Positions 1-40,185 of a stretch of 40,185 nucleotides of DNA are shown piece after piece. The position numbers and the translations under genes are program-made. Origin of the DNA: a virus; the IMG/VR virus record IMGVR_UViG_3300018432_000025, positions 1-40,185 of that record. One strand, written 5' to 3'. Numbering within the stretch: the first letter of the stretch is position 1; the number at the start of each line of letters is the position of its first letter. Below the pieces are notes generated by a model. It saw only the letters and a program-made list of their open reading frames with translations, ran no database searches and was not told the origin of the DNA.

Positions 1-64
1 CGGCGCGGCGAAGCAAGCGGCCGTATTGGGTTTGGTCGTTGAAATGGATGTGATTGAAGGCCAT
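1..64 (-). CDS. Partial gene, N-terminus only (hypothetical)
   Basis: An ATG on the minus strand opens a reading frame that runs off the left edge. The first residues read MAFNHIHFNDQTQYGRLL. An AAAGG-type ribosome binding site lies about 12 bases upstream. It follows the recombinase gene by 45 bases on the same strand, so it is probably the next gene of the same transcript. Only 21 residues are visible and no family can be assigned. Confidence 0.5.
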   Translation of the reverse strand, partial: MAFNHIHFNDQTQYGRLLRRA

Positions 65-108
65 TGCCTAAACTGCCTTTCGTGTGAAGCCGCTCGCGCG
101 GCAGATAC

Positions 109-993
109 CTACAAAGTCTTTGCATCGGGGGGCGGCTCCGCCCCATCCAAGCCAACCAAGTCTTGGTTCTTGGCCAGCAGCGCATCGTTCGTGTGAACGT
201 AGCGCATGGTCGTTTGAATGTTCGAATGGCCCAGGGCCTGCGAGGCGGCGTGCACGCCCACCTTCTCGCACAGCTCCGTGGCGTGGGCGTGCCGCTGCAT
301 GTAGAGGCACAGCTCCTCGGAGAGCTTGGCCCGGCGGCAAAGCCGCTTGTAGAGCTTGCTCAATCGTTGAGGCGTCCAGGCCCGCCCCTTCACGTCCACA
401 AACAGCGGCCCCTCGGTCCGCTCGCCCATCGCCTCGACGAGGATCGCCGCCAGCTTGGCTCCCACGCCAATCTTCCGCGGCTTGCCCGTATAGCTGGTCT
501 TGTGCTCCCGCAGGATGATCAGCCGCTTCTCGCGGTCGTAATCGCTGACCTGCGCTCCGGCGATTTCGCTGGGCCTCGCTCCGGACTGCCGCAAGGCGCG
601 AAGGATCAGGCGAAAGGCCGGCGGCGAAAGGGCCTCGACCGCTGCGTCCTCCGCGGCCGTCGGAATCCGCTCCCGCCTGCGCGGCGGCGGCTTCTCCAAC
701 TTCTTGAACGGTGGCTCATCGAGGAGCCCGCGGTCCACGGCAAAAGCGAAAAGCTTCTGCACGGCGACGGCGTTGGCGCGTCGCGTGTCCGCCGCCTTGA
801 GCGAGCCGTCCTCTCGCCGGTCGGCCCGGTGCAAGTGCGACTCGATGTCGCTCAGCCGGATCGACGCGAGCTTTTGTTCGCCCAGGCTCTCCAGGATCGG
901 CTTCATGCGGGACTCGTAGCTGCGCACCGTGTTCGGCTTGCGGCACTCGCGGCAGTGCGAGAGGAACAGCTTCACGAGCTTTCGAATCCGCAT
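109..993 (-). CDS. Tyrosine recombinase (phage integrase family), left-end copy
   Basis: 294-aa site-specific recombinase, expected to cut and rejoin DNA through a 3'-phosphotyrosyl intermediate. The N-terminal 1-100 region looks like a SAM-like core-binding domain. The catalytic domain shows Arg140 (GARPSEI), Lys165 (EHKTSYTG), Arg234/His235 in YMQRHAHATEL, His256 in LGHSN and the nucleophile Tyr265 in TMRYVH. The first His of the usual HxxR box is Tyr231, a common substitution. It lies downstream of a holin-like gene (3-base gap), far from the integrase at 15.7 kb, so it may serve another purpose such as resolution or cassette exchange. The family call is firm; the role is not. Confidence 0.9.
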   Translation of the reverse strand: MRIRKLVKLFLSHCRECRKPNTVRSYESRMKPILESLGEQKLASIRLSDIESHLHRADRREDGSLKAADTRRANAVAVQKLFAFAVDRGLLDEPPFKKLEKPPPRRRERIPTAAEDAAVEALSPPAFRLILRALRQSGARPSEIAGAQVSDYDREKRLIILREHKTSYTGKPRKIGVGAKLAAILVEAMGERTEGPLFVDVKGRAWTPQRLSKLYKRLCRRAKLSEELCLYMQRHAHATELCEKVGVHAASQALGHSNIQTTMRYVHTNDALLAKNQDLVGLDGAEPPPDAKTL

Positions 994-996
994 CGC

Positions 997-1347
997 TTAC
1001 TGCTCCCGCTCCCGCATGGATCGCAGCTCTCGCCGCAGGCCTCGCATGGCCAGCGTGTTCGCCTCGACGGCCGTGCGGATCTGGCTCAGCTCCTCGCGGA
1101 CCGTCGAGGCCAGGGCGGTGTTGGCTCGCAGCCAGGCGGCCAAGTCCGGCTTGATCGCGGCGAAGACTCGCCAGGCCAGCCAGAGCAAGGCGAAGAGGAT
1201 CGCCGCCGGCACGCCGACCACGGCCACGAATTGGCCGGCATCAAACGTATTGGCGGCCACGACGGCCGTCACGCCGACGGCCGCCGCGGGAGCGGCCAGC
1301 GTCGAGGCCGCGTCGTGAATGGCTTTCGAGATTGGACCCATCACCAT
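997..1347 (-). CDS. Holin-like membrane protein
   Basis: 116-aa protein with a moderately hydrophobic segment at about residues 18-33 and a strong membrane segment at about 40-63 (rich in V, A, L and W). A charged, coiled-coil-like C-terminus follows (75-116, Arg/Glu rich). This layout fits small phage holins or holin-associated proteins, but no specific family is recognised. It lies between a 25-aa membrane peptide and a recombinase, and downstream of a subtilisin-like protease, which suggests a lysis cassette. Two starts are possible (Met1 or Met3); a G-rich tract precedes both. Confidence 0.6.
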   Translation of the reverse strand: MVMGPISKAIHDAASTLAAPAAAVGVTAVVAANTFDAGQFVAVVGVPAAILFALLWLAWRVFAAIKPDLAAWLRANTALASTVREELSQIRTAVEANTLAMRGLRRELRSMREREQ

Positions 1348-1359
1348 GCGGCCCCCCGA

Positions 1360-1437
1360 TCAGTCGTCCAGCAAAGCGAACATCAGGCCGACGATGGCGA
1401 CGACCAAGACGCTCCAAAAAAGCAAGTGCGATAGCAT
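1360..1437 (-). CDS. Candidate 25-aa single-pass membrane peptide
   Basis: Short reading frame beginning MLSHLLFWSVLVV and ending in two Asp. It is almost entirely hydrophobic (one transmembrane helix, acidic C-terminus). A GGTGAG-like ribosome binding site lies just upstream of the ATG. It occupies the otherwise empty gap between the protease and the holin-like gene, on the same strand. It resembles the small second membrane component found in some phage lysis cassettes. It could be a chance frame, since it is very short. Confidence 0.45.
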   Translation of the reverse strand: MLSHLLFWSVLVVAIVGLMFALLDD

Positions 1438-1496
1438 CACGGCATCTCACCCCAGGGAAACGGCGAGCCGCAGAGCGGCTGCCCGGTGTTGATCTG

Positions 1497-2504
1497 TCAG
1501 GCCACCAGCTCGGCGGACCAGCGGAATCGCCGTCCGCCGACGAGCAGTTCGAGTTGCTCCTTGCCCGTCGGCGGCGGATCGGTCGGCTCGGGCTTGACCG
1601 CCTCGAGCCACTTCTCGGCCGACAGCAAACCCGCGCCCGTCTTGCGGTCCGGACCCGTCGGCCCCACGTCGATCGACGCGGCACGACAGCGAGCGAGCAT
1701 GGCCACGTGCGGCAGGAGCTGCACGCCGTTCGCCAAGTCCCGACCGATGAACAGCGCGAGCAGGCCCGTGACGATGGGAGCCGCCATGCTCGTGCCCGAC
1801 AGCTCGGCGAAGCCGCCGTCGAGGTAGAGGCTGCGGACGCGCACTCCGGGAGCGGCGCAATCCACGCTCGAGGGCGACGAAAAAGCGGCGGGCCGCTGGT
1901 CGCGGTCGAGGGCCCCGACGCTGATCGTGCGATTGTCGCTGGCCGGCCAGCTCACGTGGCGGTCGCCCTCGTTGCCCGACGCGCAGACGACCGTCACGCC
2001 GGCGGAGATCGCTGCGGAGATCGCTGCGGAGATCGACGGACTCTCGCTCGGCGAGCCCAGCGAGAGATTGATCACGTGGCTGCCTTGGGAGACGCACCAC
2101 GCAATGGCTTCGGCGATGGCCCGGTCGCTCCCCTCGCCGCCATCGCCCAGGGCCTTCGCGCTGAGGAGCTTGGCTCGGGGCGCGACTTGCGCGACCAGCC
2201 CGCTGACGTGCGTGCCGTGGCCGAGCTTGTCCCACTGGGCGCTGCGGCTGGAGGTGAAGTCCTTGGCGGCGATCACCTGCGCTAGGAGGCCCGTGCTCTG
2301 CACGTGCCTGGCGTCAACGCCGCTGTCCACGACTCCGACGACCACGCCGTTGCCGCGGTGGCCGGCGTCATGTGCCGCGGGCGCGCCCACGGCCGCCAGG
2401 TGCCACGGCTGATCAGCGGCCAGCGGCATCGACGAGAAGCGTCGATGAATCGTGATCGTCGGCAGGCCCACGCGGACGCGCGGGTTCGGTTGTGGAAATC
2501 GCAT
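1497..2504 (-). CDS. Subtilisin-like serine protease (peptidase S8)
   Basis: 335-aa peptidase with the full S8 catalytic set: Asp60 in VVDSGVD, His96 in GHGTHVSG, oxyanion Asn178 in ASGNEG and Ser239 in SGTSMAAP. The start at MRFPQPN is chosen because an AGGCAGGA ribosome binding site lies just before it; the longer upstream frame overlaps the neighbouring gene and is not protein-like. There is no signal peptide and almost no propeptide, so export would need another route, such as the adjacent holin-like protein. It overlaps no other gene and is followed by two membrane proteins. A cell-envelope-degrading lysis role is inferred; a virion protease or a host-interaction enzyme is possible. A 12-bp tandem repeat encodes part of the helix before Asn178. 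Confidence 0.92.
   Translation of the reverse strand: MRFPQPNPRVRVGLPTITIHRRFSSMPLAADQPWHLAAVGAPAAHDAGHRGNGVVVGVVDSGVDARHVQSTGLLAQVIAAKDFTSSRSAQWDKLGHGTHVSGLVAQVAPRAKLLSAKALGDGGEGSDRAIAEAIAWCVSQGSHVINLSLGSPSESPSISAAISAAISAGVTVVCASGNEGDRHVSWPASDNRTISVGALDRDQRPAAFSSPSSVDCAAPGVRVRSLYLDGGFAELSGTSMAAPIVTGLLALFIGRDLANGVQLLPHVAMLARCRAASIDVGPTGPDRKTGAGLLSAEKWLEAVKPEPTDPPPTGKEQLELLVGGRRFRWSAELVA
2002..2035. repeat. 12-bp tandem repeat inside the S8 protease gene
   Basis: Nearly three perfect copies of GCGGAGATCGCT in tandem. On the coding strand they encode repeated Ile-Ser-Ala-Ala units (about residues 157-168) just before the strand carrying the oxyanion Asn. The reading frame is preserved because the unit is a multiple of three. 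Confidence 0.85.
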
Positions 2505-2514
2505 GGAGTCCTGC

Positions 2515-2835
2515 CTAGCGAGCGGCGGCCAGGTTGAGCAGCACGGGAATGAGCGGCGCGAGCAGCTCGTACAACTGACGGAGCTTGTCGAGGTCGAGCC
2601 CCGAGGCATGCACGGCCTGAGCCTCGACCGGGGAGCAGCTTGCGAAGCCCTGGACCAGGCCGACGGGGAAGTCGGCCAGAAGATCAAGGAGCTGGTCGCC
2701 CAACGATTTCAGGGCGGCCCATTTGTCGTGAACGCCGACGGCCTCGTAGACCGCCGTCGCCGTGGCGAAGATCCGCGGCAGGTCCGCCGAGTGATTGACG
2801 GCCCAGCGGAGAAATTGGTAATAGCCGACTTGCAC
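2515..2835 (-). CDS. Hypothetical protein upstream of the protease
   Basis: 106-aa protein starting at a GTG (Met-Gln-Val-Gly-Tyr-Tyr) preceded by GAGG. It is mainly helical with a hydrophobic C-terminus (residues about 87-103, Leu/Ile/Val/Ala rich). It ends 10 bases before the protease start, so the two are likely cotranscribed. A run of heptamer repeats lies just upstream of its start. No family recognised. Confidence 0.6.
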   Translation of the reverse strand: MQVGYYQFLRWAVNHSADLPRIFATATAVYEAVGVHDKWAALKSLGDQLLDLLADFPVGLVQGFASCSPVEAQAVHASGLDLDKLRQLYELLAPLIPVLLNLAAAR

Positions 2836-2845
2836 GAGGGCCTCG

Positions 2846-2880
2846 GAGATTTGAGATTTCAGATCTGAGATTTGAGAGAG
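2846..2880. repeat. GAGATTT heptamer array, copy A
   Basis: Five consecutive 7-base units (GAGATTT, GAGATTT, CAGATCT, GAGATTT, GAGAGAG) in the leader of the 2515-2835 gene. Related arrays occur at 18900, 24390 and 27576, all with the same strand orientation. Confidence 0.9.
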
Positions 2881-2913
2881 ACGCGGCGGGGGCTCACAGA
2901 CCCATTTAAGGCA

Positions 2914-3225
2914 TTAAGCCACTAAGCTGGTTTGGTCCGGCCCCTGCCGCGCACATGCTGGATTGGGATCGGTATCGGTATCGTTGGAGCGTTCCTCGCC
3001 GGCGGCTATGGGCTCCGCCGAGGGAGCGTTGTGCCCTACAGCGCGGCCTTTGCGGCGGTGGATGGTGGCCGCGTCGTCGGTCCGCCGCACGCGGTGATCG
3101 CAGAGATGGCAGCGGAGGTATCGCACCTGCACGACGCCGCGCTTGGCGCTGCTGCGGATGCAGAGATTCCCCCGCTGGCACGCCGGGCAAAGATCGCCCG
3201 AGCCTAGAGCTTGGTTGTCGGACAT
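2914..3225 (-). CDS. Zinc-ribbon protein
   Basis: 103-aa protein. Its N-terminal half holds two Cys pairs, CPAC (residues 13-16) and CHLC (39-42), spaced like a zinc ribbon, with basic residues between and after them. The C-terminal half is polar and probably disordered. A GGGAT ribosome binding site precedes the ATG. A nucleic-acid or protein-binding role is likely; the function is unknown. Confidence 0.6.
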   Translation of the reverse strand: MSDNQALGSGDLCPACQRGNLCIRSSAKRGVVQVRYLRCHLCDHRVRRTDDAATIHRRKGRAVGHNAPSAEPIAAGEERSNDTDTDPNPACARQGPDQTSLVA

Positions 3226-3356
3226 CGGATCCCATCCCTAAGGATCTCCGTCAGCGCCGAGCGCTGAACGCCCTCGCGACTTGCGGCGCCCATTGTGGGC
3301 TCCGCCGGCTCCTGCCGTATGCGACTTTTTCGAGCCGTGCTCCGCCCCGCGGGACG

Positions 3357-3605
3357 TCACGGAAAGCAAGAGCGCGACAGCTCGACAAGCAGCTCGCGGG
3401 GCGCTGTGACACCGGCCAGCCCAAACATCATCGTCCACTCCAAGCGGCAACGATCCTTGGGAAATACGACGTCGCCGAAGAGGCCCAATTCGGTGGCGTC
3501 TCCCAGCCGGGACGCCACTCGCAGCGTCCAGGCCGTGTTGGTCTCGTCGATCAGCTCGCCGTAAATCACCGCGATCTCCCGCGTTCCCCTGCCTGTGCGA
3601 AACAT
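3357..3605 (-). CDS. Small hypothetical protein
   Basis: 82 aa, starting at MFRTGRG. The central part (VIYGELIDETNTAWTL, then VVFPKDRCRLEW) alternates beta-type hydrophobic residues and ends in a 'FPKDR' element. I have the impression that similar small phage proteins carry a W/FPKS-type motif, but no named family is assigned. The start is uncertain: AGG abuts the ATG, and the frame stays open further upstream. Confidence 0.5.
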   Translation of the reverse strand: MFRTGRGTREIAVIYGELIDETNTAWTLRVASRLGDATELGLFGDVVFPKDRCRLEWTMMFGLAGVTAPRELLVELSRSCFP

Positions 3606-3790
3606 CCTAACGGGGCCGCGGCGGCGAGCGAAAGAGAGAAGGCCAGCTTCGCGTTGTAGGCTACAGCGCCCGCCGGAAAAGCCGTGGGACTCAAGAAATA
3701 AAGGCGGCCCGGTCGTAGTCGCGAGCGCCCCGGGCCTGGCCATGTCTCCGCGGAGAGTGGTTGCCTGCTTTATATCACGACCGCCGCGGC

Positions 3791-4000
3791 TCAACGCGAG
3801 CGAGGCTCCGTAAGCGGCTGGCAGCGGGCGATCGGGACGGGCGAGTCGGCGCCCTCGATGAGCACGACGTCTACGCCGCGGCGGCTGTGAAAGGCCAGCG
3901 AGCGCGTGACGCCCTCGCTGGCCTGTCCCCGCTCGTCGAGGAAGCGGACGGCGGCGCCAATCGGCACAGTTCGATTGAAGGCTTCGAGTGGGGTTTCCAT
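3791..4000 (-). CDS. Small hypothetical protein
   Basis: 69 aa, start METPLEAF with AGGG nine bases upstream. It contains a probable small beta-barrel (AAVRFLDERGQ...VDVVLIEGAD). No family recognised. The codon use and ribosome binding site support a real gene. Confidence 0.55.
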   Translation of the reverse strand: METPLEAFNRTVPIGAAVRFLDERGQASEGVTRSLAFHSRRGVDVVLIEGADSPVPIARCQPLTEPRSR

Positions 4001-4058
4001 GGTCAGACCCTAGTGGGCGATGGGGTAAGGGGCCGCGCTAGGCCAAGCACCTAGCGGT

Positions 4059-4244
4059 TCATCGTGGCTGATCCTTCCACAGCGGGCCGAGGTCAATCTC
4101 GGGATTGCGGGGCTTTTGGAACGATCCCGGGCAGAGCTTCGTCTCCTTCTCGTCGGGATGGGGCGGCACGATCGTGCCGCGGTCGCTGCCGTACATCCAC
4201 CCGCAATGCGGGCACACCATTTCGATCACAGTTGCTTGGGGCAT
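4059..4244 (-). CDS. Small CxxC protein
   Basis: 61 aa, start MPQATVIEM. It has a CPHCG pair near the N-terminus and a further Cys in KLCPGSF, giving a possible three- or four-ligand metal site. The start is fixed by a strong AGGTGAG six bases upstream. That leader (4241-4268) is nearly identical to the one of the 6741-7034 gene. Confidence 0.6.
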   Translation of the reverse strand: MPQATVIEMVCPHCGWMYGSDRGTIVPPHPDEKETKLCPGSFQKPRNPEIDLGPLWKDQPR

Positions 4245-4268
4245 GTCTCTCACCTGGTGATAGGGTTG
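4241..4268. repeat. 28-bp duplicated translation leader, copy 1
   Basis: 26 of 28 bases match 7031-7058. On the coding strand it reads CAACCCTA, then CACCAGGTGAGAGAC, then ATGC. It thus holds the ribosome binding site and start codon of the gene ending at 4059. Confidence 0.85.
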
Positions 4269-4304
4269 CTGATCGCGAGCAAAGACTCGCTGGGTATCTG
4301 CCGT

Positions 4305-4532
4305 TTAGTCGTCGATCACGATTTCTCTAAAGAGAATCCTGGCAAGGTCTGGGCGTCCTGGAACCTCGACGTATTCGCCTAAGAACCAAGTGTCCCGCGG
4401 TCCCACGTATGGCTCTCCTCGCTTCCAACGCTTGCCGATGACAACGCCCGTTGGGACCGAGCAGCTATATTCGGGCAGTGCGTCAAAATCGGGGCGGTTC
4501 ATCAGAGCGTGCGTGTCGTCGGTTAGGATCAT
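4305..4532 (-). CDS. Small hypothetical protein
   Basis: 75 aa, start MILTDDTHAL. The ATG overlaps the stop of the upstream gene by four bases (ATGA), indicating translational coupling. The C-terminal half (TWFLGEYVEVPG...ILFREIVIDD) looks like beta strands. No family recognised. Confidence 0.6.
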   Translation of the reverse strand: MILTDDTHALMNRPDFDALPEYSCSVPTGVVIGKRWKRGEPYVGPRDTWFLGEYVEVPGRPDLARILFREIVIDD

Positions 4533-4906
4533 TCGCCCTCGATCTCCTCGATTTCGGCTTCGATCCGATTGCATGCGCACCAATCACGACGATCGCCCGC
4601 AAGGCGAAGCTCTTTTCGGAGGTTGGCAAGGCGAGCGGCTTTGAGCTTCTCATCCGGTGTACCGTCCGTTCCGACATTCGCCTTGATCGCGGACTTCGCG
4701 ACATTCGCGCACACCATGCACGGCGTCTCCGTGCATTCGTGAGCCAAGATCGCCTCGCATGCCTCACGAAGCTTGATCCGTTCCCCCGCAAGGCTCGTGA
4801 TTTCCGCCTCAAGCGTCTTCCACTCATCCTTCACGTATTCCGTCCCGCCAACGGCCTTGGTCCAAAGCCGGTGCAGTAGGGCGTGGATTTTAGGGGCGTC
4901 CGTCAT
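4529..4906 (-). CDS. Hypothetical helical protein with four to five Cys
   Basis: 125 aa, strongly helical with alternating charge. It includes ETPCMVCANV and WCACNRIEAE, so a metal site is possible. AAAG of the repeated leader lies eight bases before the ATG. Its stop is coupled to the 4305-4532 gene. Function unknown. Confidence 0.6.
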   Translation of the reverse strand: MTDAPKIHALLHRLWTKAVGGTEYVKDEWKTLEAEITSLAGERIKLREACEAILAHECTETPCMVCANVAKSAIKANVGTDGTPDEKLKAARLANLRKELRLAGDRRDWCACNRIEAEIEEIEGE

Positions 4907-4933
4907 TGCATGTACTTTCGAGGTATCTGCCGT

Positions 4934-5143
4934 TTAGCGGCGAGGGTCGATCGTCGCGTCGAACGATCGAATCGATGTAATCCGGCATCCGGCGTCGTGC
5001 AGCAGGTCCGCAAGTCGTTTGAGCAACGAGACCTGTGCCGCCGGTGGAATTTCGTCGGGATTGAAGGCAAAAACGACCGTGGCTTTCCGGGTCTGCTTGG
5101 CCTCCTTGCTCTCGGCCGTCGCCTTCTTTGGTTTCTTAGGCAT
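4934..5143 (-). CDS. Small hypothetical protein, Lys-rich N-terminus
   Basis: 69 aa. Residues 1-20 are Lys/Ala/Thr rich (MPKKPKKATAESK). The rest is a compact alpha/beta region (VVFAFNPDEIPPAAQ, then LLHDAGCRITSI). It starts ten bases after the upstream stop. No family recognised. Confidence 0.6.
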   Translation of the reverse strand: MPKKPKKATAESKEAKQTRKATVVFAFNPDEIPPAAQVSLLKRLADLLHDAGCRITSIRSFDATIDPRR

Positions 5144-5152
5144 GGGAAATCT

Positions 5153-5455
5153 TTACTCCGAAAACGCTCCAATCGCGGCATCCAAAAGCTCTACAGGAAC
5201 GCACATGCGCCCCTCCGTGTTTCGTTCGCGGTCCAGCGTTTCAAGCTCAATCACGGACTCTTGGCTCGTGGCTCCCAGGAAGACGCCGTTCACTCGCCAG
5301 ACGCGGAATCCGCCGCTATGCGCTCGCGTGCGGATAATGTCGCCGGGCTTCCAAGATTTCGTTGGTGTGGTCATAGGGTCGGTGTCTATTTGAAGGTCGT
5401 ACTCGGTCAGAAACGGTCGCTCGTGACAGTAGACGGGCGGCGGTCGGTCGCACAT
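5153..5455 (-). CDS. Hypothetical protein
   Basis: 100 aa from the ATG that follows GAAAG of the repeated leader by eight bases. An internal start at MTTPTKSWKPGD is also plausible and would give 73 aa. The core 'WKPGDIIRTRA...FRVWRVNGVF' suggests a small beta-barrel. Function unknown. Confidence 0.6.
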   Translation of the reverse strand: MCDRPPPVYCHERPFLTEYDLQIDTDPMTTPTKSWKPGDIIRTRAHSGGFRVWRVNGVFLGATSQESVIELETLDRERNTEGRMCVPVELLDAAIGAFSE

Positions 5456-5485
5456 GGAAAACTCTTTCGGTCTATGCCGCTGGGG

Positions 5486-5791
5486 TCAGGATTGCTTGCA
5501 GGCCCACGGTCGCCAACGCTCCCAATACCACTCCCAGTGGGCGAGATGGTGCGTGCCCAATTCGCGCAGCGAGGCAATGCCCCTGTACTCGGGGCAGCAT
5601 TGGTGAAAGTCGGCGAGCAGTGCCTCCTTGGTGAAGCGGACGCCGCCGCGAATGCACACGAGGTCGATGAAGTCCGACCAGTGCTTTGGCTTGATCGCCG
5701 GCGGGCGGTCGCGCTCGCGGTGCAACGGTGACTCGCTCGCGGGAAAGGGGATTTCTAATTGCATGGTTTGGTAAGGTTTGTCAGGGTGCAA
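5486..5791 (-). CDS. Hypothetical Trp/His-rich protein
   Basis: 101 aa if it starts at a TTG (Met-His-Pro-Asp) five bases after GAAAG; the ATG at 5764 (MQLEIPF) gives 92 aa. Aromatic-rich C-terminus (HLAHWEWYWERW). No family recognised. The conserved leader favours the TTG start. Confidence 0.55.
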   Translation of the reverse strand: MHPDKPYQTMQLEIPFPASESPLHRERDRPPAIKPKHWSDFIDLVCIRGGVRFTKEALLADFHQCCPEYRGIASLRELGTHHLAHWEWYWERWRPWACKQS

Positions 5792-5814
5792 ATACTCTTT
5801 CGGTATCTGCCGCT

Positions 5815-6282
5815 TTAGGTTGCTTGTCTGGCTCGCGAGCCGTTGATCTCTCGATCGAGAGCGTCAAACAGGCGATCCGCGGGCAGGTTTAGAAGGCCGA
5901 CAAGTCGATCGAACTCGTCGTGATCCGATTGAAGCCGAGAGTCGTAAAGCTTTCGCGCTTGATCGCGCACCATATACGCGACCAGCGCAAGCAATTCGCG
6001 ATCCTTCGATCCTGGCGGCGCCATGCAATCAGCGCCCCGAATTACGGTCCCGCCTTTGGCAGCGCCGATGCGCTCTCGCCATTTGCGAAGCGTCGCCAGC
6101 GTGTGGCCCTTGCCGTATTGCTTGAACCAAATCCAATCCTCTTGCACGGCGACAACGCGAAGCATGATCTCGGCGTCAAACGCCTCGTCGCCGTCCTCGC
6201 TTGGCTCGATGCGCTCGACAATTTCGATCACATCGCCCGGCAGGGGATGTTCTTGAACGTGGTTCAATTCGCGCGATGGCAT
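5815..6282 (-). CDS. Hypothetical protein, ASCH/PUA-like N-terminus possible
   Basis: 155 aa. The N-terminal 15-60 region (PGDVIEIVERIE...LRVVAVQEDWIWFKQ) reads like a small beta-barrel, followed by a helical C-terminal half rich in Arg, Asp and Leu. No convincing ribosome binding site, but a leader of the repeated type lies at its stop. Function unknown; the barrel is my inference from the pattern only. Confidence 0.6.
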   Translation of the reverse strand: MPSRELNHVQEHPLPGDVIEIVERIEPSEDGDEAFDAEIMLRVVAVQEDWIWFKQYGKGHTLATLRKWRERIGAAKGGTVIRGADCMAPPGSKDRELLALVAYMVRDQARKLYDSRLQSDHDEFDRLVGLLNLPADRLFDALDREINGSRARQAT

Positions 6283-6308
6283 GTGGTAAATAATCAGTTG
6301 TTATCTGC

Positions 6309-6524
6309 CTAATCGGCAATTTGCTGATCTTCTCGCCGTCCGTCGCGAGCACGGTGGATTCCCTCCCAAATGCAGTCGCGCAGCCAGCTCCGCAGCGTTT
6401 GGTCTTCGTCGTTGGCGATCGTCTTGAATTCAGCGATCTCCTCCGCAGTCAGCCGGAGTTCGACGCGAATGTTTGCTCGCTCGACTCCGTCTCTCGATGG
6501 CGTGAACTTAGGACGTTGGCTCAC
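6309..6524 (-). CDS. Small ribbon-helix-helix-like protein
   Basis: 71 aa from a GTG start (VSQRPKFTPSR), overlapping the upstream stop by 17 bases. The segment ANIRVELRLTAEEIAEFK then a second helix with TLRSWLRDCI has the beta-helix-helix layout of CopG/Arc-type DNA-binding proteins. It could be a regulator of the early genes. The family call is tentative. Confidence 0.55.
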   Translation of the reverse strand: MSQRPKFTPSRDGVERANIRVELRLTAEEIAEFKTIANDEDQTLRSWLRDCIWEGIHRARDGRREDQQIAD

Positions 6525-6741
6525 TGATCCTCCGGACGTACCCGTGCATGGCAAAATCCTTCGTGGGATCGTAGGGGCACGCCTCGACTCGCCGCAGTCG
6601 CAGGCCAAAGCTTCGCAGGACGCTCAGGCCCGCCCGCTCTGCACCCTGCCGCGTCGTCGCCAAAATGTAGGTGGGCGGGCCTACCCGATGGCCTTTTTTA
6701 TCCACGGCGAACACTTGCCACTGTCGTTTTTGGTCGATCAT
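6508..6741 (-). CDS. Small hypothetical protein
   Basis: 77 aa, start MIDQKRQWQVF, with its ATG overlapping the upstream TGA. Shows 'WQVFAVDKKGHRVGPPTYILATTRQGAERAGL', split here between a beta hairpin and a helix, the pattern of a compact alpha/beta protein. Function unknown. Confidence 0.6.
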   Translation of the reverse strand: MIDQKRQWQVFAVDKKGHRVGPPTYILATTRQGAERAGLSVLRSFGLRLRRVEACPYDPTKDFAMHGYVRRISEPTS

Positions 6742-7034
6742 CACTCAGTCTCCGCGGGCTCGCGTTCGGGCATGACGGCCTTCGCCGGCCCAAGTTGCAC
6801 GCCAAATGCCTGGTCGTAGCCCGCGAGCCAGTGAAGTGTTTCATGGAAGTTGTAGGCTTGAGTGGCGATGACCCTGCAAATCTCGACTGCGATGAGCGGA
6901 TTGTGGCCGCACTCGAAAGCCATGTGCCCGCTGTCACCGCAAACGGCGCAACATGCGCCATCTGGCACGAGCTGCTGCTTCGCGTTTTGCAGGGCCTCGA
7001 TCGCCTGGTCGTACTGATGTTCGGTAAATCGCAT
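6741..7034 (-). CDS. Hypothetical protein with CxxC pair
   Basis: 97 aa, start MRFTEHQYDQ set by AAGTGAG in the duplicated leader. A Cys cluster CCAVCGDSGH followed by FECGH gives a possible zinc site, then a helical C-terminus. Probably a small DNA- or protein-binding phage protein; no family assigned. Confidence 0.65.
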   Translation of the reverse strand: MRFTEHQYDQAIEALQNAKQQLVPDGACCAVCGDSGHMAFECGHNPLIAVEICRVIATQAYNFHETLHWLAGYDQAFGVQLGPAKAVMPEREPAETE

Positions 7035-7058
7035 GTCTCTCACTTGGTGTTAGGGTTG
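7031..7058. repeat. 28-bp duplicated translation leader, copy 2
   Basis: Partner of 4241-4268 with two mismatches. It carries the ribosome binding site and ATG of the 6741-7034 gene. The two genes downstream are unrelated in sequence. Confidence 0.85.
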
Positions 7059-7327
7059 GTCGTTTCCGTCTGCTGGGAATCGAGTGCGGCAAGCTCCGCC
7101 TTCGCCTTATCCAGTCGCTTGAAGACTTTCTCGCTCGGATGCTTCCCAAGCCGGTAGCAGACGAGCAGATCGTCGCGAGCCCCAGCTATTTCGCGGTAGC
7201 AGTTTCGCTCTCTCTCGGCACGATGCAGGCGAACCATCAAATCGCCAACGATTTCGCGCTGCATCGCCGGCTCGGTCTGATCGAACCGCTCAAGTAGGAA
7301 ATCAAGTTCTTTGGGGGTCAGTTTCAT
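7040..7327 (-). CDS. Hypothetical helical protein
   Basis: 95 aa, start MKLTPKELDF, nearly all helix with many Arg/Glu/Leu heptads. A degenerate copy of the repeated leader (AAATACTTAGTGAG) precedes it, with GTGAG as ribosome binding site. Function unknown. Confidence 0.6.
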   Translation of the reverse strand: MKLTPKELDFLLERFDQTEPAMQREIVGDLMVRLHRAERERNCYREIAGARDDLLVCYRLGKHPSEKVFKRLDKAKAELAALDSQQTETTNPNTK

Positions 7328-7365
7328 GGCATGTACTCACTAAGTATTTGGCCTGGAGACTCGTC

Positions 7366-7605
7366 TCAAAAAAGGATTCGCTGACCGACGGCATCGCGAC
7401 GGCGCGTCGAGATGCCGCGGCGGTCTGCCTCGGCTTGGAGGATGCGGTGCTCGTAGGGCATGGTTCCACGCTCGAGAAGCCATCGCACCCAGTAATTCAA
7501 TTCGCGGTCCGTCAGGCGGGACGCGACCGATCTCAGGTCGCGTCCCTCTCGTTTCGCGCGCACATCCGTTTCCCACGCGAGCGGGCGAATGTCGGCCGGC
7601 CTCAT
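7366..7605 (-). CDS. Small hypothetical basic protein
   Basis: 79 aa, rich in Arg. The middle reads LTDRELNYWVRWLLERG, an amphipathic helix pair. It lies four bases after the repeat-tailed gene, so coupling is likely. No family recognised. Confidence 0.55.
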   Translation of the reverse strand: MRPADIRPLAWETDVRAKREGRDLRSVASRLTDRELNYWVRWLLERGTMPYEHRILQAEADRRGISTRRRDAVGQRILF

Positions 7606-7608
7606 AGA

Positions 7609-8186
<578 letters not shown>

Positions 8187-8190
<4 letters not shown>

Positions 8191-8471
8191 TTGCGGGCCT
8201 CCCACGCTTCACGCGCTCGATCGGTCACGTCGGCGACGGCGGTTACTCCGTTCAACTCGACCCGCGGCGCCATCGCCCCGATCTTGCTTGTCCCGGTCGG
8301 ACCGGTCTCGGCCAGCTCCAGCCAGCCTCGGGTTGTGCCCCAATAGATCGCGCAGCGAGCGTTGGTCAGCGTGACCGCCCGCCGTTCGTCGTCTCGGCTG
8401 TCAAGGTGTCCGTAGAACACACCCCGGAACTCCGTGGTCACGATCACAGCACGGACATTCGACTTCGCCAT
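8187..8471 (-). CDS. DUF6948-like phage protein
   Basis: 94 aa. The pattern VRAVIVTTEFRGVFYG, then LTNARCAIYWGTT, then LAETGPTGTSKIGAMAP and VTAV matches, from memory, the small conserved family DUF6948 found in many phages. The function of that family is not known to me. Overlaps of about four bases with the next gene and 28 bases with the upstream one mark tight packing. A two-layer beta fold is likely. Confidence 0.75.
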
Positions 8472-8737
8472 AACACTCTCCAGTCAAAGGCTTGAATGCG
8501 AGCCACGCGGCCCAGCTTGTCCCCGCCGGCGTGCGGCGGGTGGAAGGCGGGCTGAATGCCGGTCCGCTCGCAGTGGCCCATCGCGGCCTCGTAGCAGACC
8601 GTGCCGCTCGTTGTCTGAACGAGGATCGAGCCGCAGCCCGGGCAGCGCCCGGGCGTGTTGCGATGCTCGTCGGCGGCGAAGGTGGTTTGCTTGACGGCTG
8701 TCAACGCTTGGCCCGTACGTTTGGACTTCGTGGTCAT
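8444..8737 (-). CDS. Zinc-ribbon-like protein
   Basis: 97 aa, start MTTKSKRTGQAL. CPGCGSILV followed by TVCYEAAMGHC provides four Cys spaced as a zinc ribbon. It overlaps both neighbours by 4-28 bases. Likely nucleic-acid binding; function unknown. Confidence 0.65.
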   Translation of the reverse strand: MTTKSKRTGQALTAVKQTTFAADEHRNTPGRCPGCGSILVQTTSGTVCYEAAMGHCERTGIQPAFHPPHAGGDKLGRVARIQAFDWRVLWRSRMSVL

Positions 8738-8985
8738 GACCGAGCCTCCTGCCGCTCGCGGCCCACGCCGCTCTCCGCCCAGGCGATCGCGTCGTCGATC
8801 GCGGCCAGGTGCTCGACGCTCTTGGGCTGAGCGAGAAACTCGCTCCAGACGCGATCGCGAATCGCCTTGGGAACGTGGCGCCAGCAGACGCCGCACATCA
8901 CGTGCGTGCGCTTGCAGAGCCCGCGGCAGCCGGCGACGGGGCAGGGGGTGGAAACGGGCTTGAACTTGGGCTTGGGAACTGGCAT
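8734..8985 (-). CDS. Zinc-ribbon-like protein
   Basis: 83 aa. CPVAGCRGLCKR then MCGVCWRHVPKAIR gives two Cys clusters, and a helical C-terminus follows (SVEHLAAIDDAIAWAE). Similar small 'C..C..C - CxxCW' proteins occur in phage early regions. It overlaps the end of the replication-type gene by 88 bases in another frame. Confidence 0.65.
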   Translation of the reverse strand: MPVPKPKFKPVSTPCPVAGCRGLCKRTHVMCGVCWRHVPKAIRDRVWSEFLAQPKSVEHLAAIDDAIAWAESGVGRERQEARS

Positions 8986-10031
8986 GGATCAACCTCCAAA
9001 AGCTCCAACAGGTCGGGACGAACCGCCGCAGGGCCGAACTGGGCAGCCGCGGCACGCAGAGCCGGGCCGAGACGATCGGCCAGGCCGGCAATCTGCTCGC
9101 GGTCCATCGCGTCCAAGGCGGCTCCGTGCCGCCGCTCCAGATCTCGCCGCCGGGCCACGTCATCGGCCTGGCGACGCCTCGCCTCCGCGGCGCTCCGCTC
9201 GAGCTGCCCGCCGCTCGCCGCTTGCGCGGCTTGCCGCTGACGAGCCTCCCAGCCGGGCCGCATGGGATCCCATGCGGCGTCGATCGGCAGCCCCGGCCGC
9301 TGCCGTACGATCCGCAGGTAGAGCGCTCCCTCGCCCCAAGCGCCGGGACGAGCGTCCCAGTGGGCGATCAGCCGCAGCACGTCCTCGACGCTCGCGCCGG
9401 CGTCGATCGCCTTGCGGCAGGCCGGCTCCGCGCCCCCGACTCCCCTCTTGAGCAGATCTCCAACCACTCCCGTCCACTCCCTGGTTAGGAGAGGAAGGGT
9501 AGAACTGCGCAGACTAGTAGTACAAGAAAGAACCGGGTCTTCCTTATGCGAGTCCCATTTTGGGACGGGGGGGGTGCCGTTTTGGGACTGGGTAGTCCCA
9601 TTTTGGCACGGGGGCTTTCGGGGGGTCTCTCCCTGAGGCAGCGGCGGATCTCCGCGCGGGTCAGTCGCTGGCTTGCGCTCCGCCAGGCGGCGGATCGCGG
9701 GCCAGTTCACCGCGTACTCGTTCTCGAGCTGGGCCTTGGTGCGCGGGTCACGCCGGCGCGTGACGTCGAGCAATCCGTGCGACTCGGCCAGGTGGACGGT
9801 GCGCAGGACGGTGTTGCGGCTCCATTCGAGAAAGTACGCCAGCTCGACGATGCTGCGTTGACGCTCGGCCAGGCGGCCGGAGTCCAGCATCTCGAGGCGG
9901 CGCAAGAGTTCGCGGACATTGCGCGTCTGCCTCCGGGTGGCGCCGGGCAGCGCCAGACGATCCAAAGCGCGGAGCTTCGCCGGGCGGTCCAGCTCCGCGA
10001 ACAGATCTCCGGTGGCGACGCGTTGCCTCAT
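8898..10031 (-). CDS. Winged-helix replication-initiator-like protein
   Basis: 377 aa. Residues about 55-115 form a winged helix-turn-helix (ERQRSIVELAYFLEWSRNTV, then LAESHGLLDVTRRRD). Residues 141-161 (CQNGTTQSQNGTPPVPKWDS) are encoded by three phased palindromic repeats. Residues 190-275 and 280-350 are helical, and the C-terminus is Pro/Ser rich. The layout (DNA-binding N-terminus, origin-like iterons within its own gene) parallels lambda O and related phage initiators, but no helicase or helicase loader is visible in the window. It could instead be a transcription regulator. Upstream lies the sigma factor, sharing an end. Confidence 0.7.
   Translation of the reverse strand: MRQRVATGDLFAELDRPAKLRALDRLALPGATRRQTRNVRELLRRLEMLDSGRLAERQRSIVELAYFLEWSRNTVLRTVHLAESHGLLDVTRRRDPRTKAQLENEYAVNWPAIRRLAERKPATDPRGDPPLPQGETPRKPPCQNGTTQSQNGTPPVPKWDSHKEDPVLSCTTSLRSSTLPLLTREWTGVVGDLLKRGVGGAEPACRKAIDAGASVEDVLRLIAHWDARPGAWGEGALYLRIVRQRPGLPIDAAWDPMRPGWEARQRQAAQAASGGQLERSAAEARRRQADDVARRRDLERRHGAALDAMDREQIAGLADRLGPALRAAAAQFGPAAVRPDLLELLEVDPCQFPSPSSSPFPPPAPSPAAAGSASART
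9552..9609. other. Iteron-like palindromes inside the initiator-like gene (candidate origin)
   Basis: Three 15-bp elements, GTCCCATTTTGGGAC (9552-9566), GTGCCGTTTTGGGAC (9574-9588) and GTCCCATTTTGGCAC (9595-9609). Each is an inverted repeat around TTT, and their starts are 22 and 21 bases apart, about two helical turns. A G-run separates the first two. This geometry is typical of initiator binding sites. Confidence 0.6.
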
Positions 10032-10663
10032 CAGGTCAGCGCCTCCTGGCGCGACTCGAGCCTTTGGCGAAGCTGCTTGACGATCCGGGTGTGGTTTATC
10101 GAGACCGTGGACTCGGCCAGCCCTAGCTCCTCGCCGATCCGCTTCATGGGCTTCTGCTCGACGTAGTAGTCGAGCACCAGGATCCGGTCTCGCTTGGCGA
10201 GCGGCCGGAGCAGCCAGTCGCGGAAGTCCTGCCGCTCAAGTTTGAGCAGCGAGTGGTCCTCGACTCCCGGATGGCGCAGGTCGGCGGGCGGCGCGTTGTC
10301 GCCGTCGCCGTCGGGCAGTTCGTCGAGCGAGCCGCACTTGGGCGGAATCTTCCCCAGCGACGGACGGCAGGTCCACCAGTCCGCGCCGTCGCGCAGCCAG
10401 TCAAGCATGGCGCCGAGCACTCGGCGGCGCAGGTAGGTTTTGGGGTTGCCGTGATTGGCCCGCTCGAGGCGATAGCCTAGCACCCCTGCCCGCAGCCCCA
10501 GCCAGGCCTGCTGGAACAAGTCGCCCGCATCGACGCGGCGTGGCACTCGCTTGTGCAACTGATTCACCAGCCGCCAGAGCCAGGGCGTGTAGTGCTCCGT
10601 CAGCCGCGACAGCGAGGCTCGCTGGGCCTCGGCAATGAGATCGAGGATTTCTTGATCCGTCAC
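10031..10663 (-). CDS. Sigma-70 family factor (FliA/WhiG-like)
   Basis: 210 aa. Region 2 spans about 20-97, including DLFQQAWLGL and NPKTYLRRRVLGAMLDWLRDG, close to the FliA-type 'F.TYA..RIRGAMLDELR' pattern. Region 4 spans about 150-204, with an HTH in MKRIGEELGLAESTVSINH. It should redirect host RNA polymerase core to phage or selected host promoters. The first four bases overlap the upstream 71-aa gene (ATGA), and its stop abuts the initiator-like gene. No regions 1 or 3 of housekeeping size. The target promoters are not known; a repeated GGCAGATAC motif in this window is one candidate. Confidence 0.85.
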   Translation of the reverse strand: MTDQEILDLIAEAQRASLSRLTEHYTPWLWRLVNQLHKRVPRRVDAGDLFQQAWLGLRAGVLGYRLERANHGNPKTYLRRRVLGAMLDWLRDGADWWTCRPSLGKIPPKCGSLDELPDGDGDNAPPADLRHPGVEDHSLLKLERQDFRDWLLRPLAKRDRILVLDYYVEQKPMKRIGEELGLAESTVSINHTRIVKQLRQRLESRQEALT

Positions 10664-10875
10664 TTGAGCAATTCCTCCATGCTGCGAAGGTGTCGCCGCA
10701 CGGTGTCACGCTCCTCGCGTGCTTGCCGGTTGGCGGCGTTCGTGGGATTCGTGGGGTCGTTGGGCCTCTCGCGCCGGGCGTAGAACTCGACCTCCTCGTC
10801 GAGGTCCTTGGCGACGACGTAATCGACCGCTTCAAGCTGGGCGGGCGTCAGCGCTGATGTTTCGGCTGGGCTCAT
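10660..10875 (-). CDS. Small acidic/basic helical protein coupled to sigma factor
   Basis: 71 aa, start MSPAETSALTP, with a charged helical C-terminus (REERDTVRRHLRSMEELL). The ATGA overlap with the sigma gene suggests translational coupling. It could be a regulator of that sigma factor, such as an anti-sigma, but the sequence itself shows no known motif. Confidence 0.55.
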   Translation of the reverse strand: MSPAETSALTPAQLEAVDYVVAKDLDEEVEFYARRERPNDPTNPTNAANRQAREERDTVRRHLRSMEELLK

Positions 10876-10911
10876 AGGTCACTCGTCCCCGGCGACGGGA
10901 TCGGGTCTCAC

Positions 10912-11547
10912 TTACGGGGAGGAAGGGGGTTTAAGTGAATAAAGCGCTGGGCGCCGTCGGTCGCTGGCAATCTCGCCGGCCCTCGCCATGCGTGAGAGCA
11001 GCGTCTTCACCGAGGGCTCCTTGCCGCCGACGGCCTTGGCAATTGCTTTGGCCGTCGCTCCGACGTCGGGCCGCAGAGCGGCGAAAATGGCCTCCCTCAC
11101 GTCCATTTGCCGGATGCCCAGCGTTGGCCGCACCCTCGTGCGTCCGTGGTTTCGATTGCGACACGAGCGCGAGCAGAAGCGGGATCGCTTGTTGCACTTC
11201 TCGTAGGGCGCTGGCCACTCTCGCCCGCACTCTTGGCACTTATTGACGACCGGATTCTCTTCGTACTTGCGGCGCCTTCGATCCCGCTCCAACTGCCGCA
11301 TGCGTGCGCGGTTCGCCTCGCGGTAGCGGATCATGGCGGCCCGCTGCCGCTCGTAGCCCTCGGGCGTCGCGCGGGATCGCTTGGCCCAGTTGCGCCGTTC
11401 CAGCCTCGCAACGAGTTCGGCGAACTCCTGGGCCTCCTTGCGCTCCTGGGCTTCTTGAATGCGGCGGGCGCGCCCGTCAAATTGCAAACCGACAATGCCG
11501 CCCTCCTCGTCGAAGGCGACAACTTCGTCGAGCCTGGCGAGGGTCAC
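10912..11547 (-). CDS. Zinc-finger and winged-helix protein
   Basis: 211 aa. Residues 1-95 are helical and Arg rich. Residues about 103-135 carry a four-Cys finger (KCQECGREW...RFCSRSCRNR), typical of small phage nucleases and regulators. Residues about 148-205 form a winged helix (DVREAIFAALRPD...SVKTLLSRMARAGEI). Probably a DNA-binding regulator. No catalytic HNH histidines are visible, so it is not called a nuclease. Confidence 0.65.
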   Translation of the reverse strand: MTLARLDEVVAFDEEGGIVGLQFDGRARRIQEAQERKEAQEFAELVARLERRNWAKRSRATPEGYERQRAAMIRYREANRARMRQLERDRRRRKYEENPVVNKCQECGREWPAPYEKCNKRSRFCSRSCRNRNHGRTRVRPTLGIRQMDVREAIFAALRPDVGATAKAIAKAVGGKEPSVKTLLSRMARAGEIASDRRRPALYSLKPPSSP

Positions 11548-11560
11548 TTGCTTCCCCTTT

Positions 11561-12619
11561 TCAAAAGAGGGAAAGCTGCCGCTCGAGCGGCTCGGCGGGA
11601 ACGAACGAGGGAAGCTTGGCGAGGGTGCTGTCGATCAGCCGGCGATCGGCGTAGCAGTCGGCCAAGAGGTTTTGGCCGTGGCTGTTGGACCGGTGCCCCA
11701 GGCTGAGGCTCGCCGCCAGGGGGTTTTCCGCGGCCATCTCCGTCGCGTGGCTCCGGCGGAGGGCATGGAAGCCAGAGAGGCGGCTCGACTTCGGATCGAG
11801 GCCGGCCAGCGTCACCAGGCGATCCCAAGCGTCGTCCAGCCGGCGGCGATGGACGGGCCAGGGAAAGCAGCGGGGATAGCCCAGATTGATCTTGGCCAGA
11901 TGGGCCTGAGCCTCGACCGAGAGCCGGGCCGTATGCGCCCGGCGGCGGCCTTTCATCGACTCCTTGGGCACGCGAATCTCGCTGGTCTCGAAGTCGATCC
12001 AGGACCAACGCAGCTCGAGCAGCGTGTTGATTCGCAGCCCGGTCGTGTAGCCCACGACGAGTAGCGCACGCCACCAGTGCACCGGCGGGATCAGCAGCTT
12101 GGGCCGCGTCATCCGCTCCGCGGCGGCGTAGAGCTGCCGCAGCTCGTCGAGCGTCGGCGCCTCGGGCTCGTGCGGCTCGGGATCGGGAAGCGGCACGGCG
12201 GGCGGATCGATCAGCCGGGCGCCAGGCCGCCGCTCGCGACGCGGGCCAGTGGCGGCGAGCACCGCGCCGATCCGCAGGGCGTGCTTGCGGCGGGTGCCTG
12301 CGGCCAGGCGGTCTCCGCGCCGGCCCGGCGCCTCGGCCAGGCCGCTGGTGAAGCGGGCGACGGTCGCATCGTCGATCGACCGCAGCGAGGGCTCGCCCGT
12401 GAGCCGCGCCCACCAGCGCAGCGCCTCGCCATAGCCGGCGAGCGTCGCCGCATCCGGTGGACGCGGCCGGCCACGCAAGACCACGGGCGTGAACCAGCGG
12501 GCGTAAAACTCCGAGAGCGTCCAGTCGGCGGAGGGTTTTCCCTCGCTGGAGGATTCCTCCGAGCTGGCCGAGTCCTCCTCGTCGGCGGCGTAGAGCCGCA
12601 GGGAGATTGCTGCGCTCAT
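11561..12619 (-). CDS. Tyrosine recombinase (phage integrase family), early-region copy
   Basis: 352 aa with the complete active site: Arg196 (TTGLRINTL), Lys223 (MKGRRR), His285 and Arg288 (FHALRRSHAT), His309 (SLGHRSN) and Tyr323 (CYADRR). An acidic Ser-rich N-terminal 30 residues precede the core-binding domain (35-125). It overlaps the next upstream gene by four bases and so is expressed as part of the early operon rather than next to an attachment site. A housekeeping role such as dimer resolution, or a second mobile element, is possible. Confidence 0.9.
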   Translation of the reverse strand: MSAAISLRLYAADEEDSASSEESSSEGKPSADWTLSEFYARWFTPVVLRGRPRPPDAATLAGYGEALRWWARLTGEPSLRSIDDATVARFTSGLAEAPGRRGDRLAAGTRRKHALRIGAVLAATGPRRERRPGARLIDPPAVPLPDPEPHEPEAPTLDELRQLYAAAERMTRPKLLIPPVHWWRALLVVGYTTGLRINTLLELRWSWIDFETSEIRVPKESMKGRRRAHTARLSVEAQAHLAKINLGYPRCFPWPVHRRRLDDAWDRLVTLAGLDPKSSRLSGFHALRRSHATEMAAENPLAASLSLGHRSNSHGQNLLADCYADRRLIDSTLAKLPSFVPAEPLERQLSLF

Positions 12620-12933
12620 GGGCCATCGGGATCAACCTCCTTGCGCATGCGGATCGTCGCCGAGATCTCGCTCGGCGCCGGCGTCCGTCGTCGGCGCCGC
12701 AGGCCGAGACGTGTGAGGAATCGCTCCAGGCGGTTGGACGAGGGCGGCGCGGTGAGGGCGTCGCAGCGCGGGCAGAGGAACCGCACGGCCGTGCCGGTCC
12801 GCATCAAGCCGACGCGGAGCACGGTCAGCTCCTGGCGCACGACCAGGCAGCGTCTACAGCGGGCGCAGGGCACGGCAAAGCCTTCCCCAGGCGACAGGCA
12901 GCCGTCGCCGGGGATCACGGTGATGGTGGACAC
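12616..12933 (-). CDS. Zinc-ribbon protein
   Basis: 105 aa. CARCRRCLVV and FLCPRCDALT provide two Cys pairs about 30 residues apart, and a very basic segment follows (RLGLRRRRRTP). Likely binds nucleic acid. Its stop overlaps the recombinase start (ATGA). Confidence 0.6.
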   Translation of the reverse strand: MSTITVIPGDGCLSPGEGFAVPCARCRRCLVVRQELTVLRVGLMRTGTAVRFLCPRCDALTAPPSSNRLERFLTRLGLRRRRRTPAPSEISATIRMRKEVDPDGP

Positions 12934-12942
12934 GGGCGGCTC

Positions 12943-13335
12943 CTAGTTGAGAGGAGCCGCAGCGGCGCGGCGGGCGCGCGCCAGCAGGCGGCGCAGGGCG
13001 AGCCTGGCAGCCTGGAATTCCGGGACGGAGACGCACGGCACGCCTTCCGCCGGCTTCCATCCAATCGGGAAGGGGCTGGAGCAGGCGCAGAAGACCGCCC
13101 GCACTTTTTCGCTCGGGGATTGGCTTTGGGACGGAGTGGCGAGGGGCGCCTTGACGACGGTCAACAGCCAGCCGGTGGGATGCCAGAAGACATACTCGCC
13201 GGGCTGATAGCCGTGATCGGCAAGCCGGGCCCACGTGGTGAACCGCGAGAAGAGATCCTCGGGGAGGTCGGCGCCGCACTGGAGGCAGCGCAAGTCAGAG
13301 ACGCGGCGCGAAGGCGCCAAGACAGCAGGTTGCAT
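12943..13335 (-). CDS. Hypothetical protein with Cys pairs
   Basis: 130 aa from MQPAVLAPSRR. An N-terminal LRCLQCGADL pair and a FCACSS segment could bind metal; the middle (GEYVFWHPTGWLLTVV) is beta-like. It is the first gene after the candidate promoter at 13.7 kb. Function unknown. Confidence 0.55.
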   Translation of the reverse strand: MQPAVLAPSRRVSDLRCLQCGADLPEDLFSRFTTWARLADHGYQPGEYVFWHPTGWLLTVVKAPLATPSQSQSPSEKVRAVFCACSSPFPIGWKPAEGVPCVSVPEFQAARLALRRLLARARRAAAAPLN

Positions 13336-13801
13336 GGACGATCGGACCCTTCCGCCCGGCGTTCGCCCACGAACCTCGTGCACGAAGAAAAAGGGTCCTG
13401 GCGGCGCGACATCCTGCCGCATGCCTATTCAGCCGTCAGCCGATGACGGGCCGCCAGGTCCATGCACGATAAAGCCGCGCGAGGCTCCCCGCTTCAACGA
13501 GCGTTTCGGAGAACCATGAACATCCAAGAAGCCGCCGCGCGGCGTGATTTGTTAGGGGGCGAGCGTCAAGCGAGGTGGCGAGCGCCGAAGAGGATTCGCT
13601 TGGAAGATCCGCCGCAAACCCGTCGGCTGCGGCGAACGAAGCGAACGCTTCGAAGCTCTAGACTTAATTCGGTGAGGCCCCGCACGACGCGGCGCCTCGG
13701 ATGTGCAGGGTCCGAATTTAGCGAATTGACCAACCGTGTCAAGCAAAGGTCCGAAAAGATTCTCCCGAAGTGCTTGCCAGAGAAGGCAAAGAAATTCTGG
13801 C
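13336..13801. other. 466-base gene-poor interval upstream of the early operon
   Basis: No convincing gene. A plus-strand ATG frame at about 13516 lacks domain features and is Arg-rich shadow-like. The main content is a sigma70-type promoter on the minus strand (13715-13742), which would drive the leftward early genes after an untranslated leader of nearly 370 bases. The leader may hold regulatory structure I cannot resolve. Confidence 0.5.
13715..13742 (-). promoter_or_regulatory. Sigma70-type promoter for leftward early genes
   Basis: On the minus strand, a perfect -35 box TTGACA (13742-13737) is followed after 16 bases by TAAATT (13720-13715), four of six matches to the -10 consensus. The surrounding segment is clearly more AT-rich than its neighbours. 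It is correctly oriented for the 13335-to-left gene series. Confidence 0.55.
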
Positions 13802-14128
13802 TCAAATCAGACGGCCCGTGCGAAGAAACCGCTGATATTGCCGTTTGGCGACCCATCGCAGCAGACTGGGCAGCGGGGCCTGCGATGGCACTTGGTCGAT
13901 CAATTGGACATTGACGGCGCTGCCGTCTGGTGCAGTTGTCAGCACGGTGAGCGGCGTCTCAATCCTGATCGTCACCTCCACGATGATGCGATCGCCGACG
14001 CGGCGCCAACTGTAGAAGGGAACTTTCCCATGCAGAGCGAAGGGGCCGCTGTTGATGCGAGCGCCGGTGGAGCGGAGTATTTCCGCAAACACTTCCGGCG
14101 ATGGATCGGCGATCGCAAAGAGTTTCAT
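13802..14128 (-). CDS. Hypothetical protein
   Basis: 108 aa, start MKLFAIADPSPEVFAEIL. A beta-rich middle (RVGDRIIVEVTIRIETPL) and basic C-terminus (RWVAKRQYQRFLRTGR). It lies between the promoter region and the terminator of the SHD1 gene. No family recognised. Confidence 0.6.
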   Translation of the reverse strand: MKLFAIADPSPEVFAEILRSTGARINSGPFALHGKVPFYSWRRVGDRIIVEVTIRIETPLTVLTTAPDGSAVNVQLIDQVPSQAPLPSLLRWVAKRQYQRFLRTGRLI

Positions 14129-14181
14129 AGGATTGTTGGTTTTGTAAACCTGGCTTTACAAATCTGCCGGGCGCATGAAAA

Positions 14182-14210
14182 GGCCCTCTCCGGCAAAGGC
14201 AGAGAGGGCC
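14182..14210 (-). terminator. Rho-independent terminator downstream of the SHD1 gene
   Basis: Nine-base-pair perfect arms (GGCCCTCTC and GAGAGGGCC) with an 11-base loop. On the minus strand the hairpin is followed by TTTT. It closes the SHD1 transcription unit. Confidence 0.8.
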
Positions 14211-14265
14211 GAGGGTCCAGGGCGGCCTGGAATCCATGCGATGTGATTGTACACCACCAGGCCGA

Positions 14266-15069
14266 TCACTTGGGGATCGGAACACGCTCGGCAAACAAAA
14301 CCGTCTTCGACCCTCCAATTGCTGTGGTGTAGGTTTTTGTGCCGGAGATTTTCCAGGCCTTGCCTTTGGAGCGGTAAGTCCGTCCATCAACGATGCCAGC
14401 CGTTGAGGTTCGCATCCAAACCGATTCTCCAGCCCAGTCGCCGATCATGTTGTCCTTGTCAATAACCTGAATCACTTCCACGTCAAAAGGCCACTCGCCG
14501 AATCTTCCAACCTTCGGCGGATGGGGAAGCGTCGGAATCCACGCGGGGCCCGCGGTGCGGACGGCGAGAAGCACTCGCTCCAGCCTTGCGATCTCGCCCT
14601 CGAGTCGATTGATCTGGGTTTCCTTGAATTGTTTCGATGGGAAGGCGACCCGCCTTTTGTCGCCCGTTCCCGTTGTGGATATTCCACCGACCTGCGGGTT
14701 GATGCGGCCGGCCTTATAGTCCTTTAAGAGATCTTCACTGCTGCGAATTTTCGCCCTGGTGCTTTCGGACGCGCGGCCCCTCAACGGCTCACAATATTCG
14801 AGGAATTCCTTGTAGAGCCCGTCGGACTTGATCAGCCGAACGTGCCGCCGGTCGCCAAAGGAAAGCTCGTCCAGCGGAACGCTCAGCTCTTGGCCGTCCG
14901 GTTTTCGCAGTTTCACCGCGTTCCCGTCGAGGCTGATGAACTCAGCCTCAGTCTTGACCTTCTCGGTCTTGTCGAGCCACTCTCGGGCGCGAGCAGCCGG
15001 AGAGCAGAAGTGCAGCAGCGCGGCCAGCGCGCAGACGACGCCCAACAGGGCGGTGTGAGTGGTGTGCAT
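14266..15069 (-). CDS. Exported SHD1-domain protein (planctomycete type), likely moron
   Basis: 267 aa from MHTTHTALLG, chosen because GGAGGAG lies directly upstream and the next 20 residues form a signal peptide (hydrophobic core, then PAARA). Residues about 29-78 match the SLA1 homology 1 domain (REWLDKTEKVK...AEFISLDG...VPLDELSFGDRR), which is enriched in planctomycete secreted proteins. The rest (about 80-267) is unassigned. Terminators flank it on both sides, so it is an independent unit inside the phage genome. A role in lysogenic conversion or host surface modification is inferred. Confidence 0.8.
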   Translation of the reverse strand: MHTTHTALLGVVCALAALLHFCSPAARAREWLDKTEKVKTEAEFISLDGNAVKLRKPDGQELSVPLDELSFGDRRHVRLIKSDGLYKEFLEYCEPLRGRASESTRAKIRSSEDLLKDYKAGRINPQVGGISTTGTGDKRRVAFPSKQFKETQINRLEGEIARLERVLLAVRTAGPAWIPTLPHPPKVGRFGEWPFDVEVIQVIDKDNMIGDWAGESVWMRTSTAGIVDGRTYRSKGKAWKISGTKTYTTAIGGSKTVLFAERVPIPK

Positions 15070-15156
15070 GGACTCCTCCACCAAGGAACGACGACCGGAT
15101 TTCGACCTATCGTAATGCGCGCCGGCGCGGTTCGCCACGAAAAGTGCGCATGAAAA

Positions 15157-15184
15157 AGCCCCCCTGGCCGTCGCCAGGAGGGCT
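15157..15184 (-). terminator. Rho-independent terminator upstream of the SHD1 gene
   Basis: Twelve-base arms with one mismatch (AGCCCCCCTGGC and GCCAGGAGGGCT) and a four-base loop, followed on the minus strand by TTTTT. The flanking GCGCATGAAAA is the same as beside the terminator at 14182, so the SHD1 gene sits between two related elements in the same orientation. Confidence 0.8.
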
Positions 15185-15299
15185 GAAAGTCAGCCTCCGT
15201 AGATTTGCACATCCGATCAACACCGAAGGGTCCAGAGCTGATACAGAAGGCCGACTTCTATTGTGACACGGCCCGGGCGCCGTGCAAGCATTCGCGGCA

Positions 15300-15330
15300 A
15301 CCAGCGTAGTACGGCCTGTACTACGCTGGT
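15300..15330. promoter_or_regulatory. Perfect 13-bp inverted repeat (operator or terminator)
   Basis: Arms ACCAGCGTAGTAC and GTACTACGCTGGT around the spacer GGCCT. A weak GATTTT follows on the plus strand. No plus-strand gene lies upstream, so an operator or protein-binding site is at least as likely as a terminator. Confidence 0.55.
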
Positions 15331-15452
15331 GATTTTGGCCTCCATCTTTACCTAATTCGTCCGTCTTGACTTTGCAAATCGGCGAATCACAGTGTTGGCT
15401 GGAGGCCCACTAGGCTCGGCACTAAGTGCCGAAATCCCATCTTCTTAGGCAA

Positions 15453-15474
15453 GCTACCCCGCTAGGACTCGAAC
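15453..15474 (-). other. Candidate attP core (tRNA 3'-end-like)
   Basis: Read on the minus strand it gives GTTCGAGT, then CCTAG, then CGGGGTAG, matching the T-loop, 3' half of a T-stem and 3' acceptor strand of a tRNA. The 5' half of the T-stem does not pair (CTTCG instead of CTAGG), so the resemblance stops in the arm, as expected for an attP carrying only the 3' part of a target tRNA. It lies about 200 bases before the integrase. Confidence 0.45.
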
Positions 15475-15680
15475 GAAGGTCAAGAAATGGGGCCGTTGCA
15501 AAGGCCGCAGGAGCTGCTCGATCTACGCGGGATCGGCAAAGTGGGAAAGCGGGCCTCCGGTTCGCCGGGTGAAAGAAAGACACGCCGGCCTGTAAATGTT
15601 ACCAACGCCGCGGAGCGTCGCCGCGGCTCCCGCCGGACTATTTAAGGACTTAGGGCAAGAGCGCCAGTTCGGCACGAAAA

Positions 15681-16634
15681 ATGAGTCACAGCCCAAGCCC
15701 AGGGGCGGGCAAAGGATGGGGCACCTTTGGAACCGAGAGGCAGATGGGCAACCCAATTTCACTCTATGCGCTGATCGATCGCTACGCAGAAAATCATGAG
15801 GAGGGGCTTTCGAAAGGGGCGAAGGATCAGCTTCGTTGGGCCGTGGGGGCCTGGCAGCGGTGGGCGGGCAAGCCCCTGACGACAGACGATTTCCAGCGGG
15901 AGACTTTCAACGGATACGTCGATTGGCTCAAGGAGAACCGGGCCGCCGACACCGTGCGGACTCGCCGCGGCAACCTGCTGACGCTCTGGCGGTTTGCCTT
16001 CGAGGAGGGGCTGACGGACAACGCTCCGCGAAAGATCCGGCGTCTCAAAAAACGCCGGACGATCCCCACGGCCTGGACGCCCGAGGAGGTCGATCACCTG
16101 CTCGAGATGGCCGACCAGGCCACCGGACGATTCGCCACGACGCAGATCCCCAGAGACGTGTTTTGGAGGTCGCTGATCCTCACGGCGTGGGACAGTGCCT
16201 TGCGGCTCGGCGATCTGCTGGCCCTGGAGCGCACTGCGATCGTCGGCGAGAAGATCGTCGTCCGCCAGAGCAAGACGGGCGACGACGTGCTTGTCATGCT
16301 GCGACCGCAGACGCTCGCGGAGATCGAACGCTGCTGCGCGGATCCGCCCCGCCGGCTGATCTGGCCCCTGTGGTGTCGGCGAGATCAGTTTTATGTGGCC
16401 TTTGGACGGCTCGTCTCAGACGCCAAGATTCGGCCTGGCACATTCAAATGGATCCGCCGGGCGAGTATAACTGCGGTCGAACGCCAGCAACGTGGAGCAG
16501 GCACCCAGCACGCCGGCCATCGCACTCGGGCCGTCACCGAGGCGAACTATATCGACCCGCGGCAGCTCGACGAGGATCGTCCGCAGCCCCCGCCGCTCAA
16601 GCGACAAGCACCCGATGAGCCCCCAGCAACTTGA
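15681..16634 (+). CDS. int: Tyrosine integrase of the lysogeny module
   Basis: 317 aa, or 296 aa if it begins at Met22 (position 15744), which has the better ribosome binding site (GAGAGGCAG). The N-terminal core-binding domain covers about 25-110. Catalytic residues are Arg175 (ALRLGDLL), Lys198 (RQSKTGD), Arg259/260 (KWIRRASIT, with Lys256 in the first His position), His280 (AGHRTRA) and Tyr290 (EANYID). It is one of only two plus-strand genes, divergent from the SHD1 gene and convergent with a small HTH gene. A candidate attP lies upstream, so this copy is the most likely true phage integrase. Confidence 0.9.
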   Translation: MSHSPSPGAGKGWGTFGTERQMGNPISLYALIDRYAENHEEGLSKGAKDQLRWAVGAWQRWAGKPLTTDDFQRETFNGYVDWLKENRAADTVRTRRGNLLTLWRFAFEEGLTDNAPRKIRRLKKRRTIPTAWTPEEVDHLLEMADQATGRFATTQIPRDVFWRSLILTAWDSALRLGDLLALERTAIVGEKIVVRQSKTGDDVLVMLRPQTLAEIERCCADPPRRLIWPLWCRRDQFYVAFGRLVSDAKIRPGTFKWIRRASITAVERQQRGAGTQHAGHRTRAVTEANYIDPRQLDEDRPQPPPLKRQAPDEPPAT

Positions 16635-16824
16635 GCAAGCCCTCCACCTGGTGCGTGCCGCCGGCGAGCGGCAAGCAGACGCAACCGCGGCAGTGATCGA
16701 GGATCGCTGCCGCATCGTGGAGTTGTTGGCGGTCCACGCCGGCGCCGGCGTGGACGAGACGGTCTTCACTCGCCTGGTGAATCTGATCGCCAATCCGAGC
16801 CTGGGCGACGGCAGCTCGATCTGA
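16615..16824 (+). CDS. Small helical protein coupled to the integrase
   Basis: 69 aa, start MSPQQLEQALHLV, overlapping the integrase end by 20 bases. Almost all helix. The position suggests a partner or regulator of the integrase, such as a directionality factor, but no HTH is evident and the function is unknown. Confidence 0.55.
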   Translation: MSPQQLEQALHLVRAAGERQADATAAVIEDRCRIVELLAVHAGAGVDETVFTRLVNLIANPSLGDGSSI

Positions 16825-16829
16825 GCGGC

Positions 16830-17084
16830 CTACGCCACGCGCGCGTCTTGCCTGCGGCAGCAAGCGGGGCGACGAGGCCGGGCTAGGCGGAGGCCCGCGA
16901 AGCGGGCGATGGCGTCGAGCGTGCTGCTCCAGTGCTCGGCGGCGGGCTGCTCGAGGAAGCGGCGGGCGCTCCACTCGGAGAGGCCCGTGGCGCGGGCCAG
17001 CGCGGAGCTGCTGACGCCCATTTGCAGCACCGCCTGGCGGAGCTGCTCCGAGAGCGGCGGCGTCGGTCGGTGTGCCTTGCCCAT
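16830..17084 (-). CDS. Small HTH DNA-binding protein (Cro/CI-like)
   Basis: 84 aa from MGKAHRPTPP, with AGGAAG upstream. Residues about 24-46 (VSSSALARATGLSEWSARRFL) form a helix-turn-helix of the XRE or MerR-like shape; the C-terminus is basic. It converges with the integrase operon (5-base gap). An inverted repeat lies 24 bases upstream of the start. Likely a lysogeny regulator; it lacks the C-terminal peptidase domain of a full CI repressor. Confidence 0.7.
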   Translation of the reverse strand: MGKAHRPTPPLSEQLRQAVLQMGVSSSALARATGLSEWSARRFLEQPAAEHWSSTLDAIARFAGLRLARPRRPACCRRQDARVA

Positions 17085-17107
17085 GGTCTCGCTTCCTAGG
17101 TATGAGC

Positions 17108-17128
17108 CTATGACTCGTAGGGTCATAG
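17108..17128. promoter_or_regulatory. Inverted repeat before the HTH gene (candidate operator)
   Basis: CTATGAC, seven-base spacer, GTCATAG: perfect 7-bp arms within the 76-base gap between the HTH gene and the glycosyltransferase stop. Position and symmetry suit autoregulation by the HTH protein. Confidence 0.5.
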
Positions 17129-17160
17129 AGGCCCGCCGCGGTGGTCGCGTTCGCTGAATT

Positions 17161-19755
17161 CTAGGCGGCTCGCTTGGCGTGTCTTTCGGCGAGCGCCGCA
17201 AGCTGGCCCTCGATCTCGGGGCCGCGGACGCCCCAGCCATGCTCGCGCTCGACCCACTCCCGCGCCGCCTGGCTGGCCGCGGCGACGTCGGCCCCGAGCA
17301 GCTCCCGCATCGTGGCGGCCAAGTCCTCGGGCCGCACGTCCCAGGCATCCACGATGCGACCAAACTTCTCGCGGGTGGACGTGGCCGGCAAGAGGCGCCA
17401 GGCGTTGTGCTCTCGCATCGGAGCGGCGTCCGTGGTGATCAGCGGCAGGCCGGCGGCCTGAGCCTCCAGGAGCTGAAGTCCCAGCCCTTCGACCCGCGAC
17501 GGCGCGAGCAGCGCATCGCCCTCGCGGTACAGCTCCGCCGGCGAGCGGGCCGCGCGGACCTCGACGTGCGCCGGCCAGCGGTCGCGGCGGCCAAGCTGCG
17601 AATAGACCAAGAGCGGAATCTCCGGCGCCAGTCGCGCCGCTCGGGCTACGACGAGGGAGCCTTTCCGCTCGTTCACGCCGCCGCGGCCTTCGACGAACAA
17701 GAACCGCTCGAGCTTCTCACGTGTGCGAAAGGGGAATTGCTCCACGTCGATCGGCCAGGGGACCAGCTCCGAGCGATAGCCGCGAGAGAGCAGCAGCTCG
17801 TGCGTGTGCCGCGTGGGCGAGAGGAAGAGATCGACGCTTTTGAGCCAGCCCCCCAGCCCCTCGGGAAGCCACTCGTGATTGGGCACGCAGACGATCGGCA
17901 CGCCGGCCTTCTTGGCCAGGGCGAGCAGATTGGACTTCGTCACCTTGCGCTCGCAAAAGAGCAGCACGTCGATCCTCCGCAGCCACTCCTTGAGCTTTCC
18001 CTCTTCCTGCGGACATTTCGCCGGGCAGACGTGCAGGTCGCAGTCCTCGATCGCGCCGCGGACCGGCAGCGTCGGCAGCGTCGAATGCCCCTTAATGAAC
18101 CAGGTGTCGGCCACGTGGGCGGCCAGGCCGCGGTTCTGATAGCCCAGGCCCGTGGCGGTGTTGTAGCCCACCAGGCCCACGCGCGGACGCTTTCCCTTGG
18201 AGGCCGGAGCCGGCTTGGCTGGTGGGATTTTTGTAGCTACAAGCGGGACGTGGGCAGGGGCGGCCACAAGCCAGCAGTGATGCTCATAGGCCGCTTGGCC
18301 GCGGCGGTAGGCGGGGTGACGGACGATCGTCACGCGATAGCCCAACGAGGCCAGCAGGCGGGAGGCTTCTTCGCGGTAGGCCGCGGCATGGCACTCGACG
18401 ACCAGCTTGGGCCGGCAGCGCTTCAGCGTCTCGACCGCGCCTTGCAGCACGCGGACCTCGGCGCCCTCGGTGTCGATCTTCACAAAATCGACCTCGACCA
18501 GGGCCATCCAATCGAGCGGCAGGGCCGGCACGGAGACCAGCGACTTGGGCTCCGCGAAGCCTTCATGCACGTCGGCGCCCTCGATCGCGGACTGATCATC
18601 GCGCACGCGGAGCGTGACCTCGCCCAGCTCCGACCAGGCCGCCGCTCGGTGAACCTCGACGTTCACCAGCCGCCGCTCGCCGATCGCCGCGGCCATCGCC
18701 TGCACCGGCTCGATGGCGACGACCCGCGCAAACCGCTTGGCGAGCGAGGCGGTCCAGGCGCCGGTGTTCGCGCCGACGTCGATTGCCACGCGGCCTCTCG
18801 CCGGCACGTGCGCGACGAGCCAGGACTCCCAGCTCTCCAGCCCGGCGTCGCTGCGGCGGGTCTTGCCGGGCGGCAGGGGAATGCGAGCGGGCAGCGGCGG
18901 AGATTTGAGATTTGAGATTTGAGATTTGAGATCGGCCAGGAGCGTGCGAGCGTCGAACTGCTCGCCGGGAAAACTTGCGGAGCGGCGCCGGCCGGTGTTC
19001 GAGCCGTGGCCGACGGTGCTCGTGTCGCCGATGTGCTGGGCCAGGCTGGGCGTGTGGTGGTATTGCGGCACGCGGCGGCGGATGCAGTGGTGCGCCACCG
19101 CCGTGTCGATGTGCTTGTGGCCCTTCTTGCTCAGCCGGTGCGCCAGGAATTGCTTGTCGGCGAGCAGGGCGTGCAGAATCGCGGGAGTGAAAACCCAGGC
19201 CAGGGCGCCCATGCCCGAGAGCCGAGGCGCCACGGCGTGGAAGCCGTCGCTCTTCGCGTCGCGACCGCGGGCCGTATAGAGCGAGATCAGGCCGTCCTTG
19301 GGCAGAGGCGAGCGCTCCAGGTACTCGCGCACGCCGCGACAGAAGACCGTGTCGTCCTGGATCAAGAGCAGCCGCTGGGCCGTCGGATGGCGGAGCCACA
19401 GCTCCAGGGCCGCAAGGAGCCAGTTGGCGTAGATCCCGGAGCTGGTGTTGCGGCGGATCGTAGTGAGCTTGAGCCGTTCGATGCGCGGCGGATCGACCGG
19501 GCCATCGGCAAAGAGATAGGCTTCGCGCCAGCCGGCGTCGGCAAGGCTCTGGAGTGTGCGGGCGAGCGTGCCTTGCTTGCGGGGGGCGGTGGTCACGCCC
19601 ACGGCCCAGACCACGCGCGGCGCTCCGGCCGGCCGCGGCGGCCCGGGCGGATCGAGCCGTGCGGCGGGCGAGGTCTTCACCGCGACGTGAGGCGTTTGCT
19701 TGGGGCGCTCGATGACCGGTTCGCCGCGGCGGGCGGCCGTCAGACGCAGTGTCAT
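17161..19755 (-). CDS. Glycosyltransferase / FkbM methyltransferase / GT4 glycosyltransferase fusion
   Basis: 864 aa in three parts. Residues about 45-265 resemble a nucleotide-sugar glycosyltransferase, with LLIQDDTV (DD at 134-135). Residues about 310-500 are an FkbM-type SAM methyltransferase: VAIDVGANTGAW (324-334), VAIEPV and VDFVKIDTEGAEV (422-434). Residues about 525-864 look like a GT4 transferase with the EX7E pair Glu756/Glu764 (SRVEGLGLQLLEAQ). Probably decorates the virion or modifies the host surface. The linker at 276-286 (DLKSQISNLKS) is encoded by the dispersed heptamer repeat, suggesting joining of once-separate genes. It ends the tail operon. Confidence 0.85.
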   Translation of the reverse strand: MTLRLTAARRGEPVIERPKQTPHVAVKTSPAARLDPPGPPRPAGAPRVVWAVGVTTAPRKQGTLARTLQSLADAGWREAYLFADGPVDPPRIERLKLTTIRRNTSSGIYANWLLAALELWLRHPTAQRLLLIQDDTVFCRGVREYLERSPLPKDGLISLYTARGRDAKSDGFHAVAPRLSGMGALAWVFTPAILHALLADKQFLAHRLSKKGHKHIDTAVAHHCIRRRVPQYHHTPSLAQHIGDTSTVGHGSNTGRRRSASFPGEQFDARTLLADLKSQISNLKSPPLPARIPLPPGKTRRSDAGLESWESWLVAHVPARGRVAIDVGANTGAWTASLAKRFARVVAIEPVQAMAAAIGERRLVNVEVHRAAAWSELGEVTLRVRDDQSAIEGADVHEGFAEPKSLVSVPALPLDWMALVEVDFVKIDTEGAEVRVLQGAVETLKRCRPKLVVECHAAAYREEASRLLASLGYRVTIVRHPAYRRGQAAYEHHCWLVAAPAHVPLVATKIPPAKPAPASKGKRPRVGLVGYNTATGLGYQNRGLAAHVADTWFIKGHSTLPTLPVRGAIEDCDLHVCPAKCPQEEGKLKEWLRRIDVLLFCERKVTKSNLLALAKKAGVPIVCVPNHEWLPEGLGGWLKSVDLFLSPTRHTHELLLSRGYRSELVPWPIDVEQFPFRTREKLERFLFVEGRGGVNERKGSLVVARAARLAPEIPLLVYSQLGRRDRWPAHVEVRAARSPAELYREGDALLAPSRVEGLGLQLLEAQAAGLPLITTDAAPMREHNAWRLLPATSTREKFGRIVDAWDVRPEDLAATMRELLGADVAAASQAAREWVEREHGWGVRGPEIEGQLAALAERHAKRAA
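18900..18932. repeat. GAGATTT heptamer array, copy B (inside a gene)
   Basis: Four perfect GAGATTT units plus a partial fifth, translated in frame on the minus strand as DLKSQISNLKS. It lies between two domains of the fusion protein. Confidence 0.95.
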
Positions 19756-19759
19756 GAAA

Positions 19760-20197
19760 TCATCCTACAACCAACGAAAAGCTGCCCGTTAAGCACGCGC
19801 CCACCGGGTCGGTCACGTTGAAGGCGAACTCAAGCCGGAGTGGATTGCACTCCTGGCTCACCCGCTCAAGATCGTGGAGCGTCCCAAAGCAGCCCATTTG
19901 AACCGTGTAGCCGCCGCTGCCGCAGCGGAGTTGGAACGTCAGGTCCCCGATCAGGCAGCTATGGTCGATGCCACCTCCTTGCAGCACTGCGACCCAGGTC
20001 CCGTTGCCGTCCCAGACAAGCTCAAAGGAGCCTGGCAGGCACACCGCCTCCCCAGACTGATCGCTAAGTGTTGCCGTCAATGTTTCGGGAATATCTGGAG
20101 GCGACGATCCGCAGGGGCAGTCGCAGCAGCAGGCCAGAGCCATTGCCAAGCCGCGCTCGCGAAACAGCACTCCGCGGCTTGTGAACGTCAGGGCCAT
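19760..20197 (-). CDS. Cys-rich minor structural protein (hypothetical)
   Basis: 145 aa. Near the N-terminus is ACCCDCPCGSSPP, then a beta-rich region with regularly spaced Cys and motifs ETLTATLSD and LVWDGNGTWVAV. Pattern-wise it resembles small Cys-patterned proteins seen in planctomycete phages (from memory). It lies four bases after the upstream stop, with AGG before the ATG. Probably a tail or accessory virion protein. Confidence 0.6.
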   Translation of the reverse strand: MALTFTSRGVLFRERGLAMALACCCDCPCGSSPPDIPETLTATLSDQSGEAVCLPGSFELVWDGNGTWVAVLQGGGIDHSCLIGDLTFQLRCGSGGYTVQMGCFGTLHDLERVSQECNPLRLEFAFNVTDPVGACLTGSFSLVVG

Positions 20198-20201
20198 GTG
20201 C

Positions 20202-21077
20202 CTATGCGCTCCCGCCGCTGCCGCTGTCTTCGCAGCACTCGCCCTCGATCAGATCGACGGTGACTGGCTCGCAGGCGCAGGGGACCCAGATGTCCACCGC
20301 CTTGCCGTCGACCGAGCAGTCGCCGGCGTCGTAGACGTCGGTCAGCACGTCGTTGACCTTGGTGAATTTGATCAGGTCTTTCCAGGCGTAATCCTCGCCC
20401 TCGAAGGCCACGTCGCAGCCCGCGTCGCTGGTGCTGGCGCTGCCGCTGAGGCTTTCACTGGTGCTGGCGCTGCCGCCGCTCTGGCTCCCGCTTGCACTGC
20501 CGCTCTCGCTGGTCGGGCAGGCCATCTCCAGCTCGAGCGAGCTGGCCTCCTCGTCGCTCAGCCCGTAGACGTAGTGCACGCGGCAGCCGATTTCCATCTT
20601 GCAGCTTTCGTCGCCGCTCTCCGCCGCCGCTTCGCTGCCCCCTTCGCCGCTGCCGCCTTCGCAGTTCGTATTCGAGGCGAAGCGGACGTCGCGATCGTAG
20701 ACCCGCCGCAGCGTGGGCCGCACGTGGACCAGCCAGAGCGTGCCGAAGCGGTCGTGATCGCAGTAGACCCAGGCCCCCTCGCCGACCGCGGCGGAAAGGT
20801 TGCGGACGTCCAGCAGGACCTCGTCGCCGGCCTCGTCCAGGAACGGCTCCAGGTCCTCGCCCTCCAGGTCGAGGCGATAGACCTTGATCTTGCCCCGGCC
20901 CGGCTGGCCGCGGCAGAGGCCGGTGATCGGGCCCTCGACGACCTTGCCGATCACGCCCGTGTAGCTGATCGTCTTGGGAGGCCGGCTGCCGGGTGCGCCG
21001 TTGCGCGACTCGCGCAGCACGAGGCGGACCACCTCCTTGATCTTCTCGATGCTGCGGTCGTCGAAGACGGCGGTCAT
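20202..21077 (-). CDS. Minor tail or tail-associated protein
   Basis: 291 aa. The N-terminal 1-140 region is alpha/beta (VFDDRSIEKIKEVVRLVL, then GKIKVYRLDLEGEDLE), and a Ser/Gly linker separates two Cys-containing parts (SESGSASGSQSGGSAS). The C-terminus is short and acidic. Four-base overlap with the upstream gene and its place after the tape measure suggest a distal tail role. No family recognised. Confidence 0.6.
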   Translation of the reverse strand: MTAVFDDRSIEKIKEVVRLVLRESRNGAPGSRPPKTISYTGVIGKVVEGPITGLCRGQPGRGKIKVYRLDLEGEDLEPFLDEAGDEVLLDVRNLSAAVGEGAWVYCDHDRFGTLWLVHVRPTLRRVYDRDVRFASNTNCEGGSGEGGSEAAAESGDESCKMEIGCRVHYVYGLSDEEASSLELEMACPTSESGSASGSQSGGSASTSESLSGSASTSDAGCDVAFEGEDYAWKDLIKFTKVNDVLTDVYDAGDCSVDGKAVDIWVPCACEPVTVDLIEGECCEDSGSGGSA

Positions 21078-21991
21078 AGGCTGGTGGGGATTCCGAGCGC
21101 GGCGTAGGGAAGCTCGCGGTAGCCGCGGGCCTCGATATAGACCAGCTCCGCGCAGGGACCGAGCGCTTTGCCGGCGCCGTCCAGCGGCGAGGCCTCATTG
21201 AGCGGGTGGCCGCGAGCGTCGGTGATCAGCACGCGCTTGTCCCCCGAGCAATCACTCACGCCGGAGACGCTGATCGAGCCGCTCCCCGAGCCGTCCGTCA
21301 CCAGCTCGTAAAAGCCGCGATCGACCTCGGAGAAGTCCCAGGTCTCCCAGTTGGCGTGCATCTCTAACTCGACCGGATAGTACGGCCCGCAGGAGCCCAA
21401 GAAGGCGCGGCTCCAGGCAATCCGCTGCATCTTCCAGATCCGCTCGGGCAGCCCGAAGAAGGTGTCGCTGTTGACCGCGTCGGCGTATTCCACGAACTGG
21501 GCCAGGCTGATCGAGGCGAAGTTCTTCTTGATCTTGAGCGTGGGGCGGCTGTCGTCCTTCGGCACGTCCACGAAGGGCTGCCGTGAGCTGTTGAGGTAGG
21601 GCCTGCCGTCCTTGTCCTTGATGAAGGGCTTCTGGAACTGGGCGAAGTCGCCGCTGATGTCGGGCGGGATCAAGAGCGGGTCGTCAATCTGCACCTCGTC
21701 GCAGCGCTTCTTGGCCTTGGTGCTGTACTCGACCTCGACGCGGTATTTCTTGCGGGCGCCCTGGTCCTCGACAAACAGGCTGGAAAGGCCGCCGGTGAAA
21801 TACGCGCCGGCGTCCACCTCGTTGCCGAAGCTATAGGAAGTGGTGTAGTCGATGCCCATTGAGAGGGCCACGGAGCGGGGGCCGTCGAGCTTGTCGCTCG
21901 TCAGCACCTGGTGAGTGACCTTGTAGGTGCGATTCCCTTCCGCGTCTTGCTGGAAGTTGGCGTACAGCGGATGGCTGTCGAAGGTGCCCAT
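21074..21991 (-). CDS. Putative distal tail / minor tail protein
   Basis: 305 aa immediately downstream of the tape measure, the usual place for distal tail proteins. Beta-rich (SVALSMGIDYTTSYSFG...KKYRVEVEYSTKAKK), with a Ser/Gly linker at about 235-245. No hallmark motif was recognised, so the role rests on gene order. Confidence 0.6.
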   Translation of the reverse strand: MGTFDSHPLYANFQQDAEGNRTYKVTHQVLTSDKLDGPRSVALSMGIDYTTSYSFGNEVDAGAYFTGGLSSLFVEDQGARKKYRVEVEYSTKAKKRCDEVQIDDPLLIPPDISGDFAQFQKPFIKDKDGRPYLNSSRQPFVDVPKDDSRPTLKIKKNFASISLAQFVEYADAVNSDTFFGLPERIWKMQRIAWSRAFLGSCGPYYPVELEMHANWETWDFSEVDRGFYELVTDGSGSGSISVSGVSDCSGDKRVLITDARGHPLNEASPLDGAGKALGPCAELVYIEARGYRELPYAALGIPTSL

Positions 21992-22009
21992 AGTCGAGAG
22001 TTGCCCCTA

Positions 22010-24385
22010 TCAGATCGTCGTGATGGTGAGCGGCGGGGCTTCCAGCAAACGACGAGCGATCGTCTCCAGTGCCTTGAGTTGCTTTTCCTGGATGTTCTGG
22101 CCTTTGCCCGCCCCATTCCGCTCCGCCTGCAAGCGAAAAGCTTCCGCGGAGCCGCGGGCCAGGCTGCCGCCCACGGTTGCCTTGGAGGGATCTGTTTTTT
22201 CGATGGACTTCGCAAACTCGTCCTGGATCGACTTCGCGGTGGCCCGGATCCCGGCCTGGTCGGCCGGATTGGCCTCGGCGTACTTTTGCAGGGCCGCGAA
22301 TTTCTCCTTGGCGGCGGCGAAAGGATCCTTCTTGGGCTCCATGATTCCCGCGTCCTTGCGGAGCTGGTCCTGCGCCTGCTTCATTGCGGCGTCGTGCTGT
22401 TTGGGCGTTTTGAATTTGCCCTCGAGGTCGAGCATGGCGATCTCATCCAACCGAGCTTTGAACGCGGTGAACGGGTCGTCCGCTCCCTTCACGCCCAGCA
22501 GCTTGTGCAGCGCCTGCTCGTTTGCCTCCGCCATCTCCTTGGCCGAGATGCCCGCTTCTTTGTAGGCCTTCTGAATGTCATCCAGACGCTTGCGGTAGGC
22601 GTCCAGCGGCGAGAGCGTGGGGGTCATGTCGAGCGCCTTGAGCCACTCGTCGCGGTTCTTGGGCGGGTCATAGGAGCCAAGCATGGAATCCAGCGCGGCC
22701 TGCGCATTGGGGTCTGCTGCCGCCTTGGTCTTCGCCGCCTCGCCGCCGTTGTCGAGCGGTCGCGTCATCTCCTCAAACTGGCGGCGGAACTTTTCGCCGC
22801 GGGTCTCTTGCTTGTTCAATTTCTCCCAGGCCTTGACGGAGTCGTCCGCCGCCTTGCCCGCGGCGAGCGCCATTTCCCGAGAGTCCGCGAGCCACTTCGG
22901 CTTGATCGCCTCCAGGCCCGCCATGCGCCGCAGCTCGTTTTCAAAATTGATTACGGCCCCCGCGAGCGCGTTGATTGCCTCCAGCGGGAGCGCCCCAACA
23001 TTGGCCGCCAGCGTCTGCCAGCCCTGCCAGCTCTGGCTCAAGGCGTCGGTTGCATCCAGCAGGAACGCGAGGCCCTTGCCCATCATGGGCATGTCTTGCG
23101 TGGCCATCTTGCCCATCGCGTCCGCCGTCGGCGTGAGGGACTGCGTGAGGAAGGCATCCCAGACGGCTTTCGTTTGGTGCAAGGCCTGCGCGAGCGCGGG
23201 AAACTTCTTCGACGCCACATCATCGAGCGTGCCGGCAGCTTTCTGCATCTGCTCGACGAAGTCGCGGCCCTTCTCGCTCATGCCCAGCATCGCTTGGATC
23301 GTGCCCATGGACTTGTCAGTAAAGCCCAAAGCCGCAAGCTCGGCCTTCTTCTCCGCGTCCGACATGCTGCCGAGACGCTTTTCCATGTCGCCCACGATGT
23401 CGGCCAGCTTCCGCAGCTCCCCTCGCTGGTCGAACACCGCGATCTTGGCCTTCTTGAAGGCGTCGGCATTCTCCAGCGACGCCGATTGCAGTTCGCGGAG
23501 CGTGATGGCGAAGTTGGTGCCCGCCTCCTCGCCTTTGATGCCTTGGTCCGCCAGCACGGCGATCCAGCCTGCGACCTCTTCCAGTTCCATTCCCACCAGG
23601 CGCGCCGCCGTGGCGGCCTTGGTGGTGAGCGCTTTGGACATGTCCTCCACGCTGGCCGTCGAGATCATGTTGCCCTTGGTCAGCACGTCGCCCACGCGCT
23701 GCATCTGCCGCATATTCTCGGTGACGTCCGCAGACTTGAGCCCCAACGCGCCCTGGGCGTCGGTCAAATACTTCGTGGCGTTCGCCAGATCCATCGTGCC
23801 GGCCTGCGCGAACTTCGCCGTCACGCCAGAGGCCGCGACGGCTTGCTCCGCGTTCAGGCCCGAGCTGATCAGGAACTCGTAGCCCTGCGCCGCCTCGGTT
23901 GCCGAGAACTTCGTTTGGTAGGCGATGCGGTGCGCCTGCGACTCCATCTTGGCGAAGCCAGCCGCAGACACCTCGCCGGCGATGGCCGTGCTGTTGGCCA
24001 TGGCCTGCTGGAAGTTCATCACTTCGCTGAGGCCCTGCTTGATCTCGCTGATGAGCTTGCCGATGCCGAGGCTCGCCGCGTTCGCGCCCAGGTTCCCGAG
24101 GAAGGACGACATGGCCGCGCCGAAGCTCTTGGCGCTGCCGGTCGCCTCGCGGTAAGAGTCCGCCGCGCGCTTCACCGCGCGCCGATGGGTCTCGGCGTCG
24201 ATGGCGCCTTTCTTGTGCAGATTGTCGAGCTTCTGCACCTCGGCGCCGTATTTCTCCGCCGGCGTGCGGGTGGCCTCGAAGACCTTCTTGGCCTCGCGCA
24301 ATTCCGCCTTCGAGGCGACCATGCCCTTGGTGAATTTCGACGTGTCTGCGCTGACGATATACGCCAGCTCGCCGACGGTGGGCAT
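22010..24385 (-). CDS. Tail tape measure protein (TP901 family)
   Basis: 791 aa. The region about 110-340 matches the phage tape measure TP901 core (NFQQAMANSTAIAGEVS, AYQTKFSATEAAQGYEFL, then ALGLKSADVTENMRQM and LVGMELEEVAGWIAVL). Long helical stretches follow, with coiled-coil character up to the C-terminus. It sets the tail length; at about 1.5 angstrom per residue this predicts a tail near 0.12 micrometre. It follows the paired chaperones. The start codon is preceded by heptamer repeats and lacks any Shine-Dalgarno motif. Confidence 0.93.
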   Translation of the reverse strand: MPTVGELAYIVSADTSKFTKGMVASKAELREAKKVFEATRTPAEKYGAEVQKLDNLHKKGAIDAETHRRAVKRAADSYREATGSAKSFGAAMSSFLGNLGANAASLGIGKLISEIKQGLSEVMNFQQAMANSTAIAGEVSAAGFAKMESQAHRIAYQTKFSATEAAQGYEFLISSGLNAEQAVAASGVTAKFAQAGTMDLANATKYLTDAQGALGLKSADVTENMRQMQRVGDVLTKGNMISTASVEDMSKALTTKAATAARLVGMELEEVAGWIAVLADQGIKGEEAGTNFAITLRELQSASLENADAFKKAKIAVFDQRGELRKLADIVGDMEKRLGSMSDAEKKAELAALGFTDKSMGTIQAMLGMSEKGRDFVEQMQKAAGTLDDVASKKFPALAQALHQTKAVWDAFLTQSLTPTADAMGKMATQDMPMMGKGLAFLLDATDALSQSWQGWQTLAANVGALPLEAINALAGAVINFENELRRMAGLEAIKPKWLADSREMALAAGKAADDSVKAWEKLNKQETRGEKFRRQFEEMTRPLDNGGEAAKTKAAADPNAQAALDSMLGSYDPPKNRDEWLKALDMTPTLSPLDAYRKRLDDIQKAYKEAGISAKEMAEANEQALHKLLGVKGADDPFTAFKARLDEIAMLDLEGKFKTPKQHDAAMKQAQDQLRKDAGIMEPKKDPFAAAKEKFAALQKYAEANPADQAGIRATAKSIQDEFAKSIEKTDPSKATVGGSLARGSAEAFRLQAERNGAGKGQNIQEKQLKALETIARRLLEAPPLTITTI

Positions 24386-24389
24386 GTTT

Positions 24390-24424
24390 GAGATTTCAGA
24401 TTTGAGATTTCAAATTTCAGACTT
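24390..24424. repeat. GAGATTT heptamer array, copy C
   Basis: Five units (GAGATTT, CAGATTT, GAGATTT, CAAATTT, CAGACTT) filling the 38-base gap between the chaperone stop and the tape measure start. Confidence 0.9.
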
Positions 24425-24777
24425 CATCCCCAGCGGGCCTTGGCTCGCCGCTCCGCCTCGTCCTCCGAGAGCGGGCGCTGCGCGGGGTCAGGCTCCGGCT
24501 GGGCCGTGGGCAGGAAGTGCCGCTCCGAGACGAGGTTCGCCTTGGTCTCGCAGCCCGCCGCGGCGAGGACCGCCTGGCGGACCAGCTCCCCGGCGTTGTG
24601 CGTGGCCGCCGCGACCGTCGCGGCCTGCTGCCAGTCGTCGCCCCAAGGCCGCTGCCGGTATTCCTCCTGCCAGAGGTGATACTCCCAGGCCGGGATCCTC
24701 TGCTTGGCCTCGCCGTAGGTCATGCCCAGCGAGCGAGCGAGGAAGAGCCAGAACCTTAGCTCGGGGCGGCGTCGGAG
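24424..24777 (-). CDS. Tail assembly chaperone, frameshift extension (lambda gpGT-like)
   Basis: Open frame entered by -1 slippage at 24777-24783, giving a predicted fusion of 119 + 117 = 236 aa from the start at 25133. The extension reads LRRRPELRFWLFLARSLG, then MTYGEAKQRIPAWEYHLWQ, then PWGDDWQQ. Its 'W...Y....P.G' spacing is typical of the T part of tail chaperones. An independent ATG (24723, 99 aa) exists but lacks a ribosome binding site. The fused product should bind the tape measure and tail tube during assembly. Confidence 0.8.
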   Translation of the reverse strand, partial: LRRRPELRFWLFLARSLGMTYGEAKQRIPAWEYHLWQEEYRQRPWGDDWQQAATVAAATHNAGELVRQAVLAAAGCETKANLVSERHFLPTAQPEPDPAQRPLSEDEAERRAKARWG

Positions 24778-25133
24778 TTTTTTGCGATCTGCTCCTGCTC
24801 GTCCTCGCCCAGCCCGGAGAGCTTGCAGGCCGCCTCCCAGAGGCGATTGAGGACGGCGGCGTTCTTGGTCTCCAGCCAGTCGGCGTCCTCGGCGCTGAAG
24901 ACCTGGCGGCCTTCGGCGTCGCAGGCGGCCAGCACGATCAGCCGGCCCTTGAGGCCGCGGCTGCTGGCGAGGCGCCGCTGCTTGCCGGTCTTGCGCTTGT
25001 CCATCTCGTCGTGCCAGAGCGAAAGCTCCTCGCCGCTGAGATTGCGGACGTAGAGGCTGCCGCCCCACTCGGGACAAGGGACAGGCTCGAGGCGTTTGTC
25101 GTCAGCCCGCTGGATTTGTTCGCGTGTGAGCAT
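24756..25133 (-). CDS. Tail assembly chaperone (lambda gpG-like)
   Basis: 125 aa, start MLTREQIQRADD. The N-terminal part (VPCPEWGGSLYVRNLSGEE) and helical rest resemble small tail chaperones found between tail tube and tape measure genes. The slippery heptamer lies seven codons before its stop. The leader is pyrimidine-rich, with no Shine-Dalgarno. Confidence 0.8.
   Translation of the reverse strand: MLTREQIQRADDKRLEPVPCPEWGGSLYVRNLSGEELSLWHDEMDKRKTGKQRRLASSRGLKGRLIVLAACDAEGRQVFSAEDADWLETKNAAVLNRLWEAACKLSGLGEDEQEQIAKNSDAAPS
24777..24783 (-). promoter_or_regulatory. Programmed -1 ribosomal frameshift site A AAA AAC
   Basis: In the zero frame the codons are GCA-AAA-AAC, which fits the X XXY YYZ rule exactly. 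The -1 frame is open across the site and continues into the T-like extension. The zero-frame stop follows 18 bases later. Confidence 0.85.
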
Positions 25134-25142
25134 GAATCGAAA

Positions 25143-25166
25143 GGGGGAAAGGGGGAAAGGGGGAAA
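25143..25166. repeat. Three GGGGGAAA octamers in a gene leader
   Basis: Perfect 8-bp tandem repeat just before the chaperone start. On the coding strand it is a TTTCCCCC pyrimidine tract. Confidence 0.9.
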
Positions 25167-25243
25167 GTTCGGTGCGAGGAGCCAACGCAGGGAGCGGGAG
25201 CGGGGCGTCTCCCCCGTCGTCTCCCACTCCCAGGCTCCCCGCG

Positions 25244-25612
25244 TTACTCGTCGTCGCCGTCGGAGTCGTCGTCCTCCGGCGAGTCGTATTGAGACAATCG
25301 CTCCCGCTCGGCGGCGAGGACGTCTTCGTGGCTGGGAGGCTGAGAGATGCCCTTGGGCTGCGTGCCCAGCTCGCGGCGGACCGCGTCCAGGATCAGCCCC
25401 CGGATATGGGCCGGCTGCCGGCGGATCAGCGTGATCGGGGCCTCGGGCGCCGTGCCCGTGTAGCCCACCAGGGCGCCGCCCAGCCAAATACTGCGCTGGT
25501 CGGGAAAGAGCGGCACGGGCGTGCCGTCGGAATAAAAGAGCGGCTTGCGAGTGCCCGGCGCACGGGCCTGAGCCGGATGCGGGCGAATTTCGAGATCGGC
25601 GAGAGCGGGCAT
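25244..25612 (-). CDS. Hypothetical tail-region protein
   Basis: 122 aa from MPALADLEIR. The middle (LFYSDGTPVPLFPDQRSIWLGG) is followed by an acidic C-terminus (DSPEDDDSDGDDE). It sits between the tail tube and chaperone genes. The CDS may be an additional tail accessory; no family recognised. Confidence 0.65.
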   Translation of the reverse strand: MPALADLEIRPHPAQARAPGTRKPLFYSDGTPVPLFPDQRSIWLGGALVGYTGTAPEAPITLIRRQPAHIRGLILDAVRRELGTQPKGISQPPSHEDVLAAERERLSQYDSPEDDDSDGDDE

Positions 25613-25661
25613 CGGGGGTTTTTCCTTGGGGGGTTGGGAGCGAGCGAACGAAGCGGCCGGC

Positions 25662-26057
25662 TTAGGCGCCGGTGTACGCCGGGCCGGTGAGCCCGTCGAA
25701 CTTGAGCCCCACTTCGGCCACGGACAGCTCATTGTTCTTGAGATCGCCGGCCTTGAAGCTCTTGCAATAGGCCGTGCCGGAAAGGGTGCCGCCGCCCGCG
25801 TAAGTGATCGTGACCGGCTCGGGATCCTCCAGGATCAGCTCGTCTTCGCCCAAGCCCGGAGTGAAATAGCAGCGGCCCGACAGCTCGCCCGGCTCGGCGA
25901 GGTCCTCGGGCTGATAGGTCTTGTAGTCCTCGGTCTCGAGGTGGCTGGTCTCCATGTCGCCGCGGGTGTGCGTGGGGCCGCCCAGTTCAATCCACTCGGC
26001 GGTGAAGCCCGTGGTTCCGAAGGTGATCGTCGTTCCGTTGCCGGTCAGCTTGGGCAT
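25662..26057 (-). CDS. Major tail tube protein
   Basis: 131 aa, beta-rich (GNGTTITFGTTGFTAEW, then ITYAGGGTLSGTAYCKSF). The 'THTRGDMETSHLETEDY' segment resembles 'd.iEtTh..t.gyR' seen in phage tail tube proteins. Gene order (tail terminator, this gene, chaperones, tape measure) supports the call. It polymerises into the tail tube around the tape measure. Confidence 0.8.
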   Translation of the reverse strand: MPKLTGNGTTITFGTTGFTAEWIELGGPTHTRGDMETSHLETEDYKTYQPEDLAEPGELSGRCYFTPGLGEDELILEDPEPVTITYAGGGTLSGTAYCKSFKAGDLKNNELSVAEVGLKFDGLTGPAYTGA

Positions 26058-26066
26058 GGCTTGTCT

Positions 26067-26486
26067 TTAGTCCTCGTCGTGGACGATGGAGTAGTCTTGA
26101 AGGGTCAGGTAGCGGTGAACGCGGCTGCCGTCGGCGGCCAGGTCCACTTGGTAACGGCGGGCGCCGACGCACATGATCGAGCTGACAGGCAGCTCGTCGA
26201 GGTCGCCCACCAGGCCCTGAAGAGCCTGGCGGACCGCCGTGGAAAGCTGGTTGGCTCCGATTCGCGTGGCGGCGTAGCTGTCGATCTGCACGCGGCTGGT
26301 GGCCGTGCCCACGCCGCCCTCGAGCGATTCGTGGCTGACGGAGCTGACGACCGTGTAGACCAGCGCCGGCTGGGCCGCGTCCTTGGGCAGCACGTCCGGC
26401 CAGATCCTCGAGCCGACCAAGGCGCCCACGCTGGCCGAATCGGCCAGGTGTGCAGTCAGCGCGGCGGCGAGGTCCTGTGCGGGCAT
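26067..26486 (-). CDS. Tail terminator / DUF3168 protein
   Basis: 139 aa. The pattern LAAALTAHLADSASVGALVGSRIWPDVLPKDAAQPALVY, split here by domain, matches the DUF3168 family (tail completion, lambda gpU-like). It caps the tail tube and joins it to the head. It lies between the gp10-like and tube genes as usual. Confidence 0.82.
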   Translation of the reverse strand: MPAQDLAAALTAHLADSASVGALVGSRIWPDVLPKDAAQPALVYTVVSSVSHESLEGGVGTATSRVQIDSYAATRIGANQLSTAVRQALQGLVGDLDELPVSSIMCVGARRYQVDLAADGSRVHRYLTLQDYSIVHDED

Positions 26487-26495
26487 TTTTCCGGG

Positions 26496-26927
26496 CTAGG
26501 TCAGCGGCTTTTTCAGCTCGTCGATCATGGCTTGGGTCTGCTGTTCTTTGGTCTCGTCCGCGGCGGGCCGCAGGAACGGATAGGCGGGGACGCGGCGGCC
26601 GGTCGGCTGGCCCCAGAGAACTTCCTGGTGCCCGTCCTCGATCAGGTGCCCGTGGGCGCCCGCCGGATAGAGCGGTCCGCCGACGGCGATGATCTTGTCT
26701 CCTTGGCCGCGGATCACGCTGCCGATCGTGTCTTTGAGCGGCTTCTTGTCCGGCTTGTCGCCGGGATAGCCCGGCTTGGGAGCCCGTCTTTTCGCCTCCT
26801 TCACAACGACGCCGATGGCCTTCTTCAGCGCCTTCTTGATCCGCTTCTCGCGCATCTCCAGCGGGAGACGCCCGAGCAGCGCATCGACGTTGCCGGCCTC
26901 CTTGATCGAGGTGCGAATTGCGGACAT
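26496..26927 (-). CDS. HK97 gp10-like head-tail / tail completion protein
   Basis: 143 aa, basic. It has an N-terminal Leu/Lys-rich helix (KRIKKALKKAIGVVVKEAKRRAPK), then 'GHLIEDGHQ' and 'PAYPFLRPAADE', which match the gp10 family signature 'H..E.G......P.PF.RPA'. Member of the connector set that joins capsid and tail. Confidence 0.85.
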   Translation of the reverse strand: MSAIRTSIKEAGNVDALLGRLPLEMREKRIKKALKKAIGVVVKEAKRRAPKPGYPGDKPDKKPLKDTIGSVIRGQGDKIIAVGGPLYPAGAHGHLIEDGHQEVLWGQPTGRRVPAYPFLRPAADETKEQQTQAMIDELKKPLT

Positions 26928-26939
26928 GCTTGGCTTCGG

Positions 26940-27572
26940 TTACGGCGTGGAGTCGGCGAGCACCAGCACCTTGAGCGTGCCGGCCAGCGTCGAGGAGCCG
27001 TTGCTCGCCATCGCGTAGGTGATCACGTCGCCCGTGAAGGGATTGGTCGCCCCGCCCGCGATGTCGTGGACCTGCGGCACATTGCCCACCAGGTCCACGG
27101 CGACGATCTCGTCGTCTGCCGCGTCGAAGAATGAGACGTGCCCCTTGCCGCCGGTGGACGTGTACTCCAGCGAGACGCCGATCAGCTCCGCCGCGTCGCC
27201 GTCGATGGTGGCGTTGACCAGGACCTGCTTGACGATCGTCACGGCCGTGGTGGCGATGGGGAAATTGTCTCCCGCGCCCACGTGCCCCGCGTCGGTCCCG
27301 ACGGTCACCAGGTTGCCGCTGACGCTGGAGACCTCCATCCCGTAGCGGCGGCCGGCGGCCCAGTAAACATCGACCTTGTCGCCTTGGAGCAGGCCGTGGT
27401 TGGCCGCCGTGACCACGCCCGTGTCGTTGTCGGTGCGGGTGCTGAGCGTGCCCGTGGCACCCACGGGCAGGTCGATCACGAAGGCCTCCGGATGGTCCGC
27501 CGTGCGGGTGATCGTCTTGCTGATCGAGACGCCAGCGATCGAAAGATTGATGGCGAAAGTGCCGTTGGGCAT
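26940..27572 (-). CDS. Structural protein of the connector region (hypothetical)
   Basis: 210 aa, beta-rich with many Val, Thr and Gly (NLSIAGVSISKTITRT, TTAVTIVKQVLVNATIDG). No family recognised. It lies between the head-closure and gp10-like genes. Start preceded by a heptamer array, with no Shine-Dalgarno motif. Could be a decoration or minor tail protein. Confidence 0.65.
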   Translation of the reverse strand: MPNGTFAINLSIAGVSISKTITRTADHPEAFVIDLPVGATGTLSTRTDNDTGVVTAANHGLLQGDKVDVYWAAGRRYGMEVSSVSGNLVTVGTDAGHVGAGDNFPIATTAVTIVKQVLVNATIDGDAAELIGVSLEYTSTGGKGHVSFFDAADDEIVAVDLVGNVPQVHDIAGGATNPFTGDVITYAMASNGSSTLAGTLKVLVLADSTP

Positions 27573-27575
27573 TTT

Positions 27576-27617
27576 GAGATTTCAGATTTGAGATTTGAGA
27601 TTTGAGATTTGAGATTG
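27576..27617. repeat. GAGATTT heptamer array, copy D
   Basis: Six units (GAGATTT, CAGATTT, then three GAGATTT and GAGATTG) directly before the 26940-27572 gene start and just after the head-closure gene stop. Confidence 0.95.
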
Positions 27618-27621
27618 GGGC

Positions 27622-27951
27622 TTATTCGTCGCTCTTGCAGGGCAGCTCCTGTTCGACCCGGCGGCCGCTGCGGTCGAGGACTGCCAGGATGTTGAGCCGC
27701 TTGCCTTCCCACTCCACCCAGTCGCCGGCGCGCAGGCCTTGGACGGCCCAGATCTCCACCAGGTGCGAGGCGGTGGCATCAACCTGGCGTCCGCGGCTGG
27801 CCTCCCCGCCGCTGACGGTCTCGATCGCGGCGAAGCCGTCCGCCAGCCGGAGCGGATCGCCCTCGACTGGCTGGCCGGCTTCGTCGCGCGTGGTCACGAC
27901 GCGCCAGAGCGTGATGCGCTCTGTCTTGCGCTTGGATCGGGAGGCCCTCAC
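27622..27951 (-). CDS. Head closure / head-tail adaptor protein
   Basis: 109 aa. 'KRKTERITLWRVVTTRDEAGQPVEG' (two strands), then GRQVDATASHLVEI and DWVEWEGKRLNILAV match the phage head-closure (SPP1 gp16 / gp9-adaptor type) pattern. It would seal the portal after packaging. The start overlaps the upstream gene by four bases. Confidence 0.78.
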   Translation of the reverse strand: MRASRSKRKTERITLWRVVTTRDEAGQPVEGDPLRLADGFAAIETVSGGEASRGRQVDATASHLVEIWAVQGLRAGDWVEWEGKRLNILAVLDRSGRRVEQELPCKSDE

Positions 27952-28391
27952 GCGGTCAGCTCGTAGTCGTAGCGGACGCTGCCGCGAACCGTGATCGTCT
28001 TCTCCTGGCGGAGCTTTTTGAGGGCCGTCTCGGCGGCCGCTTTCAGCTCCTCCTCGACGGGCAGCTTGCCGCCCGCGAGCCGATACGCCTCGACGAGCTG
28101 CGTCAGGGCCGCGGCCCGCCGCGTCTTGGGAATGAACGTGAGCAAGTGCGCCACCAGCTCGGCGGACGAGCAGGCGGAGCTCGAGACGCGGGTCGCATCG
28201 ACGCCGATGGCCAGTTGTCCGCGACAGATCGTGAACAGCGGCTGGTCATCCACCGCGCCTTTGATCGCCAGCGACACCTCGTGCTGCCGTCCGCCGGCAA
28301 GCTGGCTGCGATCGCCTTCGCGATCCGCCAGTTGCCCCAGGGCGGCAAAGAGCGCGGCGCGGGCCGCGCTCGTCTTAGAGTCGCTGGTCAT
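27948..28391 (-). CDS. Connector-region protein (hypothetical)
   Basis: 147 aa, start MTSDSKTSAARAAL. Mixed helical and beta; an internal QLVEAYRLAGGKLPVEEEL helix. Sits between the gp6-like and head-closure genes, overlapping both (17 and 4 bases). No family recognised. Confidence 0.65.
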   Translation of the reverse strand: MTSDSKTSAARAALFAALGQLADREGDRSQLAGGRQHEVSLAIKGAVDDQPLFTICRGQLAIGVDATRVSSSACSSAELVAHLLTFIPKTRRAAALTQLVEAYRLAGGKLPVEEELKAAAETALKKLRQEKTITVRGSVRYDYELTA

Positions 28392-28983
28392 GTGGCTCGT
28401 ACTCCGTGAACTCGTCGCCCGCCGTGTGCGCTTGGAAGATCGAGCGGACCGCGGGCGGCAATTCGTCTTTGGCGTCCGGCTCCAGGAACCAGCGACGCAC
28501 CAGGAGCGTCAACCCCTGGCGGAGGAGCTTGGGGACAGCCTCCGCGTCGCCGTAGCCGGCGGTGTATTCAATCGTCACGGCCTCATCGACTGGGTAGGTG
28601 ACGGGCCAGAACTGGCCAAAGGCCAGCTCGATCTGCGCGGGCTCGCGGCCCTGACTGACGCGATAGGCCGCAGGGGCCAGCGTCTGCTCGTCGCCGTCGG
28701 CGTCGAGGTACTTAATCGCTTCGACGCTCAAGAGCGGCGGCTTGGGGAGCCGGATCGGCCGGCAGCCCAGGGGGAAGGCTCGCAGCCGCAGCTCGTACTC
28801 CGCCTCGCAAAGCTGTCGGTCGGTGGATTGCTCGGCCTGCTCGACGGCGGCTTCAATCAGCGCGTCGATCTCCAGGTCGTGGGCGGTGCTCGTCTCGTCC
28901 AGGTCGCACGCCTTCTTGGCCTGCTCGACCGTGAGCGGCCGAGCGGTGGGAGGCGTGACGCGGAGCAGCGAGTAGGAGCCCAT
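28375..28983 (-). CDS. Head-tail connector (gp6 / phiE125 gp8 family)
   Basis: 202 aa. The N-terminal 'LTVEQAKKACDLDETSTAHDLEID' and 'LIEAAVEQAEQSTDRQL', then PLLSVEAIKYLDADG and IEYTAGYGD, match the phiE125 gp8 / HK97 gp6-like connector. It forms the adaptor ring below the portal. Strong family fit and gene order. Confidence 0.88.
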   Translation of the reverse strand: MGSYSLLRVTPPTARPLTVEQAKKACDLDETSTAHDLEIDALIEAAVEQAEQSTDRQLCEAEYELRLRAFPLGCRPIRLPKPPLLSVEAIKYLDADGDEQTLAPAAYRVSQGREPAQIELAFGQFWPVTYPVDEAVTIEYTAGYGDAEAVPKLLRQGLTLLVRRWFLEPDAKDELPPAVRSIFQAHTAGDEFTEYEPHDQRL

Positions 28984-28986
28984 GCT

Positions 28987-29352
28987 TTAGCCGACGATCA
29001 CGTGGAACGTGCCGGTCTTGGTGTCGCCGCCCGAGGCGACGACGATCTTGACGCGGTCGTTGGCGACGTGGACGGCGTCTCGCGCGAGCCGCGTGCCATC
29101 GAGCGTCGCCGCGGCGCCCGCCGCGTCGGTCACGCCCACGCGAGGATAGAACGAGGCCGAGGCGTTCACGTCGGTCCCGGCCATAATCGCCTCGCCGGTC
29201 GCCAACGCCGTGATCGTGAAGTCCACGCCGTTGGCGTAGTCGGTCTTCACGTAGCGAATGCCCAGCACGCGCCCGGTGACGTTCGGCGTATAGCCGATGG
29301 CGTCGCCCGAGGCGTCGGTGACGATCGTGACGACGTGGCGTTGAACGTGCAT
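28987..29352 (-). CDS. Putative capsid or connector-associated structural protein
   Basis: 121 aa, beta-rich (HVVTIVTDASGDAIGY, RVKIVVASGGDTKTG). It lies just upstream of the connector gene (3-base gap) in the head region. It may be a decoration protein. No family recognised. Confidence 0.62.
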   Translation of the reverse strand: MHVQRHVVTIVTDASGDAIGYTPNVTGRVLGIRYVKTDYANGVDFTITALATGEAIMAGTDVNASASFYPRVGVTDAAGAAATLDGTRLARDAVHVANDRVKIVVASGGDTKTGTFHVIVG

Positions 29353-29361
29353 TCGAATTCC

Positions 29362-30315
29362 TTACCCGATGCGGTAGCCGACCCACGCATTGGCGCCGGT
29401 GTAACGGAATCGCCAGGTGCCATAGGCGTTGTTCGTGACGCTGCTCGGCCCCACGGTGACGTTTCCCACGAAGGTCACGTCCCCATCGCCCGCCGTCAGC
29501 GTGGCGATGTCGTCCGCGCCCGCCCCGAGGGTGATCAGGTGGAAGTCGAAGCTGTCGCCCGCCGCGAGCGCCGCCGGCGCTCCAGCCACCAACGCCGCGC
29601 CGGTCGGGGTCGTCAGCGTCCGCGCCTCGGTGACGGTGAAGACGACGATCCCATTGATCATCTGGGCCGCGGTGACGGTTTCGGCGCCATCCGCCTTGGC
29701 GGTGGCGGCGGTCTGCTGCCTCCAGTGCTGGCCCGTGGACGAGCGGAGGAAGTTGCCGCCCGCGATGCCGCTGCCGGCCTTCGCTCCCGGCGTGAGAACC
29801 ACGCTTCCGCCGGAGCCGTTTGTGGAGGCTGCCGCGCCGCCCGTGAGGGACGCATTGCCGCCGTTGCCCGTCGCGCCAGCGCCCGACGCGCCGCCGACGA
29901 CACTCGCCACAGCGCCCGCGCCCGTGCCTTGCCCCGCGCCTGCGGTGACGGTGGCCGCGCCGCCTGCCGCGTTGGTCGCGCCGCCCAGTCCGCCGGTGAC
30001 GGTCGCAGCTCCGCCCAGGTCAGCGCCCGAGCCGGCGCCGCCCGTCAGCGAGGCGACGCCGCCCACGCCCGACGTGGTTGTGGCGCCGCCGGCGATCGCC
30101 ACCGCGCCGCCCGTGCCGGCCGTCGCGGCCAGGCCGGTGATTGCCAGCGAGGCGTCGTTGGCGGCGATTTCGTCAAAGGTTTGCGTGCCGGCGTTGGCGA
30201 TCGTCCCGGCATTATTGAGCGTGCCGCCCGCCTCAATGGTCAGCGTGCCGCCCGAGGCGACGACCATCTCATCGCCGCCTCGCTTGCGGTAAACCTTGGA
30301 GTTGTACGTGCTCAT
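29362..30315 (-). CDS. Gly/Ala-rich repetitive structural protein
   Basis: 317 aa. Residues about 60-180 are low-complexity, with repeated GGAATVTGG-like units. This resembles the repeat segments of phage capsid-decorating fibres. The N-terminus has beta-helix-like LTIEAGGTLNNAG. The C-terminal part (AQMINGIVVFTVTE to WVGYRIG) is a folded beta domain like those of fibre or decoration tips. It sits among head genes, so a capsid fibre is more likely than a tail fibre. Confidence 0.7.
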   Translation of the reverse strand: MSTYNSKVYRKRGGDEMVVASGGTLTIEAGGTLNNAGTIANAGTQTFDEIAANDASLAITGLAATAGTGGAVAIAGGATTTSGVGGVASLTGGAGSGADLGGAATVTGGLGGATNAAGGAATVTAGAGQGTGAGAVASVVGGASGAGATGNGGNASLTGGAAASTNGSGGSVVLTPGAKAGSGIAGGNFLRSSTGQHWRQQTAATAKADGAETVTAAQMINGIVVFTVTEARTLTTPTGAALVAGAPAALAAGDSFDFHLITLGAGADDIATLTAGDGDVTFVGNVTVGPSSVTNNAYGTWRFRYTGANAWVGYRIG

Positions 30316-30371
30316 CGGCGCGGCCTAGCGTGAAGTGGTGCAAAGGGGTGCAAAGCGGTGCAGGCTTGGCC

Positions 30372-30821
30372 TTACGCGATGCCGCCGGCGACGTCCTTGA
30401 CTTGCGCCAAGACGGAGCTGTCGGCGGTTTGCGGCTGCGAGCGCGTGCGGTACAGCTCGCAGATGCAGCCGTCGATGACCGCGTTCTGGTCGGCGCGATT
30501 GAGGCGCGAGAACACGTAGCGGCCCGTGGGCTTGAACATGTCCACGATCAGCAGCTTGTTGTCGGCGTCGCTGGCGCCCGCGGTGAAGGCCTCGGTCTCG
30601 GCCTCCTCGACCGGACTCGGGCTGCTGGTCGAAGACGCGGAGTTGCTAAAGCCCTCGGCTTGCAGCACGCTCGACGTGGTCACGTCGCCCAAGAGCCAAA
30701 TGAAGCGGCAGGCGTCATAGCCGGCCATGTCCACCACGGAGGTGTCCTGGTCGGACGTGCCGGCGACGACCGCGTTCTTGACGCGGATCGTTTTGACGAG
30801 ATCAGTGAGATGGCCGTTCAT
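30372..30821 (-). CDS. Structural protein next to major capsid (hypothetical)
   Basis: 149 aa, start MNGHLTDLVK, overlapping the upstream gene by four bases. Beta-rich with 'VVDMAGYDACRFIWLLGDV' and a Ser-rich insertion at about 58-70. Probably a virion protein of the head. No family recognised. Confidence 0.65.
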   Translation of the reverse strand: MNGHLTDLVKTIRVKNAVVAGTSDQDTSVVDMAGYDACRFIWLLGDVTTSSVLQAEGFSNSASSTSSPSPVEEAETEAFTAGASDADNKLLIVDMFKPTGRYVFSRLNRADQNAVIDGCICELYRTRSQPQTADSSVLAQVKDVAGGIA

Positions 30822-31060
30822 CGTTTCGTGGGCCTTTTGCGAATTGGTTTGGGAGTGGGCGTGGGCGTGGAGCAAGCACAGGCCGCCGGCTCCGAGAGGT
30901 TGATCGCCTCCGCGACGGCCGTTTCGATCCGCGGGGGCTCGACATACACCGCGCGACCGGCGGCGACGAGGCTTTGCTCCTCGCCGTCGCTCAGGCTCAG
31001 CGTGGCGCCAGCCGGCTGGTAGTAGCCCGGCCCGTAGCGAATCATCAGCAGTCGAATCAT
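30818..31060 (-). CDS. Small protein following the capsid gene
   Basis: 80 aa, start MIRLLMIRYGPGYYQPAG. The N-terminal half reads as a small beta unit with 'LSDGEEQSLVAAGRAVYVE', a pattern seen in small phage head genes. The C-terminus is Pro/Thr/Lys rich. Overlap of four bases with the next gene; 11 bases after the capsid stop. Confidence 0.65.
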   Translation of the reverse strand: MIRLLMIRYGPGYYQPAGATLSLSDGEEQSLVAAGRAVYVEPPRIETAVAEAINLSEPAACACSTPTPTPKPIRKRPTKR

Positions 31061-31071
31061 GGGGCCGCGGC

Positions 31072-32484
31072 TTAGGAGCTGGCTTGGACGAGGTGCTTGA
31101 CCGGGGCGGTGCCCGCGGTCAGCAGGTTGCCGTCGGCTCGCAAGAGCGCGATAAAGCCGTCCTGATCCTTGTCGCGGTAGCGCTCCTCGAGCCGGTAGAC
31201 GCGGACCTGGCGGACGCGGCGGATCTTGTAGCGGCTGAGCTGCCCATAGAGCAGCGTCTTGGCGTCGGCGGCCACGGAGTTGGCCATCGACTGATTGATG
31301 GCCAGCGGGCTGCCGTTGAGCGTGTCGGGCCGGTTGTTCGCCACGCCGCTCTGCCAGAGGTATTGGCCGTTGCCGTCCTTGAGCAAGCGGAGGGCGAGCA
31401 CGACGGCGTCGTGGCACATATAGCCCGCGCCGGTGCGGTAAGCGGGATCGACGCTGTGCTCGAGCTGGATCACCTCGTCGAAGTCGATCGCCGTGGCGCT
31501 GGCCGCGGTCACGCCCAGGGTGGACGCGGTGACGATGCCCTTGGGCTCGTTGGCGCCGGAGCCCAGCGTGCATTTGCGATTGATCGTGCGGCCCAGCCGC
31601 TCGCCCATGAAGGAGCCGAGGATCGAGGGCAGCTCGGTGAACGAGTCCTCGAACAGATAGTAGGGAACGAGGATGGCCTTCGAGCTGAAGGTGTAGGCGT
31701 TCCACTTCACGGCGCCGAAGCTGGGCAGCGGTCCGCCCGCATTGCTGTTGTCGATGTTGGCGTTCTCGCCGACTTGCTCGCCTTCGTTCGAGGTGTCGTC
31801 GGCGGTGGGCCAGCTCATCTCCTCGCCGCTCTGGGTATTGAGCGTATCGGCGACTTGGAGCAATCCGCCCCAGGCGAGCATGTTGATTTCGAGCTGCGTC
31901 ATAAACGACGACGGCACGAGCGCTCCGCCGGTGGCGTAGGTGAAGGCGCTCATCGCGGCCCGGCGCTCCGCCTCCTCGCGCGAACGCGAGTGGTGGGCCG
32001 AGCGATAGCTGGCCTGGATCTGGCGGACGTTCCGCGAGTCGCCCAGGTCGAGGATCAGCTCCCGCTGCCAGGGATGAATATTGCAACGCTGCATCGCCTG
32101 CACGTGCTCGTTGTCGAGCTGGCGGCCGAACTGAGCGCGGCAGAAGCCGGCGAGCGCCAAGGCCCGCGTCTCCTCATCGACCGTGCCGGCGTGGCGCGTG
32201 TCGGGCGTCGGCGCGGGCGGACTGAAGTCGGTCCGCGGAGGCGCCCCGCGCTGGCTGGCGTCTTGCTGCTCTTGGACGCGTGCGGCGCGGGCGGAGACTT
32301 CGGCCGCGGCGCGGGCCGCGTCCATCTGGGCGATGACCGCGTCGTAGTCGGCGTTGAGCTTCTCCCAGTTCTGCCGCTCCTCGTCGTCCTTCCACTTGCC
32401 GCCCTGGTCGGCATGGCGCTTGGCGAATTCCTTGATCTTGACGGCCAGCTCGTTGCGGCGCTCTTGGAGTTGTTGCAGTGTCAT
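31072..32484 (-). CDS. HK97-type major capsid protein
   Basis: 470 aa from MTLQQLQERR. The N-terminal 1-75 region is a coiled-coil delta-like domain (KIKEFAKRHAD...YDAVIAQMDAARAAAE), normally cut off by the prohead protease. The rest matches phage major capsid patterns (GGALVPSSFMTQLE, then NTQSGEEMSWP, LVPYYLFEDSFTELP and LGRTINRKCTLG). It follows the protease gene, as in HK97. Self-assembles into the icosahedral shell. Confidence 0.92.
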   Translation of the reverse strand: MTLQQLQERRNELAVKIKEFAKRHADQGGKWKDDEERQNWEKLNADYDAVIAQMDAARAAAEVSARAARVQEQQDASQRGAPPRTDFSPPAPTPDTRHAGTVDEETRALALAGFCRAQFGRQLDNEHVQAMQRCNIHPWQRELILDLGDSRNVRQIQASYRSAHHSRSREEAERRAAMSAFTYATGGALVPSSFMTQLEINMLAWGGLLQVADTLNTQSGEEMSWPTADDTSNEGEQVGENANIDNSNAGGPLPSFGAVKWNAYTFSSKAILVPYYLFEDSFTELPSILGSFMGERLGRTINRKCTLGSGANEPKGIVTASTLGVTAASATAIDFDEVIQLEHSVDPAYRTGAGYMCHDAVVLALRLLKDGNGQYLWQSGVANNRPDTLNGSPLAINQSMANSVAADAKTLLYGQLSRYKIRRVRQVRVYRLEERYRDKDQDGFIALLRADGNLLTAGTAPVKHLVQASS

Positions 32485-32716
32485 GGGCTTCGGTGAATTC
32501 CGGATTCGGAGTAGGGCCGGCGAGGACGGGCAAAAGAGAAACGCCGCGGTCCGCCGGCGACAGGGCAAGTCCAAAGGATGTCCCATCGCGGCAGACTGCG
32601 GCGTTTGCGGCCGCTCGGTCTGCGCATCATTTCGCAGGTGTTCGCTTCGATCTTACTGGCGTTTGACGGCGTGGCAATTAGCGCCGCCGCCCCAGCGCTG
32701 TACGCTACCGCGCAGG

Positions 32717-33391
32717 CTAGAAAACGCCCGCCGAGACCGCCACGGCGCGGGCCCGGACGGCCACCGCTTCGCCGCGGGAAGCCTCGCTCTGGCGGCTTTC
32801 TTTCCAGCGCTTGTGATCCGCCAGCAGCGCCTCGATGTCTTCAGCGGAGCGTCCCGAAACGTCCACCGAGGCGCCTTGGTAGGCCGGGAAGGTCACGGGC
32901 GCCACGTCGAGCAGATCGACGTCCTCGATCTGGCGAATGTCGGTCTCCTCCTCTTGAATCCAGACGACCCGCTTGGCCCAGAACGAGAAGCTCGAGCCGG
33001 TCACATCGCCCCGCTTAATGCTCGTCAGCGTGTCGCGCCCAGCCTGGGTGTCAGGCGGGTCGATCTCGTAGCGCAGGCCGGCGGCGTCGAGCGACAGCCG
33101 CAGCGTGCCGCTCTTGGTCCGCCCGAGGATCTGTGAGGGGTTGTGGTTGAACAGGCCCCGCACGTCGTGGGCCTCCTTCAGGGCGCGGTCGAAAGCGCCG
33201 GGCATGATCCGCTCGACGATGCGGCCGCACATGCCGCGGTAGAGTTCGTATTCCGTGCCAGCGTCGCCCGCGCGGTAGTAGACCGCGGCCACGCCGGTGA
33301 TCTTCTCGCCTTGGCCATCGGCGCGGGCCTCGGCGCGAATGGCCGCCGCGGCGGACGGGAGGAAGCGTCGTTCTGTGAGATTGGTGGTCAT
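32717..33391 (-). CDS. HK97-type prohead protease
   Basis: 224 aa. The likely catalytic His83 sits in GLFNHNPSQILG, and Ser133/134 in DVTGSSFSF, with the upstream ERIMPGAFDRAL characteristic of the family. It processes the capsid delta domain during maturation. It overlaps the portal gene by four bases. 232 bases separate it from the capsid gene and hold nothing convincing. Confidence 0.9.
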   Translation of the reverse strand: MTTNLTERRFLPSAAAAIRAEARADGQGEKITGVAAVYYRAGDAGTEYELYRGMCGRIVERIMPGAFDRALKEAHDVRGLFNHNPSQILGRTKSGTLRLSLDAAGLRYEIDPPDTQAGRDTLTSIKRGDVTGSSFSFWAKRVVWIQEEETDIRQIEDVDLLDVAPVTFPAYQGASVDVSGRSAEDIEALLADHKRWKESRQSEASRGEAVAVRARAVAVSAGVF

Positions 33392-34992
33392 GCGTTGATC
33401 TCGTAAAAGGTCATGAGGTCATCCACCGCCGCGGCCAGGTCCGCGGCGGTGTGCGTTTCGGCGGCCGTTCGCAGTGCGGCGAGGATCGGCCTGAGAATTT
33501 CGGCGGCGTCGGCCTCGGGCAGCAGCTCGGCCAACTCCTGGCGGTGCGAGGCCAGTCCGCCGTCAACCCACTCCAGGTAAGCCTTGGCGTTCCGCGACTT
33601 GTGCCGCGCTCGTGCGCCAAGGTTGTAAGTCCACCGCCGGCGGCGATGCTGGCGGCTCGACTCATCGGGCGGCGGTCCGCCCGTGTCCTGCGTGTCGGGA
33701 TCCTTGTTGCCCGAGGATCCGTCGTCGGCGTTGCCTGCGCCCGCCTGCTCGCTGTTGAGCTGGCTTTGCTGGCCCATGCCCGGCGCAACGAGCACCTCGT
33801 CGCCGCCCTCGAGCGGCTCCAGGTTCTCGGCGCGGCGGGCGTCGTTGGGCGTGAGGAATCGATTGCGGATGCCGATCGCGTAAGCCTGGTACCGGGCCGT
33901 GGTGTTGGTGCGCAAGAGGGCGTTCGTGTTGTGCTCGAAGTAGTGGCTGTCGCGGCGCCGCTCCGCGGGCGAGAGGAGCTTGGCCCAGCACTCCGCGCAG
34001 ATCTTGGCCAGCCACACGCCCAGCGTGCGATCGAGGTAGCTCTGGCGATCCTCCTCCTTGCTGGCGTAGCTCGTCCCGTCCTCGACGCCCAGGCGGCTGG
34101 GCGCGAGGTTGAAGTAGCGGGCCACGTCGCGGACCGACTCTTGGCGGGCCTCGATCATTTGCGAATCAGCCAGCGACGCTTGGGCCTCGTGAAACTTGGC
34201 GCCCTCGCGCAGCACCACGGTCTTGAACGGGTTCTCGGCGCCCTCGTAGGTCTTGCGGAAGCCCGCCTCCAGCTCGTCGCGGCGGCTCTTGTTGACCGCC
34301 GCCGGCAGCTCGAGGATGCCGCCCTTGCGTCCCCCGTGCTTGAAGAAGCGGGCCGCGAACTTGTGGGCGGCGAGGCCCGCGGCAATCTGCTCGCGGGACG
34401 CATCCACCAGGTCGCAGGGCACTTGGCTGAGGATCTTGGGCCGCTCGATCGCCAGCACTTCGTGCGGAAAGAAGACCTTCAGCTTGCCGTCGATCTCGCT
34501 GACGTAGACGAGCTGGCCGTTGTGCCGCTCGGGTCCGGTGCGATCGGGCAGCAGCGGATAGAGCCCCAGCGGATTGCCGGCCCCGTCCTGGTCGATCATG
34601 GCGTAGCCCTTGCCCCACAGCAGGGCGTAGCACATCAGCAGCTCCCAGAAGACGACGGCCGTCTGCTCGTCGTTGGCTTGCCGGCGGACCAGGTTATAGG
34701 CGACGTGATTGTCCGCTGACTCGCGATCCTTCTTGCCGACGCGCTGGTAGGCGTCGAGCGGCAAGGTCGCGATGTCCCCGGCGATCATGGTGACCGCTTG
34801 AAACACCGGCGGAAAGCTCAGCGCCTTGGCATGGTTGACCGGCACGCCCGCGTCGTTGTCGCGGGCGCCGCCGAATATCATCTCCCAGAGATTGGGATCG
34901 TTCAGGCTATATCGCGGATTCTCGGGCGTCGCGCGGAGCTGGAGCCCCGAAGCGAGCCGGCCGAAGGCGCGTTGAAACGAAGGCAGGACCAT
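33388..34992 (-). CDS. HK97-family portal protein
   Basis: 534 aa. 'FPPVFQAVTMIAGDIATLPLD' and 'LLMCYALLWGKGYAMI', followed by a wing/stem region and DVARYFNLAPSRLG (about 305-318), match the HK97 portal family. It forms the dodecameric DNA entry ring. The C-terminal region adds a basic stretch (RQHRRRRWTYN) and helices. One-base overlap with the small membrane gene upstream. Confidence 0.92.
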   Translation of the reverse strand: MVLPSFQRAFGRLASGLQLRATPENPRYSLNDPNLWEMIFGGARDNDAGVPVNHAKALSFPPVFQAVTMIAGDIATLPLDAYQRVGKKDRESADNHVAYNLVRRQANDEQTAVVFWELLMCYALLWGKGYAMIDQDGAGNPLGLYPLLPDRTGPERHNGQLVYVSEIDGKLKVFFPHEVLAIERPKILSQVPCDLVDASREQIAAGLAAHKFAARFFKHGGRKGGILELPAAVNKSRRDELEAGFRKTYEGAENPFKTVVLREGAKFHEAQASLADSQMIEARQESVRDVARYFNLAPSRLGVEDGTSYASKEEDRQSYLDRTLGVWLAKICAECWAKLLSPAERRRDSHYFEHNTNALLRTNTTARYQAYAIGIRNRFLTPNDARRAENLEPLEGGDEVLVAPGMGQQSQLNSEQAGAGNADDGSSGNKDPDTQDTGGPPPDESSRQHRRRRWTYNLGARARHKSRNAKAYLEWVDGGLASHRQELAELLPEADAAEILRPILAALRTAAETHTAADLAAAVDDLMTFYEINA

Positions 34993-35168
34993 TAAGCCTT
35001 CGGCTCCTCATAGCAGAGCAGGGCGGCGGCGAGGGCGACAAAGCCGGTCAGGATCAGGGCGACCCGCCAGTCGTAGCAGGCGACGCCGGCCAGGATTGCG
35101 GCCACCCCAGCCGCGAACACGGCGAGGCAACGCTGGTTGGAATCGAGCGCGGGCAGTTTTGGTTTCAT
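34992..35168 (-). CDS. Small two-TM membrane protein in the packaging operon
   Basis: 58 aa with two membrane segments (about 14-31 CLAVFAAGVAAILAGVA and 36-52). Its ATG overlaps the TerL stop (ATGA), and its own stop overlaps the portal start (TAATG). Translationally coupled on both sides. Function unknown; such small membrane genes are unusual between terminase and portal. Confidence 0.75.
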   Translation of the reverse strand: MKPKLPALDSNQRCLAVFAAGVAAILAGVACYDWRVALILTGFVALAAALLCYEEPKA

Positions 35169-36895
35169 ATCAACTCCACGGGGTTTCCAGGGCTGCCATC
35201 CTCGTCGCCGGCGCCGTCGCGGATGGCCAGGGCGGACGCCATGATCGCCGCCACGACGGCGTCGATCTTGAGGCGGGACTTCTTTTTGTTGGGCTTGATG
35301 TTGCCGGCCGGGTCGATGTCCACGACACAGTTGCCGACCATCCAGGCCGCGGCGGGATTGCCGCCGTGGCGGATCCTTCCGCTGGCGACCCGCCGCTCGA
35401 ACTCTTTGCTCGGCGTGTTGAGCGTGGCGTACCCCTGGCGGAACTCGATCACCGGCAGGCCGTCGTATTCGCCCAGCTCCGTCACGAGCTGGGAGGCATT
35501 CCACGGATCGTAGGCCACGGCCTGCACGCGAAGCGTGTCTTCGAGGCAGCCGGCGAAGCGCTCCGCGACGGGCTGGCCGCGCTCGTCGAGCACGACGCCC
35601 GAGATGTCGCGGCGAATCCAGGCATAGTCGATCGAGTTGCCGGTGGTCAGCGTGAGCCAGCCGTCCTTGGCCCACTGGCGAAGCGGCACGCGCCACGCCT
35701 CCTCGCGATCCTTGAGGTTGTCCGCCGGGAGGTAGAGCCGCCACGCCAAGGCGAGCAGCTCGCCGACCCACCAGGCGATCGCCAGCGCGGCGACGTCTTG
35801 CACCGTGGCCAGATCGAGCCCCAGCCAAACCTCCGTGCCTGCCTCGGGCCAGGCGTAACGCGGATCGCCGCAGGCGTCCCACGCGGCGCGGGAGAGCCAG
35901 GGATCCTCGCCGCAGTCCACCCAGCGGTTGCAGATGAACCGCTGGAACTCTCTGATCTTGCGCGGCGTCTGCTTCGCGGCGTCGCAGTTCTCCTGCAGCT
36001 TCTGCACATTTCCAAAGCCCTCGCGTAAGCCAGGGTTGGCCTCGAGCCAGCCTTCCGGATCGTCCCACTCTCGCTCGGGCGCCGCCTCAGCGATGAACGC
36101 GAAATGGGCCATCGAGTAGTGCTCGCCGTCGAGCAGCCGCTTGGCGTACTCGTACTCTTCGTAGCCCACCGAGTGCATGTCGTCGCCGGCGGTGGTGATG
36201 ATGAAAAAGAGCGGCTGCCGCCGGGCGATGTCGCCATAAATCAACGCGTTGAAAAACTCCTTGTCGCGCCAGCGGTGCAGCTCGTCCACAATCAGCAGAT
36301 GCGGGTTCTTGCCGTCCGCCGAGTCCGCGTCGGAGGCAATTGCCTCATACCAAGAGCCGGTGGCGTGATGGACGATTCGCTTTTGGCTGTCGATGCGCCT
36401 GAGGATCCGCGACAGGTGCGGGCTATCCTTCACGCAGCGGCTGGCCTTGCGGTAGATGATGCTTGCCTGGTCGCGATCGACCGCGGCGGAGTAGGCTTCG
36501 GCCTCCTCTTCGCCGTCGGCGCAGATCATGTAGGGCGGCAGGCCCGAGAGGACCGTGCTTTTGCCAGACTTCTTGCCGGTCGTCACGAAGGCGCGGTTGA
36601 ACCGGCGGCGCCCGTCGGGCCGCTTCCATCCGAAGATCGGGCCGAGCACGTCGCGATACCACCACTGGAGAAGCTCGAAAGGCTTCATTCCCGAGCCGGT
36701 CGCTTCGATCTCCTCGGCTGACTTGGGAACGCGGAGGAAGACTTCGTAAAAGGTTCGCACTCGCTCGGCGGCTGCGAAGTCCACCCGGCAGCCTTCGACC
36801 AGTGCGCGCTCGTCGTGCGGCCGCTCGATCGGCCAGGGCCAACCCGCGTTGCGTGCATCGATCTTGAGCTGTGCCAGGCTCTTCGCGTTTCTCAT
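35165..36895 (-). CDS. terL: Terminase large subunit (TerL)
   Basis: 576 aa DNA-packaging motor. The ATPase domain shows Walker A TTGKKSGKST (105-114), Walker B LLIVDE (200-205) and coupling motif ITTAG (233-237). The nuclease domain begins near GLDLATVQD, with the metal ligand Asp361. Family fit to the HK97/P27-associated TerL (Terminase_1 type). Four-base overlaps with TerS and the small membrane gene. Confidence 0.95.
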   Translation of the reverse strand: MRNAKSLAQLKIDARNAGWPWPIERPHDERALVEGCRVDFAAAERVRTFYEVFLRVPKSAEEIEATGSGMKPFELLQWWYRDVLGPIFGWKRPDGRRRFNRAFVTTGKKSGKSTVLSGLPPYMICADGEEEAEAYSAAVDRDQASIIYRKASRCVKDSPHLSRILRRIDSQKRIVHHATGSWYEAIASDADSADGKNPHLLIVDELHRWRDKEFFNALIYGDIARRQPLFFIITTAGDDMHSVGYEEYEYAKRLLDGEHYSMAHFAFIAEAAPEREWDDPEGWLEANPGLREGFGNVQKLQENCDAAKQTPRKIREFQRFICNRWVDCGEDPWLSRAAWDACGDPRYAWPEAGTEVWLGLDLATVQDVAALAIAWWVGELLALAWRLYLPADNLKDREEAWRVPLRQWAKDGWLTLTTGNSIDYAWIRRDISGVVLDERGQPVAERFAGCLEDTLRVQAVAYDPWNASQLVTELGEYDGLPVIEFRQGYATLNTPSKEFERRVASGRIRHGGNPAAAWMVGNCVVDIDPAGNIKPNKKKSRLKIDAVVAAIMASALAIRDGAGDEDGSPGNPVELI

Positions 36896-37326
36896 CCCAC
36901 GATTCCGAACCGAGCGAGCGGATCCTCGGGCTTGTCCTCGTTGCCCGTTCGCAGCCTCGACCTGGTTGCCGGGTCGAGGCCGAACTTGGAGGCCGCGCGT
37001 TCGAAGGCCGACCAGTAGCCGGTCACTGCGATCCGGACGTCTTTGTCGAAGGGATGCTCTTCAGCCGCCTTGGCCGCGCGACGGTAGAAGCCCCACATTT
37101 CGCAGAGGCTCCAGAGCATGGCCGTGTCGATCTGCTTTGCCACGCCCGAGCTGCCCAGCTCCTCGACGACCTGATCCCACAGCCAAGCGGCGTCGCCCGT
37201 CAAGCTCTCGGGGCGCATCGGTCTGCCGGCGGCTTTCGGCTCCGCTTCGGAGAGTGGGCGCTTGCCCGGGTTTCCCTCGAGCTTCTTCGTTTGCGTCGGT
37301 TTGGGCGGACGCCCGCGGGGGGCCAT
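36892..37326 (-). CDS. terS: Terminase small subunit (P27 family)
   Basis: 144 aa. 'RGRPPKPTQTKKLEGNPGKRPL' is typical for P27-type TerS, followed by 'LTGDAAWLWDQVVEEL' and ALWSLCEMWGFYRRA helices. It binds the packaging start site and recruits TerL. The HNH gene lies 92 bases upstream, matching cos-type HK97-like phages. Confidence 0.93.
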   Translation of the reverse strand: MAPRGRPPKPTQTKKLEGNPGKRPLSEAEPKAAGRPMRPESLTGDAAWLWDQVVEELGSSGVAKQIDTAMLWSLCEMWGFYRRAAKAAEEHPFDKDVRIAVTGYWSAFERAASKFGLDPATRSRLRTGNEDKPEDPLARFGIVG

Positions 37327-37418
37327 TGGAAAACCTCTGAATTTCGCGAAAATTCACGCGCGCGGGAGCGACGGTCTACGGCAAAACGCTTTGCCAGTTT
37401 TTCACCCCCCCCCTGCCG

Positions 37419-37712
37419 TCAGCCGCCGCGGGCTGTCTTGGTGTCGTGGCAGCTCTTGCAGAGTGGCTGCCAGTTAGTGACGTCCCAGAACAGCTCGAGA
37501 TCGCCGCGGTGGGGAGTCTTGTGATCGACGATCGTTGCCTCGATCACTCGGCCCTGTCGATCGCAATCGACGCAGAGGGGATGCTCGCTAAGGTACTGGG
37601 CACGTGCCTTGCGCCATTGGCGGTCGTAGCCTCGTTGGCAGGATGTGCCACGCTGCATCTGACCGACGGCCTTGGGCTTGCTCGGTTGGTAGGTGGCCGG
37701 CCGCTTGGGCAT
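37419..37712 (-). CDS. HNH endonuclease
   Basis: 97 aa. CVDCDRQGRVIEATIVDHKTPH, split here by fold, then NWQPLCKSCHDTKT gives the two Cys pairs and the catalytic His of HNH (DH in VDHKTP). Located directly before TerS, as in HK97-like phages where HNH helps DNA cleavage during packaging. Its start shares one base with the upstream gene. Confidence 0.92.
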   Translation of the reverse strand: MPKRPATYQPSKPKAVGQMQRGTSCQRGYDRQWRKARAQYLSEHPLCVDCDRQGRVIEATIVDHKTPHRGDLELFWDVTNWQPLCKSCHDTKTARGG

Positions 37713-38113
37713 TAGGGATCTTCTTCCAACACCTCGTCGTCGATCTGCACAACATCGAGCAGCACAACGTGCACGCCGTGCCTATCGGTGTCATAGGTCC
37801 AACGAAAGATCGCTTTGTGCTGCTCGACCTGGTTGGGCTTGGGATGGGCTGAGCCAATGATGGGTGTGTCCTCTTCCTCCATCTGCCAGGTGAGCAGTCC
37901 ACTGGTAGCGTGGATGGTCACACCATTCGTATTCAGCACGTCTTGGGCTGAGCGGCTGTTGATGGCCTGGCCGGTCCTCACGTCCTTGAGTGTGAGGGTC
38001 ATAGAGTCGATGTCTGCGAGCGGGATAGCCGTGCCATCCTCATCTTGCAGCGTGGCTCGATAGATCGGGGTTGATCCCTCGGCGATACGCCTTTCCTCTT
38101 GTGTTAGGGCCAT
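37712..38113 (-). CDS. Hypothetical beta-rich protein, baseplate-like
   Basis: 133 aa from MALTQEERRI; the ATG overlaps the stop of the upstream gene (TGATG). 'PIYRATLQDEDGTAIPLADIDSMTLTLKD' and the later 'WQMEEEDTPII' resemble phage baseplate/upper-baseplate domains that describe a small Ig-like beta fold. Structural role is likely. Confidence 0.6.
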   Translation of the reverse strand: MALTQEERRIAEGSTPIYRATLQDEDGTAIPLADIDSMTLTLKDVRTGQAINSRSAQDVLNTNGVTIHATSGLLTWQMEEEDTPIIGSAHPKPNQVEQHKAIFRWTYDTDRHGVHVVLLDVVQIDDEVLEEDP

Positions 38114-38328
38114 CAGCAGCACATCCCGTTGAGCAGCTCCTCACTGGAGAACGTCGGAGCCAAGAGGGTTTCATTAGTAAGTGTGGCCGAGCTAAGTGAT
38201 TCAGTGGCGAACGCTGGAGCCAACAGCTCCTCGTCACAAAAGCTGATAACTCGGGCCGGGGGCGGCGGTGTCTCGTCGCCCTGGCCGAAGCCGGTAAACC
38301 AAAGGAGTATTTGCCAAGCGGCGTGCAT
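38113..38328 (-). CDS. Small hypothetical protein with internal repeat
   Basis: 71 aa. Repeats EELLAPAF..ESL and NETLLAPTF..EEL, two imperfect copies of about 17 residues. A short hydrophobic start (MHAAWQILLWFTG) could be a signal or membrane anchor. Function unknown. Confidence 0.5.
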   Translation of the reverse strand: MHAAWQILLWFTGFGQGDETPPPPARVISFCDEELLAPAFATESLSSATLTNETLLAPTFSSEELLNGMCC

Positions 38329-38337
38329 GGGTGGGCC

Positions 38338-39999
38338 TTAGTCCACTTCGATATAGACGAGCCAGCCCGCGGCCTTCACGGCTCCCGATAGCTCAAGATT
38401 CAGGAGCGTGTTGGCTGCCGTCTCGAAGTGGCCGACCGGGGAAAACGGGGCCGAGAAGCCAGTCTGAGCCGTCAGATCGATTTGGCCCGTAAGAGCCGTC
38501 CCTGCTGCCCCGCTCTCAAATCGCACCGTCACGGTTCCCGAGGCGACGATCACGCAGGAGAGAACGCGAAGCTTCTTGCTCGCCACCGCGGCCACGATCG
38601 TGTTGTCGCCGCTCGACGAGGCATTGATGACGGCGAATTTGGGCGTGACCTCATCATTGCCGGACTGCATGGCCGCCGAGTCGAGGGCCGCGACCGATCG
38701 CAGCTTTCGCTCCTTCGTCATGCGAAGAGCGCCGGCGTCCCCTTCGTCCACCAGGTCGGTCGAGTCGTCGTCGCACTGGGCGCCAATGACGGCCACCTTC
38801 GACGTGCCGGGCGTGAACGCCGCATCGTCCGTGAAGATGCAATCGTCGATGAGCTGCAAAGCCGTCAGGGCCGAGCCATCGACCTGCACGGCGAACGTGC
38901 CGCCGTTGACCACAAATCCGTGGCCTGAAGAGTTCATCGCCCACGCGCGCGCCGTAGCCGATTCATAGCCCCCGATTGCGTACATGTGAAGATCGCCGAC
39001 CGTCAAGCCGCCGGAAAGCTTCACCACATCATCGAGCGTTGTCAGCGCAACCACCGCTGGATCGTTGGAGGCGAGCGTGACGCGAGGGGTGCTAGCCCCC
39101 ACGGAGCCAGCGCCCGCCGTGATGCCCGCCTGGCCGGCGATCAGGTTCACCTTCGCCCGATCGGACTCGTCCCAATCGTCAAGGACGCCAAGAGATGCGG
39201 CGATGGCCGCGCTGTTGGCCTCGGTCATGTTGAGATTGGCGGCCGTGGCCTGCGCCGCCGTCACCGTGCCGGTCACCGTCACCGTGTTGCCAACGACCGT
39301 ACGGAGCTGGCCCGATGCATCAAGGGACAGGGCCGCATAGTCGCCGTCGGTGTCGGCGCCGGAAGTCGGCGTATCGCGTCGCACGCCGAGCATGAAGACG
39401 CCGACGTCGCCGCTGGCGTGCGCTGCATCTTCGGCCTTGCCCAGCGAGGTGGCCGCCGTGCCGGGGATCACCGACAAGACGTCGGCTTGGATCTCGTTTC
39501 CGCTGATCGCGTTGTCGAGCGTTTCAACGGCGGCCTGAATCGCGGCGAGGGCCGTGTTTGCGGTCGTTTGATTGTCCGCCGTGGCGGCGCCCGTCGGCAG
39601 GCTGATTGTGCCCGAAATGTTGGTGATGCTCCACGTGCCGCTCTGCGTCGCAGCCACCGTGCCATCGACGGTGATCGAGCTGCCGTTGTCGTCGATCGAG
39701 AGCAAGCCGGTGGAATCGCTGGCGATCGTGACGCGCAGCGACGACGCTTCGACCCCGCCTCCCGTCACCGTCAGCGCTGCGTTGGTCACCGCCCAGGACG
39801 ATCCGGTCTGCGGCTGAACGGGCAGGCCGCTCGTCGGCGTGACGTGCTGAATCGTGTCGGCCGAGCCGCTGCCGGCGACGCTGGTGGCGAAGACCATGCC
39901 GCCGACGGGATGCTCGTTGCCGCTCGCGTCGAGCAGGCACAGCACCTGCGCGTACTCTTCGTTGCCTTCGTACCGATAGACTTTTGCCGTCGTGGTCAT
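38338..39999 (-). CDS. Large virion-like structural protein
   Basis: 553 aa, rich in Thr, Ala, Val and Asp. Segments such as SVIPGTAATSLGKAEDAAH, GVRRDTPTSGADTDGDYA and LDASGQLRTVVG are typical of extended structural proteins found in planctomycete and environmental phages. The C-terminus is a beta-sandwich-like end (IVASGTVTVRFESG to WLVYIEVD). Probably a fibre or decoration protein; I cannot assign a family. Confidence 0.65.
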   Translation of the reverse strand: MTTTAKVYRYEGNEEYAQVLCLLDASGNEHPVGGMVFATSVAGSGSADTIQHVTPTSGLPVQPQTGSSWAVTNAALTVTGGGVEASSLRVTIASDSTGLLSIDDNGSSITVDGTVAATQSGTWSITNISGTISLPTGAATADNQTTANTALAAIQAAVETLDNAISGNEIQADVLSVIPGTAATSLGKAEDAAHASGDVGVFMLGVRRDTPTSGADTDGDYAALSLDASGQLRTVVGNTVTVTGTVTAAQATAANLNMTEANSAAIAASLGVLDDWDESDRAKVNLIAGQAGITAGAGSVGASTPRVTLASNDPAVVALTTLDDVVKLSGGLTVGDLHMYAIGGYESATARAWAMNSSGHGFVVNGGTFAVQVDGSALTALQLIDDCIFTDDAAFTPGTSKVAVIGAQCDDDSTDLVDEGDAGALRMTKERKLRSVAALDSAAMQSGNDEVTPKFAVINASSSGDNTIVAAVASKKLRVLSCVIVASGTVTVRFESGAAGTALTGQIDLTAQTGFSAPFSPVGHFETAANTLLNLELSGAVKAAGWLVYIEVD

Positions 40000-40029
40000 C
40001 GCCCTGCCCCTTGTTAGTTCTCGCCTCGC

Positions 40030-40185
40030 CTACCCCACGCCCAAGAGCAAAAGCCGCCCGGCGGCAGATGCTTCACCAGTATCTGCCCAATCGTCGTAAT
40101 CCAGGCCGTTGCCGCCGTTGTAAAGCTCTGTCTTTTCGTCACTGGTCAAGATGCGCTTCCAGAGGGAAAACGCATCCATCAGTCC
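40030..40185 (-). CDS. Partial LamG-domain protein (C-terminus)
   Basis: The frame enters from the right edge and ends at TAG. The visible end includes FSLWKRILTSDEKTELYNGG, the conserved last strand and turn of LamG/concanavalin-like domains, then a short tail ending LLLLGVG. In phages such domains occur in tail fibre and receptor-binding proteins. The start lies outside the window. It is the gene upstream of the 553-aa protein. Confidence 0.75.
   Translation of the reverse strand, partial: GLMDAFSLWKRILTSDEKTELYNGGNGLDYDDWADTGEASAAGRLLLLGVG

Follow-up and report, generated by a model that had tools for sequence, protein, structure and literature searches.

A protease operon at the low end of the record

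The stretch of DNA analysed here (the window) covers the whole of an IMG/VR virus record of 40,185 bp. Scans with Pfam and PHROG profiles revealed an HK97-type head module (HNH, TerS, TerL, portal, protease, and capsid genes), a tail module that includes the tape measure gene, and an early region. At the low end of the record, five minus-strand genes lie in a row with intervening gaps of 10, 56, 12, and 3 bp and encode, in order, a 106-aa helical protein, an S8 protease, a 25/26-aa membrane peptide, a 116-aa transmembrane (TM) protein, and a tyrosine integrase. A first-pass annotation of this DNA had described the protease and two membrane genes as consecutive on the same strand, and ORF coordinates and hydropathy bear this out; absent from that description were the 106-aa gene 10 bp upstream and the integrase gene 3 bp downstream of the 116-aa gene. 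On a circular map, which assumes closure of the record, the cassette is flanked by the early region on one side and, downstream, by the packaging genes with TerL. The relevant features are as follows.

109..993, minus strand: tyrosine integrase, 3 bp after the 116-aa gene (PF00589, E = 1.1e-19)
997..1347, minus strand: 116-aa membrane protein (hydropathy)
1360..1440, minus strand: predicted 26-aa single-TM peptide, 25 aa if read from ATG (ORF and hydropathy)
1497..2504, minus strand: S8 (subtilisin-like) serine protease, 335 aa (Pfam PF00082)
2515..2835, minus strand: 106-aa all-helical protein, c34 family (c34 profile match)
2846..2877, minus strand: (AAATCTC)n heptamer repeat directly upstream of the operon
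32717-33391: gene at the head-protease position, separate from the S8 gene
35165..36895, minus strand: terminase large subunit, packaging module (PHROG TerL, E = 1.4e-141)

The protease ORF matches Pfam Peptidase_S8 (E = 9.5e-38) and the PHROG family 'protease' (E = 4e-58), and in the PDB it is closest to subtilisins, intracellular ones among them (E about 1e-40). Its active site is complete, with D60, H96, and S239 joined by the oxyanion residue N178, and the protein thus carries the Asp-His-Ser triad and oxyanion Asn in S8 context that define peptidase family S8. The triad falls at exactly the positions given in the first-pass annotation, which had also called the protein an S8 protease without a signal peptide; the profile and PDB matches agree with this identity, and hydropathy revealed no hydrophobic segment at the N terminus. 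We compared the catalytic residues with those of 78 other phage S8 proteins, noting that the relatives were retrieved by pattern searches built on the Asp and Ser motifs, such that conservation of these two residues is partly built in. As in intracellular subtilisins (PDB 2WV7 and 2X8J), the S8 fold and full catalytic site are accompanied by a short N-terminal extension (~30 aa) and neither a signal peptide nor a large pro-domain. Unlike those enzymes, the window protein is encoded by a phage, where a 106-aa helical partner and membrane genes accompany it. A further trait of the intracellular subgroup is a LIPY/F-type motif in the N-terminal extension. The LPPY-type version seen in many relatives is only vaguely recognisable in the window protein (LPTITI); in its strict form it occurs in 21 of the 79 phage S8 proteins, the window protein not being among them.

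The c34 profile (14 proteins) matched the 106-aa ORF alone among 440 ORFs (E = 1.1e-6; next best 1.9, best shuffled 4.3). The window therefore contains what we define here as the pair, namely a c34-family gene directly upstream of an S8 gene on the same strand, with a 10-bp gap. At least 14 further phage contigs likewise have a gene for a helical protein of 106-140 aa immediately before S8. The best-conserved partner of S8 is this upstream helical protein and not the two downstream membrane genes. Its predicted model consists of six helices (pLDDT 71), and the C terminus is hydrophobic. A fold match of this model to a membrane-localisation domain was disregarded (E = 0.72).

The 26-aa ORF begins with GTG and contains one TM stretch (hydropathy 2.79 over residues 6-24); the peptide, whose translation is predicted, would be holin-like by size only. 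The 116-aa protein has a strong hydrophobic stretch at residues 40-58, a weak one at 13-31, and then a charged coiled-coil-like tail, an architecture of TM helix and charged tail that makes it a putative holin-like protein. It yielded no significant Pfam or PHROG family, and neither small membrane protein matches a holin family in these collections. Membership of the 116-aa protein in the c49 TM/coiled-coil family was considered and rejected because the c49 profile does not find it. Among the 56 main called genes of the window, hydropathy identified these two small genes as the only clear membrane proteins; beyond these, it flagged one protein with a signal-peptide-like segment (14266-15138) and, within the S8 protein and a 553-aa protein, marginal internal stretches.

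The heptamer repeat upstream of the operon recurs at 18900-18931, 24390-24410, and 27576-27617, all four copies having one orientation. The repeat directly precedes the start codons of the 106-aa gene, the tape measure gene, and the gene at 26940-27572, and one of the four copies falls within an 864-aa ORF. Its presence at the operon and two tail-region genes is suggestive of late co-expression, but it may equally be a neutral repeat. The 864-aa protein (17161-19755) carries FkbM methyltransferase and glycosyltransferase domains and adjoins tail genes.

Search for an endolysin in the window and its relatives

Well-studied double-stranded DNA phages finish infection with a peptidoglycan-cutting enzyme. 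The first-pass annotation had seen no recognised endolysin in the window, and our Pfam and PHROG scans of the called ORFs, many of which have no assigned function, likewise returned no lysozyme, amidase, transglycosylase, or endopeptidase match. SLT and Phage_lysozyme profiles run over the whole record gave no match, and the same profile collections revealed no muralytic catalytic domain in the S8 protein, which is thus not recognisable as a peptidoglycan endolysin.

Similar results were obtained for related phages. G041, whose genome is probably complete given its 48-bp terminal repeat, has no muralytic Pfam domain in its 59 proteins (S8, recombination, and nuclease families were matched) and no muralytic family among the best 25 of its 78 PHROG families. 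For the circular plasmid pPLIM01 (see below) and for G050, which has a 127-bp terminal repeat, no known endolysin is present among the best 25 Pfam families, where weaker matches could be hidden. Under identical settings, Amidase_2 was found in none of the 25 records of the S8/relative set versus 14 of 20 other HK97-type IMG/VR phages, a contrast that is indicative only because the 20 control phages are related to each other. The SLT and Phage_lysozyme profiles were empty in both sets (25 and 20 records) and therefore discriminate nothing.

Host, protease slot, and S8 loci in other phages

A planctomycete host, as proposed in the first-pass annotation, is well supported by protein comparisons. 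A search of plasmids with a papain-like protein led to pPLIM01 (NC_014149.1; locus L289 in our set), a 37,010-bp circular plasmid of Planctopirus limnophila DSM 3776 that carries a full HK97-type phage plus ParB-like and integrase genes. Its proteins share 44% (integrase; 275 aa, E = 4e-75), 50% (HNH), 38% (capsid), 34% (portal), and 34% (TerL) identity with those of the window, and several further tail and connector proteins are common to both. On these identities, pPLIM01 is a phage-plasmid related to the window record; the literature searched contained no paper that mentions it by name. Moreover, the secreted-looking protein encoded at 14266-15138 contains an SHD1 domain, which we take to be planctomycete-associated and which is absent from 14 control genomes. 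A terminase scan of genomes returned no planctomycete, and single-sequence scans of viral contigs with the S8, 116-aa, and capsid proteins gave no matches. The window carries three different tyrosine recombinase-like genes (109-993, 11561-12619, and 15681-16634) in 40 kb, and pPLIM01 has two, the second of which matches 11561-12619.

The comparison with pPLIM01 extends to the slot upstream of the packaging genes, which is occupied by S8 in the window. Both elements encode a protease and TM genes upstream of HNH/TerL. In pPLIM01, however, the enzyme is papain-like (E = 5e-18 to the c18 family) and carries a TM segment at its N terminus; its gene lies just upstream of HNH/TerL, flanked by a TM/PKD-like gene and another TM gene. 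In G058, a closer relative of the window (prohead protease 61%, capsid 41%), the slot encodes a signal-peptide trypsin-like protease with an H/D/S triad and GDSGG (DegQ match, E = 8e-4) together with one TM gene and one gene for a TM/coiled-coil protein. The corresponding slot of G061 (integrase 44%) contains four TM genes and a candidate protease that we tentatively regard as papain-like because it has a Cys motif and weakly matches a PDB entry (E = 0.013), although the family profile does not match it. S8 is absent from G058 and G061, and none was seen in pPLIM01; the distant relative G059 has no obvious protease in the slot. The strongest hint that this slot is under selection for proteolysis as such is the exchange of unrelated protease classes within it.

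Beyond this lineage, 80 IMG/VR loci were retrieved with an alignment of phage S8 proteins. A small TM gene is an immediate same-strand neighbour of S8 in 27 of 55 dereplicated loci versus 4.1 ± 1.7 expected from random genes of the same loci (0 of 2000 draws reached 27). Membrane genes such as the two noted in the first-pass annotation, both of which contain TM stretches, are thus found beside phage S8 genes more often than by chance. In G041-type phages (56-60 kb), the cassette adjoins a serine integrase and has the order 106-like protein, S8, small TM protein, TM protein with a further domain, 316-aa protein, and short TM/coiled-coil protein. Gln, Cys, His, and Asn residues arranged as in papain are invariant in the 316-aa protein, whose low-confidence model matches cathepsins (best E = 1.3e-4). 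In three large phages (L182, L184, and L208; 101-190 kb), a papain-like gene, several TM genes, and the S8 gene are lined up within a baseplate/tail cluster; S8 is likewise embedded among baseplate and tail genes in L205/L206 and lies among large structural or packaging-type genes in L192. In Bacillus, Moorella, and Paenibacillus elements, S8 resides among early or DNA-metabolism genes.

The Firmicutes-like phage L251 places S8 between a coiled-coil TM protein and Amidase_3 (E = 1e-17), followed by a weak holin_5_2 match. As in the window, the neighbours of S8 include a TM protein with a coiled coil and one resembling a holin; unlike the window, L251 also encodes an N-acetylmuramoyl-L-alanine amidase. 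Judging by this arrangement, S8 can occupy a true lysis cassette, there alongside a muralytic enzyme. The search for protease plus membrane genes that the first-pass annotation had proposed finds them recurring in related phages, with proteases of several classes. What began as a guess from one genome is now a repeated pattern, testable in a culturable strain. Planctomycete-type cytochrome c genes occur near S8 in two loci, with PSCyt1 in L199 (14323-15210) and a related protein in L176 (7573-8691).

Possible roles of the protease cassette

We consider the chance that the operon is a protease-based lysis or envelope-attack cassette of a planctomycete phage to be just short of even. The protease would hold the place usually taken by a peptidoglycan-cutting endolysin. 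S8, a protease of the intracellular-subtilisin type, would be synthesised in the cytoplasm, and the N-terminal extension, the 106-aa partner, or both may suppress its activity or attach it to the membrane. The two membrane proteins (25 and 116 aa) would permeabilise the inner membrane late in infection, whereupon S8 could reach the periplasm and cut wall and outer-envelope protein, contributing to lysis. In this scheme, we infer all five of late timing, holin activity, export, substrate, and lysis. The arrangement resembles the lambda S-R-Rz holin-endolysin cassette in that small membrane proteins adjoin a signal-less soluble hydrolase and in its slot upstream of the packaging genes on the circular map. 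It differs in that the hydrolase is a protease rather than a muralytic enzyme, the holins are putative, and an integrase gene is part of the operon.

In favour of a lysis cassette are the tight same-strand operon, the conserved 106-aa/S8 pair, the enrichment of small TM neighbours, the lack of a recognised endolysin in the window or its complete relatives, and the other proteases in the same slot. Against it count the integrase, which is atypical for a late lysis unit, the S8 matches to intracellular subtilisins, the early or DNA-metabolism setting of S8 in Bacillus and Moorella phages, the absence of any holin family match for the 116-aa protein, and the G059 slot without an obvious protease. 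The first-pass annotation had reached the lysis reading partly from a premise of weak planctomycete peptidoglycan. That premise is unsafe: planctomycetes, including P. limnophila, possess peptidoglycan, and the older claim of a proteinaceous wall is treated critically in a review (PMC5147048). A wall hydrolase is therefore still expected. The other grounds for the reading, namely protease identity, membrane neighbours, lack of a recognised endolysin, host, and recurrence, hold.

A broader proposal, which we regard as possible though doubtful, is that temperate planctomycete phages have swapped the muralytic endolysin for interchangeable proteases from unrelated classes (S8, papain-like C1, or trypsin-like S1, in some cases a pair of them), which would occupy a conserved lysis slot, with envelope proteolysis as the lysis mechanism. 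We found no protease-based lysis system of planctomycete phages in the literature searched. If true, the proteases of planctomycete phages would represent a previously unrecognised class of lysis effector, a load-bearing role of protein in planctomycete envelopes, a long-debated question, would be suggested, and genetic tools for the phylum could follow. Because pPLIM01 resides in a culturable type strain, the idea is directly testable.

Three other explanations were weighed. The foremost, which we judge unlikely, is that an intracellular-subtilisin-like S8 and its 106-aa partner target proteins of the host or the phage within the cell, serving takeover, anti-defence, or control of the lysogenic switch via the adjacent integrase, with the membrane genes being incidental or a tether. 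The missing signal peptide, the intracellular subtilisins among the best relatives, the early-gene setting in the Bacillus, Moorella, and Paenibacillus elements, and the integrase within the same operon all fit this explanation. However, it does not account for the strong enrichment of small TM neighbours or for the failure to find an endolysin otherwise, and in relatives the slot holds proteases from other classes that are secreted or anchored in the membrane, which points to extracytoplasmic targets.

Rather less probable is lysogenic conversion, whereby exported proteases and membrane proteins from a resident prophage or phage-plasmid would alter the host surface for superinfection exclusion, nutrient scavenging, or competition. 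Such a role would suit a cassette that adjoins an integrase, the exported protease types in relatives, and the planctomycete cytochrome c and PKD-type secreted proteins in related modules, but the window S8 has no export signal of its own, and the S8 and C1 genes within the baseplate/tail cluster of the large marine phages suggest late expression. Finally, a virion-associated protease that cuts the host envelope at entry or matures the capsid or tail is improbable; S8 does lie among baseplate/tail genes in L182/L184/L208 and L205/L206 and among structural or packaging-type genes in L192, yet in both the window and the G041-type phages it is distant from the structural genes, and the window has a separate gene at the head-protease position.

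Two further repeats were observed in the window. A tandem 12/18-nt GC-rich repeat spans 7537-8064, in the gene at 7609-8205, and a 28-nt repeat, 93% identical between its copies at 4241-4268 and 7031-7058, lies at the starts of two small genes and is possibly a shared regulatory or ribosome-binding element.
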